Shown here one piece after another: positions 1 to 52,015 of a stretch of DNA of 52,015 nt (position 1 is its first letter; each line of letters starts with the position of its first letter). The notes beneath the pieces were generated by a model. The model had not been told where the DNA came from, ran no database searches, and saw only the letters and a list, made by a program, of their open reading frames with translations. The stretch comes from Oscillibacter sp. Lineage in GTDB: Bacteria > Bacillota > Clostridia > Oscillospirales > Oscillospiraceae. The DNA is taken from the NCBI GenBank assembly GCA_017937405.1, contig JAGBDS010000006.1, forward strand, positions 1 to 52,015, read 5' to 3'. The translations under genes and the position numbers were made by a program.

Positions 1-933
1 ATCTGCAAGACTGGAAATGCCTGTGACCTCCAGAAGACTCTTGAGCTTCGGGATTGCCTCTCCGGTCATCTTTGCGAATCTGGATGCGGCGTGATTGACT
101 GCAAACACATCTTCAGTCTGATTGACCGCCTCGATCAGCGCAGGGATTCTGCAATCCAGACAGGTGAAGGCCAGTTCAGACCAGTCTGCCGCTTCGAGGG
201 TGTTCAGAGCACCATCCAGAGTCTCCTTGCTGGCAGGCAGCTTCAGCTGAACAACGCTGTCACTGTCGTAGTCCGGGTCGTTGAAGTACCCCTTACACAC
301 CTCCAACAGAATCATGTAGTCCGGCTTTTCCGGTGCAGGCAGTGCATTTACCAATTCAGGCTCTTTGTGCCGGATGACATAGCCGCTGTATCCGTATGTA
401 CTACGATCCACGAACACGCCGCCCTCGGCCTGCCGCATCTTTCGCCCAATCTGCTCATAGTCCAGCATGTCCTCGATGATCTTGAATGCCTCGTCGGGGA
501 TCTGCTCCAATTCTGTTACGAATCCGTTCTCTGCATAGAACTTTCCCAGCTGTGAATCGTTGAACGCCACATCGATTACATCGCAATATGGTGTGTTATC
601 TGCAAGGGAAATGAGGCGCGGTAATGTGATGTCGCTGATCCGAGCCTCCACGTCCATCTTTAGCTGACCTGCGAAAACCGCTGATTCATAATCTACAAAT
701 CGGGAGAGTTTTTCTGCCAGAGCATTCAGACCATACAGATCATTCACATCTTCCAGATAAGGGGCAAGGAATCTAAAGTCGTAGTATTCCTCGATGTCCA
801 GGAACAGCTTTTCATCTGGCTGGAGCCGCACCTTATCCAATGCATCTTCAATCTCATAAGGCGTTGCAGGGAGATCTAGTGTTGCGTAAGCCTCCCTTGG
901 GCCTTCGCCTGCTGCGTAGACGGAGAATACCAT
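1..933 (-). CDS. ArdA-like antirestriction protein, 3' end outside window
   Basis: Open frame on the minus strand from the ATG at 933 to the window edge, 311 codons without a stop, so the C-terminus is missing. The N-terminus reads MVFSVYAAGEGPREAY, followed by acidic ArdA-type repeats such as LNALAEKLSRF and a later GGVFVDRSTYGYSGYVI segment. ArdA proteins are acidic DNA mimics that protect incoming mobile DNA from type I restriction. The classic form is about 166 residues, so this much longer protein is a relative with duplicated or added domains. It starts one base after the stop of the DUF4314 gene and is the last visible member of a five- to six-gene operon. The family call comes from its resemblance to the two better ArdA matches upstream. 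Confidence 0.6.
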   Translation of the reverse strand, partial: MVFSVYAAGEGPREAYATLDLPATPYEIEDALDKVRLQPDEKLFLDIEEYYDFRFLAPYLEDVNDLYGLNALAEKLSRFVDYESAVFAGQLKMDVEARISDITLPRLISLADNTPYCDVIDVAFNDSQLGKFYAENGFVTELEQIPDEAFKIIEDMLDYEQIGRKMRQAEGGVFVDRSTYGYSGYVIRHKEPELVNALPAPEKPDYMILLEVCKGYFNDPDYDSDSVVQLKLPASKETLDGALNTLEAADWSELAFTCLDCRIPALIEAVNQTEDVFAVNHAASRFAKMTGEAIPKLKSLLEVTGISSLAD

Positions 934-934
934 C

Positions 935-1930
935 TTACCCAAAGGTCATCCCGCCTTTCTGCTGACAGGGAGCTACATGATAGTTGGCCGGATCAGCGCC
1001 GGGAACATCCCATCCACACAGGGAACCAATTTCCATAGCCTTTCGCTGTTCAGGAGTGACCCCCAACTTTGCGTTGTTGTAATCGGCCAGCTCCACATTT
1101 TTCTGCTTGTCATCGGTATTGTAGGTGCAGTCGTAGTAGCCGGCTTCACCACGCTTAATGACGATGAGGTCACCGGTACTCTCCTGTACGGAATAGCACA
1201 TCTCCGGAAGCCCCTCTGCATACTTGGGGGCAAAGCGTTCGCTTTCGGTAAGAATGCTCCATGTGTCATCGAAGTTCCACAGATGGACATACATTTCGCC
1301 GCCATCATGGGTTTCGATTTCCCGCTGTTCGAAGCCCTCTCCCCAGCCATCAGATGCCTGACCGGAGATATACTCCTTCAGCGTGTCCAGCTCGGAGGCC
1401 GTGAGCTCGCCTACCACACGACATTCTGCAACACCCCAGAGCTTGCCGTTTCTGGCCTCTGCCGTGAAGACACAGGACTTCACTTTTTTATCAACGGAGT
1501 CGTTTTCGTGATACCAGTGCATGATGCCACGCTCAGATTCCTCCGGCATCCGGTTCTTTACCAGTGCTGCGATAATGGAGTCCTCATGGGAGAGAATCTC
1601 CCGGTCCGTCATAGGCGTAGGTTCATTTTCCATATCGCCCCATTCATTCCGCTCGTAGGCATCTGCGGTCAGCGGCATGTACAGCTTCATGGTGGTCGGC
1701 TCCGGCTGAACGATGCTGAAGCTATCGTGACCGATAACCAACGCCAGCGTTCTGCCGTTATCCCACTGCATATGCATGTTACCAACATCATCGATGCGCT
1801 GGACGGTACCCAAGGTACCGGGGGGAACCGGATTGTACGGGTCATCCATTGCATTCAGCTTGATGCGCGTGCCTGCCGGATACTGCTTGCGGTAATATTC
1901 GATTTCTCCTCTGGACATACTCTTGAACAT
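935..1930 (-). CDS. DUF4314-domain protein of mobile element
   Basis: 331 residues. The first 70 residues (SRGEIEYYRKQYPAGTRIKL, then PPGTLGTVQRIDDVGNMHMQ) match the DUF4314 domain, a small beta-rich module common in clostridial conjugative elements, function unknown. The remainder is acidic, contains many Trp and Tyr residues, and has no motif I can name. The start ATG follows GGGAGGAATGTAAA, where the Shine-Dalgarno is encoded by the last codons of the upstream gene, so the two are translationally coupled. The C-terminus ends KGGMTFG, a variant of the MGGM tail seen in its neighbours. Its place among ardA-like genes suggests a role in establishment or maintenance of the element. Confidence 0.6.
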   Translation of the reverse strand: MFKSMSRGEIEYYRKQYPAGTRIKLNAMDDPYNPVPPGTLGTVQRIDDVGNMHMQWDNGRTLALVIGHDSFSIVQPEPTTMKLYMPLTADAYERNEWGDMENEPTPMTDREILSHEDSIIAALVKNRMPEESERGIMHWYHENDSVDKKVKSCVFTAEARNGKLWGVAECRVVGELTASELDTLKEYISGQASDGWGEGFEQREIETHDGGEMYVHLWNFDDTWSILTESERFAPKYAEGLPEMCYSVQESTGDLIVIKRGEAGYYDCTYNTDDKQKNVELADYNNAKLGVTPEQRKAMEIGSLCGWDVPGADPANYHVAPCQQKGGMTFG

Positions 1931-1931
1931 T

Positions 1932-2690
1932 TTACATTCCTCCCATTGTCATGCCCTGCTGGCCGGTGGTTTCCGGCAATTCGAGAGCAGGGTCTTTGTT
2001 GTCATGAATCCACTTTTTAAAGATCACATCGTAATCTACCTGAAGAAGCTGTGCGGTTCTGTCAAAGACCCGTTCCCTCACGATGCTGTCTGCGACACCA
2101 AGAACTTCATATACATCGCTGCCATGATTGAGGCATTCGACAACGCCTTTGAACGTAATGTCGCTGATGTCTGCGCCCAATTCATCGGACGGGAACTCCA
2201 GCGCATACCAATCCCTGACTTTTTGGTGGATACCCTTGGTTGCATCCATGTGCATCTCCTGAATCTGTCTATCGAAGCAGGTCAGGTAGGCGTGGTAGTC
2301 TCCCTGGCCGGGGCTGCATCGCAGATAATATTTATAGCGATCTGTCTCGACCACATAGCCATAGTTCTGCCGCCAGCCGCCATCGATTTTGCCACCGTGG
2401 TTATAGCAGTAGCTGTTCATGGAGCGTAGGTCTTTCAGAACCGATTTCCGCATCTCATCCACGACTTCCTTGAGTTCGGCCTTGAATTCCTGCGTGTTCA
2501 ATGCTTCACAGGCGTGGGGATGCCATGTATGCCAGAACTCTGTTCCGGTTCTGCCGAAGTCAATTCGGATATGGCCTATTGCACCCAGAGCCCTGTCCTG
2601 CTCCGGTGGCAGGGCATAGAAAAAGCCCGCCTCCTCATGGGAAGCGGGCCGCAGTTCAGTCTGTTCGGTTTTGTTTCCATGGTTCAGCAT
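1932..2690 (-). CDS. Mobile-element protein of unknown function, MGGM tail
   Basis: 252 residues, unrecognised. The sequence is rich in His, Trp and Tyr (for example EFWHTWHPHACEALN) and has no signal peptide or membrane segment. The start ATG at 2690 has AGGAG eight bases upstream. The protein ends GMTMGGM, and those final codons ATG GGA GGA ATG TAA carry the ribosome binding site of the following DUF4314 gene. Proteins of this kind sit beside ardA in clostridial integrative elements, but I cannot assign a function. An alpha-helical middle section (residues 60 to 90) is followed by a Tyr-rich stretch. The gene is in the same operon as its neighbours. Confidence 0.55.
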   Translation of the reverse strand: MLNHGNKTEQTELRPASHEEAGFFYALPPEQDRALGAIGHIRIDFGRTGTEFWHTWHPHACEALNTQEFKAELKEVVDEMRKSVLKDLRSMNSYCYNHGGKIDGGWRQNYGYVVETDRYKYYLRCSPGQGDYHAYLTCFDRQIQEMHMDATKGIHQKVRDWYALEFPSDELGADISDITFKGVVECLNHGSDVYEVLGVADSIVRERVFDRTAQLLQVDYDVIFKKWIHDNKDPALELPETTGQQGMTMGGM

Positions 2691-2747
2691 TTCATCATCT
2701 CCTCTCGCTTGGTAAGCACAAGAAATACCACAAAGACTTGCAGAAGT

Positions 2748-3866
2748 CTACTGCATAATCATCCCATAACTCTGGGGTGGGAACGGTTCATTTAGGCTGC
2801 GAACGGAGCCAAAGTCCGTATAGCGTACACCATCTTCCTTCATTCGGTCTTGCCCGAGTTCAGCGAAATCTGTGTAACCATTCAGCGCTTCCAGAACCTC
2901 ACTGTTCGCACCGATACGCCGCAGGTACTCCTGCCCGTATTCGTAGGGGTCGCTGGACACCCTTTCGTATTCATCAAGATCCATCGCAATGTTGAGAGCT
3001 TCAATGAAAGTACCAGGTTTTTTGACAGTCAGGACGGAAAGATATTTCAGCAACTCACCATCCGTCTGCTTCATCAGCTCAATGCACTCTGCAAGGTCGT
3101 TTGCTTCACCCACGCTGATGCAATCCATGGGAATATGCTCTTTCAGGTAGGGGATGAGCGTATCCAGTTCCTCGATGTCTGCTTCCGCAAATTCGTCGAT
3201 CTGGAGGCAGCGTTTTGTCGTTTCCAGTAATTCTACTGTGGCCGGAAGACTGAGGAAGCTGTGCTTTGCCCCATAATGAGAGGACAGATGCAGTTGGAAT
3301 ATTTTTTCTCTGATTTCGTCGAGTTCATGCTTCGGGACATTCTCTTTTCTCAGGACATATCCGCCTAGCGTATAGGCGCCGCCCAGCTTGTCGTACTGCT
3401 CCGCACCGATTCCTGCATAGTCCAGATACGGCCAAACTTTTTCAGGGAACTCCATAAATCCGTTCTCTACCATGTACCCACCAAGCTCACGATCTGAACC
3501 GACATCTTCAATCAGTTCATAAGCATCCAGATTGTTTGCCACTTTAAGAACATCGTCCAGCCCTTCGATGCAGTCGGAGGATAGGGCGCCAGAGAGAATC
3601 CAGCAGTTTCGCTTATCCAAACCATTGATGATGCTGGCAAGCTGGTTCAGCTTCTCTATATCCTCTTGGCAGGTAAGGTCCGCACACTGGATATACTGCT
3701 TCAGGTCATGCACTGAACTTTTCACATCTGCGATGCGAACCTCGCCTGCGTAGCGACTGATAGTGTCCAGCATGGCGTATGCTTCACCGATTTCGCCGGG
3801 TGTGGTCGGAAGATTCAAAAAGACACCTTCTTGATTATTGCCACGAACCAGATGTAATTTCAGCAT
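2748..3866 (-). CDS. ArdA-like antirestriction protein
   Basis: 372 residues, strongly acidic. Several ArdA-type repeats are visible: IEKLNQLASIINGLDKRN near residue 70, then LGGYMVENGFMEFPEKVWPY and a GGAYTLGGYVLRKE segment near residue 165, followed by a second half with similar LDTLIPYLKEHI-type helices. ArdA acts in the cytoplasm by mimicking B-form DNA and occupying type I restriction-modification complexes. At more than twice the length of classical ArdA it may hold two copies of the fold. It starts at the ATG that overlaps the TAA of the preceding ardA-like gene, with GGGAGGGATG as ribosome binding site. The final residues are PPQSYGMIMQ, without the MGGM tail. Confidence 0.65.
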   Translation of the reverse strand: MLKLHLVRGNNQEGVFLNLPTTPGEIGEAYAMLDTISRYAGEVRIADVKSSVHDLKQYIQCADLTCQEDIEKLNQLASIINGLDKRNCWILSGALSSDCIEGLDDVLKVANNLDAYELIEDVGSDRELGGYMVENGFMEFPEKVWPYLDYAGIGAEQYDKLGGAYTLGGYVLRKENVPKHELDEIREKIFQLHLSSHYGAKHSFLSLPATVELLETTKRCLQIDEFAEADIEELDTLIPYLKEHIPMDCISVGEANDLAECIELMKQTDGELLKYLSVLTVKKPGTFIEALNIAMDLDEYERVSSDPYEYGQEYLRRIGANSEVLEALNGYTDFAELGQDRMKEDGVRYTDFGSVRSLNEPFPPQSYGMIMQ

Positions 3867-5054
3867 TTACATCCCTCCCATCTGAATACCCTGCTGTTGG
3901 CACTGGCTGGGCGCACCTTCCATCATGAGTTCATCCAGAGACAGTGCGCCGTGGTAGGAGATGTAGCCGAATTCATTGAAATCTCCGGTTTCATACTCCA
4001 GCTTTTCTCTGCCGTATTTTTCAAAGTTGTAGTATTCATGGAGATTCTCATCATAGTCGAAGTGGCCAGACTCCATGATCATGTATTTAGCGTATTCCTC
4101 GGCACTCTTCACACCGGGTGCCAGCTGGAACAACTCCAGATTCTTTGCCAGATTATAGATTTGGAACGCATACTGCGGCTGTGCCATTCTCACGGCGGCT
4201 GCCAGTTTCGTGCGCTCCTGGTCGTTCATGGGCATGACCACTTCGCAAAGGCTGTTCAGCGCTGTTAGGCTCTCAAACTTGATGTCCATTGCCTGCGTGA
4301 TCGCCTCCGGCAGTTCGCTCTCGGAGAGGTACAGGTTGATCTCGTTCAGATGGCTTGCTCCGGCTCGTTCCATTGCCCGGTAGAGCTGCCCACTGGGAGC
4401 CGGCAGCAGTACCCAGTCCATCTTTTCGTTTTCCAAAGCCAGCTTATGCCTGATGCCAACCTCCATCACGCTCTGTTTATAGTGGTAACTGGGAAAATGC
4501 TTTCCGTCATAGACCTCTGCCAGCTTCATGCCGTTATCGTAGACCACACCGTAGGGTGTGACGAAAGCATCGTTGTCCGCAATCAGCAAGATAGCTGTTT
4601 CCACAGCATCCAGATTGTCCATTTCTTCTGTGGGGGCGCAACCACCATGCGTATTCAGATAATGCTCACGGCCAATGCGCCCCAGATCAGAGAAGTCAGT
4701 AATTACTGTGGCCTGCTGGCAACTGAAGGTCAGGTTGATGAGGTGGCTTAACATGGTGTATCCCTTTGTTGCCGCCATGCCCTGGAACTGTGCCATCTCC
4801 GTTTTGGTGAAGCTGTCCAGTCTCTTGGCCAGATAGTCCAGTTCATCTAGATTGACGACCTGTCCGAACAGACAATCAAGGGCAGGAATCAGATCGTTGG
4901 TTGATTCCACTTTGCAGTCATATTTGGTTGCGGAGCCGATCTCCAGCGGCTCCAGCAGCTCCAGCACCTTGTTATACTGTTCATCCGGAATGGGGAGTGG
5001 AATCGTGGCGATGCCATAGTCAGGGTGTTTGGGATTACTTACTGTCACTCGCAT
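3867..5054 (-). CDS. ArdA family antirestriction protein, MGGM tail
   Basis: 395 residues. The N-terminal 150 residues are the clearest ArdA match in the window: a short beta-strand start (MRVTVSNPKHPDYGIATIPL), then NLDELDYLAKRLDSF and LINLTFSCQQATVITDFSDL, a pattern typical of clostridial ArdA. The C-terminal half repeats helical elements and ends with a Tyr- and acid-rich segment. Expected role: protection of newly transferred DNA from host restriction. The ATG at 5054 lies inside the end of the upstream 64-codon gene and is preceded by GGAGGGCAGAGT. The C-terminal residues IQMGGM are encoded by a sequence that also serves as the ribosome binding site of the next gene. Confidence 0.72.
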   Translation of the reverse strand: MRVTVSNPKHPDYGIATIPLPIPDEQYNKVLELLEPLEIGSATKYDCKVESTNDLIPALDCLFGQVVNLDELDYLAKRLDSFTKTEMAQFQGMAATKGYTMLSHLINLTFSCQQATVITDFSDLGRIGREHYLNTHGGCAPTEEMDNLDAVETAILLIADNDAFVTPYGVVYDNGMKLAEVYDGKHFPSYHYKQSVMEVGIRHKLALENEKMDWVLLPAPSGQLYRAMERAGASHLNEINLYLSESELPEAITQAMDIKFESLTALNSLCEVVMPMNDQERTKLAAAVRMAQPQYAFQIYNLAKNLELFQLAPGVKSAEEYAKYMIMESGHFDYDENLHEYYNFEKYGREKLEYETGDFNEFGYISYHGALSLDELMMEGAPSQCQQQGIQMGGM

Positions 5055-5229
5055 ACTCTGCCCTCCATACCAGGATGGTACCCTTTTTCAACTGAACACC
5101 ACTGCTGCATCTCGGTCGTCCCGGATGCTGTCTTTCCGGTCTGACTCTGCGGCTTCCGAAGCCGGGTGGAGTCATCATTTCACGCTCCAACCAAGCCAGA
5201 GGGGTATCACTCATAAAATATCGTGCCAT
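5035..5229 (-). CDS. Small protein of mobile-element operon
   Basis: 64 residues beginning MARYFMSDTPLAWLEREMMT, with a basic, Pro- and Arg-rich middle. A ribosome binding site AAAGGA lies six bases before the ATG at 5229, and the end of the gene overlaps the ardA start by 20 bases, which argues for a real, coupled gene. Short proteins with this MARYFMS(D/E)TP start occur at the same place in related clostridial elements, in my recollection. The function is unknown and there is no membrane segment. The C-terminal 35 residues are low in structure and could be poorly conserved. Confidence 0.5.
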   Translation of the reverse strand: MARYFMSDTPLAWLEREMMTPPGFGSRRVRPERQHPGRPRCSSGVQLKKGTILVWRAEYASDSK

Positions 5230-5264
5230 TTCTGTCCTTTCCGGTCGTGACCCAAATGGACAGC

Positions 5265-5297
5265 AAAAAAGCCGCTGACTCTTTTTGAATCACGGCC
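5265..5297 (-). terminator. Hairpin with U-run between element genes
   Basis: On the minus strand GGCCGTGATTC can pair with GAGTCAGCGGC, followed by TTTTTT. It sits between the 188-codon gene and the 64-codon gene. A near copy is at 5949 to 5982. It may act as a partial terminator or attenuator inside the operon. Confidence 0.55.
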
Positions 5298-5342
5298 TAG
5301 TTTTAATCTATATAATTGACAGTTGCTTGTTCATACCGAACC

Positions 5343-5909
5343 TTACTCATCCGGATACTTGGCAATCCCATATCTAGAAATTACTGCCGCATCCAGAATC
5401 AGCATCAGTGTTTCATCATCGAAAAAGGTTTCTTTTTCCAAATCTCCTGCGTCCAGATATTCATCGTCATACAGCAGTTCTGCAGCATAGCCGCCAAGAG
5501 CAAATTCTTGGTAAGTCAGTTTGGTTACGTCAAACTCCTCAACATCAAAATCATCGCGGCTAACATTTTTGCGAGCAGTTCGCCACAACTGCTCTGTTGC
5601 AGTTAAGAGGAAAATTGCTGCAAGCCATTTTTTATCCGCCTTTTCATGATGCTGATCCCACATTGCGAGGCAGGCTCTCCGCATTCGTTTACCATGTTTT
5701 TCGTCAAGGAACTCAACAACTTCCTTGTTCTGAACTAAAGCGTAGATTCGTGTTAAGAGAGTGGGTCTTTCGTCAACATCGAAACAGCTTCTTACCATGC
5801 GTAAATAAGGGGTGTTCCAAAACTTCATCTCCATTTCATGCATGCAATCCATGCACAACGTCGCTTCCTGCTGGGCGTTCATCATCTTCATAATCTCATC
5901 ATTTTTCAT
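5343..5909 (-). CDS. Hypothetical helical protein of mobile element
   Basis: 188 residues, unrecognised. Mostly alpha-helical and charged, with CMDCMHEMEM near residue 19, FWNTPYLRMVRSCFDVDERP (30 to 50), and a central helix KWLAAIFLLTATEQLWRTA that is likely a buried helix and not a membrane span. The C-terminus is acidic (DDETLMLILDAAVISRYG). The start ATG at 5909 has AAAGGAACAAAAGAAT upstream. Similar small proteins encoded next to ardA in Oscillospiraceae carry only DUF names, and I do not assert which one. It is flanked on both sides by copies of the same hairpin (5265 and 5949), so it may be a separable transcription unit. Confidence 0.5.
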   Translation of the reverse strand: MKNDEIMKMMNAQQEATLCMDCMHEMEMKFWNTPYLRMVRSCFDVDERPTLLTRIYALVQNKEVVEFLDEKHGKRMRRACLAMWDQHHEKADKKWLAAIFLLTATEQLWRTARKNVSRDDFDVEEFDVTKLTYQEFALGGYAAELLYDDEYLDAGDLEKETFFDDETLMLILDAAVISRYGIAKYPDE

Positions 5910-5948
5910 ATTCTTTTGTTCCTTTCTTGTTGAAAATAGATGGGCAGT

Positions 5949-5982
5949 AAAAAAAGCCGCTGACTCTTTTCGAATTACGGCC
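5949..5982 (-). terminator. Second copy of the GCCGCTGACTC hairpin
   Basis: AGCCGCTGACTCTTTTCGAATTACGGCC here repeats the 5265 element with a few changes. Read on the minus strand it forms a stem followed by TTTTTTTA, directly after the 234-codon gene. Two copies around one gene suggest a cassette-like arrangement. Confidence 0.55.
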
Positions 5983-5997
5983 TATTCTTGAATTATT

Positions 5998-6702
5998 TTA
6001 GAACTGTTGGATCATACCCATTCCTTGCACATGATGATCACCTCCTAGTTCCATCTCACCCAAATTGCTCTGGTTCACACGATCCTTCAGATCGTATACA
6101 CTCTGTTCAATCTGGCTGGCAGCAGATTCCAGAATCTTTCTTCTGTTGTCTGTAATGGGATAATCACTCTCCAGTGTCTCGTGGATACAGCGATAGACTT
6201 CGGTCATTTGTTCAGGTGACAACACCCGAAATTCAGGCATCAAACCGGAACGGGTAGCAAAATCTTGCTTGGCACCCTCATAGTTCCGACCGTAGTAGTG
6301 TCCCCAGTGGACACCCTTCCGATCCTGATCCCAATTCCAGGTCACAAACTGAACGCCGAAACCAGAATCGTGTCCAGCGAGAACGACACCGTTAAAATCA
6401 GCCAGCATTTTGTAATGGTCAATTTCATTGCCAGTACTCATAGTCGGTGCTGTTTCCATAAGCTTCAGATACTCCTTCGTGGTTACAGCTGCATCCTTTA
6501 CTCGACCCCGGACAAGTTCTTCTTCGCCTTCTGCCAGTTCCTCCGGTCTGAATCGAATACCGGCATTTTCATCTACAACACAGAGCCGCTTGTCTGCTCT
6601 CATCACAGCCAGCATATTATCTTCCTGAATCTGAGTCTGGAATCCTTCATATTTCAGCCGGATACCCAGTTCACTGAAATAGTTGTACTTCTGCTCTTTC
6701 AA
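5998..6702 (-). CDS. Conserved mobile-element protein (YNYF start)
   Basis: 234 residues from a TTG start at 6702, chosen because AGGAGG lies seven bases upstream. It begins MKEQKYNYFSELGIRLKYEG and carries a conserved-looking core ADFNGVVLAGHDSGFGVQFV followed by GVHWGHYYGRNYEGAKQDFA and ATRSGLMPEFRVLSPEQMTE. I recognise this as a recurring protein of clostridial integrative and conjugative elements, with no known function. There is no signal peptide or transmembrane segment. The His/Trp/Tyr-rich motif could bind nucleic acid or metal, but that is a guess. It is the promoter-proximal gene of the visible minus-strand operon. Confidence 0.6.
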   Translation of the reverse strand: MKEQKYNYFSELGIRLKYEGFQTQIQEDNMLAVMRADKRLCVVDENAGIRFRPEELAEGEEELVRGRVKDAAVTTKEYLKLMETAPTMSTGNEIDHYKMLADFNGVVLAGHDSGFGVQFVTWNWDQDRKGVHWGHYYGRNYEGAKQDFATRSGLMPEFRVLSPEQMTEVYRCIHETLESDYPITDNRRKILESAASQIEQSVYDLKDRVNQSNLGEMELGGDHHVQGMGMIQQF

Positions 6703-6785
6703 TATTATTCCTCCTTTTATTTTGAGATAAAAACAGCACTCTTTTTAGGTAGTGTCTCTGAGCAAAACTATCCGAATTCCTCCAA

Positions 6786-6835
6786 ATATGAACCAAGCCG
6801 GTGCCTATGAAAAAAGGCACCGGCTTGGTTCATAT
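6786..6835. repeat. 20-bp perfect inverted repeat, GCCGGTGCC hairpin family
   Basis: Bases 6786 to 6805 are the exact complement of 6816 to 6835, with a 10-base A-rich loop. The core GCCGGTGCC/GGCACCGGC recurs at 8987 and 10317 and, degenerately, at 6900. It lies upstream of the element operon in a 290-base gap (6703 to 6991) that contains no other feature I can support except the 6900 hairpin and likely promoter DNA. Confidence 0.8.
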
Positions 6836-6899
6836 ATTCTCGCGGATGTAATTATATATTTTCTCGTTCAAAGTTTTCCTGCCTTTGTTTTGTCTAAAA

Positions 6900-6928
6900 A
6901 AGTCGGTGCCCGTTAAGGACACCGACTT
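6900..6928. repeat. Hairpin related to GCCGGTGCC family
   Basis: AAGTCGGTG at 6900 to 6908 pairs with CACCGACTT at 6920 to 6928. The following +strand sequence is A-rich and the minus-strand side reads TTTTTAG, so it could terminate minus-strand transcripts coming from the lipase and small membrane-protein genes. Confidence 0.6.
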
Positions 6929-6991
6929 CAAAATCAATCAATCTGGTTGATATACCGCAATCAGTTACAAGAACACTTTGTAATTGCGTGT

Positions 6992-7177
6992 TCACTTCTT
7001 GAGTTCTTTAATCGTCATGACAACAATGTATATGATGTACCCCAAGCCGATAACGAGTGCAGGTGCGATCATAAATACCAAGAAGAACAGGCCTATTCCT
7101 CTCGTTAATGCGAGTCCAACAATATCAAAGAAGGCACATCTCCTCCTCACTCTTATAAATACATGTGTAACACACAA
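6992..7177 (-). CDS. Possible small membrane protein
   Basis: 61 codons just downstream of the lipase. Residues 25 to 55 form one long hydrophobic stretch (GLFFLVFMIAPALVIGLGYI) ending in a Lys-rich tail, as in a single-pass membrane peptide. The ATG at 7177 lacks a Shine-Dalgarno, while an AGGAGG lies inside the frame near residue 10 with no good in-frame start after it, so the true N-terminus is uncertain. It could be a small accessory of the lipase locus or a chance reading frame. Confidence 0.35.
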   Translation of the reverse strand: MCVTHVFIRVRRRCAFFDIVGLALTRGIGLFFLVFMIAPALVIGLGYIIYIVVMTIKELKK

Positions 7178-7197
7178 TTGCTCGATTCTATGAGTTC

Positions 7198-8841
7198 TTA
7201 ATCAGCATTCATTGCTTGCAACGCAGCCAAGGATGCAACTCTGATCGGTTCAACTAACTTGCCAGATACAGAAGAAACTGCAACCTTCTGTTTGTCAAAC
7301 GAATCTAGGTTAATAGAATACTCAGTCTGGTTATTATTGTCAATAAAGTATTTAGCATTGTTCTCATAATAACCACTATCCATATAAGAGACTTCCACTT
7401 CTGCATTGTCACTCAGTGGTTCAATTTCAATTTGGTATTCATCATTCATCAGTTCAATCTGGAAACTATCATTCGACAGTTCCCAGCATGCACCAATATA
7501 TGTTCCATCAATATATGTACCATCGACAAACAAGTCATCTCCAAATTTGGAACACACCTTACCATCGTTTGTTGTAATTTTAGGTTCGCCAACACCACGA
7601 GCAATCACTTGAATTCTTCTGCCATCCACATCATCTCCAACAATCCACCCGCGTTCGTTTACCACGGCAGTCGGAACCGCTTCAACTTCTGCCGGGGTCT
7701 GAACAGCACTTAACGTTACTCCGGCAAGCCCAGCACTTGCTGCCTGTAAAATTCTACTATAAACTGTAGAATTACTTACAAGTCCAATGTGGTTTCCTGC
7801 GCTCGAGAGCCGAACCACATGACTATCGGTATTCGACAGCTGATTCTGGCCACTATAGGCAGGTACAGTGCCGTCTCCATTATTTGTAGAAACAACGGAT
7901 GCAACAGAATATGTCCCGTTGCTTAACGAGTAATTTACTTTTGCAACTGTAGAATAACCGTAACTAGAAATCATGACCGTGTTTCTTGCAGCAAGTGCAT
8001 AAGGCGCACCATTTGATTGTTTTTGATTATTATGGAATGTTACAGAATTTGCCATCATGGGTTTATTGCCGGAACCATTTGTAAATCTTGACCAGCTTCG
8101 AGATTTTAGTATATTCCACGCATTTGCATATGTCTGGTCTGTACCATTTACCTGTAAGAAAGCATCCGCTCTTGATGTTGGGAGCAGTTCGTAAGCAGCT
8201 GGCATATTTCTACACAGATTCTGGACATATTGAGTGTCATAGTCCGTAGGAATATCCGGGAACATTTGCCCTGTTTCCATTACCTGAACTGCTTTGGGTG
8301 CTCCAGTAAAGGGTGTTCCGAGAGAAATAAATGTTGTCCGAGAACGCTGGCTACTGGTCGCTTGACGCAAATAGTCAGACACAACTAATCCGCCCATGCT
8401 ATGTGCAATTAAGACAATTTGTCCCGAGTAACCAGAGATTAGACTTTTCAGTCTACTCGCTGCTGTGGCATTCCCTAGACGCCAATCATACGCAAAAAAC
8501 TTAACATCTGCCTCAGAAGAATACCTATCTTTTAAATTGTTGTATAAAGTCTTATACAAATCAAGCGTCCCGTAATTATCGTTATTATACGGGGAAAGGG
8601 TAATCGATGGAACACCGCTTTCTGAACACAGTATCTGGGATGTCAGTGATCCAAGTCCTACCCAAATTTTGGTTCCAGCACTGTTGACAAGCTCACTTCC
8701 ACAGATACCAGGAATTAAAACAACCACATTATTGCTGGCAGCCGTTGCATCAACAACCAGATCTTCTGTCACTCCGGCCATTGCGGTCGTAGACAAAAGA
8801 ATCGATAAACATGCAACAAGGGCAAATAAGCGCTTTTTCAT
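7198..8841 (-). CDS. Secreted LCAT-family lipase or acyltransferase (alpha/beta hydrolase)
   Basis: 547 residues with a Sec signal peptide (KKRLFALVACLSILLSTTAM, cleavage near AMA-GV). The alpha/beta hydrolase core starts at residue 40 with VVVLIPGICGSELV and has the FAYDWR motif (116 to 121) that marks the lecithin:cholesterol acyltransferase group. The nucleophile is Ser148 in IAHSMGG, the acid is probably Asp323 in NGDGTVP, and the base His351 in SAGNHIGL. The C-terminal 150 residues look like a beta-rich add-on domain. It should act outside the cell on lipid esters or phospholipids. The gene is AT-rich compared with the chromosome to its right, which fits acquisition by transfer. Exact substrate unknown. 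Confidence 0.75.
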   Translation of the reverse strand: MKKRLFALVACLSILLSTTAMAGVTEDLVVDATAASNNVVVLIPGICGSELVNSAGTKIWVGLGSLTSQILCSESGVPSITLSPYNNDNYGTLDLYKTLYNNLKDRYSSEADVKFFAYDWRLGNATAASRLKSLISGYSGQIVLIAHSMGGLVVSDYLRQATSSQRSRTTFISLGTPFTGAPKAVQVMETGQMFPDIPTDYDTQYVQNLCRNMPAAYELLPTSRADAFLQVNGTDQTYANAWNILKSRSWSRFTNGSGNKPMMANSVTFHNNQKQSNGAPYALAARNTVMISSYGYSTVAKVNYSLSNGTYSVASVVSTNNGDGTVPAYSGQNQLSNTDSHVVRLSSAGNHIGLVSNSTVYSRILQAASAGLAGVTLSAVQTPAEVEAVPTAVVNERGWIVGDDVDGRRIQVIARGVGEPKITTNDGKVCSKFGDDLFVDGTYIDGTYIGACWELSNDSFQIELMNDEYQIEIEPLSDNAEVEVSYMDSGYYENNAKYFIDNNNQTEYSINLDSFDKQKVAVSSVSGKLVEPIRVASLAALQAMNAD

Positions 8842-8986
8842 AAGTTCTTCTCCTTTCAGTTTTCATTAGTATTCTGGGACAAACTGCAAATCTACCCCAT
8901 CATTTAGTAAATGCATTAACTGTCTGAATTCTTACAAGTATCGAATCGTAAGCCTCTTACTATTTCTCATCATTCTACAAAACATG

Positions 8987-9028
8987 AAACAAGCCGGTGC
9001 CTTTTTTCGTAGGCGCCGGCTTGTTTTT
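8987..9028 (+). terminator. GCCGGTGCC hairpin with T-run
   Basis: AAACAAGCCGGTGCC pairs with GGCGCCGGCTTGTTT (one G-T pair) and is followed by TTTTTGA. It stands between the divergent lipase and secreted-protein genes. The 330-base gap 8842 to 9174 otherwise holds promoter DNA for both genes. Confidence 0.65.
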
Positions 9029-9174
9029 GAGATTGAAAACCATGTAAGAAAACATATGCCTCCTGCATTTGCATGTTGAGAAGACAAGTTAGGGGTGATT
9101 CCAATGTACAAATAATAACTGCTAAACTACCATTTTTACTACTTATGAATCTACCATATGAAAGGAGTATATAT

Positions 9175-9861
9175 ATGTTCAAAAGAATGTTTTCGTTGTT
9201 CATGTCCATCGTACTTGTTATGTCCATGTCGACTGGCTTTGCCAAGGCGTATAACCAAGAAGATTTAATGACTGGTTCTTTTGAATTTGATGGTGAAATC
9301 TACACATATAAATATAGAGAAGCAGACGGACAAGTAGTCTATGCAGAAATTGGTGAGGATGTAATCGAAAGAGAAGGAAATGTAATTTATGTAAACGGGC
9401 TTAAGGTTGCTTCTTACACTGATACCCCGATTGTAACATCCTCTTCAAAAGGACTTTTGTCCATCGAGAACTCTGTGACACCTAGAAGCGGCTGGATGTG
9501 GACAGAATCTGGTAATCGTAGTGACTATCAAACTGTTGCTTATGATACGAATCTAAGAAATATCTCTTTGGAAAAGACGATTGGAACCATTGCTGTCGGA
9601 ACTCTTGCCGCAATTATTATCGTATTTTTACCGATTTCCGGTGCGGCTACAGCTGTTGCATCAAGCATTATCAATGGCGTTACCGCTGGCTTCGCTGCAT
9701 ACTATTCCTCTAAGACAATTTATTGCTATGAAACAATTTATAAGAATAAATACCTTGGAATTAATTATGCCAAAATGGTCAATCAGAAATTCTACTATGA
9801 CTCTGATCTGACCGATGAAGTTCCTAATTCCGAAAAAACAATTTATGGATCTTGGGGTTGA
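9175..9861 (+). CDS. Secreted protein with Gly/Ala-rich hydrophobic segment
   Basis: 228 residues, starting at the ATG at 9175 behind AAAGGAGTATATAT; a longer upstream frame has no ribosome site. A signal peptide (MFKRMFSLFMSIVLVMSMST, cleavage after AKA25) is followed by a beta-rich polar region. Residues 135 to 177 are strongly hydrophobic and rich in Gly, Ala, Ile and Ser (GTIAVGTLAAIIIV, SGAATAVASSIINGVTAGFA). The C-terminus is Tyr-rich. The layout resembles secreted membrane-active proteins or bacteriocins of the geobacillin-26 type, but I cannot prove homology. The following gene is a small membrane protein seven bases away, as might be expected for an immunity or export partner. Confidence 0.6.
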   Translation: MFKRMFSLFMSIVLVMSMSTGFAKAYNQEDLMTGSFEFDGEIYTYKYREADGQVVYAEIGEDVIEREGNVIYVNGLKVASYTDTPIVTSSSKGLLSIENSVTPRSGWMWTESGNRSDYQTVAYDTNLRNISLEKTIGTIAVGTLAAIIIVFLPISGAATAVASSIINGVTAGFAAYYSSKTIYCYETIYKNKYLGINYAKMVNQKFYYDSDLTDEVPNSEKTIYGSWG

Positions 9862-9867
9862 TGTGAC

Positions 9868-10185
9868 ATGCCTACAATTGTCCCTGTTCTATCTGGATGC
9901 GTTATTTGTGTTCTAAAACGGTTGTTGCTACCTGGCAACACCAAGCTTGATCAAAACGTCCATGTTTGGATGAGCAAACAGCATATATCTGTAGCGTTTG
10001 TATGTCAGTTTTTACCTGCAATCGGCGTACTTCTCTCCGCAATAACTGTATTTGTGTTCCCGGTTATCAACCAAGGGTTCTTCGTTACAGCTGTTATCTT
10101 CTGTGTAATCATTGCTCTTATGATACTTTTGGACACAACCGGCCTTGCAGCAAAACAGACACGCCATTCTCATAAACACCAGTAA
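9868..10185 (+). CDS. Small two-pass membrane protein
   Basis: 105 residues beginning seven bases after the secreted-protein gene. Two hydrophobic spans are visible, about residues 42 to 66 (FVCQFLPAIGVLLSAITVFV) and 70 to 92 (GFFVTAVIFCVIIALMILLD), followed by a basic, His-rich tail RHSHKHQ. The ribosome site is weak (GGGG ten bases upstream), consistent with translational coupling. The family is not recognised. Position and topology would suit an immunity protein or a membrane partner of the upstream secreted protein, but this is inference. Confidence 0.5.
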   Translation: MPTIVPVLSGCVICVLKRLLLPGNTKLDQNVHVWMSKQHISVAFVCQFLPAIGVLLSAITVFVFPVINQGFFVTAVIFCVIIALMILLDTTGLAAKQTRHSHKHQ

Positions 10186-10233
10186 CCACTTGGCTATGCT
10201 CATACCTGTCCATGCAGGTGCTCTTTAAAAATC

Positions 10234-10265
10234 CGATGCCCTTTTTCCGTTCAAAAAGGGCATCG
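10234..10265. terminator. 13-bp perfect hairpin with T-rich arms
   Basis: CGATGCCCTTTTT at 10234 to 10246 pairs exactly with AAAAAGGGCATCG at 10253 to 10265. It follows the small membrane-protein gene and probably ends its transcript. The 316-base stretch 10186 to 10501 contains this hairpin, the 10317 hairpin and no gene. Confidence 0.65.
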
Positions 10266-10316
10266 CCATTTGCTGCAAATCTCCCGATCTGAATTGAGTA
10301 TTCTGAATATGAAGAT

Positions 10317-10352
10317 AGCCGGTGCCTTCGAAAAAGGGCACCGGCTTTTTTT
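10317..10352 (+). terminator. GCCGGTGCC hairpin with seven T
   Basis: AGCCGGTGCC at 10317 to 10326 pairs with GGCACCGGCT at 10337 to 10346, followed by TTTTTTG. This is the closest repeat-family copy to ssrA and the best intrinsic terminator of the set. Confidence 0.75.
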
Positions 10353-10501
10353 GTAATAGCTGCGGTTCGACTCCCCTCAGGTACTCGAAAACGCTGTTTT
10401 GGATCTTTGTGTGCACCCCCTATTTTTCGGGGCAAAAAAAGTGGGCAATTGGTTGGGACTCTAGGCGTTCAGCCGTTTGGATCCAAACCAATCACCCATC
10501 A

Positions 10502-10865
10502 TGGTGGAGGTGGGGGGAGTTGAACCCCCGTCCGAAAGCACTTTAACGGGACTTTCTCCGGGCGCAGACGGTTATTCCGGGAATCCGCTTCCCTGTTCCC
10601 ATCCCAGGCGGCAAACCGTCACGCCGCCTGTTCAGGTGAGAGTCATGATGCGTGGGCAGGTCAACTCTTTCCCGCCTCACGGACGCCACATCAACGACGC
10701 CTTCCCCGGCCTGTGGCCTCTCCGGTTCAGACGGCCGCCTTTAATTAGGCAGCAATAGCAACAGTGTTGTTGTTATTTAATTTATAAATTGCCCGTTTTA
10801 TGGCGGTCAGGCGCCGCCGCCCGCTTGTCCCGCCTCCATACCCCCGTCGAAACCGGTACACCCCC
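10502..10865 (-). ncRNA. ssrA: tmRNA (ssrA)
   Basis: The 5' end GGGGGTGTACCGGTTTCGACGG at 10865 and the 3' end CACCTCCACCA at 10502 pair as a seven-base acceptor stem (one G-T pair), and the T-arm GGGGGTTCAACTCCCCC with the GGTTTCGACGG block is diagnostic. The tag reading frame ends at the TAA at 10745 to 10747 and encodes ...AIYKLNNNNTVAIAA, a typical clostridial degradation tag. The CCA end is encoded. tmRNA rescues stalled ribosomes together with SmpB, whose gene lies 1.6 kb upstream on the same strand. Mobile-type DNA begins right after the 3' end. Confidence 0.95.
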
Positions 10866-10942
10866 CCGTCGTCGGGGCAAACTTCACTACACTCACTCCC
10901 GGCTTGCGCCGAGAGTTCGCGCCGTTCCGTTGCCCCTCCTCT

Positions 10943-11034
10943 TCGATTCACAAACGCTGCGCAGCCGTTGGCGGCTTTGCCGCCTTACGGATGCGGCGTA
11001 CCCCTTGCGGGTGCTTCGCTGGTTTGTGAATCGA
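10943..11034. repeat. 92-bp palindromic element with 13-bp terminal inverted repeats
   Basis: TCGATTCACAAAC at 10943 is mirrored by GTTTGTGAATCGA at 11022 to 11034. Inside are the palindrome GCTGCGCAGC and a GGCGGC-TTT-GCCGCC stem. No reading frame fits. It lies in the 258-base gap between ssrA and the SDR gene, close to where the ssrA promoter should be. It resembles a REP- or MITE-like repeat. Confidence 0.6.
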
Positions 11035-11072
11035 TTTTGAGAGCGCATTTGGATTTGGGATTTACAATGGAG

Positions 11073-11108
11073 ATTGTAACATACTTCTGCGGCGAAGTAT
11101 GTTACAAT
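11073..11108. terminator. 15-bp perfect hairpin downstream of SDR gene
   Basis: ATTGTAACATACTTC at 11073 to 11087 is the exact complement of 11094 to 11108, with a six-base loop. It lies 16 bases past the SDR stop codon and probably ends or protects the smpB operon mRNA. It lacks a strong U-run. Confidence 0.55.
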
Positions 11109-11123
11109 TCCATGAAATTTTTA

Positions 11124-11882
11124 TCAGGTTTTTGCCAGCTTGACCATCAGCTTCACTGGAGTCACCTTGGCGAGGACGCGGTAGAACTTATAGAACAACC
11201 GGGGCGTGTAGATGGTCCGGCCTGCCCGGGCTGCCCGGAGGGCGCCGCCTGCCACGCGGACCTGGTCGCAATAGGGCAGCGTGGAAAAGGTCTTGGAGTT
11301 GCCGGTGATGCCGCCGATGTCCAAAAACTCCGTCTGCATGGGACCGGGGCAAACCGCCGTGGCGGTGAGGCCCTTAGGCCGCAGCTCCTCCGCCAGGCCC
11401 ACAGTGAAGGAGGACACATACGCCTTGGAGGCGGAGTACACCGTCATCCGGGGATTGGGGCAGAAGGAAGCGATGGAGGACACGTTCAGCACACAGCCAC
11501 CGGGGACCATGAAGGGCACCGTCATGTTGGTGACAGCGGTCAGGGCCCGCAGGTTCAGGTCGATCATCCGGGTCTGGGTGGAGGTCTCCATCTCCCCGAT
11601 GTTGCCCAGATAGCCGCAGCCGGCGTTATTCACCAGCAGGATGACCTCCGGCTCCTCCTGCCGCAGCTTCTCCTGATACGCCATGAAGCTCATGGTGTCG
11701 CACAGGTCCAGAGGCAGGCACTCCACGGTCTTATCCGGCAGGGTGGCCGCCAACTCCTCCAGCCGGTCCGCCCGGCGGGCGATGAGCCAGTAGCACTCCA
11801 CCTCGGGGAACACATCCGCGATCTGGCGGACAAACTCCCGGCCCAGGCCGGAGGACGCGCCGGTGACGATTGCGGTTTTCAT
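11124..11882 (-). CDS. Short-chain dehydrogenase/reductase
   Basis: 252 residues of the classical SDR family. The N-terminal NAD(P) motif is TGASSGLG (residues 7 to 14), the NNAG motif is LVNNAGCGYLG near residue 85, catalytic Ser is in NVSSIASF, and the YSASK signature (Tyr, Lys) follows near residue 150. CPGPMQTEF after it is the usual PG-containing loop. An Arg near residue 36 (IARRADRLEEL) hints at NADPH preference. Substrate unknown; the SDR type often reduces ketoacyl or short aliphatic carbonyl compounds. It is the third gene of the smpB-cyclophilin-SDR operon, 20 bases after the cyclophilin stop. Confidence 0.85.
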   Translation of the reverse strand: MKTAIVTGASSGLGREFVRQIADVFPEVECYWLIARRADRLEELAATLPDKTVECLPLDLCDTMSFMAYQEKLRQEEPEVILLVNNAGCGYLGNIGEMETSTQTRMIDLNLRALTAVTNMTVPFMVPGGCVLNVSSIASFCPNPRMTVYSASKAYVSSFTVGLAEELRPKGLTATAVCPGPMQTEFLDIGGITGNSKTFSTLPYCDQVRVAGGALRAARAGRTIYTPRLFYKFYRVLAKVTPVKLMVKLAKT

Positions 11883-11902
11883 GGGACCGCCTCCTTTTTA
11901 TA

Positions 11903-12427
11903 TTAGTGGGTCTCGGGCTCGGGATAGTCCACGCCCTGGGTATCCACCCGGATGGACGCGATCACTACATCCTTCTTGGGCTTGTCGTTCATCATGTTCC
12001 GGGGCACCCGGGAGATGTCGATGGCAATATCGGCGCCGTCGGTCACCTGGCCGAAGGCGGCGTACTGGCCGTCCAGATGGGGAGCGGGCGCCACCATGAT
12101 AAAGAACTGGCTGCCGGCGGAGTTTGGGGCCATAGTGCGGGCCATGGACAGCACGCCGGTGGTGTGGACCAGGTCGTTCTGGCGGAAGCCGTTGGCGGCG
12201 AACTCGCCGTTGATCTCATAGCCGGGACCGCCCATGCCGTTGCCGTTGGGGCAGCCGCCCTGGATCATGAAGCCGGGGATGACCCGGTGGAAGATCAGGC
12301 CGTCATAAAACCCCTTGTTCGCCAGGGAGATGAAGTTGTTGACGGTGTTGGGGGCCTTCTCGGGGTACAGCTCGGCGGTCATGACGCGGCCGTCGGACAT
12401 GGTGATGGTTGCAATGGGATTGGACAT
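11903..12427 (-). CDS. Cyclophilin-type peptidyl-prolyl isomerase
   Basis: 174 residues, cytoplasmic (no signal peptide). It has the cyclophilin signatures: FHRVIPGFMIQGG with catalytic Arg (residues 46 to 58), GSQFFIM, and LDGQYAAFGQV. It catalyses cis-trans isomerisation of Xaa-Pro bonds during protein folding. The length matches bacterial PpiA/PpiB types. The ATG at 12427 is two bases after the smpB stop, so the genes are probably coupled. The C-terminal extension VDTQGVDYPEPETH is acidic and longer than the minimal fold. Confidence 0.92.
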   Translation of the reverse strand: MSNPIATITMSDGRVMTAELYPEKAPNTVNNFISLANKGFYDGLIFHRVIPGFMIQGGCPNGNGMGGPGYEINGEFAANGFRQNDLVHTTGVLSMARTMAPNSAGSQFFIMVAPAPHLDGQYAAFGQVTDGADIAIDISRVPRNMMNDKPKKDVVIASIRVDTQGVDYPEPETH

Positions 12428-12429
12428 AG

Positions 12430-12903
12430 TTACCGATTCCTCTCTTTCATGGTTCTGTCGATCTCACGGGCAGCGTCCCGCTTGGCGGAGGCCTCCCGCT
12501 TGTCGTAGTTCTTCTTGCCTTTGCACAGGCCGATCTCCACCTTGACCCGGGCGTCCTTGAAATACACGGACAGGGGCACCAGGGTGTAGCCGTCCTGCTT
12601 GATAAGGGCGTGGAGTTTGCGGATCTCCCGCTTATGCATCAGGAGCCGCCGGGTGCGGACCGGGTCCCGGTTGAAGATGTTGCCCTTCTCATAGGGCGAG
12701 ATATGCATGCTGTGGACGAACAGCTCGCCGTCCTTGACGGTGCAGTAGGAGTCCTTCAGGTTCAGCGTACCGGCCCGGATGGATTTGACCTCTGTGCCGA
12801 ACAGCTCAATGCCGACCTCGTACTTGTCCTCCACGAAGTAGTCGTGGAAGGCCTTGCGGTTCTGCGCCGCGATCTTGACGCCCTTTTTCTCCGTGGGGCT
12901 CAC
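12430..12903 (-). CDS. smpB: SsrA-binding protein SmpB
   Basis: 157 residues from the GTG at 12903. It binds the tRNA-like part of tmRNA and delivers it to stalled ribosomes. Family motifs include NRKAFHDYFVEDKYEVGIEL, GTEVKSIRAG, NLKDSYC, HSMHISPY and RTRRLLMHKREI; the basic tail KRDAAREIDRTMKERNR is the ribosome-inserted helix. An in-frame ATG at 12936 would add 11 residues, but it overlaps the -10 box of the promoter and so cannot be in the mRNA. The GTG start gives VSPTEKKGVKIAAQNRKA, which fits the family N-terminus. First gene of a three-gene operon that points toward ssrA. Confidence 0.93.
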   Translation of the reverse strand: MSPTEKKGVKIAAQNRKAFHDYFVEDKYEVGIELFGTEVKSIRAGTLNLKDSYCTVKDGELFVHSMHISPYEKGNIFNRDPVRTRRLLMHKREIRKLHALIKQDGYTLVPLSVYFKDARVKVEIGLCKGKKNYDKREASAKRDAAREIDRTMKERNR

Positions 12904-12926
12904 CTCTTTCGCTGGGAAGTTATCAT

Positions 12927-12955
12927 AGTATAGCATAGCCGGGTAAATTCTTCAA
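12927..12955 (-). promoter_or_regulatory. smpB operon promoter
   Basis: On the minus strand -35 TTGAAG (12955 to 12950), a 17-base spacer and -10 TATACT (12932 to 12927). Predicted transcription start is near 12920, which leaves a leader of about 17 bases before the GTG of smpB. Confidence 0.75.
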
Positions 12956-12969
12956 GTGTCAGAACGCCC

Positions 12970-12998
12970 TTTCCATTTCGCCAGGAATGTGCTATACT
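12970..12998 (+). promoter_or_regulatory. Promoter of NUDIX-walRK cluster
   Basis: TTTCCA at 12970, a 17-base spacer and an extended -10 TGCTATACT ending at 12998. It is divergent from, and back to back with, the smpB promoter only 15 bases away. Confidence 0.65.
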
Positions 12999-13053
12999 GA
13001 ATCAAATATATCCTATCTGCCGCAAATCAAAACAAGTAAGAGGTGTACCCTGT

Positions 13054-13602
13054 ATGATGGACGAAAAAGTTCTTGAGGAAAAGAAGCTCAGCCGTGAGGA
13101 CAAATACCACGGCATTTTGATGGATATCCATGTGGACATGGTGCTGCTGCCCAACGGCAAGACCGCCGTCCGGGAGGTGGCTGACCATGTGGACGGCGTG
13201 GCCGTGTTGGCGCTGGACGAACGGAACAACGTGCTGACCGTGACCCAGTACCGCTATGTGTTCGGCAGGACGCTGCTGGAGATCCCCGCCGGCAAGCTGG
13301 ACCCCGGCGAGGACCCGGTCACCGGCGCCCTGCGAGAACTGAAAGAGGAGACCGGCGCCGTGCCCGACGTGTTCCTGCCCCTGGGCCGCATCCTCCCCGC
13401 CCCCGGCTGCTACGGTGAGACGCTGCATCTGTTTTTGGCCCGGGGCCTCCACATGGAGGAACAGCATCTGGACCCCGACGAATTCCTGAATGTGGAGCGC
13501 ATTCCCTTTGACGAGATGGTCCACCGCTGCCTCAACGGCGAGATCGAGGACGCCAAGACCGTGGCCGCCGTGCTGAAGGCGAAGGTACAGCTGGACCTGT
13601 GA
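13054..13602 (+). CDS. NUDIX hydrolase, ADP-ribose pyrophosphatase type
   Basis: 182 residues. Residues 80 to 102 match the Nudix box exactly (G x5 E x7 REUxEExGU: GKLDPGE, then GALRELKEETGAV). EIPAGKLDPGE just before it is typical of the NudF/ADP-ribose pyrophosphatase subgroup, which splits ADP-ribose into AMP and ribose 5-phosphate with Mg2+. YRYVFGRTLLEIPAG is another subgroup feature. Start ATG at 13054 with AAGAGGTG upstream. The gene leads into the two-component system 26 bases later and may be cotranscribed with it. Confidence 0.88.
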   Translation: MMDEKVLEEKKLSREDKYHGILMDIHVDMVLLPNGKTAVREVADHVDGVAVLALDERNNVLTVTQYRYVFGRTLLEIPAGKLDPGEDPVTGALRELKEETGAVPDVFLPLGRILPAPGCYGETLHLFLARGLHMEEQHLDPDEFLNVERIPFDEMVHRCLNGEIEDAKTVAAVLKAKVQLDL

Positions 13603-13627
13603 CCTCATTTTGAATTTGGAGGCTTCT

Positions 13628-14341
13628 ATGGATAAACAGAAAACCGTCCTCATCGTGGAGGACGAGAAGAATATCGTGGACATCCTGCGCTTCAACCTCC
13701 AGCGGGAGGGCTACCGGACCTGCGAGGCCTACGACGGCGAGGACGGTCTGAACAAGGCCCGGACGGAGAATCCGGACCTCATCCTGCTGGACGTGATGCT
13801 GCCGAAGATGATCGGCTTCGACGTCTGCAAGACCTTGCGGGCAGAGGGCAACAATGTGCCTGTCATCATCCTCACCGCCCGGGAGGAGGAGGCGGACAAG
13901 GTGCTGGGCCTGGAGATCGGCGCCGATGACTACATCACCAAGCCCTTCTCCATGCGGGAGCTGATCGCCCGGGTGGGCGCCAACATCCGCCGCACCGCCA
14001 TGGCCGCCCCAGCCGCGGCCACCGCCGCTGCCACCGCCATGCCTGTGGCCGGGGACCTGGCCATCAACACCGACAGCCACCAGGTCTTCCGGGACGGAAA
14101 GGCCGTGGACCTGACCCAGCGGGAATACGAGCTGCTGACTTTCCTGGCCAGCCATCCCAACAAGGTCTACTCCCGGGTGGATCTGATGGAGCAGGTGTGG
14201 AACTACGGCTATGTGGGCGACGACGTGCGGACCGTGGATGTGACGGTCCGGCGGCTGCGGGAGAAAATCGAGGCCGACCCGGCCAATCCGGTGTACATAC
14301 TGACACGGCGGGGGGCGGGATACTACTTTGCGGTGCCTTAA
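13628..14341 (+). CDS. walR: OmpR-family response regulator, WalR/PhoP type
   Basis: 237 residues. The receiver domain has the acidic pocket Glu11-Asp12, phosphoacceptor Asp55 (LILLDVMLP), Thr83 and Lys105 (DDYITKPFS). An unusual Ala/Thr-rich linker (about 122 to 140, TAMAAPAAATAAATAMP) joins it to a winged-helix DNA-binding domain with VDLTQREYELL and VDVTVRRLREKIE. The ATG at 13628 is chosen because TTGGAGG lies six bases before it. WalR controls cell-wall homeostasis genes in Firmicutes. The assignment to WalR and not PhoB rests on the downstream order kinase, YycH-like, YycI-like, then murA, walJ and rlmH. Confidence 0.85.
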   Translation: MDKQKTVLIVEDEKNIVDILRFNLQREGYRTCEAYDGEDGLNKARTENPDLILLDVMLPKMIGFDVCKTLRAEGNNVPVIILTAREEEADKVLGLEIGADDYITKPFSMRELIARVGANIRRTAMAAPAAATAAATAMPVAGDLAINTDSHQVFRDGKAVDLTQREYELLTFLASHPNKVYSRVDLMEQVWNYGYVGDDVRTVDVTVRRLREKIEADPANPVYILTRRGAGYYFAVP

Positions 14342-14517
14342 AGAGGGGACTTCGTCCCCCCTTTAGATTCCCCCTCACCAGTGACGTCGGTCACTGGTGA
14401 ACGCCGCCCCCGGCGGCTGGGTCAAGGTATTTTTGTCAGGTACACGCCCTGACAAAAATGATTGAAAATCCTTGATTTGCCAACGGCAAATCAACTGGGG
14501 AAACCACAGGTTTCCCC
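14337..14517. repeat. Array of six successive hairpins between walR and walK
   Basis: Six perfect inverted repeats follow one another: 14345-14359 (6 bp), 14375-14400 (11 bp), 14403-14417 (6 bp), 14429-14459 (12 bp), 14472-14494 (10 bp) and 14497-14517 (9 bp). The arms have unrelated sequences and small loops. Only the first is terminator-like. The 220-base gap between the two genes is otherwise empty apart from the walK ribosome site AAGAAGGTG. Confidence 0.8.
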
Positions 14518-14561
14518 TAGCCTCTTTCCTCTATCCTATCCTTTAAAGAAGGTGATTTGAT

Positions 14562-16361
14562 ATGTTCCGCAGTCTGCACATGAAGCTGACGCTGATTATG
14601 CTGCTGCTCATCACGTCCCTGATGGCTGTGGTGGGCGCCTTTCTGACCACCAGCGTCTCCAGCTTTTTCATCAACACCTTCTATGAGCAGATGGACAGCG
14701 TGTTCGGTGCGGAGCAGCGGGACTTTGTGACCGATCTCCGCAGCGCCGCCGCCCAGGAGGACGGCGCCGGACTCATCAAGAATATGATGGACGTGAAGGC
14801 CGGTGAGCTGGGCATCGACTACCGCTCCCGGAACTACTTCGTGCTGGACGGCGCCACCGGCGCCTACATCACCGGCTCGGCGGAGGAATCCGCCCTGCCC
14901 CGGGAGCAGAGCCCCAACCTGCTCACCGCCCGGAACGCCGCCGTCAGTGGCGACGAGACCACCGTGGGCGACGCCAGCGACATCACTGCCGACTATATGG
15001 ATGTGGCCGTTCCTGTTCTGGGCGGCGACAACGCTTTCATCATCTACATTCTGGACTCCAAGGACACGGTATCCGGTCTGAACAGCCAGCTGTTCCAGAT
15101 CATTATGCAGGCGCTGGTCATCGGCCTTTTGATCTCTGTACTGCTGAGCTTTCTGCTGTCCAAGACCATGGTGGACCCCATTGAAAAGCTGACCGCCGGG
15201 GCGGTGGAAATCGCCGCGGGCAAGTTCGACAGCCCCCTGCCGGTGGAATCCACGGACGAGATCGGCATCCTGACCGGGACCTTCAACGAGATGTCCGGCG
15301 TTCTCCAGAGCACCCTGGCGGCGGTGGAGAACGAGCGCAACAAGCTGGACACCCTGTTCCTCCACATGACCGACGGCGTGGTGGCTTTTGACCACGACGG
15401 AAAGGTCATCCACTGCAACCCCGCCGCCAAGTCCATGCTCCACCGCCCCAGCCGGGAGATCACCGACTACGACGAACTGTTCGGCTCCCTGCATCCCTTC
15501 CAGGAGATGCTGGACCTCCAGCGGCCCAACTACGCCGAGGCCCAGATGGAGGTGGCGGGACGGGCGCTGGAGGTCTATCTGGCCTCCTTCTCCGGCAAGG
15601 TCAGCGGCGGCGTGCTGGTGGTGCTCCACGACGTGACGGAGCAGCACCGCAACGAGGAGCGCCGCAAGGAGTTCGTGGCCAACGTATCCCATGAGCTGCG
15701 GACCCCCCTGACCAACGTCCGCAGCTATGCCGAGACCCTGCGGGACGCCAATGGCGACATCCCGCCGGAGATGGCAAACAGCTTCCTGGACATCATCATC
15801 ACCGAGACGGACCGCATGACCCACATCGTCCAGGACCTGCTGACCCTCAGCCGTCTGGACTCCGGCAAGGCGGAGCTGGTGCTCTCCCGCTTCCCCTTTG
15901 GGGAGGCCATCGAGAGCGTGGCCCGGGCCAACGCCCTCAACGCCCGGCAGCGGGGCCACGAGCTGCGCTACGACCCGCCGGAGAGCCTGCCCCTCATCGT
16001 GGGTGACCGGAGCCGGCTGGAGCAGGTCATGATGAACGTGCTGGGCAACGCCATCAAATACACTCCCGACGGCGGCCACATCCGCATCACCGCCGGGTCT
16101 ACCGAGGAAACCGTGTGGATGGAGGTCCAGGATGACGGCATCGGTATCCCCGAAAAGGACCGGGACCACATTTTCGACCGCTTCTACCGGGTGGACAAGG
16201 CCCGTTCCCGGGAATCCGGCGGCACCGGCCTGGGGCTTTCCATCGCTCTGGAGATCGTCCAGCGGCACCACGGAACGCTGGTATTGATGCCCCACGAGGG
16301 CCCCGGCACCACCATCCGCATGACCCTGCCCATCGCCCAGGACCAAGCCGTCCGGGCCTGA
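14562..16361 (+). CDS. walK: Membrane sensor histidine kinase, WalK type
   Basis: 599 residues. Transmembrane helix 1 is about residues 8 to 35, an extracellular sensor domain of roughly 145 residues follows, and helix 2 ([20 protein letters not shown]) leads into a HAMP domain with [21 protein letters not shown] cytoplasmic PAS domain (about 260 to 360) precedes the dimerisation domain with His377 in [10 protein letters not shown], then the ATPase domain with N box ([11 protein letters not shown]), G1 (DDGIGIP), F box ([12 protein letters not shown]) and G2 (GTGLGLSI). The architecture matches WalK, about 610 residues. It is partner to the preceding response regulator, from which it is separated by an array of hairpins. 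Confidence 0.85.
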
Positions 16362-16388
16362 CGCCAATAGCAGACAAGGAGGCGCGGT

Positions 16389-17657
16389 ATGACCGACAAG
16401 CACCGGCACCGCCGGGATTTTATCCAGAATATCGTTATTACGGTGCTGGCTGTCTCCGCCGTGCTTCTTTTCGCCCAGACCCAGATCTATTCCCTGGGCT
16501 CCGGAGACGGTTTCCGCCGACTGTTTCTGGGCGACGCCCAGAGCGGGATATCGGCGTCATCCGTTCAGGAACACGCGCTCTCCGCTCCGGTACGGCTGGC
16601 AGTATCCGGTCCCTATGGCCGCTACGGCAGCATCACCGCCTCCATCGGCGAGGATGAGACGCTCCGCGGCCTGCTGCGGGAGGTACTGGGCTCCACCGGC
16701 ACCTTTACCGCCTGCGGACGGGAGGACTTCCTTCAATCGCTGAGAAGCACCTCCGTCTATTTCGACTTTCTCTCCCCCCTGCCCCTGTCCGTTCTGGCGG
16801 ACATGGCCGGGAGCAGCGGACCGGTCAGTCCCTCCGCCCGCTGTCTGACCGTATCCGGTCAGGAGGACCCTGTGTCCCTGTTCCTCTGGGACGGCGGAGA
16901 CAGCTATCTGCGCTGCACCACCGCCGTCTCCCTGAAAAACCTGGAACAGATCGCGGGCCAATATGAGATGGGCAACGCCGTATTCGCCATGGACCTGGTG
17001 GAAAGCGACCCCCATGCCCGGGAACTGGATGCCTGCTCCCTATTTTTGAAGGAAACGCCGGAGCTGCCGTCTCTTTCCGCAGAGACGCCCGATTACAGTG
17101 AAAGTCTTCTGCTGGCAGACTTGGGGTTCAATCCCAACACGAAGAACCGCTACACCGACAACGGCACCGAAGTCATCAGCGAGAGCGGACGTTCCCTGCG
17201 CCTTCGTCCCGATGGAAATATCATCTATCAGAGCGGCGGTGACGGCACCCTTTCCATTGAGGCCACCGGGGAGCATCCCACTCTGGCGGAAGCCACAGCC
17301 GGGACGGGTACCCTTCTGAACAGCCTGCTGGAACCCACCGCAGGCGACGAAGTGCTGTATCTGACAGGCGTGCGGCAAAATGGCAGCCGCATCCTTCTGA
17401 CCTTCGGCTATCAGGTCCACGGTGTGCCTGTCCGCTTCTCCGACGGCGCTAATGCCGCCGAAGTCACCCTGGAGGGCACCACGGTATCCACACTGTCTCT
17501 CCGCATCCGGCGGTACAGCGAAACGGAGAGCGCTTCCCTTCTCCTGCCGCTGCGGCAGGCCATATCCATTGCCAGACGTCATGCCGGCAGCCAGCTGTCC
17601 ATCGGCTATGCCGATCACGGCGGCGGTACCGTGGACGCCGACTGGCTGGCCGACTGA
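16389..17657 (+). CDS. walH: YycH-like regulator of the WalK kinase
   Basis: 422 residues. A single N-terminal membrane anchor (residues 13 to 31, IVITVLAVSAVLLFAQTQI) is followed by a large extracytoplasmic region with no enzyme motifs. In Bacillus and Staphylococcus YycH has this topology, a length near 450, and modulates WalK through transmembrane contact. Sequence similarity is low, so the name depends on position directly behind walK, size and topology. The start ATG has GGAGG 8 to 12 bases upstream (AAGGAGGCGCGGT). It is followed after 29 bases by a YycI-like gene of matching topology. Confidence 0.65.
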   Translation: MTDKHRHRRDFIQNIVITVLAVSAVLLFAQTQIYSLGSGDGFRRLFLGDAQSGISASSVQEHALSAPVRLAVSGPYGRYGSITASIGEDETLRGLLREVLGSTGTFTACGREDFLQSLRSTSVYFDFLSPLPLSVLADMAGSSGPVSPSARCLTVSGQEDPVSLFLWDGGDSYLRCTTAVSLKNLEQIAGQYEMGNAVFAMDLVESDPHARELDACSLFLKETPELPSLSAETPDYSESLLLADLGFNPNTKNRYTDNGTEVISESGRSLRLRPDGNIIYQSGGDGTLSIEATGEHPTLAEATAGTGTLLNSLLEPTAGDEVLYLTGVRQNGSRILLTFGYQVHGVPVRFSDGANAAEVTLEGTTVSTLSLRIRRYSETESASLLLPLRQAISIARRHAGSQLSIGYADHGGGTVDADWLAD

Positions 17658-17686
17658 CACCATTTTCTGTGAAAGGCGGTGGGTCC

Positions 17687-18499
17687 TTGGACCGTTACCG
17701 GCTGAAAAACATCATCATTATCATTCTGCTTCTGGTAAACGGCTTTCTGCTGGGTGTACTGTCCATGCGGCAGACCTCGGTGAACGCCTCCCACCGCCAG
17801 ACAGCGGAACAGCTGGTGGAGCTCTTCGCCGCCGACGGCATGACCCTGCGGGCGGAGGATATTCCCGCCAAGGCCGCCCCCGCGGGGCAGTCTCTTACCC
17901 GGGACATGGGACGGGAACGGGAGGTGGCCGCTTTCTTCCTGGGCAAGAATCCCATCCGGGCCGACCAGGGCGGCGAGATCTATTCTTACACCGGAGACTC
18001 CGGAGGCGCGGCCCAGTTCCGCGCCGGCGGCAGCTTTGACATCGCCTGTGTCCTGTCAGGCGCCGACGGCGCCGGGCTGGTCCGGGATTTCTGCCAGAAA
18101 TTTTCTTACAGCGAGCCTGTCTTTGTATTGGACGAGGAGGGCAGTGGTACCGCTTCCGCCGTCTGCCGCTACAACAAGCTGCCGGTCCCTAACTGCACCA
18201 TCACCTTTACCCTGGACCGGGGTACCCTGCTGGCTGTTAGCGGCACCCTTCTGCCGGAGAAGGGCGCGGAGCTGTCCTTCGACCAGGAGCCACTGTCCGC
18301 CGCGGCGGCTCTGACCGCTTTCCAGAAAATGCGCCGGGAACGCCAGGCGGCGGTATCCTCTGTCACGGAGATCACCTCCTGCTACGAGCTGCAAAGCTCC
18401 ACTTCCGCAACGATGTCCCTGGTTCCCGCGTGGTGCATTACCACCGATACCGGTAAATATTATGTAAACTGTTCTTCCAGTGAAGTGACCTCGGACTGA
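17687..18499 (+). CDS. walI: YycI-like regulator of the WalK kinase
   Basis: 270 residues from the TTG at 17687, with AAAGGCGGTGG as ribosome site; the upstream GTG at 17669 has none. The start LDRYRLKNIIIIILLLVNGF gives one membrane anchor (about residues 8 to 28), followed by an extracytoplasmic domain rich in Thr, Ser and Gly. YycI in Bacillus is about 280 residues with the same layout and forms a complex with YycH and WalK. The call rests on gene order and topology. It is the last gene before the murA promoter. Confidence 0.65.
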   Translation: MDRYRLKNIIIIILLLVNGFLLGVLSMRQTSVNASHRQTAEQLVELFAADGMTLRAEDIPAKAAPAGQSLTRDMGREREVAAFFLGKNPIRADQGGEIYSYTGDSGGAAQFRAGGSFDIACVLSGADGAGLVRDFCQKFSYSEPVFVLDEEGSGTASAVCRYNKLPVPNCTITFTLDRGTLLAVSGTLLPEKGAELSFDQEPLSAAAALTAFQKMRRERQAAVSSVTEITSCYELQSSTSATMSLVPAWCITTDTGKYYVNCSSSEVTSD

Positions 18500-18543
18500 C
18501 AGGGTCGTTTTTTCCAGATTTTTGTTTTTATCCGCCGCGAGAA

Positions 18544-18580
18544 GGAAACGTTTGCAATTCCCGGTACGGTGTGGTATGCT
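18544..18580 (+). promoter_or_regulatory. murA promoter overlapped by AAACGTTT operator
   Basis: -35 TTGCAA at 18552 to 18557, 17-base spacer, -10 TATGCT at 18575 to 18580. The palindrome AAACGTTT at 18546 to 18553 (context GGAAACGTTTGCA) overlaps the -35 box, a position suited to repression by a LacI-family protein. About 110 bases of leader follow; it holds one small hairpin, CCGCTATGCAAGCGG, and no riboswitch I recognise. Confidence 0.65.
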
Positions 18581-18699
18581 AATTGTGCATGAGTGCCGCT
18601 ATGCAAGCGGTATGAATCACTGTTTCGCGGGCAAACTGAGTGCATGGGCACCGGTTCTGCCGCTACAAAAGAACACTATCTTGAAGAGAGGGTCAAGAT

Positions 18700-19998
18700 T
18701 TGACAAAATATATTGTACAGGGCGGTAAGCCCCTGTTTGGCGAAGTGGAGATCAGCGGCGCCAAGAATGCCGCAGTCGCTATCATCCCCGCCGCGCTGCT
18801 GGTAGACGGCGTGTGCCGTATTGAAAATATCCCCCAGATCTCCGATGTGACTATGAGCCTGAAAATTCTGGAGCAGCTGGGCGCCGGTATCCGTTCCATC
18901 AATCCCCACACGGTGGAGATCGACTGCACCCATATCCACACCACCCGGACAAGCTATGAGCTGAGCCGGAAGATCCGGGCCTCCTACTACCTGATTGGCG
19001 CCCTGCTGGGCCGCTTCGGTCAGGCCGAGGTCGCCATGCCCGGCGGCTGCAACTTCGGCGGCGTCCGCCCCATCGACCAGCACGTCAAGGGCTTCACCGC
19101 CCTGGGCGCCAAGGTGGTGGTGGAGGGCGGCTTCATTCATGCCTCTGCCAAGGCGGGGCATCTGAAGGGCGCCAACATCTATCTGGATGTGGTATCCGTG
19201 GGCGCCACCATGAACATCATGATGGCTGCCGTCATGGCGGAGGGCAACACCGTTATCGAAAACGCCGCCAAGGAGCCCCACATCGTGGACCTGGCCAACT
19301 TCCTCAATTCCATGGGCGCCAACATCCGGGGCGCCGGTACCGACACCATCAAAATTCGCGGCGTGGAGCGGCTCACCGGCGGCTCCTATGCCATCATCCC
19401 CGACCAGATCGAGGCCGGCACCTACATGGCGGCTGTGGCCGCCGCAGGCGGCCAGGTACTGGTGAAGAACATCATTCCCAAACACATGGACTGCATCACC
19501 GCCAAGCTGGTGGAAATGGGCGTGGAGGTGGAGGAAAAGGAGGACACCCTCCTGGTCCGCCGCACAGAGCGCCTGCAAAAGGCCAACATCAAGACCCTGC
19601 CCTATCCCGGCTTCCCCACGGATATGCAGCCTCAGATCACCGCCTGCCTCTCCCTGGCGGAGGGCACGTCTCTGGTGACCGAGGGCGTGTGGAGCAGCCG
19701 CTACCGCTATGTGGACGAGCTCAAGCGCATGGGCGCCAATATCCAGGTGGACGATAAGACCGCCGTGGTGGAGGGCGTGGACCATCTCACCGGCGCGCCC
19801 ATCCAGGCTTACGACCTGCGGGCTGGCGCCGCCCTGGTCATCGCCGCCCTGGCGGCTCACGGCCAGAGCGAGATCAGCAATGTACAATATATCGAGCGGG
19901 GCTATGAGGACATCGTGTCCAAGCTCCGGGCCATCGGCGCGGACATTCGTGCCGTGGAGGAGTCCGAGGAGCATGAGGTCTCCGCCAGCGCGGGCTGA
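18700..19998 (+). CDS. murA: UDP-N-acetylglucosamine 1-carboxyvinyltransferase
   Basis: 432 residues, TTG start at 18700 with GAGAGGGTC upstream. MurA transfers enolpyruvate from PEP to UDP-GlcNAc, the first committed step of peptidoglycan synthesis. Motifs: GGKPLFGEVEISGAKNAAV (N-terminal, substrate-binding Lys-Asn), MPGGCNFGGVRP with the catalytic Cys117 (fosfomycin target), and YPGFPTDMQPQ. Length is standard. Its position between the YycI-like gene and walJ ties cell-wall synthesis to the WalRK locus, but it has its own promoter. In Bacillus this cluster does not contain murA. Confidence 0.96.
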   Translation: MTKYIVQGGKPLFGEVEISGAKNAAVAIIPAALLVDGVCRIENIPQISDVTMSLKILEQLGAGIRSINPHTVEIDCTHIHTTRTSYELSRKIRASYYLIGALLGRFGQAEVAMPGGCNFGGVRPIDQHVKGFTALGAKVVVEGGFIHASAKAGHLKGANIYLDVVSVGATMNIMMAAVMAEGNTVIENAAKEPHIVDLANFLNSMGANIRGAGTDTIKIRGVERLTGGSYAIIPDQIEAGTYMAAVAAAGGQVLVKNIIPKHMDCITAKLVEMGVEVEEKEDTLLVRRTERLQKANIKTLPYPGFPTDMQPQITACLSLAEGTSLVTEGVWSSRYRYVDELKRMGANIQVDDKTAVVEGVDHLTGAPIQAYDLRAGAALVIAALAAHGQSEISNVQYIERGYEDIVSKLRAIGADIRAVEESEEHEVSASAG

Positions 19999-20025
19999 GT
20001 TCCGCCGCTCCCCCAACCATACAGC

Positions 20026-20081
20026 AAGCGTCCGCTGAGGAGGATGACGACCTTAGTCGGCGTTCTTCTGAGCGGACGCTT
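20026..20081 (+). terminator. Long hairpin between murA and walJ
   Basis: AAGCGTCCGCT at 20026 to 20036 pairs with AGCGGACGCTT at 20071 to 20081; the inner 34 bases form a further imperfect stem around GACGACCTTAGTCGGC. Only TTTC follows, so it may reduce, not stop, readthrough into walJ. Confidence 0.65.
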
Positions 20082-20108
20082 TCATCCATTCAGAAGCGAG
20101 GTATCCCC

Positions 20109-20909
20109 TTGACCACTGTACATACACTGGCCAGCGGCTCCTCCGGGAACGCGCTGCTGGTCTCCTGCGGCGCCACCCATCTGCTGGTGGACGCCGGTAT
20201 CTCCTGCCGCCGCATCACCACCAGCCTCGCCGCTTTGAGGCTGGGGCTGGACGACCTGGACGCCCTGCTCATCACCCACACCCACTCCGACCACATCGCG
20301 GGGCTTCAGACCATGCTGAAAAAGAGCAGCTTTCCCATTCTTTCCAGTGGCCGGGTGGGCCGGGAGCTGGCCTACCGGCTGGCAGGCGTGGAGCAGAGAT
20401 TTCAGGAGTTGGAATTTTGTCAGTCGTTTCAAATCGGCTGTCTGGCTGTCACCGCTTTTCCCACCTCCCATGACGCCCCCGGCTCCTGCGGCTTCCGCTT
20501 CGACGGGCCGGACGGCAGTGCGGGCGTCCTGACAGACACCGGCTATGTCACCCAGGAGGCGGCGGACATTCTGCCGGGGGTGGACCTGGCGGTGCTGGAG
20601 GCCAACCACGACGTGGAGGCCCTCCGCAGCGGGCCCTATCCCTACTATTTAAAAGTGCGCATTTTGGGCAGCGAAGGGCATTTGTGCAACGAGGACGCCG
20701 CCCGGTTCGCCGTGACGCTGGCGGAGGCCGGGGCGTCGGAGCTGGTGCTGGCCCACCTGAGCAAGGAAAACAACACCCCCGCCATGGCCCGGAACGCCGT
20801 GGAAACGGCGCTGTCCGCCGCGGGGCTGGCCCCGGCGCTCACCGTGGCGCCCCGGGACTGTTTGAGCGAAGCCTATCCCGTCATCAGGAGGGCCGTATGC
20901 AGAAGGTAA
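20109..20909 (+). CDS. walJ: MBL-fold hydrolase WalJ (YycJ)
   Basis: 266 residues, TTG start with GCGAGGT upstream. Metallo-beta-lactamase fold: LASGSSGNALLV at the start, the metal motif THTHSDHIAG (HxHxDH), SHDAPGSCGF for the third His, LTDTGYV for the bridging Asp, and LEANHDVE. YycJ/WalJ is a conserved member of the WalRK cluster and is a metal-dependent nuclease-like protein linked with cell division and mismatch repair in Bacillus. The end overlaps rlmH by 13 bases. Confidence 0.88.
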   Translation: MTTVHTLASGSSGNALLVSCGATHLLVDAGISCRRITTSLAALRLGLDDLDALLITHTHSDHIAGLQTMLKKSSFPILSSGRVGRELAYRLAGVEQRFQELEFCQSFQIGCLAVTAFPTSHDAPGSCGFRFDGPDGSAGVLTDTGYVTQEAADILPGVDLAVLEANHDVEALRSGPYPYYLKVRILGSEGHLCNEDAARFAVTLAEAGASELVLAHLSKENNTPAMARNAVETALSAAGLAPALTVAPRDCLSEAYPVIRRAVCRR

Positions 20910-21379
20910 GCATCATCTGTGTCGGAAAGCTGAAAGAGAAATTTTACGCCGACGCCGTGGCGGAGTATACGAAGCGGCTGGGGCGGTTCTGTAAATTGGA
21001 GATCGTGGAGCTGGCCGAGGAACGGCTGCCGGAGGACCCCTCCCCCGCCCAGATAGGGGCGGCGCTGGCAAAAGAAGCGGAGGCCATCCGGGGCAAGCTG
21101 CCTCCCTCCGCTTACGTCATCGCCATGTGCGTGGAGGGAAAGACCCGGTCCAGCGAGGAGCTGGCCCGGCTGATGGCCGACAGCGCCAGCCGGGGGGACA
21201 GCCATCTGGTGTTCCTCATCGGCGGGTCCTTCGGGCTGCATCCCTCCGTCAAGGAGTTGGCGGCGGTGAAGCTGTCCATGTCCCCCATGACCTTTCCCCA
21301 CCATCTGGCCCGGGTCATGCTTTTGGAGCAAATTTACCGGGCGTACCAGATCAACGCGGGGAGCAAGTATCATAAATAA
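20897..21379 (+). CDS. rlmH: 23S rRNA pseudouridine-1915 N3-methyltransferase RlmH
   Basis: 160 residues, standard length. SPOUT-class methyltransferase that acts on m3-psi-1915 of helix 69 in assembled ribosomes, using SAM. Motifs: CVGKLKEKFYADAVAEYTKR at the start, EGKTRSSEELA, FLIGGSFGLHPSV (SAM knot) and MTFPHHLARVMLLEQIYRAY with the NAGSKYHK end (family usually ends NHPYHK-like). ATG at 20897 follows AGGAGGGCCGT within the walJ coding end. Also near walRK in Bacillus, supporting the cluster assignment. Confidence 0.95.
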   Translation: MQKVSIICVGKLKEKFYADAVAEYTKRLGRFCKLEIVELAEERLPEDPSPAQIGAALAKEAEAIRGKLPPSAYVIAMCVEGKTRSSEELARLMADSASRGDSHLVFLIGGSFGLHPSVKELAAVKLSMSPMTFPHHLARVMLLEQIYRAYQINAGSKYHK

Positions 21380-21390
21380 GGAGCATGCTC

Positions 21391-21690
21391 ATGGAACAGG
21401 CGAGAGATTTTTGGGCTATGGCTGACCGGGACCTGCTGGACCGCTGGCCCAGGGACGACAGTGGTCAGCCGGAAAAGGCGGAAAAGCTGACCTGGCAGCC
21501 GGAGCTGGGCGGGATGGCGGACATCACCCTCTCCATGCTGGAAGGGTGCGGCATCCCGGCATTTAAGGTAGGCACGCAAGGCAAGGTGGTGCTGGGCTTC
21601 GCCGGGCTGGGTGTGGAAATTTACGTGCCCGCCTCCCAGCTGGAGGAGGCCAAGGCGCTGCTGGAGGCACCGGAAGATCCTGCCGATTAA
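21391..21690 (+). CDS. DUF2007-like small protein
   Basis: 99 residues, starting at the ATG at 21391, seven bases after AAGGAG (an ATG six bases earlier is too close). The C-terminal part, MLEGCGIPAFKVGTQGKVVL followed by EIYVPASQLEEAKALLEA, matches the DUF2007 pattern of a small ferredoxin-like fold with a V(P)xxxxxxA(xx)LL end, annotated as putative signal-transducing protein. The N-terminal 45 residues are Trp-rich (DFWAMADRDLLDRWPRDD). It lies 11 bases after rlmH and is probably in the same transcript. Confidence 0.6.
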   Translation: MEQARDFWAMADRDLLDRWPRDDSGQPEKAEKLTWQPELGGMADITLSMLEGCGIPAFKVGTQGKVVLGFAGLGVEIYVPASQLEEAKALLEAPEDPAD

Positions 21691-21719
21691 GTCAACATAA
21701 CTCTGTGGAGGTCTTTCTG

Positions 21720-22055
21720 TTGAAGCATTCTTCTGAGGAGCACAGGGGCTCCGGGTTTTCCAAGGAGGAATTGGCCCAGAAAGCACGGTCTTGGAAGATA
21801 CGGGGCATCGCGCAGCTTATACTGGCTGCTGTGACTGTCATGTTCCTGACACTGTACAAGCTCTGTGATTCGTTCTTTTTCCTGGCTGTGGGCCTTGGCT
21901 GTGCTGTGATCATCGTGATCCTACTGCTTCTAAGCTCCCGCTGTCCTGTATGCGGCCATGAGATCCGCCGGTGGGAACGGCACTTCGGGACTCTGTTCTT
22001 TCGCTGTCCCGACTGCGGTTTTTCTATCCATGCGGGTAAGGAAGAAACGAATTGA
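21720..22055 (+). CDS. Two-pass membrane protein with zinc ribbon
   Basis: 111 residues from a TTG start at 21720 with TGGAGG eight bases upstream. Two hydrophobic spans (about residues 31 to 48 and 55 to 75) are followed by CPVCGHEIRRWERHFGTLFF and CPDCG, two CxxC knuckles forming a zinc ribbon. Function unknown. The next gene has the same plan with a related CPVCG/CRLCG ribbon, so the pair probably arose by duplication. The genes sit downstream of rlmH on the same strand. Confidence 0.6.
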   Translation: MKHSSEEHRGSGFSKEELAQKARSWKIRGIAQLILAAVTVMFLTLYKLCDSFFFLAVGLGCAVIIVILLLLSSRCPVCGHEIRRWERHFGTLFFRCPDCGFSIHAGKEETN

Positions 22056-22081
22056 GTTTTTTGCTTGAAAAGGAGTCTGTG

Positions 22082-22381
22082 ATGGAAAACGAAGCGCAAG
22101 CTCCTCAGCGGGACCCCGCCCTGCGGAAGTCCATCGAGACCTGGGAGCGGCACCGCCGCCTGCGGTACGTCTTGGTCCCTGTGGGCATTCTACTGCTGAT
22201 CGTGGGGCTCACGCTGCGGCATACCGTGCCCGGCAAGGTCATGGCAGTCCTGGGCGCCGTCATCGTTGGAATGTACCGTTATAACGGCAGCCGCTGTCCT
22301 GTCTGCGGTTATTACAACTATGAGCGCAAGGGCCGTGAGTACCACTGCCGTCTCTGCGGTTTCGACCATTACGATATATGA
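22082..22381 (+). CDS. Small membrane protein with zinc ribbon, paralog of preceding
   Basis: 99 residues, ATG at 22082 behind AAAAGGAGTCTGTG. A basic N-terminal region is followed by one or two hydrophobic segments (YVLVPVGILLLIVGLTLRHT and VMAVLGAVIVGMY), then SRCPVCGYYNYERKGREYHC and CRLCGFDHYDI, again a two-knuckle zinc ribbon. The upstream stop codon is 26 bases away. No known family assigned; membrane-tethered ribbons of this type may bind protein or nucleic acid. Confidence 0.6.
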   Translation: MENEAQAPQRDPALRKSIETWERHRRLRYVLVPVGILLLIVGLTLRHTVPGKVMAVLGAVIVGMYRYNGSRCPVCGYYNYERKGREYHCRLCGFDHYDI

Positions 22382-22459
22382 CCTTCTCCCCGAAATAGGG
22401 CTGACTTTGCGATGACCTGTACTATTCAGTTTACATAATTTTAGAGGAGGAACGAGAAG

Positions 22460-24187
22460 ATGGATTTCATGAAGGAATACGAAAAGTGGTTGGCAAGCCC
22501 TGCGCTGTCCGCTGAGGAAAAGGCAGAGCTGGAAGCCATCAAGAATGACCCCAAGGAGATCGAGTCCCGGTTCTACGGCCCCCTGGAGTTCGGCACCGCG
22601 GGCCTTCGCGGCACCATGTATGTTGGTTTACATAACATGAACTTCCATGTCATCCGCTGGGCCACCCAGGGCTTTGCCGACGTCATCGCCGCCGAGGGCG
22701 AGGAGGGCAAGCGCCGGGGCGTGGCCATCTGCATGGACTGCCGCAACCACTCCCAGGAGTTCGCCGTGGAGGCCGCCAAGGTCTGCGCCGCCAACGGCAT
22801 CCATGTCCGCATTTTCGAGTCCCTGCGGCCCACTCCCGAGCTGAGCTTCGCCGTCCGGGAGTACCACTGCCAGGCGGGCATCAACGTCACCGCCAGCCAC
22901 AACCCCAAGGAGTACAACGGATACAAGGTCTACTGGGAGGACGGCGCCCAGCTGCCTCCCCACCACGCCGACGCCATTGCCAAGCGGCTGGGTGAGATCG
23001 ACATCTTCAACGACATCAAGACCATGGACTATGACAAGGCCGTCAAGGCGGGCCTCATCGAGGTCCTGGGCGCTGAGACCGACGAGAAGTTCCTCTCCAA
23101 CGTCATGGCCCAAGTCAACGACGCCGAGACCGTGGCCAAGGTGGCCGACACCTTCAAGCTGGTGTACACCCCCTTCCACGGCACCGGCCACAAGCTGATC
23201 CCCGAGGCGCTGAAGCGTCTGGGCATCAAGCACCTCATCTGCGTGCCTGAGCAGATGGTCATTGACGGCAACTTCCCCACTGTCGTCTCCCCCAACCCCG
23301 AGAACCCCGAGGGCTTCTATCTGGCAGTGGACATCGCCAAGAAGGAAGGCGCCGACTTTATCCTGGGCTCCGACCCTGATGCCGACCGCGTGGGCATCAT
23401 GGTCCGCACGAAGGACGGCGAGTTCAAGGTCATCTCCGGCAACCAGACCGGCGTTCTGCTGCTGGACTACCTGATCGGCGCCATGAAGCGCTCCGGCAAG
23501 CTGCCGGAGAAGCCCGTGGCCCTCAAGACCATCGTCACCACCGAAATGGCCCGCAAGGTGGCCGAGGTCAACGGTCTCCAGAGCTTCGACACCTTCACCG
23601 GCTTCAAGTTCCTGGCGGAAAAGAAGGACAAGCTGGAGAATTCCGGTGAGGGCAAGGTCATCTTTGCCTACGAGGAGAGCTACGGCTACATGGTGGGCGA
23701 CTACGTCCGGGACAAGGACGCCGTCACCGCCTCCCTGCTGCTGACCGAGATGGCCGCCTGGTACGCCGCTCAGGGCATGACCCTGGCCGACGCGCTGGAC
23801 GCCCTGTATGAGAAGTACGGCTACTTCGCTGAGCACACCTACAACCTGGTGATGCCCGGTCTGGACGGCCTGCGGGATATGGCCAACCTGATGAAGTCCC
23901 TCCGGGAGGATCCGCCCGCCGAGATCTCCGGCGTGAAGGTCGCCCAGTTCAAGGACTACCAGGACGGCTCCGTCACCGACACCGCCACCGGCGCGCAGAG
24001 TACCATGGAGCTGTCCGGCTCCAACGTGCTGCGGTTCGAGATGGCCGACGGCACCTCCGTCATCGTCCGTCCCTCCGGCACCGAGCCCAAGATCAAGGTC
24101 TACATCCTGGCCCAGGGCAAGGACGCCGCCGACGCTGCCGCCAACGTGGAGAAGTACGGCAAGTGGGTGGACAGCCTGAAAAAATAA
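22460..24187 (+). CDS. Phospho-sugar mutase (phosphoglucomutase/phosphomannomutase)
   Basis: 575 residues of the alpha-D-phosphohexomutase family, PgcA-like length. The active-site serine is in TASHNPKEYNGYK, the metal loop is GSDPDADRVGIM, the sugar-binding loop is FAYEESYGYMVGDYVRDKDA, and the phosphate-binding loop is RPSGTEPKIKVY. It interconverts glucose 1-phosphate and glucose 6-phosphate (or mannose forms), feeding glycogen and cell-wall precursors. GTAGLRG at the N-terminus is characteristic. Start ATG behind AGGAGGAACGAGAAG. Ended by a strong terminator. Confidence 0.95.
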   Translation: MDFMKEYEKWLASPALSAEEKAELEAIKNDPKEIESRFYGPLEFGTAGLRGTMYVGLHNMNFHVIRWATQGFADVIAAEGEEGKRRGVAICMDCRNHSQEFAVEAAKVCAANGIHVRIFESLRPTPELSFAVREYHCQAGINVTASHNPKEYNGYKVYWEDGAQLPPHHADAIAKRLGEIDIFNDIKTMDYDKAVKAGLIEVLGAETDEKFLSNVMAQVNDAETVAKVADTFKLVYTPFHGTGHKLIPEALKRLGIKHLICVPEQMVIDGNFPTVVSPNPENPEGFYLAVDIAKKEGADFILGSDPDADRVGIMVRTKDGEFKVISGNQTGVLLLDYLIGAMKRSGKLPEKPVALKTIVTTEMARKVAEVNGLQSFDTFTGFKFLAEKKDKLENSGEGKVIFAYEESYGYMVGDYVRDKDAVTASLLLTEMAAWYAAQGMTLADALDALYEKYGYFAEHTYNLVMPGLDGLRDMANLMKSLREDPPAEISGVKVAQFKDYQDGSVTDTATGAQSTMELSGSNVLRFEMADGTSVIVRPSGTEPKIKVYILAQGKDAADAAANVEKYGKWVDSLKK

Positions 24188-24205
24188 GATTCTCTGTTTG
24201 CACCG

Positions 24206-24241
24206 GCGCCCGCCGTCCGAATGGACGGCGGGCGCTTTTCT
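24206..24241 (+). terminator. Intrinsic terminator of phosphomutase gene
   Basis: GCGCCCGCCGTCC pairs with GGACGGCGGGCGC (13 bp, GAAT loop) and is followed by TTTTCT. Confidence 0.9.
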
Positions 24242-24300
24242 GATACTTTTTTGGCGGGGCGCATATACTAGGGGCAGAGTATTTCTTAGGAGGAACGACG

Positions 24301-24945
24301 ATGGGACCTCATTACCCCTTTTCTCTGCCGCCCCTGCCCTATGGAGAGGGCGACCTGCTGCCGGAAATCGACGAAAAGACGCTCCATTTCCACCACGACA
24401 AGCATTTTGCCGCTTATGTAGACAATCTGAACAAGCTGCTGGCTACCTGTTCCGCCTGTCAGGACTGGACGCTGGAGCAGCTCTGCCAGGACTGGTGCCG
24501 CCTGCCGGAGGACATCCGCCAGGGCGTCCGCAACAACGCCGGGGGCGTGTACAACCACACGCTGTATTTCCAGGGGATGACCCCAAATCCCGGAGAGGGA
24601 CCTGACGTGGCCCTGTCCGCCGCCGCGGAGCGGGACCTGGGCGGGATGGCCGCCCTGAAATCCGCCATGAAGACCGCCGCCCTGGGGGTGTTCGGCTCCG
24701 GGTGGGCCTGGCTGGTTTGCGACAAGGATGGCACGCTGTCCGTCCGCAAGACCGCCAACCAGGATACGCCCCTGCCCCTGTGCCCCCTGCTGACCTGCGA
24801 CGTGTGGGAGCACGCCTACTATCTCCAGTACCAGAACCGCAGGGCCGACTACTTCGAGGCCTGGTGGCGGCGCATCAACTGGCCTATGGTCTCCCGGCTG
24901 TACGGGCAGTGCCAGGAGACCCGCCCCCGGTATCCCCAGGACTGA
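24301..24945 (+). CDS. Iron/manganese superoxide dismutase
   Basis: 214 residues. Metal ligands of the Fe/Mn-SOD family are in place: His31 (HFHHDKH), His86 (GVYNHTLYF), Asp168 and His172 (CDVWEHAYYLQYQN). It dismutates superoxide to oxygen and peroxide in the cytoplasm, an oxidative-stress defence useful to an anaerobe. Compared with typical enzymes it has several extra Cys residues (TCSACQDWTLEQLCQDWC). Start ATG behind AGGAGGAACGACG. A TATACT box lies at 24264, but no convincing -35 is visible next to the preceding terminator. Confidence 0.92.
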   Translation: MGPHYPFSLPPLPYGEGDLLPEIDEKTLHFHHDKHFAAYVDNLNKLLATCSACQDWTLEQLCQDWCRLPEDIRQGVRNNAGGVYNHTLYFQGMTPNPGEGPDVALSAAAERDLGGMAALKSAMKTAALGVFGSGWAWLVCDKDGTLSVRKTANQDTPLPLCPLLTCDVWEHAYYLQYQNRRADYFEAWWRRINWPMVSRLYGQCQETRPRYPQD

Positions 24946-24956
24946 AGGGGCACGGT

Positions 24957-24988
24957 AAAAGCGGTGCGGACCGAAAGGTCCGCGCCGC
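24957..24988 (-). terminator. Shared terminator between SOD and small minus-strand gene
   Basis: GCGGTGCGGACC pairs with GGTCCGCGCCGC around a GAAA loop. On the minus strand it is followed by TTTTACC, so it serves the 57-codon gene best and may also end the SOD transcript. Confidence 0.75.
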
Positions 24989-24996
24989 TCATCATC

Positions 24997-25170
24997 TTAT
25001 TTGTTTTCCTGATACCTCTCCGCTTGGTCCTTCGCCCGGTCCAGTAAGCGTGTCAGCAGTGCCCTGGCGGAATCGACCTGGCCCGCGTCAAGCAGGTCGA
25101 TGGCATCCTCCAATGGACCGCACAGCATCAAAAACTGCAGTCTTTTCTCCCGCATCGCCTTTTCATCCAT
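24997..25170 (-). CDS. Small helical protein
   Basis: 57 residues starting at the ATG at 25170, with AGGAAGTG five bases upstream. Sequence is a charged helical hairpin: KAMREKRLQFLMLCGPLEDA and then VDSARALLTRLLDRAKDQAE. No membrane segment or known family. An upstream extension to 25248 has no ribosome site. It is divergent from the XRE regulator; the 190-base gap between them holds the regulator's promoter and a TTACAAT dyad. Confidence 0.5.
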   Translation of the reverse strand: MDEKAMREKRLQFLMLCGPLEDAIDLLDAGQVDSARALLTRLLDRAKDQAERYQENK

Positions 25171-25321
25171 GAGAACACTTCCTTTCCTGCATTCGCAGAC
25201 CATTTTATCAGAATTTTCGTGGCAGATATTGTCGAAACAGCACACCAATTCCCATTTCTCTCCATTCCAAAACGGTCCATGATTACAACACTTTAGTATT
25301 TATTAAAAGTCAACTGAAATT

Positions 25322-25338
25322 TTACAATCGTATTGTAA
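25322..25338. promoter_or_regulatory. TTACAAT-CGT-ATTGTAA dyad, likely XRE operator
   Basis: Perfect 7-bp inverted repeat with a 3-base spacer, 27 bases upstream of the XRE gene start and within its expected promoter. Autoregulation by the encoded helix-turn-helix protein is a plausible use. Confidence 0.5.
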
Positions 25339-25364
25339 TATCGGTTTCAAGGGAGGGTATCTCC

Positions 25365-25643
25365 ATGCTGCATGAACAGATCCGCTGCCTGCGGACGGCC
25401 CGGGGCATGACACAGGTCGAATTGGCCCACCGCCTGGGCGTCTCCAAGCAAAGCGTCTCCAACTGGGAAAGCAATAATATTCAGCCCTCCATTGAGCTTC
25501 TGGAAAAGATCGCGGACCTGTTCGGCGTCACGACAGATCATCTGCTGGGCCGGGAGGCCCTGCGGACACTGGACGTATCGGACCTGACGCCGCAGCAGAT
25601 CGCCCATTTACAGCTGCTGGTGGAGGACCTGCGGGGCGGCTGA
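25365..25643 (+). CDS. XRE-family helix-turn-helix regulator
   Basis: 92 residues. Residues 5 to 60 form a Cro/CI-type HTH: RTARGMTQVELAHRLGVSKQ with SVSNWESNNIQPSIELLEKI after it. The remaining 30 residues (LDVSDLTPQQIAHLQLLVED) probably form a dimerisation helix. A ribosome site GGGAGG precedes the ATG. It likely represses its own promoter and possibly the divergent 57-codon gene. No phage context is visible nearby. The gene ends 62 bases before the pyrC promoter and has no part in the pyr operon by orientation alone. Confidence 0.85.
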   Translation: MLHEQIRCLRTARGMTQVELAHRLGVSKQSVSNWESNNIQPSIELLEKIADLFGVTTDHLLGREALRTLDVSDLTPQQIAHLQLLVEDLRGG

Positions 25644-25705
25644 GACAGCCCGAAAAAGTATCCATATCTCTCCCTCTTTTTATTTCTTTTGACGGTGAAA
25701 ATCCG

Positions 25706-25734
25706 TTGACATCCCCTGCCGTTTCCGATAAAAT
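25706..25734 (+). promoter_or_regulatory. pyr operon promoter
   Basis: -35 TTGACA (25706 to 25711), 17-base spacer, -10 TAAAAT (25729 to 25734). The predicted leader is only about 38 bases, too short for a PyrR attenuator of the Bacillus kind, so control of the operon must lie elsewhere. Confidence 0.85.
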
Positions 25735-25778
25735 AAGGAGTCGAATAATGCGTACGAAACGAAGAAAGGAGATGCCCC

Positions 25779-27062
25779 ATGAGTCTGCTGCTGAAAGGCG
25801 GAACCGTTTTTTTAAACGGCGGATTTCAGAATATGGACCTCGCCATTGACCAGGGCCGTATTGTTTCTTCTTCCCTTCCCACGGAAGGCTTTTCCGTCAT
25901 TGAATTGCATAATCATTTGATCGTTCCAGGTTTCGTCGATGTTCATGTTCATCTTCGGGAGCCTGGTTTTTCTTATAAGGAAACGATCTTCTCCGGCACC
26001 TCGGCGGCCGCCGCAGGCGGCTACACCGCCGTGTGCTCCATGCCCAACCTGAAGCCCGTCCCCGACGACGGGGCGAATTTACAGGTCCAACTGGACCTGA
26101 TCCGAAAAAACGCCAAGGTCCATGTGTATCCCTACGGCGCCATCACCCGGGGCGAAAAGGGCGAAGAACTGGCGGATATGGCGGCCATGGCCCCCCATGT
26201 AGCAGGCTTCTCCGACGACGGGCGGGGCGTCCAGTCCCGGGAGATGATGCGCTCCGCCATGCTGCTGGCCAAATCGCTGGACAAGCCCATCGTGGCCCAT
26301 AGCGAGGATGAATCCCTGCTGACAAAGGGCTGGGCTATCCACGACGGGGAATTTGCCCGGCGGAATGGTTTCCCCGGCAACGACCCTGCCAGCGAGTGGA
26401 AGCAGGTGGAGCGGGACATTCAGCTGGTGCGGGAGACCGGATGCCAGTACCATGTGTGCCATATCTCCACCAAGGAGACCGTGGCCCTCATCCGGGCCGC
26501 CAAGGCCGAGGGTCTGCCCGTCACCTGCGAGACCGGGCCTCACTACCTGGTGATGTGCGACGAGGACCTGCTGGACGAGGGACGTTTCAAGATGAATCCT
26601 CCCATCCGCTCCGCGGAGGACCGGGATGCCTTGGTGGCGGGCCTGCTGGACGGCACCGTGGACTGCATCGCCACCGACCACGCCCCCCACAGCGCCGAGG
26701 AGAAATCCAAGGGCCTGCGGGGCAGTCTCAACGGCATCGTGGGGCTTGAGACCGCCTTCCCCATCCTGTACACCAATCTGGTGGAGACCGGCATCGTGCC
26801 GCTGGAAACCGTTCTGAACGCCCTGTGCGTCACTCCCCGGAAAATCTTCGGCCTGCCCGGCGGCGAGCTAACGGAAGGACAGCCCGCCGACCTGACGGTG
26901 CTGGACCTGAACCGGCCCCACGTCATCGACAGCCAGACGTTCCGCTCCCTGGGCCGTGCCACCCCCTTTGACGGCTGGGGCGTGTCCGCCGCTGTCGCCA
27001 TGACCGTCTGCGGCGGTGAGATCGTCTACCATGACCTGAACACCCAGGAGGACATCCTATGA
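25779..27062 (+). CDS. pyrC: Dihydroorotase
   Basis: 427 residues, class I type. Cyclises carbamoyl-aspartate to dihydroorotate. Zinc ligands: VDVHVHLREPGFSYKETI (HxH), His in CHISTKE, and the catalytic Asp in ATDHAPHSAEEK. Substrate-binding Asn is in SMPNLKP. The bridging carboxy-lysine found in some family members is not obvious here. Start ATG after AAAGGAGATGCCCC. First gene of a seven-gene operon; its stop overlaps the pyrK start (ATGA), so translation is coupled. Confidence 0.95.
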   Translation: MSLLLKGGTVFLNGGFQNMDLAIDQGRIVSSSLPTEGFSVIELHNHLIVPGFVDVHVHLREPGFSYKETIFSGTSAAAAGGYTAVCSMPNLKPVPDDGANLQVQLDLIRKNAKVHVYPYGAITRGEKGEELADMAAMAPHVAGFSDDGRGVQSREMMRSAMLLAKSLDKPIVAHSEDESLLTKGWAIHDGEFARRNGFPGNDPASEWKQVERDIQLVRETGCQYHVCHISTKETVALIRAAKAEGLPVTCETGPHYLVMCDEDLLDEGRFKMNPPIRSAEDRDALVAGLLDGTVDCIATDHAPHSAEEKSKGLRGSLNGIVGLETAFPILYTNLVETGIVPLETVLNALCVTPRKIFGLPGGELTEGQPADLTVLDLNRPHVIDSQTFRSLGRATPFDGWGVSAAVAMTVCGGEIVYHDLNTQEDIL

Positions 27063-27796
27063 AAAAGTCGCTCTTTACTTTGGAACACGCCCGGCAGCTG
27101 ACGGAGGACACCTATGAGCTGGTGCTCTCCGGCGACACCTCCGCCATCACCGCACCGGGCCAGTTTGTGAATATCGAGCTGCCCGGCAAGTTCCTGCGGC
27201 GGCCCATCTCCATCTGCAACTGGGCGGAGGACGCTCTCATGCTGCTGGTGAAAGTCGTTGGCGAAGGCACGAAAGAGCTGGTACGCTGCGTGCCCGGCAC
27301 GGAGCTGGACGTGCTCAGCGGCCTGGGCAACGGCTTTGACATGAGCATCGCCGGGGAACACCCGGTTCTAACGGGCGGCGGCATCGGCATCGCGCCACTG
27401 TACGGCCTGGCCCAACGGATGCTGGAGCGGGGACAGAACCCCACCGTGGCTCTGGGCTTCCGCACCGGGAAGGACGCCTTCTATCTGGAGGAGTTCGCCG
27501 CCCTGGGCTGCCGGCTGCTCATCGCCACCGAGGACGGGAGCATGGGCGTCAAGGGCTTCGTCACCGACTGTATCAAGGCAGTACCGGAGTGCGATTACGT
27601 GCTCGCCTGCGGCCCCCTGCCCATGCTGAAGGCCGTCCATTCCCTGCCCCAGCTCAAGGATGGACAGTTCAGCTTCGAGGCCCGGATGGGCTGCGGCTTC
27701 GGTGCCTGCATGGGCTGCACCGTGCCCACCAAGGGCGGGTACAAGCGGGTCTGCAAGGACGGCCCCATCCTGTATAAGGAGGAGATCGTATGGTGA
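27059..27796 (+). CDS. pyrK: Dihydroorotate dehydrogenase electron-transfer subunit
   Basis: 245 residues. PyrK carries FAD and a [2Fe-2S] cluster and lets the PyrD type 1B enzyme use NAD+. FAD part: RRPISICNW; NAD-binding part: VLTGGGIGIAPLYGLAQRML and CGPLPMLKAV; the cluster Cys residues are in MGCGFGACMGCTVP and, after a gap, VCKDGPIL. The start overlaps pyrC by four bases and the end overlaps pyrD by seven bases. Confidence 0.94.
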   Translation: MKKSLFTLEHARQLTEDTYELVLSGDTSAITAPGQFVNIELPGKFLRRPISICNWAEDALMLLVKVVGEGTKELVRCVPGTELDVLSGLGNGFDMSIAGEHPVLTGGGIGIAPLYGLAQRMLERGQNPTVALGFRTGKDAFYLEEFAALGCRLLIATEDGSMGVKGFVTDCIKAVPECDYVLACGPLPMLKAVHSLPQLKDGQFSFEARMGCGFGACMGCTVPTKGGYKRVCKDGPILYKEEIVW

Positions 27797-28707
27797 ATCT
27801 CGCTGTTTCTCTGGCGGGCGTGGAGCTGAAAAATCCCATCATCCCCGCCTCCGGCACCTTTGGCTACGGCCGGGAGTATGCCGAATTATATGACCTGAAC
27901 ATCCTGGGCAGCTTCTCCTGGAAGGGCACCACCGGGGAGGCCCGGCTGGGCAATCCCCAGCCCCGCATCGCTGAAATGACCGGCGGGATGCTGAACGCCG
28001 TGGGCTTGCAGAATCCCGGCATCGACGCGGTGATCAAAAAGGAAGTGCCCAACATTGCGAAAATCTTTCAGGGGCCTGTTATCGCCAACGTGGGCGGGTT
28101 CTCCCTGGAGGAATACGCGGAAAACTGCCGCAAACTGAACGACGTGGAGCAGGTCAAAATCCTGGAAGTGAACATCTCCTGCCCCAACGTCCACGCGGGA
28201 GGCAAGAACTTCGGCTGTGACCCCAAGGCTGCCGCGGAGGTCACCCGGGCAGTGAAGGCAGTCACGGACAAGCCTGTATTCATGAAGCTGACGCCCAATG
28301 TCACGGACATTGCGGAAATCGCGAAAGCCTGCGAGGACGCGGGCGCCGACGGCCTGTGCCTGATCAACACCCTGCTAGGTATGCGCATTGATCTGAAGTC
28401 CCGGAAACCCATCATCGCCAACCGCACCGGCGGCGTCTCCGGCCCCGCCGTGTTCCCGGTGGCGCTGCGGATGGTGTGGGATGTGTACGAAGCCGTTAAA
28501 ATTCCCATCATCGGCTGCGGCGGCGTTTCCTCCGCCGAGGACGCGGCGGAAATGATGCTGGCGGGCGCCACGGCTGTGGAAGTTGGCGCCGCCAACCTGA
28601 AAGACCCCTATGCCTGCAAGACCATTGTGGAAAACCTGCCCAACCTCTGTGAGCGGATGGGCGTGACTGATATTTCTGAACTGACAGGAGGATCACATCA
28701 TGGCTAA
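27790..28707 (+). CDS. pyrD: Dihydroorotate dehydrogenase, type 1B
   Basis: 305 residues. FMN enzyme that oxidises dihydroorotate to orotate. [14 protein letters not shown] near the N-terminus and [15 protein letters not shown] with the catalytic Cys are typical of class 1B, which needs PyrK. FMN-phosphate loop: [20 protein letters not shown]. The neighbouring pyrK supports the NAD+-linked type. ATG at 27790 lies inside the pyrK end after GGAGGAGATCGT. Confidence 0.95.
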
Positions 28708-29401
28708 AGACGTTATCATCGCCCTGGATTTCCCTACCCGTGAGGAGACCCTGGCCTTTTTGGACCAGTTCCCCGCCGGGGAGAAGCCCTTTGTGAAGAT
28801 CGGCATGGAGCTGTTCTATGCCGAAGGCCCCCAGATCGTCCGGGACATCAAGGCCCGGGGCCACAAGATTTTCCTGGATCTGAAGCTCCACGACATCCCC
28901 AACACCGTGAAGCGGGCCATGAGCGTCCTCTCCCGGCTGGATGTGGACATGGTGAACCTCCACGCCGCCGGCGCTTCCGAGATGATGAAGGGCGCCTTGG
29001 AGGGCCTGACCCGGCCTGACGGCACCCGGCCTATTCTCATCGCCGTTACCCAGCTCACCTCCACCGACGCCGCCGCTCTGAAAAACGAGCTGCTCATTGA
29101 CGTGCCCATGGCGGAAACCGTCATGTCCTACGCCAAGAATGCCGCCGATTCCGGCCTGGACGGCGTGGTGTGCTCTCCCCTGGAGGCCGCTCTCGTCAAG
29201 GAGAAGTGCGGCGAGAACTTCGTCACCGTCACCCCCGGCATTCGCTTTGCCGACAGCGCCGTAGGCGACCAGAAGCGCATCATGACCCCCGAAAAGGCGG
29301 GCAAGTCCGGCTGCGACTACATCGTGGTGGGCCGCCCCATCACTCAGGCGGAGGACCCCGTGGCCGCCTACCGCCGGGCCGTCAAGGATTTCTTAGGTTA
29401 A
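28700..29401 (+). CDS. pyrF: Orotidine 5'-phosphate decarboxylase
   Basis: 233 residues of the bacterial PyrF group. It removes CO2 from OMP to give UMP. The catalytic Lys-Asp pair is in [13 protein letters not shown], the first Asp in ALDFPTRE, and the phosphate-binding Arg is in [17 protein letters not shown] is also present (VTPGIRFAD). The start overlaps pyrD by eight bases, with ACAGGAGGATCACATC upstream. Confidence 0.95.
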
Positions 29402-29425
29402 CATTTTCTGAGGAGGATTTACGAT

Positions 29426-30061
29426 ATGAGTTTGGAAAAGACCATCGCCCATGACCTGCTGAGTATCGGTGCCGTGTTCCTGCGGCCCGACGAGCCCTTT
29501 ACCTGGGCCAGCGGCATCAAGAGCCCCATCTACTGCGACAACCGCCTGACCCTGACAGCCCCCACCGTCCGCACCCATGTGGAGGAGGGCCTGGTGGACC
29601 TCATCTGCAAGCACTACCCCAACGTGGAGGTCCTGATGGGCACCTCCACCGCCGGTATCGCCCACGCCGCCATCTGCGGCCACCTCATGGGCCTGCCCAT
29701 GGGCTACGTCCGCTCCGGCAACAAGGACCATGGCCGCCAGAACCGCATTGAGGGCAAGCTGGAAAAAGGTCAGAAAGTGGTCGTCGTGGAGGACCTGATC
29801 TCCACCGGCGGAAGCTGCATCGAGGTGGTGGAGGCCCTGCGGGAGGCCGGCGCCGAGGTGCTGGGCATCGTATCCATCTTCACCTACGGCCTGCAGAAGG
29901 GCATCGACCGCATGGCCGCCGCCAATGTGGTCAATTACAGCCTCTCCAACTTCGACGCCGTGTGCGAAGTGGCTGCCGAAGAGGGGAAGATCAAGCCCGA
30001 GGACATTGACCGTCTGAAGCAGTTCCGGGCCAATCCCTCTGACGAATCCTGGATCGGCTGA
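29426..30061 (+). CDS. pyrE: Orotate phosphoribosyltransferase
   Basis: 211 residues. Joins orotate to PRPP to give OMP. The PRPP-binding loop is [34 protein letters not shown] at the N-terminus and [20 protein letters not shown] are family motifs. ATG at 29426 behind GAGGAGGATTTACGAT. Follows pyrF by 24 bases and precedes pyrB by 14 bases. Confidence 0.95.
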
Positions 30062-30075
30062 GAGGAGGAACCAAT

Positions 30076-30996
30076 ATGCCCAGAAATCTCATTGATATTG
30101 TTGACCTGTCCGTGGAGGAGATCAATGAACTGATTGCCACCGCCGAGGACATCATCGCAAACCCTGTCAAGTACCAGGACGCCTGCGCTCACAAGCAGCT
30201 GGCCACCCTGTTCTTTGAGCCCTCCACCCGCACCCGCCTGTCTTTTGAGTCCGCTATGCTGGCTCTGGGCGGCAGCGTGCTGGGCTTCTCCGAAGCCAGT
30301 TCCAGCTCCACTGCCAAGGGTGAGACTGTGGGCGACACCATCCACACCGTGAGCTGCTACGCCGACATCATCGCCATGCGCCATCCCAAGGAGGGCGCTC
30401 CCTTCGCCGCCGCCCAGGTGGCTGAGGTTCCTATCATCAACGCCGGTGACGGCGGCCACAACCACCCCACCCAGACCCTCACCGACCTGCTGACCATCCA
30501 CCGGGAGAAAGGCCGTCTGGACAACTTCACCATCGGCTTCTGCGGCGACCTGAAATTCGGCCGCACTGTCCACTCCCTGGTGAACGCCCTCAGCCGGTAC
30601 AGCAACATCAACTTCGTTCTCATCTCTCCCACCGAGCTAAAGCTGCCCCGCTATGTGAAGGAGGAGGCCCTGAAAAAGAAGGGCATCCCCTACACCCAGA
30701 CCACCGATCTGGAGTCTGTCATCCCCCAGCTGGACATTCTGTACATGACCCGCGTCCAGAAGGAGCGGTTCTTCAACGAGGAGGACTACCTGCGGCTGAA
30801 GGACAGCTACATCCTGACCCCGGAAAAGCTGGTAAACGCCAAGGCCGACCTCTCCATCCTCCATCCCCTGCCCCGTGTCAATGAGATCGCCGTGGCGGTG
30901 GACAAGGACCCCCGGGCCGCCTACTGGCGCCAGGTCAAGAACGGCAAGTTCATCCGCATGGCCCTCATCATGAAGCTGCTGGGCGTTGAAATCTAA
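30076..30996 (+). CDS. pyrB: Aspartate carbamoyltransferase, catalytic subunit
   Basis: 306 residues. Condenses carbamoyl phosphate with aspartate. Carbamoyl-phosphate motif [16 protein letters not shown], the SSSTAKGET loop carrying the Lys contributed to the adjacent active site, and [12 protein letters not shown]. The C-terminal Asp-binding region includes HPLPRVNEI. Length is standard. The presence of pyrI directly after it indicates a dodecameric, allosterically controlled ATCase of the enterobacterial type. ATG after GAGAGGAGGAACCAAT. Confidence 0.95.
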
Positions 30997-31014
30997 GGGG
31001 AGGTATCTGCATCT

Positions 31015-31440
31015 ATGAATATCGACAGCATCCAAAACGGCGTGGTCCTGGACCACATCCAGGCCGGCAAGAGCATGGACATTTACAAGTACCTCCATCT
31101 GGACGAGCTGGACTGCCAGGTTGCCATCATCAAGAACGCCCGCAGCGAGCACATGGGCCGGAAAGACATCATCAAGATCGACTATCCCCTGGACCTGGAC
31201 CTGGATGTGCTGGGCTACATCGACTCCAACATCACCGTCAACATCATCCGGGACGGCAAGCGGGTGGAAAAGAAGCACCTGGAGCTGCCCCAGAAGCTGG
31301 TGAACGTCATCCACTGCAAGAACCCCCGCTGCATCACGGTCAGCGAATCTCAGTTGGACGCCATCTTCCTGCTGAGTGACCCCGCCAAGCACACCTACCG
31401 CTGTGCCTACTGCGAGACGGCTATCGACAAGAAATTTTAA
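31015..31440 (+). CDS. pyrI: Aspartate carbamoyltransferase, regulatory subunit
   Basis: 141 residues. Binds nucleotide effectors at the N-terminal domain and contacts PyrB through a zinc domain. Zinc Cys ligands: CKNPRCITV and, after a gap, CAYCET. LDHIQAGKSMDIYKYL and the Lys-rich DIIKID region are family features. ATG behind GGGGAGGTATCTGCATCT. Last gene of the pyr operon, so pathway flux is probably set by allosteric feedback, since no transcriptional attenuator is seen in the leader. Confidence 0.93.
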   Translation: MNIDSIQNGVVLDHIQAGKSMDIYKYLHLDELDCQVAIIKNARSEHMGRKDIIKIDYPLDLDLDVLGYIDSNITVNIIRDGKRVEKKHLELPQKLVNVIHCKNPRCITVSESQLDAIFLLSDPAKHTYRCAYCETAIDKKF

Positions 31441-31445
31441 AGCAC

Positions 31446-31657
31446 CCGGCCCGGAGCAGGACTCCGGGCCGGCAGCTTGTCGAAAAGTCTTTTCGACAAG
31501 CTGCTTAAGATTTCAGAACTTTTGAAAAGTTCTGAAATCTATTGATTGAAATGGCGCTGGGCACCCTTCCTGGGTTCCCCGCGCACACCCTTCCTTCCCG
31601 TTGCACAAGTCTTCCGCATTTATCGACAGTCTGCGGCCCGGAGCAAGACTCCGGGCC
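31446..31657. repeat. Cluster of long hairpins with duplicated GGCCCGGAG unit
   Basis: After pyrI: 31446-31472 (11-bp stem), 31472-31504 (15-bp stem) and 31508-31540 (15-bp stem), all perfect. At 31635-31657 the first hairpin core recurs with one loop change (CAGGA to CAAGA). None has a good U-run. The 239-base gap 31441 to 31679 is filled by this cluster and the ribosome site of the exporter gene. Confidence 0.8.
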
Positions 31658-31679
31658 GGACACTTTTGAAGGACACACT

Positions 31680-32576
31680 ATGAAAGAGAGAAATTCCCAC
31701 GCCCTCCGGGGCGTGGCCTGCGCCGCGCTGGGCGGCGTGTGCTGGGGCTTTTCCGGCACCTGCGGACAATACCTGTTTTCCCGGTTCGAGGTGGGCTCCC
31801 TGTGGCTGACCTGCGTGCGGCTGCTGGCGGGCGGCATCCTGCTGACCGTGCCCGCTCTGCTGCGCCACCGGGACAGCGTGCTGGGCATCCTCCGGGACCC
31901 GAAGGACCTGCTGCGGCTCATTTGCTACGGCATCTGCGGATTGCTGCTGTGCCAGTACGCCTACATGACCGCCATCTCGTGGTCCAACGCCGCCACCACC
32001 ACGGTGCTGCAAAACCTGGGGCTGCTCATCGTCATGGGCTATACCTGCCTTCGGAACCGCCGCCTGCCCTCCCGGCGGGAGGGGCTGGCGCTGGTGCTGG
32101 CCCTGGCGGGCGTATATCTGCTGGCGACCGGCGGCGACCCCCGCCACATGGCCCTGTCCCCTAAGGGGCTGTTCTGGGGACTGGCCGCCGCTGTGGCGGT
32201 GGCGCTGTACACCCTGCTGCCCCAGTCCCTGCTCTCCCGCTGGGAGCGGGACGCCGTTATCGGCCCGGGGATGCTCATTGGCGGCGTCTTTTTGAATCTG
32301 ACCGCCCGGAGCTGGACATTTTCCGTCAGCCTGCCCCTCCAGGGCTGGCTGGCTGTGGGGGCCATCGTCCTGCTGGGCACCGCCGTGGCCTTTTCCCTCA
32401 TCATGCAGGGCATCGTGGACGTGGGGCCCGCCAAGGCGTCCATGCTGGCCTCCACGGAACCCGTCTCCGCCACCGTTTTCTCCGCCCTGTGGCTGGGGAC
32501 CAGCTTCTCCGCGACGGACCTAATCGGCTTCGCCGCTATCACCGCCACCGTATTTTTGCTGGCAAAATCCGAATAG
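31680..32576 (+). CDS. EamA-family (DMT) transporter
   Basis: 298 residues with ten hydrophobic segments in two EamA repeats, typical of drug/metabolite exporters (RhaT/YdcZ group). First helix region: GVACAALGGVCWGFSGTCGQ; the second repeat ends GLFWGLAAAVAVALYTLLPQ and later IVDVGPAKASMLASTEPVSA, a conserved EamA motif. Substrate unknown. Start ATG at 31680 with GAAGGA upstream; an in-frame extension to 31542 runs through the hairpin cluster and is not credible. Confidence 0.85.
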   Translation: MKERNSHALRGVACAALGGVCWGFSGTCGQYLFSRFEVGSLWLTCVRLLAGGILLTVPALLRHRDSVLGILRDPKDLLRLICYGICGLLLCQYAYMTAISWSNAATTTVLQNLGLLIVMGYTCLRNRRLPSRREGLALVLALAGVYLLATGGDPRHMALSPKGLFWGLAAAVAVALYTLLPQSLLSRWERDAVIGPGMLIGGVFLNLTARSWTFSVSLPLQGWLAVGAIVLLGTAVAFSLIMQGIVDVGPAKASMLASTEPVSATVFSALWLGTSFSATDLIGFAAITATVFLLAKSE

Positions 32577-32608
32577 TCAAAACCTCCGGCTAAGCCGGAG
32601 GTTTTGAC
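32576..32608. terminator. Bidirectional terminator
   Basis: GTCAAAACCTCCGGC pairs exactly with GCCGGAGGTTTTGAC (15 bp, TAA loop) between convergent genes, starting at the transporter stop codon. Confidence 0.85.
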
Positions 32609-32614
32609 TTTGTA

Positions 32615-33061
32615 TCAGGGATAAGGTGGATATTCGCCGCTGAGGTCTTTCCAAAGTTCCGCTAGGTTCAGGCAGCGTACCTCGCAGGCTGGATATCCAC
32701 TACGGGAAAGAATCCCGCCACCACTTCCGCCGCTTCTCTGATCATACCGAAGCATACGGTCGCCTTCTTCTTTCAAAGAAAACCTCAGAATGTACACTTG
32801 GTTACCCAGTAGGTTATCGTTATACTGCTCCGCTTCCCCCGTGACACGCATCCGCTCCAGGGCACCGTACACGGCAGAAACATCCTCCGGCTCCGTCAGC
32901 GTAAGCGTGGCAGCAACGTTGCTCAAAGTTACCGTCTCGACCTGATCCAAGTCAAAATCCAGCGGATAGCGGGCGTGCCGATCCCGTTGGTACAGGTATC
33001 CGCCAACGACCACCGCCAGCAGCAGGATAGTCCCGGCGATCCACTTTCCTTTGCCCCGCAT
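32615..33061 (-). CDS. Membrane-anchored lipid-side or exported hypothetical protein
   Basis: 148 residues from the ATG at 33061, behind GGGGGAAAGAAC. The N-terminus is an anchor (KWIAGTILLLAVVVGGYLYQ), followed by an extracytoplasmic domain of about 115 residues with TLSNVAATLTLTEPEDVSAV and ILRFSLKEEGDRMLRYDQ, a plan also seen in the protein at 40329. No named family. It lies downstream of the radical SAM gene with a 14-base gap and may be cotranscribed. Confidence 0.5.
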   Translation of the reverse strand: MRGKGKWIAGTILLLAVVVGGYLYQRDRHARYPLDFDLDQVETVTLSNVAATLTLTEPEDVSAVYGALERMRVTGEAEQYNDNLLGNQVYILRFSLKEEGDRMLRYDQRSGGSGGGILSRSGYPACEVRCLNLAELWKDLSGEYPPYP

Positions 33062-33075
33062 GTTCTTTCCCCCGC

Positions 33076-33945
33076 TTAAAGGCCCCGCCACTCCTCGGGG
33101 CGCAGGCGGCTCAGGTCGTGCTCCGCCGCGTCGATGGTGCGGAGCATGGCCTCCTTGTCCTGGTTCAGCGTGCCTTTCAGCACCAGGTAGTTGCTGGCGT
33201 GGTTCATGCGGAACACGCTGCCGGGGCTGTCCAGGTTTTCCACCAAAAGGCGGGTCTCCTGAAGCACCTGGGGCTGGGTCAAAAGCTGGAACTTTCCGTC
33301 CCGGACCCAGTCGTACAGGGGCGTGCCCGGCTCCACCATCAGCGTCAGCATGCCGATATACTCCGGGTTCATAGCGTTGAAGGCCCTGGCGGTCTCGATG
33401 GCGTGCTGCTCCAGCAGCTCCGGTCCGCCCAGGCCGGTGATGGCAGTGACGGACAGGGCGATGCCGTTCCGGCGGACCTTCTGGCCCATCTCGATGATCT
33501 CCGCTGACATGTGGCCTTTGTGCATCAGCTTCAGGACCTCGTCGCAGCCGGATTCCAGACCCATGTAGACCATGGTCAGTCCCTTGGCCCGGAGAGTCTG
33601 CAGTTCTTCGTCAGTGCGGATGCGGATGCTGGCAGGAGAGGCGTAGCTGGTGACCCGCTCACACTCCGGGAACAGCTCCCGGATGGTGTCCAGAATAGTG
33701 TACAGCTCGCTGGCTTTCCGCACCAGGGCGTCGCCGTCCGCCAGGAACACCTTGTCCACATGGCGGTAGGTCCGGCGGGCAATATGGAAGTCCTCCAGCA
33801 CTTCCTCCAGGGGGCGGAGGGCGAAGCGCTTTTCCTTGTACATGCTGCAAAAGGCGCAGGTATTATGGCTGCAACCGTAGGTCACCTGGACGATGAGACT
33901 GTACGCCTCAGAAGGGGGACGATAGACGGCTCCGTAGTATCTCAT
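33076..33945 (-). CDS. Radical SAM protein
   Basis: 289 residues. The cluster motif is YGCSHNTCAFCSMYKEKRF, Cx4Cx2C, one residue longer than the usual Cx3Cx2C but known in a group of HemN-like bacterial proteins annotated only as radical SAM. VFLADGDALV follows, then a SAM-domain YMGLESGCDEVLKLM. It should bind a [4Fe-4S] cluster and cleave SAM; the substrate is unknown. The start overlaps the stop of the aminotransferase gene by four bases, so they form an operon. Confidence 0.82.
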   Translation of the reverse strand: MRYYGAVYRPPSEAYSLIVQVTYGCSHNTCAFCSMYKEKRFALRPLEEVLEDFHIARRTYRHVDKVFLADGDALVRKASELYTILDTIRELFPECERVTSYASPASIRIRTDEELQTLRAKGLTMVYMGLESGCDEVLKLMHKGHMSAEIIEMGQKVRRNGIALSVTAITGLGGPELLEQHAIETARAFNAMNPEYIGMLTLMVEPGTPLYDWVRDGKFQLLTQPQVLQETRLLVENLDSPGSVFRMNHASNYLVLKGTLNQDKEAMLRTIDAAEHDLSRLRPEEWRGL

Positions 33946-35216
33946 ACGCCCAGCTTCTCCAGTGCGGCCATTTTCAGGCAGGTGCAGAACACGGCGATGG
34001 CCTGCTCCAACTCCTCAACAGGGGGCAGAGAGGGGGCGATACGAATATTGCTGTCCTGGGGGTCCTTGCCGTAGGGGAAGGTGGCGCCGGCGCCGGTCAT
34101 GGTGACGCCTGCCTCTTTGCACAATGCCAAGGTTCGCTTGGCGGTGCCGGGCATGGCGTTCAGGGAGACGAAGTAGCCGCCCTTGGGCCGCCGCCAGGTG
34201 GCGATATCCAGAGGGGCGATCTCCTTGTCCAGCGTATCCACCACGGCCCGGAACTTGGGGCCCATAATGGCGGCGTGCTTCTTCATCAGCTCCAGGGTGT
34301 GGGCCTTGTCCTTCAGGTACAGGACGTGGCGCTGCTGGTTCACCTTATCGTAGCTGATGACCTGGACGGTCAGTAGCTTTTCCATGTAAGCCATGTTGGC
34401 CTCGGAGCAGGCGAAGCAGGCGATACCGGCGCCGGGCAGGGTCACCTTGGAGGTGGAAGCGAACTCGAAGACCATGTCGGGGCTGCCGGCCTCTTCACAC
34501 AAGGAGAGGATGTCCGGGAACTCCACATAGTCGCCCTCGAACTCGTGGATGCAGTAGGCGTTGTCCCACATGATGAGGAAATCCGGCGCGGCGGGCTTCA
34601 GGGACGCCATGCGGCGGATGGTCTCGTCAGAGTAGATGATGCCGTCGGGGTTGGAATACTTGGGGACGCACCAGATACCCTTGACGGCGGGGTCCTTGAC
34701 CGCCTCCTCCACGGCGTCCATGTCGGGGCCGTTGTCGGTCATGGGGATGGTGATGAGCTCGAAGCCGAAGGACTCGGTCACCTTAAAGTGGCGGTCATAG
34801 CCGGGGGCGGGGCACAGCCACTTCACCTTCTCCTCCCGGCACCAGGGCCGCTGGCTGCGGAGCAGGCCGTGGGTATAAGCCTTGGAAATGGTGTCGTACA
34901 TCAGCTGGAGGCTGGCGTTGCCGCCCACGAAAACCTGGGTGGGCTTACAGCCCAGAATGTCGGCAAACAGACGCTTGGCGGCGGGGATGCCGCTCATCTC
35001 GCCGTAGTTGCGGACGTCAATGCCGTCGGACACATAATCCTCCGGCTTCTGCATCAGCTCAAAAATATCGCTCACCAGGTCCAGCTGGGCCTTGCCGGGC
35101 TTGCCCCGGGCCATATTCAGGCTCAGGCCATGGGCTTTCAACGCCTCAAATTCCTTTTGCAGGCGGGCATACTCCGCCTTGCGCTCCTCAGCAGTCATCT
35201 GGGGATACGCGGTCAT
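33942..35216 (-). CDS. PLP aminotransferase, class I (aspartate type)
   Basis: 424 residues from the ATG at 35216 (GGAAAGGA eight bases before). PLP-dependent fold with SLNMARGKPGKAQLDLVSDI at the N-terminus, APGYDRHF, NPDG (YSNPDGIIY), DNAYCIHEF and Schiff-base Lys in FASTSKVTLPGAGI. These features fit the subgroup of aspartate aminotransferases first known from Corynebacterium (class Ic) and not the classic AspC. Likely transfers amino groups among aspartate, glutamate and oxo acids. Followed by a coupled radical SAM gene. Confidence 0.85.
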   Translation of the reverse strand: MTAYPQMTAEERKAEYARLQKEFEALKAHGLSLNMARGKPGKAQLDLVSDIFELMQKPEDYVSDGIDVRNYGEMSGIPAAKRLFADILGCKPTQVFVGGNASLQLMYDTISKAYTHGLLRSQRPWCREEKVKWLCPAPGYDRHFKVTESFGFELITIPMTDNGPDMDAVEEAVKDPAVKGIWCVPKYSNPDGIIYSDETIRRMASLKPAAPDFLIMWDNAYCIHEFEGDYVEFPDILSLCEEAGSPDMVFEFASTSKVTLPGAGIACFACSEANMAYMEKLLTVQVISYDKVNQQRHVLYLKDKAHTLELMKKHAAIMGPKFRAVVDTLDKEIAPLDIATWRRPKGGYFVSLNAMPGTAKRTLALCKEAGVTMTGAGATFPYGKDPQDSNIRIAPSLPPVEELEQAIAVFCTCLKMAALEKLGV

Positions 35217-35375
35217 AACGATCATCCTTTCCATTGGGTTTTTCCTGGATTTTTTCATGTTCAGTATACCCCATCCGCCCAGTCCCTTTCAAGGCCCAAT
35301 TCCCGGTCAAACTTCCTGAAAAATGTGCCATGCCCGCCGGATTCTTCCGGCGGGCGTGACGGGACAGTCTCAGAG

Positions 35376-35711
35376 TCAGTCTCCGCATCTGACGCATTTG
35401 CCGTCAGCGCAGGTGATTTTGGGGTCATCATCTGCTTTCTCCACGCCAAAGCGAATGGGGATGGAGACGCAGATCCTCTGTGTTACGGTCACGGTAACGC
35501 TGTTGTCCTGGTTATTGGTGACGCAGGTGACCTCCGGCGCGCTCTGGCAAGCGGTGCTGATGTTCCCCACCACGGCGGTGGGCGTCAGCGTCACCGGGGC
35601 GGAGACCTCCACGCACTGGGAGACGGTCTTGTTGCAGCTGTTGATGGGGCATGTATCCTCCGGCTGGTAGGGCAGGATCGGCTCATGCTCATAGGCTTCA
35701 CTGATATGCAA
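35376..35711 (-). CDS. Small Cys-rich protein, possibly surface or spore associated
   Basis: 111 residues from a TTG start at 35711 (GAGGGATCATT upstream). It contains nine Cys in a spaced pattern (TCPINSCNKTVSQC, then STACQSAPEVTC, then TCADGKCVRCGD) and a beta-rich Thr/Val repeat (SVTVTVTQRICVSIPIRFGV). The plan recalls small coat or exosporium proteins of spore-formers, but no family is recognised. No signal peptide. It stands alone, 160 bases upstream of the aminotransferase operon on the same strand. Confidence 0.5.
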   Translation of the reverse strand: MHISEAYEHEPILPYQPEDTCPINSCNKTVSQCVEVSAPVTLTPTAVVGNISTACQSAPEVTCVTNNQDNSVTVTVTQRICVSIPIRFGVEKADDDPKITCADGKCVRCGD

Positions 35712-35787
35712 AATGATCCCTCACTTCCTGGATATTGTACCCGCCATGGCGGGCACAGTATATCCTATGTTCCGGGAGCCGTTTTGG

Positions 35788-36798
35788 TCAGAGAGAGGCC
35801 TCAAAATCCGCCAGGGCGGCCAGCAGGGCCGCCTTGGTCTCCGCTCCGCAGAAGGCGGCGTGGACCGCCGTCCGCTGGCAGTGCAGCAGCTCTTCCCCGG
35901 TCATGGCACCAAAGGACGCTGCCCGGCGCAGCTCCTCCGTCAGCGTCAGGCCGTCCAGGAAGGTGGGGTCGTCCCGGTTCAGCGTCACCGCCGCGCCCGC
36001 GTCCAGCAGGCGGCGCAGGGGGTGGTCCTCCGGGCGCTTATACAGCAGCGTCAGGTTGGAGCTCAGGCAGATGTTCAGGGGCACCCGTGTCTCCGCCAGA
36101 CGGCGGAGCAGCGCCGGGTCCTCCGCCGCCCGGACACCGTGGTCCAGGCGGTCCGCCTCCAGCAGGTCCAGGGCGTCCCGGACACCCTCCGGGCCGCTGC
36201 TCTCCCCGGCGTGGACCGTCAGCCCGAAGCCGGCGGCTTTCGCCGCCAGAAAGGCGGGACGGAACCGTTCCCCGGTAGGGCCTGCCAGGGCCTCGTTGCC
36301 GTCGATGGAGAGGCCCGCCAGCCGGGGCGTCCGGTGGGTCTTCATCTGCTCCACCAGGGCCATGGCCTCCGCCGCCGTCTGCGTCCGGGAGAGGGACAGG
36401 GTAAAGCGGCAGTCCGTGCCGCCGGAGGCCTGCCCCCGGTCAAAGCCCGCCGTCACGGCCCGGATAATCTCCGGCACCGTGAACTGGGGCCAGTGGGTGG
36501 GATTCAGAATGGTCTCCATGTAGAGGATGTTCTCCCGTCGGCTCTCCAGCGCGGCGTGCTCCGCCACCTCGGACAATTCCTCCAACCTGCCCACATAAGC
36601 GCAGATACTGTCCAGAAAGGTGAGGAAATTGCTCAGGTCATCAGCGGAGCAATGGTACAGCTCTTCGGCGGGACGGGGGAGCCGTTTCCCCTGCCAGGAC
36701 GCGAACCGCTCCAGCATGTCCCCGGGCATCATGGATTCCAGATGGACGTGCAGTTCGAGTTTGGGCATATCCGCCAGGAATCCGGAAGTGATCTCCAT
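35788..36798 (-). CDS. Adenosine deaminase-family protein
   Basis: 336 residues from the ATG at 36798, behind AGAGGAGACACGGAT. Metal motif PKLELHVHLES (HxH), catalytic regions TVHAGES (His, Glu) and LDHGVRA, and the Asp pair in LNRDDPTFLD. These are the ADA/adenine deaminase zinc ligands. It should deaminate adenosine, adenine or a modified base. Two departures from the usual text: LES where LDG(S/A) is common, and NRDDP for the usual S/T-DDP, so substrate may differ. A longer frame upstream has no ribosome site. Divergent from the MATE gene. Confidence 0.78.
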   Translation of the reverse strand: MEITSGFLADMPKLELHVHLESMMPGDMLERFASWQGKRLPRPAEELYHCSADDLSNFLTFLDSICAYVGRLEELSEVAEHAALESRRENILYMETILNPTHWPQFTVPEIIRAVTAGFDRGQASGGTDCRFTLSLSRTQTAAEAMALVEQMKTHRTPRLAGLSIDGNEALAGPTGERFRPAFLAAKAAGFGLTVHAGESSGPEGVRDALDLLEADRLDHGVRAAEDPALLRRLAETRVPLNICLSSNLTLLYKRPEDHPLRRLLDAGAAVTLNRDDPTFLDGLTLTEELRRAASFGAMTGEELLHCQRTAVHAAFCGAETKAALLAALADFEASL

Positions 36799-36881
36799 AT
36801 CCGTGTCTCCTCTCGTTTTTGCAGTCATTGTAGCACATTCACCTTTTTCGGAAAAGTCCTTTCCTTTTTTCAAAACCGTGA

Positions 36882-36911
36882 TATAATGTCATACAGAAAG
36901 CGAAAACGTTT
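36882..36911 (+). promoter_or_regulatory. MATE gene -10 box and AAACGTTT operator
   Basis: -10 TATAAT at 36882 to 36887; a recognisable -35 is weak (CTTTCC at 36859). The operator AAACGTTT at 36904 to 36911 would start about ten bases after the transcription start, where a bound LacI protein would block transcription. Confidence 0.65.
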
Positions 36912-36924
36912 GAGGTATAGAGAT

Positions 36925-38268
36925 ATGGACGAAAAGCAGGAGCAAAAATTTCACAAAATGACAGAAACGCCTGTGGGCAAACTGATTTGCCAGCTGGCTC
37001 TGCCCTGCATCATCAGTATGCTGGTCACTTCCTTTTACAACATGGCGGACACATTTTTCGTGGGCAAGCTGGACAGCGACGCCGCCACCGGCGCCGTGGG
37101 CGTGGTCTTTTCCCTGATGGCCGTCATCCAGGCCATCGGGTTCTTCTTCGGCCACGGCAGCGGCAACTTCATCTCCCGGGAGCTGGGAAAGCAGAACTTT
37201 GACGACGCCTCCAACATGGCGGCTACCGGGTTCTTCTCCGCTTTGGGGGCAGGTTTGATCCTCTGTATTCTGGGCCAAATTTTTCTGGAGCCGCTGGCTT
37301 ACCTCCTGGGCTCCACGGACACCATCCTGCCCTACGCGAAAGCCTATATGCGCATCATCCTCTTCGGCGCGCCGTGGATGACTGCCTCCCTGGTGCTGAA
37401 CAACCAGCTCCGGTTCCAGGGCAGCGCCGCCTACGGCATGGTGGGCATCACCAGCGGCGCCGTGCTGAACATCGCCCTGGACCCCCTGCTGATTTTTGTC
37501 ATGGATATGGGCGTGGCGGGCGCAGCCCTGGCCACCATCATCAGCCAGTTCGTCAGCTTCTGTTTGCTGCTGGTGGGCTGCGGCAAGGGCGGCAACCTCC
37601 ACATCCACATCTCCCGGGTGCAGCTGAAATGGTCCTATTACGCCCAGATCATCCGGGGCGGGCTGCCCTCCCTGGCCCGGCAGGGACTGGCCTCCGTGGC
37701 TACCATCTGCCTGAATCTGGCTGCCAAGCCCTACGGCGACGCCGCCATCGCCGCCATGGGCGTGGTGCAGCGCATCATGATGTTCGGCGCCTCCGCCATG
37801 ATCGGCTTCGGTCAAGGCTTCCAGCCGGTATGCGGCTTCAACTACGGCGCCAAACTGTACGGCCGGGTGAAGAAGGGCTTCTGGTTCTGCGTCAAAAGCT
37901 CCACCACATTTCTCTTTGCCATCGGCGCCCTGGGCTTTATCTTCGCACCCCAGCTGGTGGCCCTGTTCCGGGACAGCCCGGAGGTCATCGCCATCGGTTC
38001 CACAGCTCTGCGGTTCCAGTGCGTCACCTTTTGCTTCCACGGCTGGGTGGTCATGAGCAACATGATGCTGCAGACCATCGGACGCACCGGCCCTGCCACC
38101 TTCCTGGCCATGGCCCGGCAGGGCATCTTTTTCATTCCCCTGGTCTGGCTTCTCTCCCACACGCTGGGGCTCACCGGCATCCAGATGACACAGATGGTCT
38201 CCGATTTTCTGACGCTGGCCTGTGCGATCCCCATCCAGATCAAGGTCCTGCGGCAAATACCCGCATGA
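36925..38268 (+). CDS. MATE-family efflux transporter
   Basis: 447 residues, 12 hydrophobic segments of the MatE fold (DinF/MepA group). LPCIISMLVTSFYNMADTFF is the first helix motif, and the second half repeats it at GGLPSLARQGLASVATICLN. It exports organic cations or drugs using Na+ or H+ gradients. The start at 36925 lies behind GAGGTATAGAGAT; an in-frame extension to 35713 runs antisense through the adenosine deaminase gene and is rejected. Its expression appears controlled by the LacI-type operator in the leader. Confidence 0.92.
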   Translation: MDEKQEQKFHKMTETPVGKLICQLALPCIISMLVTSFYNMADTFFVGKLDSDAATGAVGVVFSLMAVIQAIGFFFGHGSGNFISRELGKQNFDDASNMAATGFFSALGAGLILCILGQIFLEPLAYLLGSTDTILPYAKAYMRIILFGAPWMTASLVLNNQLRFQGSAAYGMVGITSGAVLNIALDPLLIFVMDMGVAGAALATIISQFVSFCLLLVGCGKGGNLHIHISRVQLKWSYYAQIIRGGLPSLARQGLASVATICLNLAAKPYGDAAIAAMGVVQRIMMFGASAMIGFGQGFQPVCGFNYGAKLYGRVKKGFWFCVKSSTTFLFAIGALGFIFAPQLVALFRDSPEVIAIGSTALRFQCVTFCFHGWVVMSNMMLQTIGRTGPATFLAMARQGIFFIPLVWLLSHTLGLTGIQMTQMVSDFLTLACAIPIQIKVLRQIPA

Positions 38269-38285
38269 CTCTGCCCGTCTGTTTG

Positions 38286-38320
38286 AACCGCCGTCTCCGC
38301 TATTGGGGACGGCGGTTTTA
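38286..38320 (+). terminator. Terminator after MATE gene
   Basis: AACCGCCGTC at 38286 pairs with GACGGCGGTT at 38308 to 38317, followed by TTA. Weak U-run. Confidence 0.65.
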
Positions 38321-38334
38321 CATGCATTTAACGC

Positions 38335-38342
38335 AAACGTTT
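38335..38342. promoter_or_regulatory. AAACGTTT operator upstream of pit promoter
   Basis: Context GCAAACGTTTAA. Centre is about 81 bases upstream of the pit -35 box, too far to block polymerase directly, but 161 bases from a second copy at 38496 and so suited to looping. Confidence 0.55.
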
Positions 38343-38415
38343 AATCTATTTTTCGTGAAAGCGCCTAGCTTTTTTTGAAATACTTGTTCTAAATGTCGAA
38401 CTTTGAGCTGCCCTA

Positions 38416-38444
38416 TTGACATCATATGGGCTTTATTGCATAAT
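38416..38444 (+). promoter_or_regulatory. pit promoter
   Basis: -35 TTGACA (38416 to 38421), 17-base spacer, -10 CATAAT (38439 to 38444). Start of transcription expected near 38451. A short ACCCC/GGGGT hairpin with TTTTTC follows at 38451 to 38480, resembling a weak attenuator between promoter and gene. Confidence 0.85.
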
Positions 38445-38495
38445 GTGTACACCCCAAGGCGAGATACACGGGGTTTTTCTTTCGCTACTTTTCGG

Positions 38496-38503
38496 AAACG
38501 TTT
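38496..38503. promoter_or_regulatory. AAACGTTT operator in pit leader
   Basis: Context CGGAAACGTTTGCG, about 46 bases after the predicted transcription start and 43 bases before the pit start codon. Confidence 0.6.
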
Positions 38504-38546
38504 GCGTTACTTCTGTTCATTTTTGAGAAGGGATGTGGAAGTTCCT

Positions 38547-39560
38547 ATGGCCCCCTCCTTCTGGATACTGACCGCGCTGGTTTTTGTATTTACTTACGTG
38601 AACGGCTTTCACGACGGCTGCAACGTCGTTGCCACCCTCATTGCCAGCCGCGCTATGAAACCGCACCCGGCACTGGCCTGGGCTGCCGTCGTGGAGGTCC
38701 TCTCCCCCTTCGCGATGCTGATCGTGGGCTCCAGTGTTTCCGATACCATCAAGAAGCTGGTCGGTGAGTCTTTCTACACTGACCCCGGCGCGCGCAGCAC
38801 GGCGCTCGCTTTCATTACGGCGGGGATCCTGGCCGCGATCCTGTGGAACATTACGACCTGGCGTTTCGGGATCCCCGCCTCCTCTTCTCACGCGCTTATC
38901 GGCGGCGTGGTGGGGGCAGGTCTGGCGGCATTCGGCGTCAAGGCCATCTCCTGGGGCTACTTCTGGGGCCGCGTGGTGCTGATGATCTTCCTGACCCCGG
39001 CTATCAGCTTTGTAGTCGGCTTCCTGATTTTGAAGCTGCTCCTGCGGCTGACAAAGCACGCAGGCGTAGGCGTCAACAAGTTCTTTACTTACGCCCAATG
39101 GCTGAACATGACCTTCCTGGCCTTCAACCACTCCTTCAACGACTCCCAGAAGTCCATCGGCATCGTGATGATCCTGCTGGGCATCTACGGCGGCAGCACC
39201 GGCTCCATCCCCGTGTGGGCCATCGCCTGCGCGGCGCTGTGCCTGTCCTGCGGCATCGCCTTCGGCGGCTTCAAGATCATCAAAACCGTGGGCACCGGCA
39301 TCTACAAGGTACAGCCCATCCATTCCTTCGCTTCCCAGCTCACCGCGGGCGCGGTGATCCTGTCCGCCTCCCTGCTGGGCGCTCCCGTTTCCGCCAGCCA
39401 GATCGTCTCCTCGTCCATCATGGGCGTGGGCTCCGCCGAGCGGTACAAGGCCGTCCACTGGAACGTGGCGGGAAAGATCCTGACCTCCTGGTTCATCACC
39501 ATTCCCATCGCGGGCACGCTGGGCGCCGTCCTTTACTTCGTATTTTCCATGATTTTCTGA
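38547..39560 (+). CDS. pit: Inorganic phosphate transporter, Pit family
   Basis: 337 residues, about ten hydrophobic spans. The family motif VNGFHDGCNVVATLIASRAM near the N-terminus (residues 15 to 34) resembles the GANDxANxxGT-type signature of PiT proteins, here FHDGCN, and the repeat motif is FNHSFNDSQKSIGIVMI near residue 190. It takes up phosphate with H+ or Na+. Start: the ATG at 38547 fits the N-terminus best, although AAGGG lies 15 bases upstream; a GTG at 38535 is an alternative. It is followed 19 bases later by its DUF47 partner. Confidence 0.9.
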   Translation: MAPSFWILTALVFVFTYVNGFHDGCNVVATLIASRAMKPHPALAWAAVVEVLSPFAMLIVGSSVSDTIKKLVGESFYTDPGARSTALAFITAGILAAILWNITTWRFGIPASSSHALIGGVVGAGLAAFGVKAISWGYFWGRVVLMIFLTPAISFVVGFLILKLLLRLTKHAGVGVNKFFTYAQWLNMTFLAFNHSFNDSQKSIGIVMILLGIYGGSTGSIPVWAIACAALCLSCGIAFGGFKIIKTVGTGIYKVQPIHSFASQLTAGAVILSASLLGAPVSASQIVSSSIMGVGSAERYKAVHWNVAGKILTSWFITIPIAGTLGAVLYFVFSMIF

Positions 39561-39579
39561 CAGAGAGGTGTGTTTCACC

Positions 39580-40179
39580 ATGTTTAAACGGAAAGAAAGC
39601 CTCAACTTTTATGCGCTCCTGATCCGCCAGGCCCAGGTCATCCGGGACGCGGTGGAGGCCCTGTGCGCGTTCTGCGAGGACCCCACCCAGGAAAAGGGCG
39701 ATTTCGTCAAGGTCAAGGAGAAAGAGGCGGACGCCGTCCGCCGGGAGCTGGTGGACGACATCAACCGCACCTTCATCACCCCCATCGACCGGGACGACCT
39801 GTACCGTCTCTCCACCTCCATCGACGACCTGGCGGACTACGCCTGGACCACGGTGAAGGAGGTCCGTATCTACGACATCCAGCCCGACAAGAACCTGCTG
39901 ACCATGGCGCGGACGCTGCTGCAGATGGCCGACGGCCTGGTGGTCTGTGTGGAAAAGCTGGAAAAGGACCACGCCGGCGTGGCTGTGGAGGCCACCAAGG
40001 TCAAGAAGCTGGAAAATACGCTGAACGTCCAGTTCCACCAGTCTATTGCGGAGCTGTTTGAGACTGATGATATCAAGAAGATCCTGAAGTACCGGGAAAT
40101 CTACAGCCACATGAACCACGCCGCGGACAAGGGCGACTTCAGCGCCGACATCCTGCTGGACATCGTGGTCAAGCTCTGA
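39580..40179 (+). CDS. DUF47 (PhoU-like) accessory of Pit transporter
   Basis: 199 residues from the ATG at 39580 with GAGAGGTG upstream. All-helical PhoU-like domain with the DUF47 patterns VKEKEADAVRRELVDDINRT, FITPIDRDDLYRLSTSIDDL and HAADKGDFSADILLDIVVKL. DUF47 proteins are encoded next to pit genes and adjust phosphate uptake. The two genes form an operon and are probably under the AAACGTTT control seen upstream. Confidence 0.9.
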   Translation: MFKRKESLNFYALLIRQAQVIRDAVEALCAFCEDPTQEKGDFVKVKEKEADAVRRELVDDINRTFITPIDRDDLYRLSTSIDDLADYAWTTVKEVRIYDIQPDKNLLTMARTLLQMADGLVVCVEKLEKDHAGVAVEATKVKKLENTLNVQFHQSIAELFETDDIKKILKYREIYSHMNHAADKGDFSADILLDIVVKL

Positions 40180-40246
40180 TTTGTTTCCCCTGCACGCATT
40201 GTTTCAAATAATGCGTTTTCTGTTTCTCCTTTCCTTCTATGGCAGA

Positions 40247-40279
40247 GGGCCCGCGCTTTGGCAGAGGCGCGGGCCCTTT
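40247..40279 (+). terminator. Terminator after pit-DUF47 operon
   Basis: GGGCCCGCGC pairs with GCGCGGGCCC, followed by TTTG. Ten base pairs. Confidence 0.75.
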
Positions 40280-40294
40280 GCCGTTTGCGGGCAA

Positions 40295-40324
40295 AAAAGC
40301 GCCTGCACGCGGGCATGCGCTTTT
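40295..40324 (-). terminator. Terminator of small anchored-protein gene
   Basis: AAAAGCGC at 40295 pairs with GCGCTTTT at 40317 to 40324; on the minus strand the stem runs into TTTTTT. Confidence 0.65.
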
Positions 40325-40328
40325 GGAT

Positions 40329-40739
40329 TTATTCTCCCAGCGTAGTCAAAAGCACTTTCAGGAGCTCTTCGCCGTTCCGGATGGGATAGCCGCCCTTTTC
40401 GGCGCTGGAATAAATCATGAAGCAGGGCTTTCCTCCTCCGCTGCCGTCATGGAGGACGATGTGTAGAGGACGGCGGCCATCACCGCCAGTCAGGCAAAGG
40501 GAACCATCGCCGCCCCATGGGCCCCGGCAGGGCACCGCACTGCGCTGATAGGTGCGGAGCAGGGCTTCGATCTCCTCCCGTTCCGCTCTGGAACTGTCAT
40601 CATGGAAATAAATCGTTTCCCCTTGGTATTCGATGTAATCCAGCTGGTAGCTGTCTCCCACCAGCGGGCGGGGAATGGCACACCACACCACTGCCAGGAC
40701 AGTCAGGACGGCGATACCGATGATGACTTTCTTTTTCAC
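40329..40739 (-). CDS. Small membrane-anchored extracytoplasmic protein
   Basis: 136 residues from the GTG at 40739, with AAGGGGGA nine bases upstream. A signal-anchor (KKKVIIGIAVLTVLAVVWCA) is followed by a compact domain: QLDYIEYQGETIYFHDD near residue 30, AEREEIEALLRTYQRSAVPC and GGGKPCFMIYSSAEKGGYPI. Plan and size resemble the protein at 32615, with which it may be paralogous. Function unknown. An upstream ATG at 40763 is possible but has no ribosome site. Confidence 0.5.
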   Translation of the reverse strand: MKKKVIIGIAVLTVLAVVWCAIPRPLVGDSYQLDYIEYQGETIYFHDDSSRAEREEIEALLRTYQRSAVPCRGPWGGDGSLCLTGGDGRRPLHIVLHDGSGGGKPCFMIYSSAEKGGYPIRNGEELLKVLLTTLGE

Positions 40740-40790
40740 AGCCGTATCCCCCTTTTTATTCATGCTATCATAGTCTCTGATAAAACACAA

Positions 40791-40814
40791 CGGGCACCGC
40801 TTTCGCGGTGCCCG
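40791..40814 (-). terminator. Hairpin downstream of PfkB gene
   Basis: CGGGCACCGC pairs with GCGGTGCCCG around TTTC. On the minus strand it is followed by TTGTGTTTT, a moderate U-tract. Ends the LacI-PHP-PfkB transcription unit. Confidence 0.7.
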
Positions 40815-40831
40815 TCTGATGATGGTGCGGC

Positions 40832-41716
40832 TTAGAAGAACTCCTTCATGTAGGCGTCCAGGTCCTCACGGGTGCCCATGTAGGGGCCGGGGGTCTCCAT
40901 CTTCAGGGAGACCAGCGCCGTGGCGGTCTTGAGGGCGGTGGGGATGTCCTGGGTCAGACGCTCGTTGATATAGCTGGCGAAGGTGGTGTCGCCCCGCCCG
41001 GTGCGGCCGGACAGGTTCCGGGCCTTGATGGGGCAGGTGTAGATGTCCTTGCCGTCGTAGACCAGGACCTCGCTGTTATGGGTGATGAGAACTTCCTTGG
41101 CGCCCCAGTCGTACAGCATCTTGGCGGCGGCCACCCGGTCGTCGGTGCCGGTCAAAATCTCCGCCTCGGCGGCGTCGGTCTTGAGGAAGCGGATGTAGGG
41201 TAGCATCTCCTTCTTGGCAGCCCAGTCATGGTACACCATGCCGCCGTTCTCGGCCCAGCGCAGCATGGTCTGCACATCCACGGCCACCATGGCCCCCCGG
41301 GACACGGCGTAGGGGATCATCTCGTCGGGAATGTCGCCGCCCACCAGGCCAGCCAGGTGCCAGATCTTGGCGTCGATCTCCTCCGGGACCTCACAGGGCT
41401 GGTAGGGGTCGATGACGCTGTCCACGGTGGAGGTGCGGCGCTCCCGGTCAGGGGTGTGGTACACATTCTTGGTGACGAAGGAATGGGTGCTGTGGACGGG
41501 GAACACGGTGATGTTAGGCGCCTTGGCAAAGGCGGCCTTCAGGTCTACCTTGGTCGTGTCCGCCTTGGGCAGCACCGCGATCTTGTGGCCGATGTTGGCT
41601 GCGGCAAAGCCGGAGTAATACACCGCGCCGCCGATGGCCTGGATGGTGGTACCGTCATAGTCTACGTTGGTGTCCTCCGCGATCTCGCCAATGATGAGGG
41701 ATTCAAACTGGCTCAT
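40832..41716 (-). CDS. PfkB-family carbohydrate kinase
   Basis: 294 residues. Ribokinase fold with GGAVYYSGFAAANIGHKIAV near the N-terminus and SGRTGRGDTTFASYI near residue 240, where Asp243 is the catalytic base (usual motif GAGD). It phosphorylates a sugar or sugar-like alcohol with ATP. The substrate-facing lid region (VTKNVYHTPDRERRTSTVDS) is not one I can tie to ribose, fructose 1-phosphate or inositol. The ATG overlaps the stop of the PHP gene by four bases; the two lie behind the LacI gene. Confidence 0.82.
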   Translation of the reverse strand: MSQFESLIIGEIAEDTNVDYDGTTIQAIGGAVYYSGFAAANIGHKIAVLPKADTTKVDLKAAFAKAPNITVFPVHSTHSFVTKNVYHTPDRERRTSTVDSVIDPYQPCEVPEEIDAKIWHLAGLVGGDIPDEMIPYAVSRGAMVAVDVQTMLRWAENGGMVYHDWAAKKEMLPYIRFLKTDAAEAEILTGTDDRVAAAKMLYDWGAKEVLITHNSEVLVYDGKDIYTCPIKARNLSGRTGRGDTTFASYINERLTQDIPTALKTATALVSLKMETPGPYMGTREDLDAYMKEFF

Positions 41717-42441
41717 TTGTGATTCTCCTTTCGCATCTCAGCATCAGCCGCCAGAATGTCGGGATAGTCCGGACACCACGGCTGGAATTGCAGCGTTTCG
41801 ATCATGTGCTTGTAGGCGCGGGAATCCTTGACCCGCTCCGGCAGGATGACACCCGCACGGGCCTCGTCGCCGTCCCGGTGGGTGTCAGAGCCCGCCAGAC
41901 GGAAATACTCCGGGTGGCGGCGGCACATGGCCAACGCCTGGTCGTTGTTATTCTCATGGCGGGGGTTATCGTTGATGATCTCCGCGCCATGGATGGCAGT
42001 CTCCTGCACCGGGGCGCTGCCCTCCCGGAAGGGATGGGCGTGGATGATGAGTACTTCGTTATGGAACTTATCGTAAAACTCCTGGGCGCTCATGCAGCAG
42101 GCATAGGGATTGGAACGGAGCCACTGCTCGTCGATGCCGTAGACCAGGTAATCGTTGTCATTCTCCGGGAAGCGGAACTCGGCGCCCAGGATGACGTCCA
42201 GGCCTACCTCGTCGCCCCGCTTTTTGGAAGCGTGGTAGCCAGAGAGGTAGTGGTCCATCACCATGTCCCAGTTGTGCTGGGTATCGATGCGGGACAGGTA
42301 CTCGGGGTGGAGGTGGTCGGTGACCACCAGGCCGGAAAAGCCGTTGCGCACATAGCGGTCCACCACATCCGCGGCAAACAGGTGGCCGCATTTGCTGGTC
42401 TCCGCCGTGTGGGTATGGGGATCATACAGGTAACCGTTCAT
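41713..42441 (-). CDS. PHP-domain phosphoesterase
   Basis: 242 residues from the ATG at 42441 (GGGAG ten bases upstream). PHP metal motifs in order: YDPHTHTAE (HxH), VVTDHLHPEY, LGAEF (Glu), IIHAHPF, and the C-terminal GSDTHRDGD (DxH). These bind a two- or three-metal centre that hydrolyses phosphoesters; related proteins act on histidinol phosphate, nucleotides or oligonucleotides. GCGHLFAAD-like region after HTAETSK is typical. Upstream reading frame to 42648 is not credible. Together with the kinase and HAD genes it suggests turnover of a phosphorylated small molecule. Confidence 0.8.
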   Translation of the reverse strand: MNGYLYDPHTHTAETSKCGHLFAADVVDRYVRNGFSGLVVTDHLHPEYLSRIDTQHNWDMVMDHYLSGYHASKKRGDEVGLDVILGAEFRFPENDNDYLVYGIDEQWLRSNPYACCMSAQEFYDKFHNEVLIIHAHPFREGSAPVQETAIHGAEIINDNPRHENNNDQALAMCRRHPEYFRLAGSDTHRDGDEARAGVILPERVKDSRAYKHMIETLQFQPWCPDYPDILAADAEMRKENHK

Positions 42442-42470
42442 ATGTAATCTACTCCCTTTTTCGTAATAGG

Positions 42471-42492
42471 AGCCCGGCTCTTCGCCGGGCGT
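42471..42492. terminator. Hairpin between LacI and PHP genes
   Basis: GCCCGGC at both arms (GAGCCCGGCTCTTCGCCGGGC) on the plus strand. No U-run; may moderate readthrough from the LacI gene into the PHP-PfkB pair. Confidence 0.45.
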
Positions 42493-42508
42493 CCCAGGTT
42501 CTCTCGGT

Positions 42509-43513
42509 TTAATCCAGCTCCCGGCAGGTACCGCGCTTGATAAGCGTGGGCAGCAGGATCTGGTGGACATAGCCCTGTGTGCCGTTTTCGATCTTGTCCC
42601 GCAGCATATCCACCGCCTGGACCGCCATCTCCCGCTTAGGCTGCTCAATGGTGGTCAGCTCGATGCGGGGAAGGCCCGTGGAGGGGATGTTATCAAAGCC
42701 GATCAGGCTCAAATGACCGGGAATATCGATATGCATCTCATCCGCTGCCTTCAGGATACCCAGGGCGTTGGAGTCCGTGGATGCGAAGATGGCGGAGTAA
42801 TCAATAGGCTTGGAAAACAGTTCCTTTGCCATCTCGTAGCCATTGGCGATAGAGGAACGGGAGAACTCGCTGTTGACGAAGCGTTGCTGGAGCCCCAGCT
42901 CCTGGCAGGCTTTCATGTATCCCTCCGCCCGGAGCTGGTGTGTGGTGGTATGGCGGCGGCCAAAGTACAGAATGTCCCGGTGGCCCAGTTCATAGAGGTA
43001 TTTGGTGCCGACATAAGTGCCACGGCTGTTGTCCACAGCCACATAGCTCTGGGGCTGGTCCCGGAGGTTCTCGCTGAGGAACACCGTGGGGACCTGGTCC
43101 GTATAGGCCCGGATATTCTCGTAGGTCTTGGGGCTCTGGGGAACGATGAGGATGCCGTCCACCTGCCGTCCCAGCAGCAGCTTGACCACCGTCTTCTCCT
43201 GCTTCAGGTCGGGGCCGGAGTTACACAGCATCACATTGTAGCCGTGGGACCGGGCGCTCATCTCCGCATAGTAGGCCAGCTCGGACATGAAGGCGTTATC
43301 AATGGAGGGTACTACCAAGCCGATGAGGTCTGTCTTCTTCATCACCATGGAACGGGCCACATAGTTGGTGGTATAGCCCATCTCATCACAGAGCTTGATG
43401 ATACGCTCCCGGGTGTCGCTGCCGATCTGGGGGCTGCCCGACAGGGCGCGGGAAACTGTGGCATAGGAGACGCCCGCTGCCTTGGCGACATCTTTCAAGG
43501 TCACACTTTTCAT
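42509..43513 (-). CDS. LacI-family transcriptional regulator
   Basis: 334 residues, the family's usual length. N-terminal HTH: VTLKDVAKAAGVSYATVSRA (residues 4 to 23), hinge with NYVARSMVMKKTDLIGLVVP, then a periplasmic-binding-like sensor domain (DGILIVPQSPKTYENIRAYT; FASTDSNALGILKAADEMHI; IGFDNIPSTGLPRIELTTIE). It probably binds a sugar or sugar phosphate. Start ATG at 43513 has GGAGG nine bases upstream. An AAACGTTT palindrome lies in its own leader and in front of the divergent HAD operon, suggesting autoregulation. CcpA is a relative of equal size and cannot be excluded. Confidence 0.92.
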   Translation of the reverse strand: MKSVTLKDVAKAAGVSYATVSRALSGSPQIGSDTRERIIKLCDEMGYTTNYVARSMVMKKTDLIGLVVPSIDNAFMSELAYYAEMSARSHGYNVMLCNSGPDLKQEKTVVKLLLGRQVDGILIVPQSPKTYENIRAYTDQVPTVFLSENLRDQPQSYVAVDNSRGTYVGTKYLYELGHRDILYFGRRHTTTHQLRAEGYMKACQELGLQQRFVNSEFSRSSIANGYEMAKELFSKPIDYSAIFASTDSNALGILKAADEMHIDIPGHLSLIGFDNIPSTGLPRIELTTIEQPKREMAVQAVDMLRDKIENGTQGYVHQILLPTLIKRGTCRELD

Positions 43514-43545
43514 CTGTATCGTCTCCTCCATACCGCGAAAATCGC

Positions 43546-43636
43546 AAACGTTTCCGCATTAATTCGGGCAGCCAGAGGCGAAACTTCCCCCTTGGCTGTT
43601 CAATAGAAGCATATATGATTTTCACATCAATGTCAA
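43546..43636 (-). promoter_or_regulatory. LacI-gene promoter and AAACGTTT operator
   Basis: Minus strand: -35 TTGACA (43636 to 43631), 17-base spacer, -10 TATGCT (43613 to 43608). The operator AAACGTTT is at 43546 to 43553, about 50 bases into the leader, a position suited to roadblock-type autoregulation. Confidence 0.8.
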
Positions 43637-43707
43637 TAACAATCTGTATTTTTCCCGCCTTTGGGCAGAAAAACGAAAAACCCGCTCACTCTTTGGCATT
43701 TGTCATA

Positions 43708-43763
43708 TTGACAAAGCCGCCCCGCTTCTTTAGAATAAAACCAGCGAAAAGTCGCAAACGTTT
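43708..43763 (+). promoter_or_regulatory. HAD-operon promoter with AAACGTTT operator
   Basis: -35 TTGACA (43708 to 43713), 17-base spacer, -10 TAGAAT (43731 to 43736). The operator AAACGTTT at 43756 to 43763 (CGCAAACGTTTACA) starts about 13 bases past the predicted start, the classical place for a LacI-type operator. Confidence 0.85.
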
Positions 43764-43796
43764 ACAAACCATTTGATGAACCAGGAGGGGATGCCT

Positions 43797-44552
43797 ATGA
43801 TCCGCGCCGTTCTTTTCGATGTAGGCGGTACACTGCACGAAGTCCATCATTCTCCGGAGCTGGAGGCCAGCTTCTGCCAGAGGCTTTTGGACCTGCTCTC
43901 CGCCCACGGCATCGCCCTTCCCGTCACCGCCGCCGAGCTGGCGCCCCGGCTGCACGAGAACGCGGAAGCCTACAAGCACTGGTCGGAAGGCTCCCGTCTG
44001 GAGCTGCCCAGCGCGAAGATATGGAGCGAGTACTATTTGAAAGAGTTCCATCTCAGTGAGGAGCTTCTGGCGCCTATTTCGGAGGAGCTGTCGTGGATGT
44101 ACGACGCCGTCCGGGTGGAAAACGTCCCCCGCCCCCATATGCGGGAGACCATTCGTGCCCTCCACGATGCGGGCCTGACCCTGGGCATCATCAGCAACAT
44201 CATCTCCACTACCTTTGTTCCCCGGCTGCTGGAGGATTACGGCATCGCGGACCTGATGAGCTGCGTCATCCTGTCCTCCACCGCCGGCATTCGCAAGCCT
44301 GACGCCGCCATCTTTGAAAAAGCCGCCGCGGAGTGCGGCGTGCCCTGCGGGGAGATGGCCTATGTGGGCGATACCCTCTCCCGGGACGTACTGGGCTGCC
44401 GGAATGCGGGCGTGGCCCTCTCCATCCAAATCAGCAACCCGTCCATTGCCCACCGGGATACGGCCTTTACCGGCACCGGCCTGGCGCCGGATGTGCTGAT
44501 CCACGACCTGTCCGAGATCCCCGGCATCATTCGGGCTTTCAACGCCCGGTAA
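43797..44552 (+). CDS. HAD-superfamily protein 1 of five
   Basis: 251 residues from the ATG at 43797 (AGGAGGGG eight bases upstream). HAD fold: nucleophile Asp8 in VLFDVGGTLHEV, motif II Ser in LGIISNIIS, motif III Lys in GIRKPDAAIF, motif IV Asp in YVGDTLSRD. The Asp expected two residues after the nucleophile (general acid/base of phosphatases) is Gly10. So it may not be a standard phosphatase. It is the first gene of an operon of five such proteins and a permuted mutase, and the most divergent of the five. Confidence 0.85.
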   Translation: MIRAVLFDVGGTLHEVHHSPELEASFCQRLLDLLSAHGIALPVTAAELAPRLHENAEAYKHWSEGSRLELPSAKIWSEYYLKEFHLSEELLAPISEELSWMYDAVRVENVPRPHMRETIRALHDAGLTLGIISNIISTTFVPRLLEDYGIADLMSCVILSSTAGIRKPDAAIFEKAAAECGVPCGEMAYVGDTLSRDVLGCRNAGVALSIQISNPSIAHRDTAFTGTGLAPDVLIHDLSEIPGIIRAFNAR

Positions 44553-44599
44553 GCCATTTACCATAACAAGCCAATTATATTTTTAAGGAGGACGATGAC

Positions 44600-45334
44600 A
44601 TGACTCCCGATATCCAGACTATCTTTTTTGACGTTGGCAACACCCTGCGCATTGTGGTACCTGACCAGGAATTCATCGACAAGGCCGAGGCCGGCCTGAT
44701 GGAACTGATCCAGACCAAGGAATCTCACGATGAGCTGTTCGCCAAGCTGGAGGAGCGGTGGCAGGTCTACCGCAAGCTGTCCAAGAAGACCCTGCTGGAC
44801 GTCTCTGAAGGCGAGCTGTGGACCCAGTTCATGCTGCCTGACTATGACCCCAACATGATCTATGCCAACGCCCCCCGGCTGACCCGCCTGTGGCGGGACC
44901 ACGACGGCCGCCGCGTGGCCCGTCCCGACGCTGTTGCTACCCTGAAGGAGCTGCAGGCCCGTGGCTACACCCTGGGTATCATCGCCAACACCGTCACCGA
45001 AACGGAGATCCCCGACTGGATGGCCGCCGACGGCGTGGCCCAGTGCTTCAAGACCACCATTCTGTCCTCCAAGGTCCGCCTGCGCAAGCCCGACCCCGCC
45101 ATCTACCACCTGGCCTGCCGCTGCATCGGCACCCCCGAGGCCAACTGCGCCTACGTCGGCGACAACCCCGTCCGCGACGTGGAGGGCACCCAGGCCGCCG
45201 GCTTCGGCATGATGATCCGCATCGACGAGCCCGACACCCTGAACAAGGAGAAGGCCACCGGCAAGGAGTTCATTCCCGACCACGTCATCACGAAGCTGTC
45301 CGACCTGCTGGACATCTTCCCCGCCCGTGGGTGA
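44600..45334 (+). CDS. HAD-superfamily protein 2 of five
   Basis: 244 residues, ATG behind AAGGAGGACGATGAC. Nucleophile Asp11 in IFFDVGNTLRIV with Gly13 in place of the second Asp. Motif II reads LGIIANTVTETEI, so the usual Ser/Thr is Ala. Motif III Lys in VRLRKPDPAIY and motif IV Asp in YVGDNPVRDVEG are kept. It is closely similar to HAD 3 (shared SSKVRLRKP and GTPEANCAY), a recent tandem duplicate. A catalytically weakened or non-phosphatase role is possible. The stop is four bases before the next ATG. Confidence 0.85.
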   Translation: MTPDIQTIFFDVGNTLRIVVPDQEFIDKAEAGLMELIQTKESHDELFAKLEERWQVYRKLSKKTLLDVSEGELWTQFMLPDYDPNMIYANAPRLTRLWRDHDGRRVARPDAVATLKELQARGYTLGIIANTVTETEIPDWMAADGVAQCFKTTILSSKVRLRKPDPAIYHLACRCIGTPEANCAYVGDNPVRDVEGTQAAGFGMMIRIDEPDTLNKEKATGKEFIPDHVITKLSDLLDIFPARG

Positions 45335-45338
45335 CCGA

Positions 45339-46070
45339 ATGGCGCTGGCTGATATTCAAACCATCTTTTTCGACATCGGCAGCACGCTGCGGGTGACGGA
45401 CAAGGATCCCGCGTTTATCGCGGAGGGCCGCCGGAAGCTGGCGGCGCTGGCCAAGAGCAGCGAGGACCCCGAGGTCTTTTACAAGAAGCTGAAGGACCGC
45501 TATGACGTCTACCGGGAGGCCTCCAAGGTCGCTTTGCTGGACTATCCCGAAATCGAGCTCTGGCAGCAGATCATGCTGCCGGATGTGGACGGCGAATATG
45601 TAGCCGCCCATGCTCAGGAATTCACCACCCTCTGGCGGGACGGCACCAACGGCAAGCGCCTCACCCGGTTCGACACCGTGGACACCGTCAAGGAGCTTTA
45701 CCGCCGGGGCTACAAGCTGGGCATCATCGCCAACACCATCACCGAGACGGAGATCACCGACTGGATGATCGAGGAGGGCATCTCCCACTGCTTTACCACC
45801 ACTATCCTCTCCTCCAAGGTGCGGCTGCGCAAGCCCGCCCCCGCCATCTACCACCTGTCCTGCCGCTGCTGCGGCACCCCGGAAGCAAATTGCGCCTACA
45901 TCGGCGACAACCCCGACCGGGACGTGGAGGGCACCCGTGCCGCCGGCTTCGGCTGCATGATCCTCATCGACGACCCCAAGAAGGGCCGGACGGAGAAAAT
46001 GCGGGAAGCCTGCGACTACCTGATTGAGAATCTCAGCGATCTGCTGGAGCTCTTCCCCGCCCGCGTCTGA
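45339..46070 (+). CDS. HAD-superfamily protein 3 of five
   Basis: 243 residues; the ATG at 45339 was preferred over a GTG at 45327, which lacks a ribosome site. Nucleophile Asp12 in IFFDIGSTLRVT with Gly14 replacing the second Asp; motif II GIIANTITETEI again has Ala; motif III Lys in VRLRKPAPAIY; motif IV in YIGDNPDRDVEG. Tandem duplicate of HAD 2. With only four bases between them the genes are translationally coupled. Substrate unknown. Confidence 0.84.
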   Translation: MALADIQTIFFDIGSTLRVTDKDPAFIAEGRRKLAALAKSSEDPEVFYKKLKDRYDVYREASKVALLDYPEIELWQQIMLPDVDGEYVAAHAQEFTTLWRDGTNGKRLTRFDTVDTVKELYRRGYKLGIIANTITETEITDWMIEEGISHCFTTTILSSKVRLRKPAPAIYHLSCRCCGTPEANCAYIGDNPDRDVEGTRAAGFGCMILIDDPKKGRTEKMREACDYLIENLSDLLELFPARV

Positions 46071-46101
46071 GCGGCAATCAAGACATAGGAGGTTTCTACC
46101 C

Positions 46102-46839
46102 ATGGATAACACCAAGCGTTTCAAAGCAGTATTTTTTGACCTGGGCGGCACCCTGCGTATCGCCCTGAAGGATGAGCCCTACATGAAGCACGCCCGCCGC
46201 AAGATGGCGGAAATCGCCGGTACCGATATGCCCTACGAGGAATTCTTCCAGCTGGTCGAGGACCGCTACGAGCCCTACCGCAAGTGGGCCCTGGGCGAGT
46301 TCAAGGAGTCCGGCGACGAGGAGCTGTGGTGCAAGTGGCTGCTGCCCGACTATGACCAGGCCCGCATCAAGCAGGTCTGCCATGAGCTGAGCTTCCAGTA
46401 CCGCCAGACCAAGGGCCGCCGCGTCGTGGTGGACGGCGGCGTGGAGGTCATCAAGGGCCTCCATGAGCGGGGCTACCGCTTAGGCATCATCTCCAACCTC
46501 ATCGGCGAGAACGAGGTTCCCGACTGGCTGGAGGAGGACGGCCTGGACCAGTATTTCGACTCCGTCATTCTCTCCTCTGTCTGCCACCTGCGCAAGCCCG
46601 GCTTTGAGATCTATCAGCTCTGCGCCAAGGAAATGGGCGTGGAACTGGCGGACTGCGTGTCTGTGGCCGACAATGTGAAGCGGGACATCCCCGGCGCCAA
46701 GAAGGCCGGCGTGGGCTGCAACATCATCTTCGAGTCCCCGGAGAAGAAACACGCCGTGGAGTTTACCGAGGAGACCCGTCCCGACGCGGTCATCAAGGAC
46801 TTCCGGGAAATTCTGGACTTGCTGCCGCCCCTGAATTAA
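46102..46839 (+). CDS. HAD-superfamily protein 4 of five
   Basis: 245 residues, ATG at 46102 behind AGGAGGTTTCTACCC. Nucleophile Asp13 in VFFDLGGTLRIA with Gly15 for the second Asp; motif II LGIISNLIGENEV keeps Ser; motif III CHLRKPGFEIY; motif IV SVADNVKRDIPG, where the usual Gly-Asp is Ala-Asp. It shares a block QYRQTKGRRVVVDGG with HAD 5, so these form a second duplicate pair. The 61-base gap to HAD 5 holds a GC-rich hairpin. Confidence 0.84.
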   Translation: MDNTKRFKAVFFDLGGTLRIALKDEPYMKHARRKMAEIAGTDMPYEEFFQLVEDRYEPYRKWALGEFKESGDEELWCKWLLPDYDQARIKQVCHELSFQYRQTKGRRVVVDGGVEVIKGLHERGYRLGIISNLIGENEVPDWLEEDGLDQYFDSVILSSVCHLRKPGFEIYQLCAKEMGVELADCVSVADNVKRDIPGAKKAGVGCNIIFESPEKKHAVEFTEETRPDAVIKDFREILDLLPPLN

Positions 46840-46849
46840 AAACTACATA

Positions 46850-46881
46850 CGGGACGTCCGGGACCCCCCGGGCGCGTCCCG
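46850..46881 (+). repeat. GC-rich hairpin between HAD 4 and HAD 5
   Basis: CGGGACG at 46850 pairs with CGTCCCG at 46875, with an inner CCGGG/CCCGG stem. No U-run, so probably an mRNA-stability or processing element inside the operon. Confidence 0.6.
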
Positions 46882-46900
46882 CGTTCTGGAGGTAATCGCA

Positions 46901-47677
46901 ATGAATACTGATATCCGCTATATCTTTATCGACCTGGGCGGCACCTTCCGCGTCATCGACGAGGACCCCGCCTACCTCTCCGCCGCCCGTGCCAAGATCG
47001 CCGAGCTGTGCGGCGTGGAGACCGACGATGCCAACAAGTGGTTCGATGATGTGATCGACAAGCGGTACGACAAGTACCGGGAGTGGGCGCTGAAATACAT
47101 GTGTGAGGCTCCCGAGGAGGTCCTGTGGACCCGCTGGCTGGCCTATGACATGGACCGGGAGCGCATTTTGAAGAACGCCTCCGAGCTGACCTACCAGTAC
47201 CGCCAGACCAAGGGCCGCCGCACTGTGGTAGAGGGCGGCGCTGAGACTGTCAAGGAGCTGTGCAAGCGCGGCTACACCCTGGGCATCATCAGCGATTTGG
47301 TTGGCAAACGCGAGGTGGACGAGTGGCTGGACGCCGACGGCCTGCGCCCCTATTTCAAGACCGTTCAGCAGTCCTCCATCACTTACGTCCGCAAGCCCGG
47401 CCCCGCCATCTACTACTACGCCATGGAGGAGGTCGGCGCCCAGCCGGAGAATTGCTGCTACGTGGGCGACAACCTGAACCGGGACATCGTGGGCGCCAAG
47501 GCCGTGGATTTCGGCATGACCGTGGCTGTCCAGTACAACAAAAACAAGCCCCTGAAGCTCACTGAGGAAAATATGCCCAGTGGCAAGATCTACACCTTCC
47601 CCCAGCTGCTGGATATCTTCCCCGCCTGCGGCCAGGTGGCTGTGGATAAGCTGACCGCTCCCGACGACGGGCAGTAA
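46901..47677 (+). CDS. HAD-superfamily protein 5 of five
   Basis: 258 residues, ATG behind GGAGGTAATCGCA. Nucleophile Asp11 in IFIDLGGTFRVI with Gly13 in place of the second Asp; motif II LGIISDLVGKREV keeps Ser; motif III TYVRKPGPAIYYY; motif IV YVGDNLNRDIVG. Closest to HAD 4 (YQYRQTKGRRTVVEGG). A longer C-terminal tail ends KLTAPDDGQ. Twenty-three bases separate it from the permuted phosphoglycerate mutase, so the two proteins are made from one message. Confidence 0.85.
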   Translation: MNTDIRYIFIDLGGTFRVIDEDPAYLSAARAKIAELCGVETDDANKWFDDVIDKRYDKYREWALKYMCEAPEEVLWTRWLAYDMDRERILKNASELTYQYRQTKGRRTVVEGGAETVKELCKRGYTLGIISDLVGKREVDEWLDADGLRPYFKTVQQSSITYVRKPGPAIYYYAMEEVGAQPENCCYVGDNLNRDIVGAKAVDFGMTVAVQYNKNKPLKLTEENMPSGKIYTFPQLLDIFPACGQVAVDKLTAPDDGQ

Positions 47678-47700
47678 TTTGTAATCAGGAGGTACATTCT

Positions 47701-49269
47701 ATGTCTGATATCAAACGCGGCGGCGCCCAGCTGGCGGAAGCCGTCAAGAAAGCATACGAACTGGGCCAGGACGACTACCATCTGGAGCCTATGCTCCTGG
47801 TGGAGGACGGCAAGCCCGTGGGCAAAATTTCCGACGGCGACGCCGCCATCTTCTGCTGCCGCCGGGGCGAGCGGGAGATCGAGCTGACCGAGATGTTCAC
47901 CGAGGAGGGCTTCGACAAGGTGGAGCGCCGGAAGCTCAACGACCTGGACTTCGTCATCATGACCATGTACCACGACAAGTTCAAGGACCTGCCCATCGCC
48001 TTCGCCCCCGCCAAGGTGGTGAAGCCCCTGGCCCAGGTCCTCAGCGAGGCCGGTAAATCCCAGTTCCACTGCGCCGAGAGCGAGAAGTTCGCCCATGTGA
48101 CCTTCTTCTTCAACGGCGGCGAGAACAATCCCTTCCCCGGTGAAGACGACGTTTGCATCCCCTCCCCCAAGGGCATCGACTTCGACCAGCAGCCGGAGCT
48201 GTCCCTGCCCAAGGTGGCGGACACCGTGATGGACGCCCTGGGCAAGTACGACTTCGTAGTCACCAACTTCGCCAACGGCGACGTCATCGGCCACACTCAG
48301 AACACCGCCGCCAAGATCCAGGCCTGCGGCCACGTCAGCCACTATCTGGACGTGGTGGTCCACGACGCGCTGGCCAAGGGCTACGTGGTGGCCATCACCG
48401 CCGACCACGGCAACATTGAAAAGCTGTACACCGCCGCCGGCAAGCCCGACGGCGCCCACACCACCAACCTGGTGCCCTTCATCATGATCGACCCCGCCGA
48501 TCAGGCGCCCATCGCCCTGCGGGACGGCTCCCTGGGCGACGTGGCTCCCACCGTGCTGGATGTCATGGGCATCCCCCAGCCCGCCGATATGGACGGCAAG
48601 TCCCTGGCCGAGGGCAAGAACTGGGGCAAGGACCGCAAGATGCTCCTCATCATCTGCGACGGCTGGGGCCTGGGCACCGGCGACGAGAACGACGCCATCC
48701 ATGTGGCGGACACTCCCTACTGGGACTCCCTGCTGGCAGAGCAGTCCTGGAGCAAACTCCATGCCTCCGGCGAGTTCGTGGGTCTGGGCGCTGGCAAGGC
48801 CGGCAACTCCGAGGCAGGCCACTCCAACCTGGGTGCCGGCCGCTGCGTGATGCAGGACGACGTCCGGCTGGACGCCGCCGTGAAGGACGGTAGCTTCAAG
48901 AAGAACCCCATCTTCCTGCAGGCCATCGAGCACGCAAAGAAGAACGGCACCGCCCTGCACTTGCTGGCCTATCTGACCTACAAGTCCTCCCACGGCTGCA
49001 TCGACTATCCCCTGAACATCTGCGAGATGGCGAAGGAAGCCGGTTTGGAGCAGGTCTACTTCCACATCATCTTCGACGGCCGCTCCACCGAGCCCGGCTC
49101 CGCCCCCACCCTGCTGGCCGAGCTGGACGCCAGGCTGGACGAGATCGGCCTGGGCCGCATCGTGGACGGTGTGGGCCGCGGCGTGGTGCTGGACCGCGAC
49201 AAGAACTACGACAAGGTCAAGCGCGCCTACGACGCCATGGTGGACGGCGTGGGCACCCTGTACGAATAA
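47701..49269 (+). CDS. Circularly permuted iPGM (cofactor-independent phosphoglycerate mutase)
   Basis: 522 residues whose two halves are in swapped order relative to GpmI (about 510). Residues 30 to 300 match the usual C-terminal half (KISDGDAAIFCCRRGEREIE, CAESEKFAHVTFFFNGG, NFANGDVIGHT, AITADHGN, GAHTTNLVPF); a short linker (about 301 to 313) leads to MLLIICDGWGLGTG, the usual N-terminus, with GNSEAGHSNLGAG. The chain ends where the normal protein has GEGPTY. All seven Mn ligands are present (D194, H198, D235, H236, H253, D320, S370), as are counterparts of R153, R185, R191, R261, R264, K336 and H123; only the D154 counterpart is Ser462. It should be an active mutase or close relative. ATG behind AGGAGGTACATTCT. 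Confidence 0.88.
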   Translation: MSDIKRGGAQLAEAVKKAYELGQDDYHLEPMLLVEDGKPVGKISDGDAAIFCCRRGEREIELTEMFTEEGFDKVERRKLNDLDFVIMTMYHDKFKDLPIAFAPAKVVKPLAQVLSEAGKSQFHCAESEKFAHVTFFFNGGENNPFPGEDDVCIPSPKGIDFDQQPELSLPKVADTVMDALGKYDFVVTNFANGDVIGHTQNTAAKIQACGHVSHYLDVVVHDALAKGYVVAITADHGNIEKLYTAAGKPDGAHTTNLVPFIMIDPADQAPIALRDGSLGDVAPTVLDVMGIPQPADMDGKSLAEGKNWGKDRKMLLIICDGWGLGTGDENDAIHVADTPYWDSLLAEQSWSKLHASGEFVGLGAGKAGNSEAGHSNLGAGRCVMQDDVRLDAAVKDGSFKKNPIFLQAIEHAKKNGTALHLLAYLTYKSSHGCIDYPLNICEMAKEAGLEQVYFHIIFDGRSTEPGSAPTLLAELDARLDEIGLGRIVDGVGRGVVLDRDKNYDKVKRAYDAMVDGVGTLYE

Positions 49270-49275
49270 AGCTCC

Positions 49276-49334
49276 GGCGGCGGCATCCTTCACCCGGCTC
49301 CCCACGGAGCCGGGGCGGGGCCGCCGCCCTTTTT
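49276..49334 (+). terminator. Terminator of HAD-iPGM operon
   Basis: Outer stem GGCGGCGGC/GCCGCCGCC with an inner CCCGGCTCC/GGAGCCGGG hairpin, followed by CTTTTT. Confidence 0.88.
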
Positions 49335-49374
49335 CCGCAGGTCACATTTATCCTTGTTAAAAACCAAACTGTCA

Positions 49375-49404
49375 TTGACGTAGCGGAGGTTTGTGCTGTA
49401 AAAT
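49375..49404 (+). promoter_or_regulatory. Transketolase operon promoter
   Basis: -35 TTGACG (49375 to 49380), 18-base spacer, -10 TAAAAT (49399 to 49404). A degenerate operator-like word GGCAAACGATTACC lies downstream at 49453 to 49466. The leader before the start codon is about 190 bases. Confidence 0.7.
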
Positions 49405-49597
49405 AGCCTTAAATGCAGGAGCGTTTTGTCAGGATGGATTTTATGTTCATTTGGCAAACGATTACCTGCTACCGCAGCCACCCGTCCCGACGCTTTTTCG
49501 GTACGGCGGGCAGCGCGGCTGCCAGCGTTGAGCTTGCGCCCTGTCAGCCCTTTCTGACCCGGCGCTTCATTAAAAAAAGGAAAGGAAGACACACCCC

Positions 49598-50431
49598 ATG
49601 AACGAGAAGAAGTGCAAAGTTCTGGCGGCCGAGATCCGGCTGGAGACCCTGAAGGTCATCCACTCCCGCGGTTTTGGTCATGTGGGCGGCTCCATGGATC
49701 TGGCCGATCTGATGGCCGTTCTGTATGGAGAGGTCATGAAATTCGATCCCAAGAATCCCCGTTGGGAAGACCGTGACTGGCTGGTCCTGTCCAAGGGCCA
49801 CGCCGGCCCTGTGGCTTACGCCACTTTCGGTCTGATGGGCTATTATCCCCTGGAGGATGCCTATACCCTGAACCAGCCCGGCACCAAGTTCCCCAGCCAC
49901 ACTGACCGGAAGCTGACTCCCGGCGTGGACCTGACCACCGGCTCCCTGGGCCAGGGCGTGTCCACCGCTACCGGCGCGGCTCTCGGCAACAAGATCGACG
50001 GCCGTGACAATCACGTGTTCTGCGTCATCGGCGACGGCGAGGCCGACGAGGGCCAGGTCTGGGAAGGCTTCCACTTTGCCTATGCCCACAAGCTGGACAA
50101 CATCATCTACTTCATCGACAACAACGGCTATCAGCTGGACGGCCCCACCGACGACATCCTGGCCCACGGCAGCCTTGCCAAGAAGGCCGAGGCTTTCGGC
50201 CTGTACACCCAGGAGATCGACGGCCACGACGTGAAGGCCATCTACGACGCCATCCAGAATGCCTACGCCAAGAAGGGCGTGCCCAGCTGCATCGTTCTGG
50301 ACACCTGCAAGGGTAAGGGCGCCACCTTCGCCGAGCCCAAGCACGATCACTCCTCTCAGCCCAACGAAGAGCAGTGGGCCGAGGCTCTGGCCGCCGCCGA
50401 AAAGGCTTTGGAAGAAGCCAAGAACGCTTAA
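49598..50431 (+). CDS. Transketolase, N-terminal subunit
   Basis: 277 residues, the N-terminal half of a split transketolase. Thiamine diphosphate-binding region: HSRGFGHVGGSMDLADLMAV (His), VLSKGHAGPV, and GDGEADEGQVWEGFHFAYAH with the conserved GDG...N motif (FIDNNGYQLDG). Pairs with the next gene's subunit to form the active site. It moves two-carbon ketol units between sugar phosphates in the pentose phosphate pathway. The ATG at 49598 has AAAGGAAG upstream. Split transketolases are usual in clostridia. Confidence 0.92.
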   Translation: MNEKKCKVLAAEIRLETLKVIHSRGFGHVGGSMDLADLMAVLYGEVMKFDPKNPRWEDRDWLVLSKGHAGPVAYATFGLMGYYPLEDAYTLNQPGTKFPSHTDRKLTPGVDLTTGSLGQGVSTATGAALGNKIDGRDNHVFCVIGDGEADEGQVWEGFHFAYAHKLDNIIYFIDNNGYQLDGPTDDILAHGSLAKKAEAFGLYTQEIDGHDVKAIYDAIQNAYAKKGVPSCIVLDTCKGKGATFAEPKHDHSSQPNEEQWAEALAAAEKALEEAKNA

Positions 50432-50446
50432 AGGAGGGCAAGAACG

Positions 50447-51418
50447 ATGAACGTGAAACTGATTGGTGAGCATAAAAAAGATTCCCGCGCCTGCCGCGAC
50501 GGTCTCGCTCTGACCCTGAACGAGATGATGGCGGAGGACAAGTCCATCTGCTATGTGGACTGCGACCTGATGGGCTGCATCAACACCAAGATGCTGCGCA
50601 AGAACTATCCCGACCGCGCCTTTGAGGCCGGTATTGCCGAGGCCAACGGCGCCGGCGTGGCCGCCGGCCTTGCCGCCACCGGCAAGAAGGTGTTCTATCA
50701 CTCCTTCGGCACCTTCTCCTCCCGCCGCTGCTATGACCAGATCTACATGTCCGCCGCTTATGCCGGTCTCAGCGTCCGCGTGCTGGGCTCCGACGCCGGC
50801 GTCACCGCTGCCTTCAACGGCGGCACCCATATGCCTCTGGAGGATGCCGCCATGTACCTGAGCATCCCCGAGACCACCGTGCTGGACCCCGCTGACTACG
50901 ATCAGCTTGCCAGCATCACCCGCCAGCTGGTGAACGTGGAGGGCGTTTCCTACACCCGCTTTGTCCGCAAGGGCATCATCCAGGTCTACGGCGAGGGCTC
51001 CGAGTTTGAGATCGGCAAGGGCGTTGTCCTGCATGAGAGCGACAGCGATGTTGCCACCATCATCACCTCCGGCATCATGGTGGACGAGAGCCTGAAGGCC
51101 TACGAGGCGTTGGCCGCCGAGGGCATTTCTGTCCGCGTCATCGATATGTTCACCTGGAAGCCCCTGGATGAGGAGCTGGTCATCAAGGCCGCCAAGGAGA
51201 CCGGCGCCATCGTCACCGCCGAGAACCACAACGTCACCTGCGGCCTGGGTTCCGTGGTCGCCAACTGCCTGGCCAAGAACTGCCCCACCATCCAGGAGTT
51301 CGTGGGCGTGCAGGACCTGTTCGGCCAGGTCGGTCCCCAGGACTACCTGATGGACGTCTACGGCCTGCGTGCCGCCAACATCGTGGAGGCCGTCAAGAAG
51401 GCCGTTTCCCGCAAGTAA
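50447..51418 (+). CDS. Transketolase, C-terminal subunit
   Basis: 323 residues. The pyrimidine-binding part has RAFEAGIAEANGAGVAAGLA with the catalytic Glu (usual GIAEQN), FHSFGTF-like YHSFGTFSSRRCYDQI, and GSDAGVTAAFNGGTHMPLED, where the usual SHAG is SDAG (His to Asp) though the later TH is kept. The C-terminal domain includes TAENHNVTCGLGSVVAN. These shifts may mean a donor or acceptor other than standard pentose phosphates. It starts 15 bases after the N-subunit with GGAGGGCAAGAACG upstream. Confidence 0.9.
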   Translation: MNVKLIGEHKKDSRACRDGLALTLNEMMAEDKSICYVDCDLMGCINTKMLRKNYPDRAFEAGIAEANGAGVAAGLAATGKKVFYHSFGTFSSRRCYDQIYMSAAYAGLSVRVLGSDAGVTAAFNGGTHMPLEDAAMYLSIPETTVLDPADYDQLASITRQLVNVEGVSYTRFVRKGIIQVYGEGSEFEIGKGVVLHESDSDVATIITSGIMVDESLKAYEALAAEGISVRVIDMFTWKPLDEELVIKAAKETGAIVTAENHNVTCGLGSVVANCLAKNCPTIQEFVGVQDLFGQVGPQDYLMDVYGLRAANIVEAVKKAVSRK

Positions 51419-51430
51419 GTTCGTTGACTT

Positions 51431-51454
51431 CTGTCCCGGCATGGGCCGGGACAG
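51431..51454 (+). repeat. Hairpin between transketolase and dehydrogenase genes
   Basis: CTGTCCCGGC pairs with GCCGGGACAG (10 bp, ATGG loop). No U-run; likely an intra-operon processing or partial terminator structure. Confidence 0.6.
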
Positions 51455-51493
51455 CGTCAAATAATTCTATACTACAAAGGAGAGTTGATTCCA

Positions 51494-52015
51494 ATGGCTA
51501 AAGCAATGGACGCTTTTTCCGCCTCTCTGATGGCCGATAAGCGCGAGATCATTTTCGCTCCCACCGTGTACAAGTTCGAGACCTTCGCCCAGATGGCGGA
51601 GGAGTTCAAGCTGAACGACCGCGACGTGGTCCTGACCAACGAGTTCATCTACAAGCCCTTCATGGAGGAGCTGGGCCTGAAGTGCCAGTTCGTCTTCCAG
51701 GAGAAGTTCGGCGCCGGTGAGCCCTCCGAGGCCATGATCCAGACCATGTATGACGCCATCCCCTATGACAGCTATGACCGTGTCATCGCTGTCGGCGGCG
51801 GCGCCATCATGGACCTGTGCAAGCTGCTGGGCTGCAAGCGTCCCGACACCGTGCACAACCTGTACTTCAAGCGTTTCCCCGTCGTCCACGAGAAGGACGT
51901 CATCGCCATCCCCACCACCTGCGGCACCGGCTCTGAGTGCACCAACATCTCCGTTGCCATCGTCAAGGACGAGAAGGACGGCGTGCTGACCGGCGGCGAG
52001 ACCAAGCTGGGCCTG
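51494..52015 (+). CDS. Iron-containing alcohol dehydrogenase, 3' end outside window
   Basis: First 174 residues of a group III (iron-type) dehydrogenase, cut by the window. The NAD-binding GGGA motif is in RVIAVGGGAIMDLCKLLGCK and PTTCGTGSECTNISV carries the family's TTxGTGSE pattern. The metal-binding His residues lie beyond the edge. Sequence around the start (FSASLMADKREIIFAPTVYK) resembles 4-hydroxybutyrate or related polyol dehydrogenases, but no substrate is claimed. Start ATG at 51494, with AAAGGAGAG 11 bases upstream. It follows the transketolase subunits by 75 bases and a hairpin, and likely shares the operon. Confidence 0.85.
   Translation, partial: MAKAMDAFSASLMADKREIIFAPTVYKFETFAQMAEEFKLNDRDVVLTNEFIYKPFMEELGLKCQFVFQEKFGAGEPSEAMIQTMYDAIPYDSYDRVIAVGGGAIMDLCKLLGCKRPDTVHNLYFKRFPVVHEKDVIAIPTTCGTGSECTNISVAIVKDEKDGVLTGGETKLGL

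Follow-up and report, generated by a model that had tools for sequence, protein, structure and literature searches.

When considering a reading frame in which the two halves of a central metabolic enzyme seem to stand in swapped order, two questions arise: is the order real, and does the protein still do the work of its relatives? Both are raised by a locus on an Oscillibacter contig (JAGBDS010000006.1), of which a stretch of 52,015 nucleotides, hereafter the window, was analysed. On its forward strand, an open frame with an ATG start (47701-49269) encodes a protein of 522 amino acids; a ribosome-binding-site-like AGGAGG (47687-47692, same strand), read directly from the sequence, lies 8 bases before the ATG. 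The first-pass annotation described the product as a cofactor-independent phosphoglycerate mutase (iPGM) with its C-terminal half first, and the alignment bears out this order. When compared by phmmer to the Geobacillus iPGM (PDB 1EJJ), the protein matches in two blocks, namely, residues 13-302 to chain residues 218-508 (212 bits) and residues 313-521 to chain residues 5-213 (147 bits). Thus, the C-terminal half, placed first, covers residues ~12-303 (47734-48609, plus strand; 218-508 in Bst numbering), and the N-terminal half, placed second, residues 313-522 (48637-49266, plus strand; Bst 5-213). The old C terminus is connected to the old N terminus by a short linker (48607-48636, plus strand), which was initially put at about 12 residues; it does join the old ends, but, counted from the position matching Bst 508 to that matching Bst 5, it has 10 residues in the window protein and 8-10 in 52 permuted proteins. 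The junction is common to these 52 proteins, as are, to within several residues, the new ends, the proposed placement of which is supported. Judging from the domain limits, the permutation presumably makes the phosphatase domain of iPGM continuous and cuts the transferase domain.

The swapped order is also visible with Pfam and NCBIfam profiles. The Metalloenzyme model (PF01676, 192 bits) has its best stretch at residues 103-292, ahead of that of iPGM_N (391-518). The TIGR01307 model matches over two stretches with 462.7 bits against a cut-off of 330.65; this cut-off is passed because the scores of both halves are summed, so that annotation may label the permuted protein as an ordinary GpmI. 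The NF003897 model gives 385.2 bits against a cut-off of 862. With the archaeal-type iPGM (ApgM, TIGR00306), the protein shares weak similarity over the metal-binding core, but its best stretch comprises only 94 residues and scores 31.5 bits against a cut-off of 320.

Could the order reflect an error of assembly or a gene in decay? In a draw of 61 genomes of the genus, 28 carry the permuted gene, 25 of them at full length; among the incomplete copies, one (G037) is split over two overlapping frames, and two (G036 and G054) are cut by contig ends. The permuted gene was found in at least 3 of 120 genomes of the family and at least 2 of 295 of the order, the window's own genome being included in both counts. 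Among 398 genomes of the phylum, 30 match at E <= 1e-70, of which 12, again with the window's genome, have the permuted gene and 18 the normal order only. All but one of these 12 genes belong to a distant group with 39-42% identity, one of its members being cut by a contig end. The permuted gene of a further genome (G531) was missed in this draw because an insertion breaks the alignment; 12 of 398 is therefore a lower bound, and the family and order draws share the same limit. The class to which G503 belongs is small; among its 17 genomes, the gene occurs in 3, all of them already known as carriers. Finally, 44 loci, a number of them fragments, emerged when 84,980 species genomes were scanned; the record titles include Oscillibacter, Dysosmobacter, Oscillospiraceae, Lachnospiraceae, Erysipelotrichaceae and others, and among the assemblies with the permuted order are the named isolates Oscillibacter valericigenes An860 and An890 and Oscillibacter sp. 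1-3.

An artefact or a decaying gene is hardly credible in view of these data. The split copy of G037 could be cited in favour, but the same order recurs in many separate assemblies, in isolates and in a distant clade that is only ~40% identical, which speaks against an assembly join. In comparison to five orthologues, the window gene shows dN/dS values of 0.05-0.27, indicative of purifying selection, and its catalytic residues are invariant except for one shared change (see below), so that decay, already considered unlikely in the first-pass annotation, can be rejected. In the single-contig relative G037, the permuted and the normal gene are both in pieces (G037:C1:1650272-1651824 and 2251207-2252699), which may mean indel errors in that assembly. 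Plasmid-borne spread is not supported either by the matches listed: of 44 plasmid records that matched, the 8 listed each fall into two pieces at 38-41% identity.

Quick trees without an outgroup were built separately for the N-terminal and C-terminal halves from 25 of the 52 permuted rows of the alignment (16 close, 9 distant) and 31 normal sequences (30 of 38 normal rows plus the Geobacillus sequence). In either tree, the permuted sequences stand on one side of a branch and the normal ones on the other, with no permuted sequence falling among the normal iPGMs; the support for this split is 98 (SH-aLRT) in one half-tree, which came with long-branch warnings, and 100 in the other. Since both halves yield the same grouping, a chimera of halves from different sources is not supported. 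The trees are compatible with one permutation that would have occurred before the two clades parted, which is the simplest reading and not a proof.

What did the permutation leave of the active site? The iPGM metal ligands, which we take to be D12, S62, D403, H407, D444, H445 and H462 (Bst numbering), do not vary in any of the 52 permuted or 38 normal rows, in accord with the initial claim that all seven are kept. The permuted rows comprise 42 close and 10 distant sequences, many of the close ones nearly identical; a contig-edge piece (L081), fragments (L063-L067) and repeat copies of loci were left out, as were a partial sequence (L149) and repeat copies on the normal side. The substrate residues, presumably H123, R153, D154, R185, R191, R261, R264 and K336, are equally invariant in all 52 and 38 rows with a single exception: at position 154, all 52 permuted rows and the later-found sequence of G531 have Ser, whereas all 38 normal rows have Asp. 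In the window protein, the segment formed by the C-terminal half contains the metal ligands D194, H198, D235, H236 and H253, the substrate residues R55, R58 and K129, and a new Arg54, whereas the second segment contains the metal ligand D320, the nucleophile and ligand S370, and the substrate residues H431, R461, R493 and R499. The row alignment confirms that Ser462 (49084-49086, plus strand) replaces Asp154; what had been noted as a minor exception in one protein marks the whole permuted set examined.

This replacement is not isolated. Normal iPGM has 185 conserved positions, at 16 of which a different residue is fixed in the permuted set; these 16 are concentrated within 4 residues of the substrate residues (12 of 40 positions versus 4 of 145 elsewhere; Fisher p 2.3e-6, only a guide because the rows are related) and not around the metal ligands (1 of 31 versus 15 of 154 elsewhere). 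In the window protein, residues 428-431 (48982-48993, plus strand, row alignment) read K-S-S-H, in place of the G-G-V-H of normal iPGM, the His being Bst H123; the normal GGVHS is SSHG here. Basic residues have been gained, namely, Lys or Arg at Bst 120 in 49 of 52 permuted rows and, next to R261, Arg at 260 in all 52, and Ala265 has been replaced by Glu in all 52, which adds a negative charge near the pocket. Taken together, the comparisons confirm, at the level of sequence, that the circular permutation is genuine and conserved and that the pocket has changed: the protein retains homology to normal iPGM in both halves, the seven metal ligands, the Ser nucleophile and seven of the eight substrate residues, and differs in the swapped halves and in Ser for Asp154.

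The AlphaFold2 model of the window protein, computed with 23 close-clade relatives in the input, has a mean pLDDT of 84.9 and a pTM of 0.68. A Foldseek search with this model returned 22 matches at E <= 0.001, all to phosphoglycerate mutases; the TM-scores, 0.46 at most, are as low as expected given that only part of a permuted chain aligns in order. The Metalloenzyme domain, together with the predicted fold, places the protein in the alkaline phosphatase superfamily; the model gives the fold and, by itself, no picture of the substrate pocket.

If the permuted protein were the glycolytic mutase, one would like to see it standing in for the normal enzyme. The window's genome, however, also encodes an iPGM in normal order, adjoining the triosephosphate isomerase gene (tpiA), as the permuted gene does not; the two halves of the permuted protein are 42% and 41% identical to it. 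A sole glycolytic mutase of this genome is thus excluded, and the permuted protein is not the housekeeping enzyme. Genomes with the permuted gene were examined under 24 handles, of which G074 and G852 give the same places, leaving 23 distinct ones; a normal iPGM is present in 19 of them, in one (G853) in pieces, and ApgM exceeds the cut-off in three of the other four, all of one genus, so that another phosphoglycerate mutase occurs in 22 of the 23. The remaining genome, G854 (1.0 Mb, with no completeness value given), yielded no other mutase in these searches. The cofactor-dependent GpmA was rejected as a companion, with no match over the cut-off in 12 genomes, 11 of which gave weak superfamily matches (control, 6 of 14).

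The surroundings of the permuted gene differ between the clades. In the window, it is preceded by five tandem, divergent HAD-like genes on the plus strand (43773-47677 overall), assigned from profile and clustering evidence: 43773-44552, 44600-45334, 45327-46070, 46096-46839 (with the start chosen inside the open frame 46024-46839) and 46901-47677, the last one ending 23 bases before the permuted gene. A LacI-family regulator (42509-43531, minus strand) is divergent from the array. Among 42 close-clade loci, with neighbours picked by a simple script and not by a gene finder, a HAD gene lies directly upstream in 37 and one gene further in 1, an ABC transporter takes its place in 3, and 1 has neither. 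Motif I, D-x-G-x-T without the usual second Asp, occurs in 141 of 157 HAD ORF copies, repeat copies of loci included; 16 did not match the pattern. Downstream in the window lies a split transketolase, its N and C parts encoded as two genes (49598-51418), and no other glycolytic gene was found next to the permuted gene there. In several close-clade loci, the permuted gene is followed by one for a membrane pyrophosphatase (L132:10355-12463, L134:8630-11383), in some with an MgtC-like gene in between. Elsewhere in the window, a frame of 851 amino acids (35713-38268), with its best MatE stretch at 431-592, is longer than the usual MATE transporter, perhaps owing to a wrong start.

In part of the distant clade, the permuted gene belongs to an operon of a different kind. 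It includes a homologue of the synthetase (cDPGS) of cyclic 2,3-diphosphoglycerate (cDPG). Five distant loci share the order GntR regulator, cDPGS homologue, binding protein, fused permease, ATPase, permuted gene, GntR being outside the fetched stretch for one of them. The cDPGS homologue matches the cDPGS of M. fervidus (8ORK) with E 1.3e-133; the one scanned matched no Pfam or NCBIfam model. Such archaeal-type homologues were observed in Bacillota at L119:1864-3204 and in L116, L117, L118, L125, L192, L193 and L194. In the phylum draw, cDPGS occurs in 8 of 398 genomes, from three families, and 6 of these 8 are among the 12 permuted-bearing genomes (Fisher p 4.7e-9, without kinship correction); G531 is a seventh cDPGS genome with a permuted gene. 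In all six operons with sufficient contig (G490, G503, G531, G576, G702 and G834), the permuted gene comes directly after the others. The contig of G770 (72% complete) breaks off within the operon ATPase and that of G725 after the binding protein, a cut permuted gene of G725 lying at the edge of another contig.

The link is confined to this part of the distant clade. When 32 genomes were searched for cDPGS, 6 had a strong match, each of them from the distant clade, and 2 a weak one; of the 11 genomes of the distant clade in this search, 5 are without a strong match, and cDPGS is absent from all 15 close-clade genomes searched, the window's included. In G678, cDPGS was not detected and the ATPase directly precedes the permuted gene. 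In the four f86 genomes, a transporter of this kind is not directly next to the permuted gene; a RapZ-family gene lies upstream of it in three loci, a phosphohexomutase-like gene downstream in three, and a nickel/peptide-type transporter at some distance in three. Library scans cover one of these loci, and clustering extends the assignments to the rest.

Transporters that depend on a binding protein are of the importing type. The combination of binding protein, fused permease and ATPase beside the permuted gene, which occurs in some distant-clade genomes and at three loci of the close clade, is reminiscent of AfuABC/PhnSTU-type importers, and the operon binding protein presumably resembles AfuA. 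Nevertheless, the three transporter proteins of L119 (binding protein, permease and ATPase), whose best scores are against PhnS2, PhnU2 and PhnT2, stay below the curated cut-offs, as does its GntR regulator, with about equal scores against HutC and PhnF. Among the solved relatives of the binding protein, the majority bear the names of iron-binding or Fe3+ transport proteins; the ligand may therefore be something other than a phosphorylated compound.

According to the available part of a 2023 paper (PMC10690619), cDPG is made from 2-phosphoglycerate via 2,3-diphosphoglycerate and is exclusive to hyperthermophilic methanogens. The operons share a close cDPGS homologue with the pathway of thermophilic methanogens (2-phosphoglycerate kinase plus cDPGS), but differ from it by the importer and the permuted enzyme and in that no 2-phosphoglycerate kinase was found over the cut-off in 10 genomes, all eight cDPGS genomes included (control, 1 of 14); the single weak match, in G531, has 19.6 bits. 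The window's genome differs further in that cDPGS itself is absent. The available part of PMC12136491 states that the cDPGS reaction favours the synthetic direction; this makes it less likely that the reaction is simply run in reverse once cDPG has been taken up.

We therefore come to the function. The permuted protein can be envisaged as a conserved iPGM paralogue that kept the two-metal/serine phosphotransfer centre and remodelled its pocket, and that would act as a phosphatase or phosphotransferase, perhaps on 2,3-bisphosphoglycerate; we give this reading a probability of roughly 0.5. Ser370 and the two metals would take a phosphate from a small phosphorylated acid; without Asp154, the return of this phosphate to the neighbouring hydroxyl would be impaired, yielding a phosphatase or phosphotransferase instead of a mutase, and the extra basic and hydroxyl residues would hold a second phosphate. 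The substrate class would then be a phosphoglycerate with a second phosphate, 2,3-bisphosphoglycerate, as suggested by the loss of Asp and the gain of Lys/Arg120, Ser121, Ser122 and Arg260. In part of the distant clade, the enzyme, beside an importer and a cDPGS homologue, would feed phosphoglycerate to central metabolism. That the enzyme acts on bisphosphoglycerate is perhaps so, and is the boldest step, since cDPGS is missing from the close-clade genomes searched and the link rests on part of a clade that is ~40% identical. Two observations go against this step: only 3 of 42 close-clade loci have the importer, compared to 38 with HAD genes, and the fixed Glu265 would add negative charge near the pocket. 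The lack of another mutase in G854 and the Phn scores below the cut-offs also count against the reading as a whole.

How do the other possibilities fare? The protein might still be a phosphoglycerate mutase, a regulated or backup isoenzyme in which another residue or water replaces Asp154. This would agree with the invariance of the metal ligands and of the seven other substrate residues, with the TIGR01307 score and with G854; yet the change of Asp154 in every permuted row, the clustering of changes near the substrate residues, the other mutase in nearly all genomes examined and, in the window, the lack of an adjoining glycolytic gene apart from the transketolase make it unlikely. On the same grounds, from the Ser in all permuted rows to the companion mutases, the name given in the first-pass annotation is not supported, and the permuted protein is most likely not a mutase, as far as its pocket residues can tell.

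Alternatively, the enzyme could make 2,3-bisphosphoglycerate, the phosphoserine passing its phosphate to a second phosphoglycerate and thereby supplying cDPGS in place of 2-phosphoglycerate kinase. The shared operon, the failure to find this kinase over the cut-off in the cDPGS genomes, the pocket changes and the preference of cDPGS for synthesis, as given in the available part of PMC12136491, would all fit. However, the operon transporter is of the importing type, and none of the close-clade genomes searched has cDPGS, so that we regard such a synthase as quite improbable. The PhnSTU-like transporter brings to mind another phosphorylated acid, or a phosphonate, unrelated to bisphosphoglycerate. 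The best matches of the L119 genes, all below cut-offs, and the close clade with its HAD genes and without cDPGS speak for such a substrate, whereas cDPGS in the same operon points to phosphoglycerates; this option seems rather improbable. The reading as a phosphatase or phosphotransferase of 2,3-bisphosphoglycerate could be extended, tentatively and with odds well below even, to a new bisphosphoglycerate-specific family, which in some Bacillota might complete a bacterial pathway for the uptake and use of cDPG and in gut Oscillospiraceae, together with the HAD array, might act on a related acid.

No permuted iPGM was found in the open-access literature searched, which does not prove its absence from print; the available part of a survey of bacterial mutases (PMC2964296) does not mention a permuted form and calls iPGM paralogues rare. 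The present data reveal that many bacteria keep, beside the normal form of a central metabolic enzyme, a naturally permuted one. With the phosphatase domain continuous and the transferase domain cut, this natural permutant would provide a direct test of how the iPGM domains and their hinge work, and the fixed replacement of Asp by Ser in a remodelled pocket turns the substrate of the permuted enzyme into a sharp, testable question. The operons with cDPGS, in turn, point to cyclic diphosphoglycerate metabolism in bacteria.
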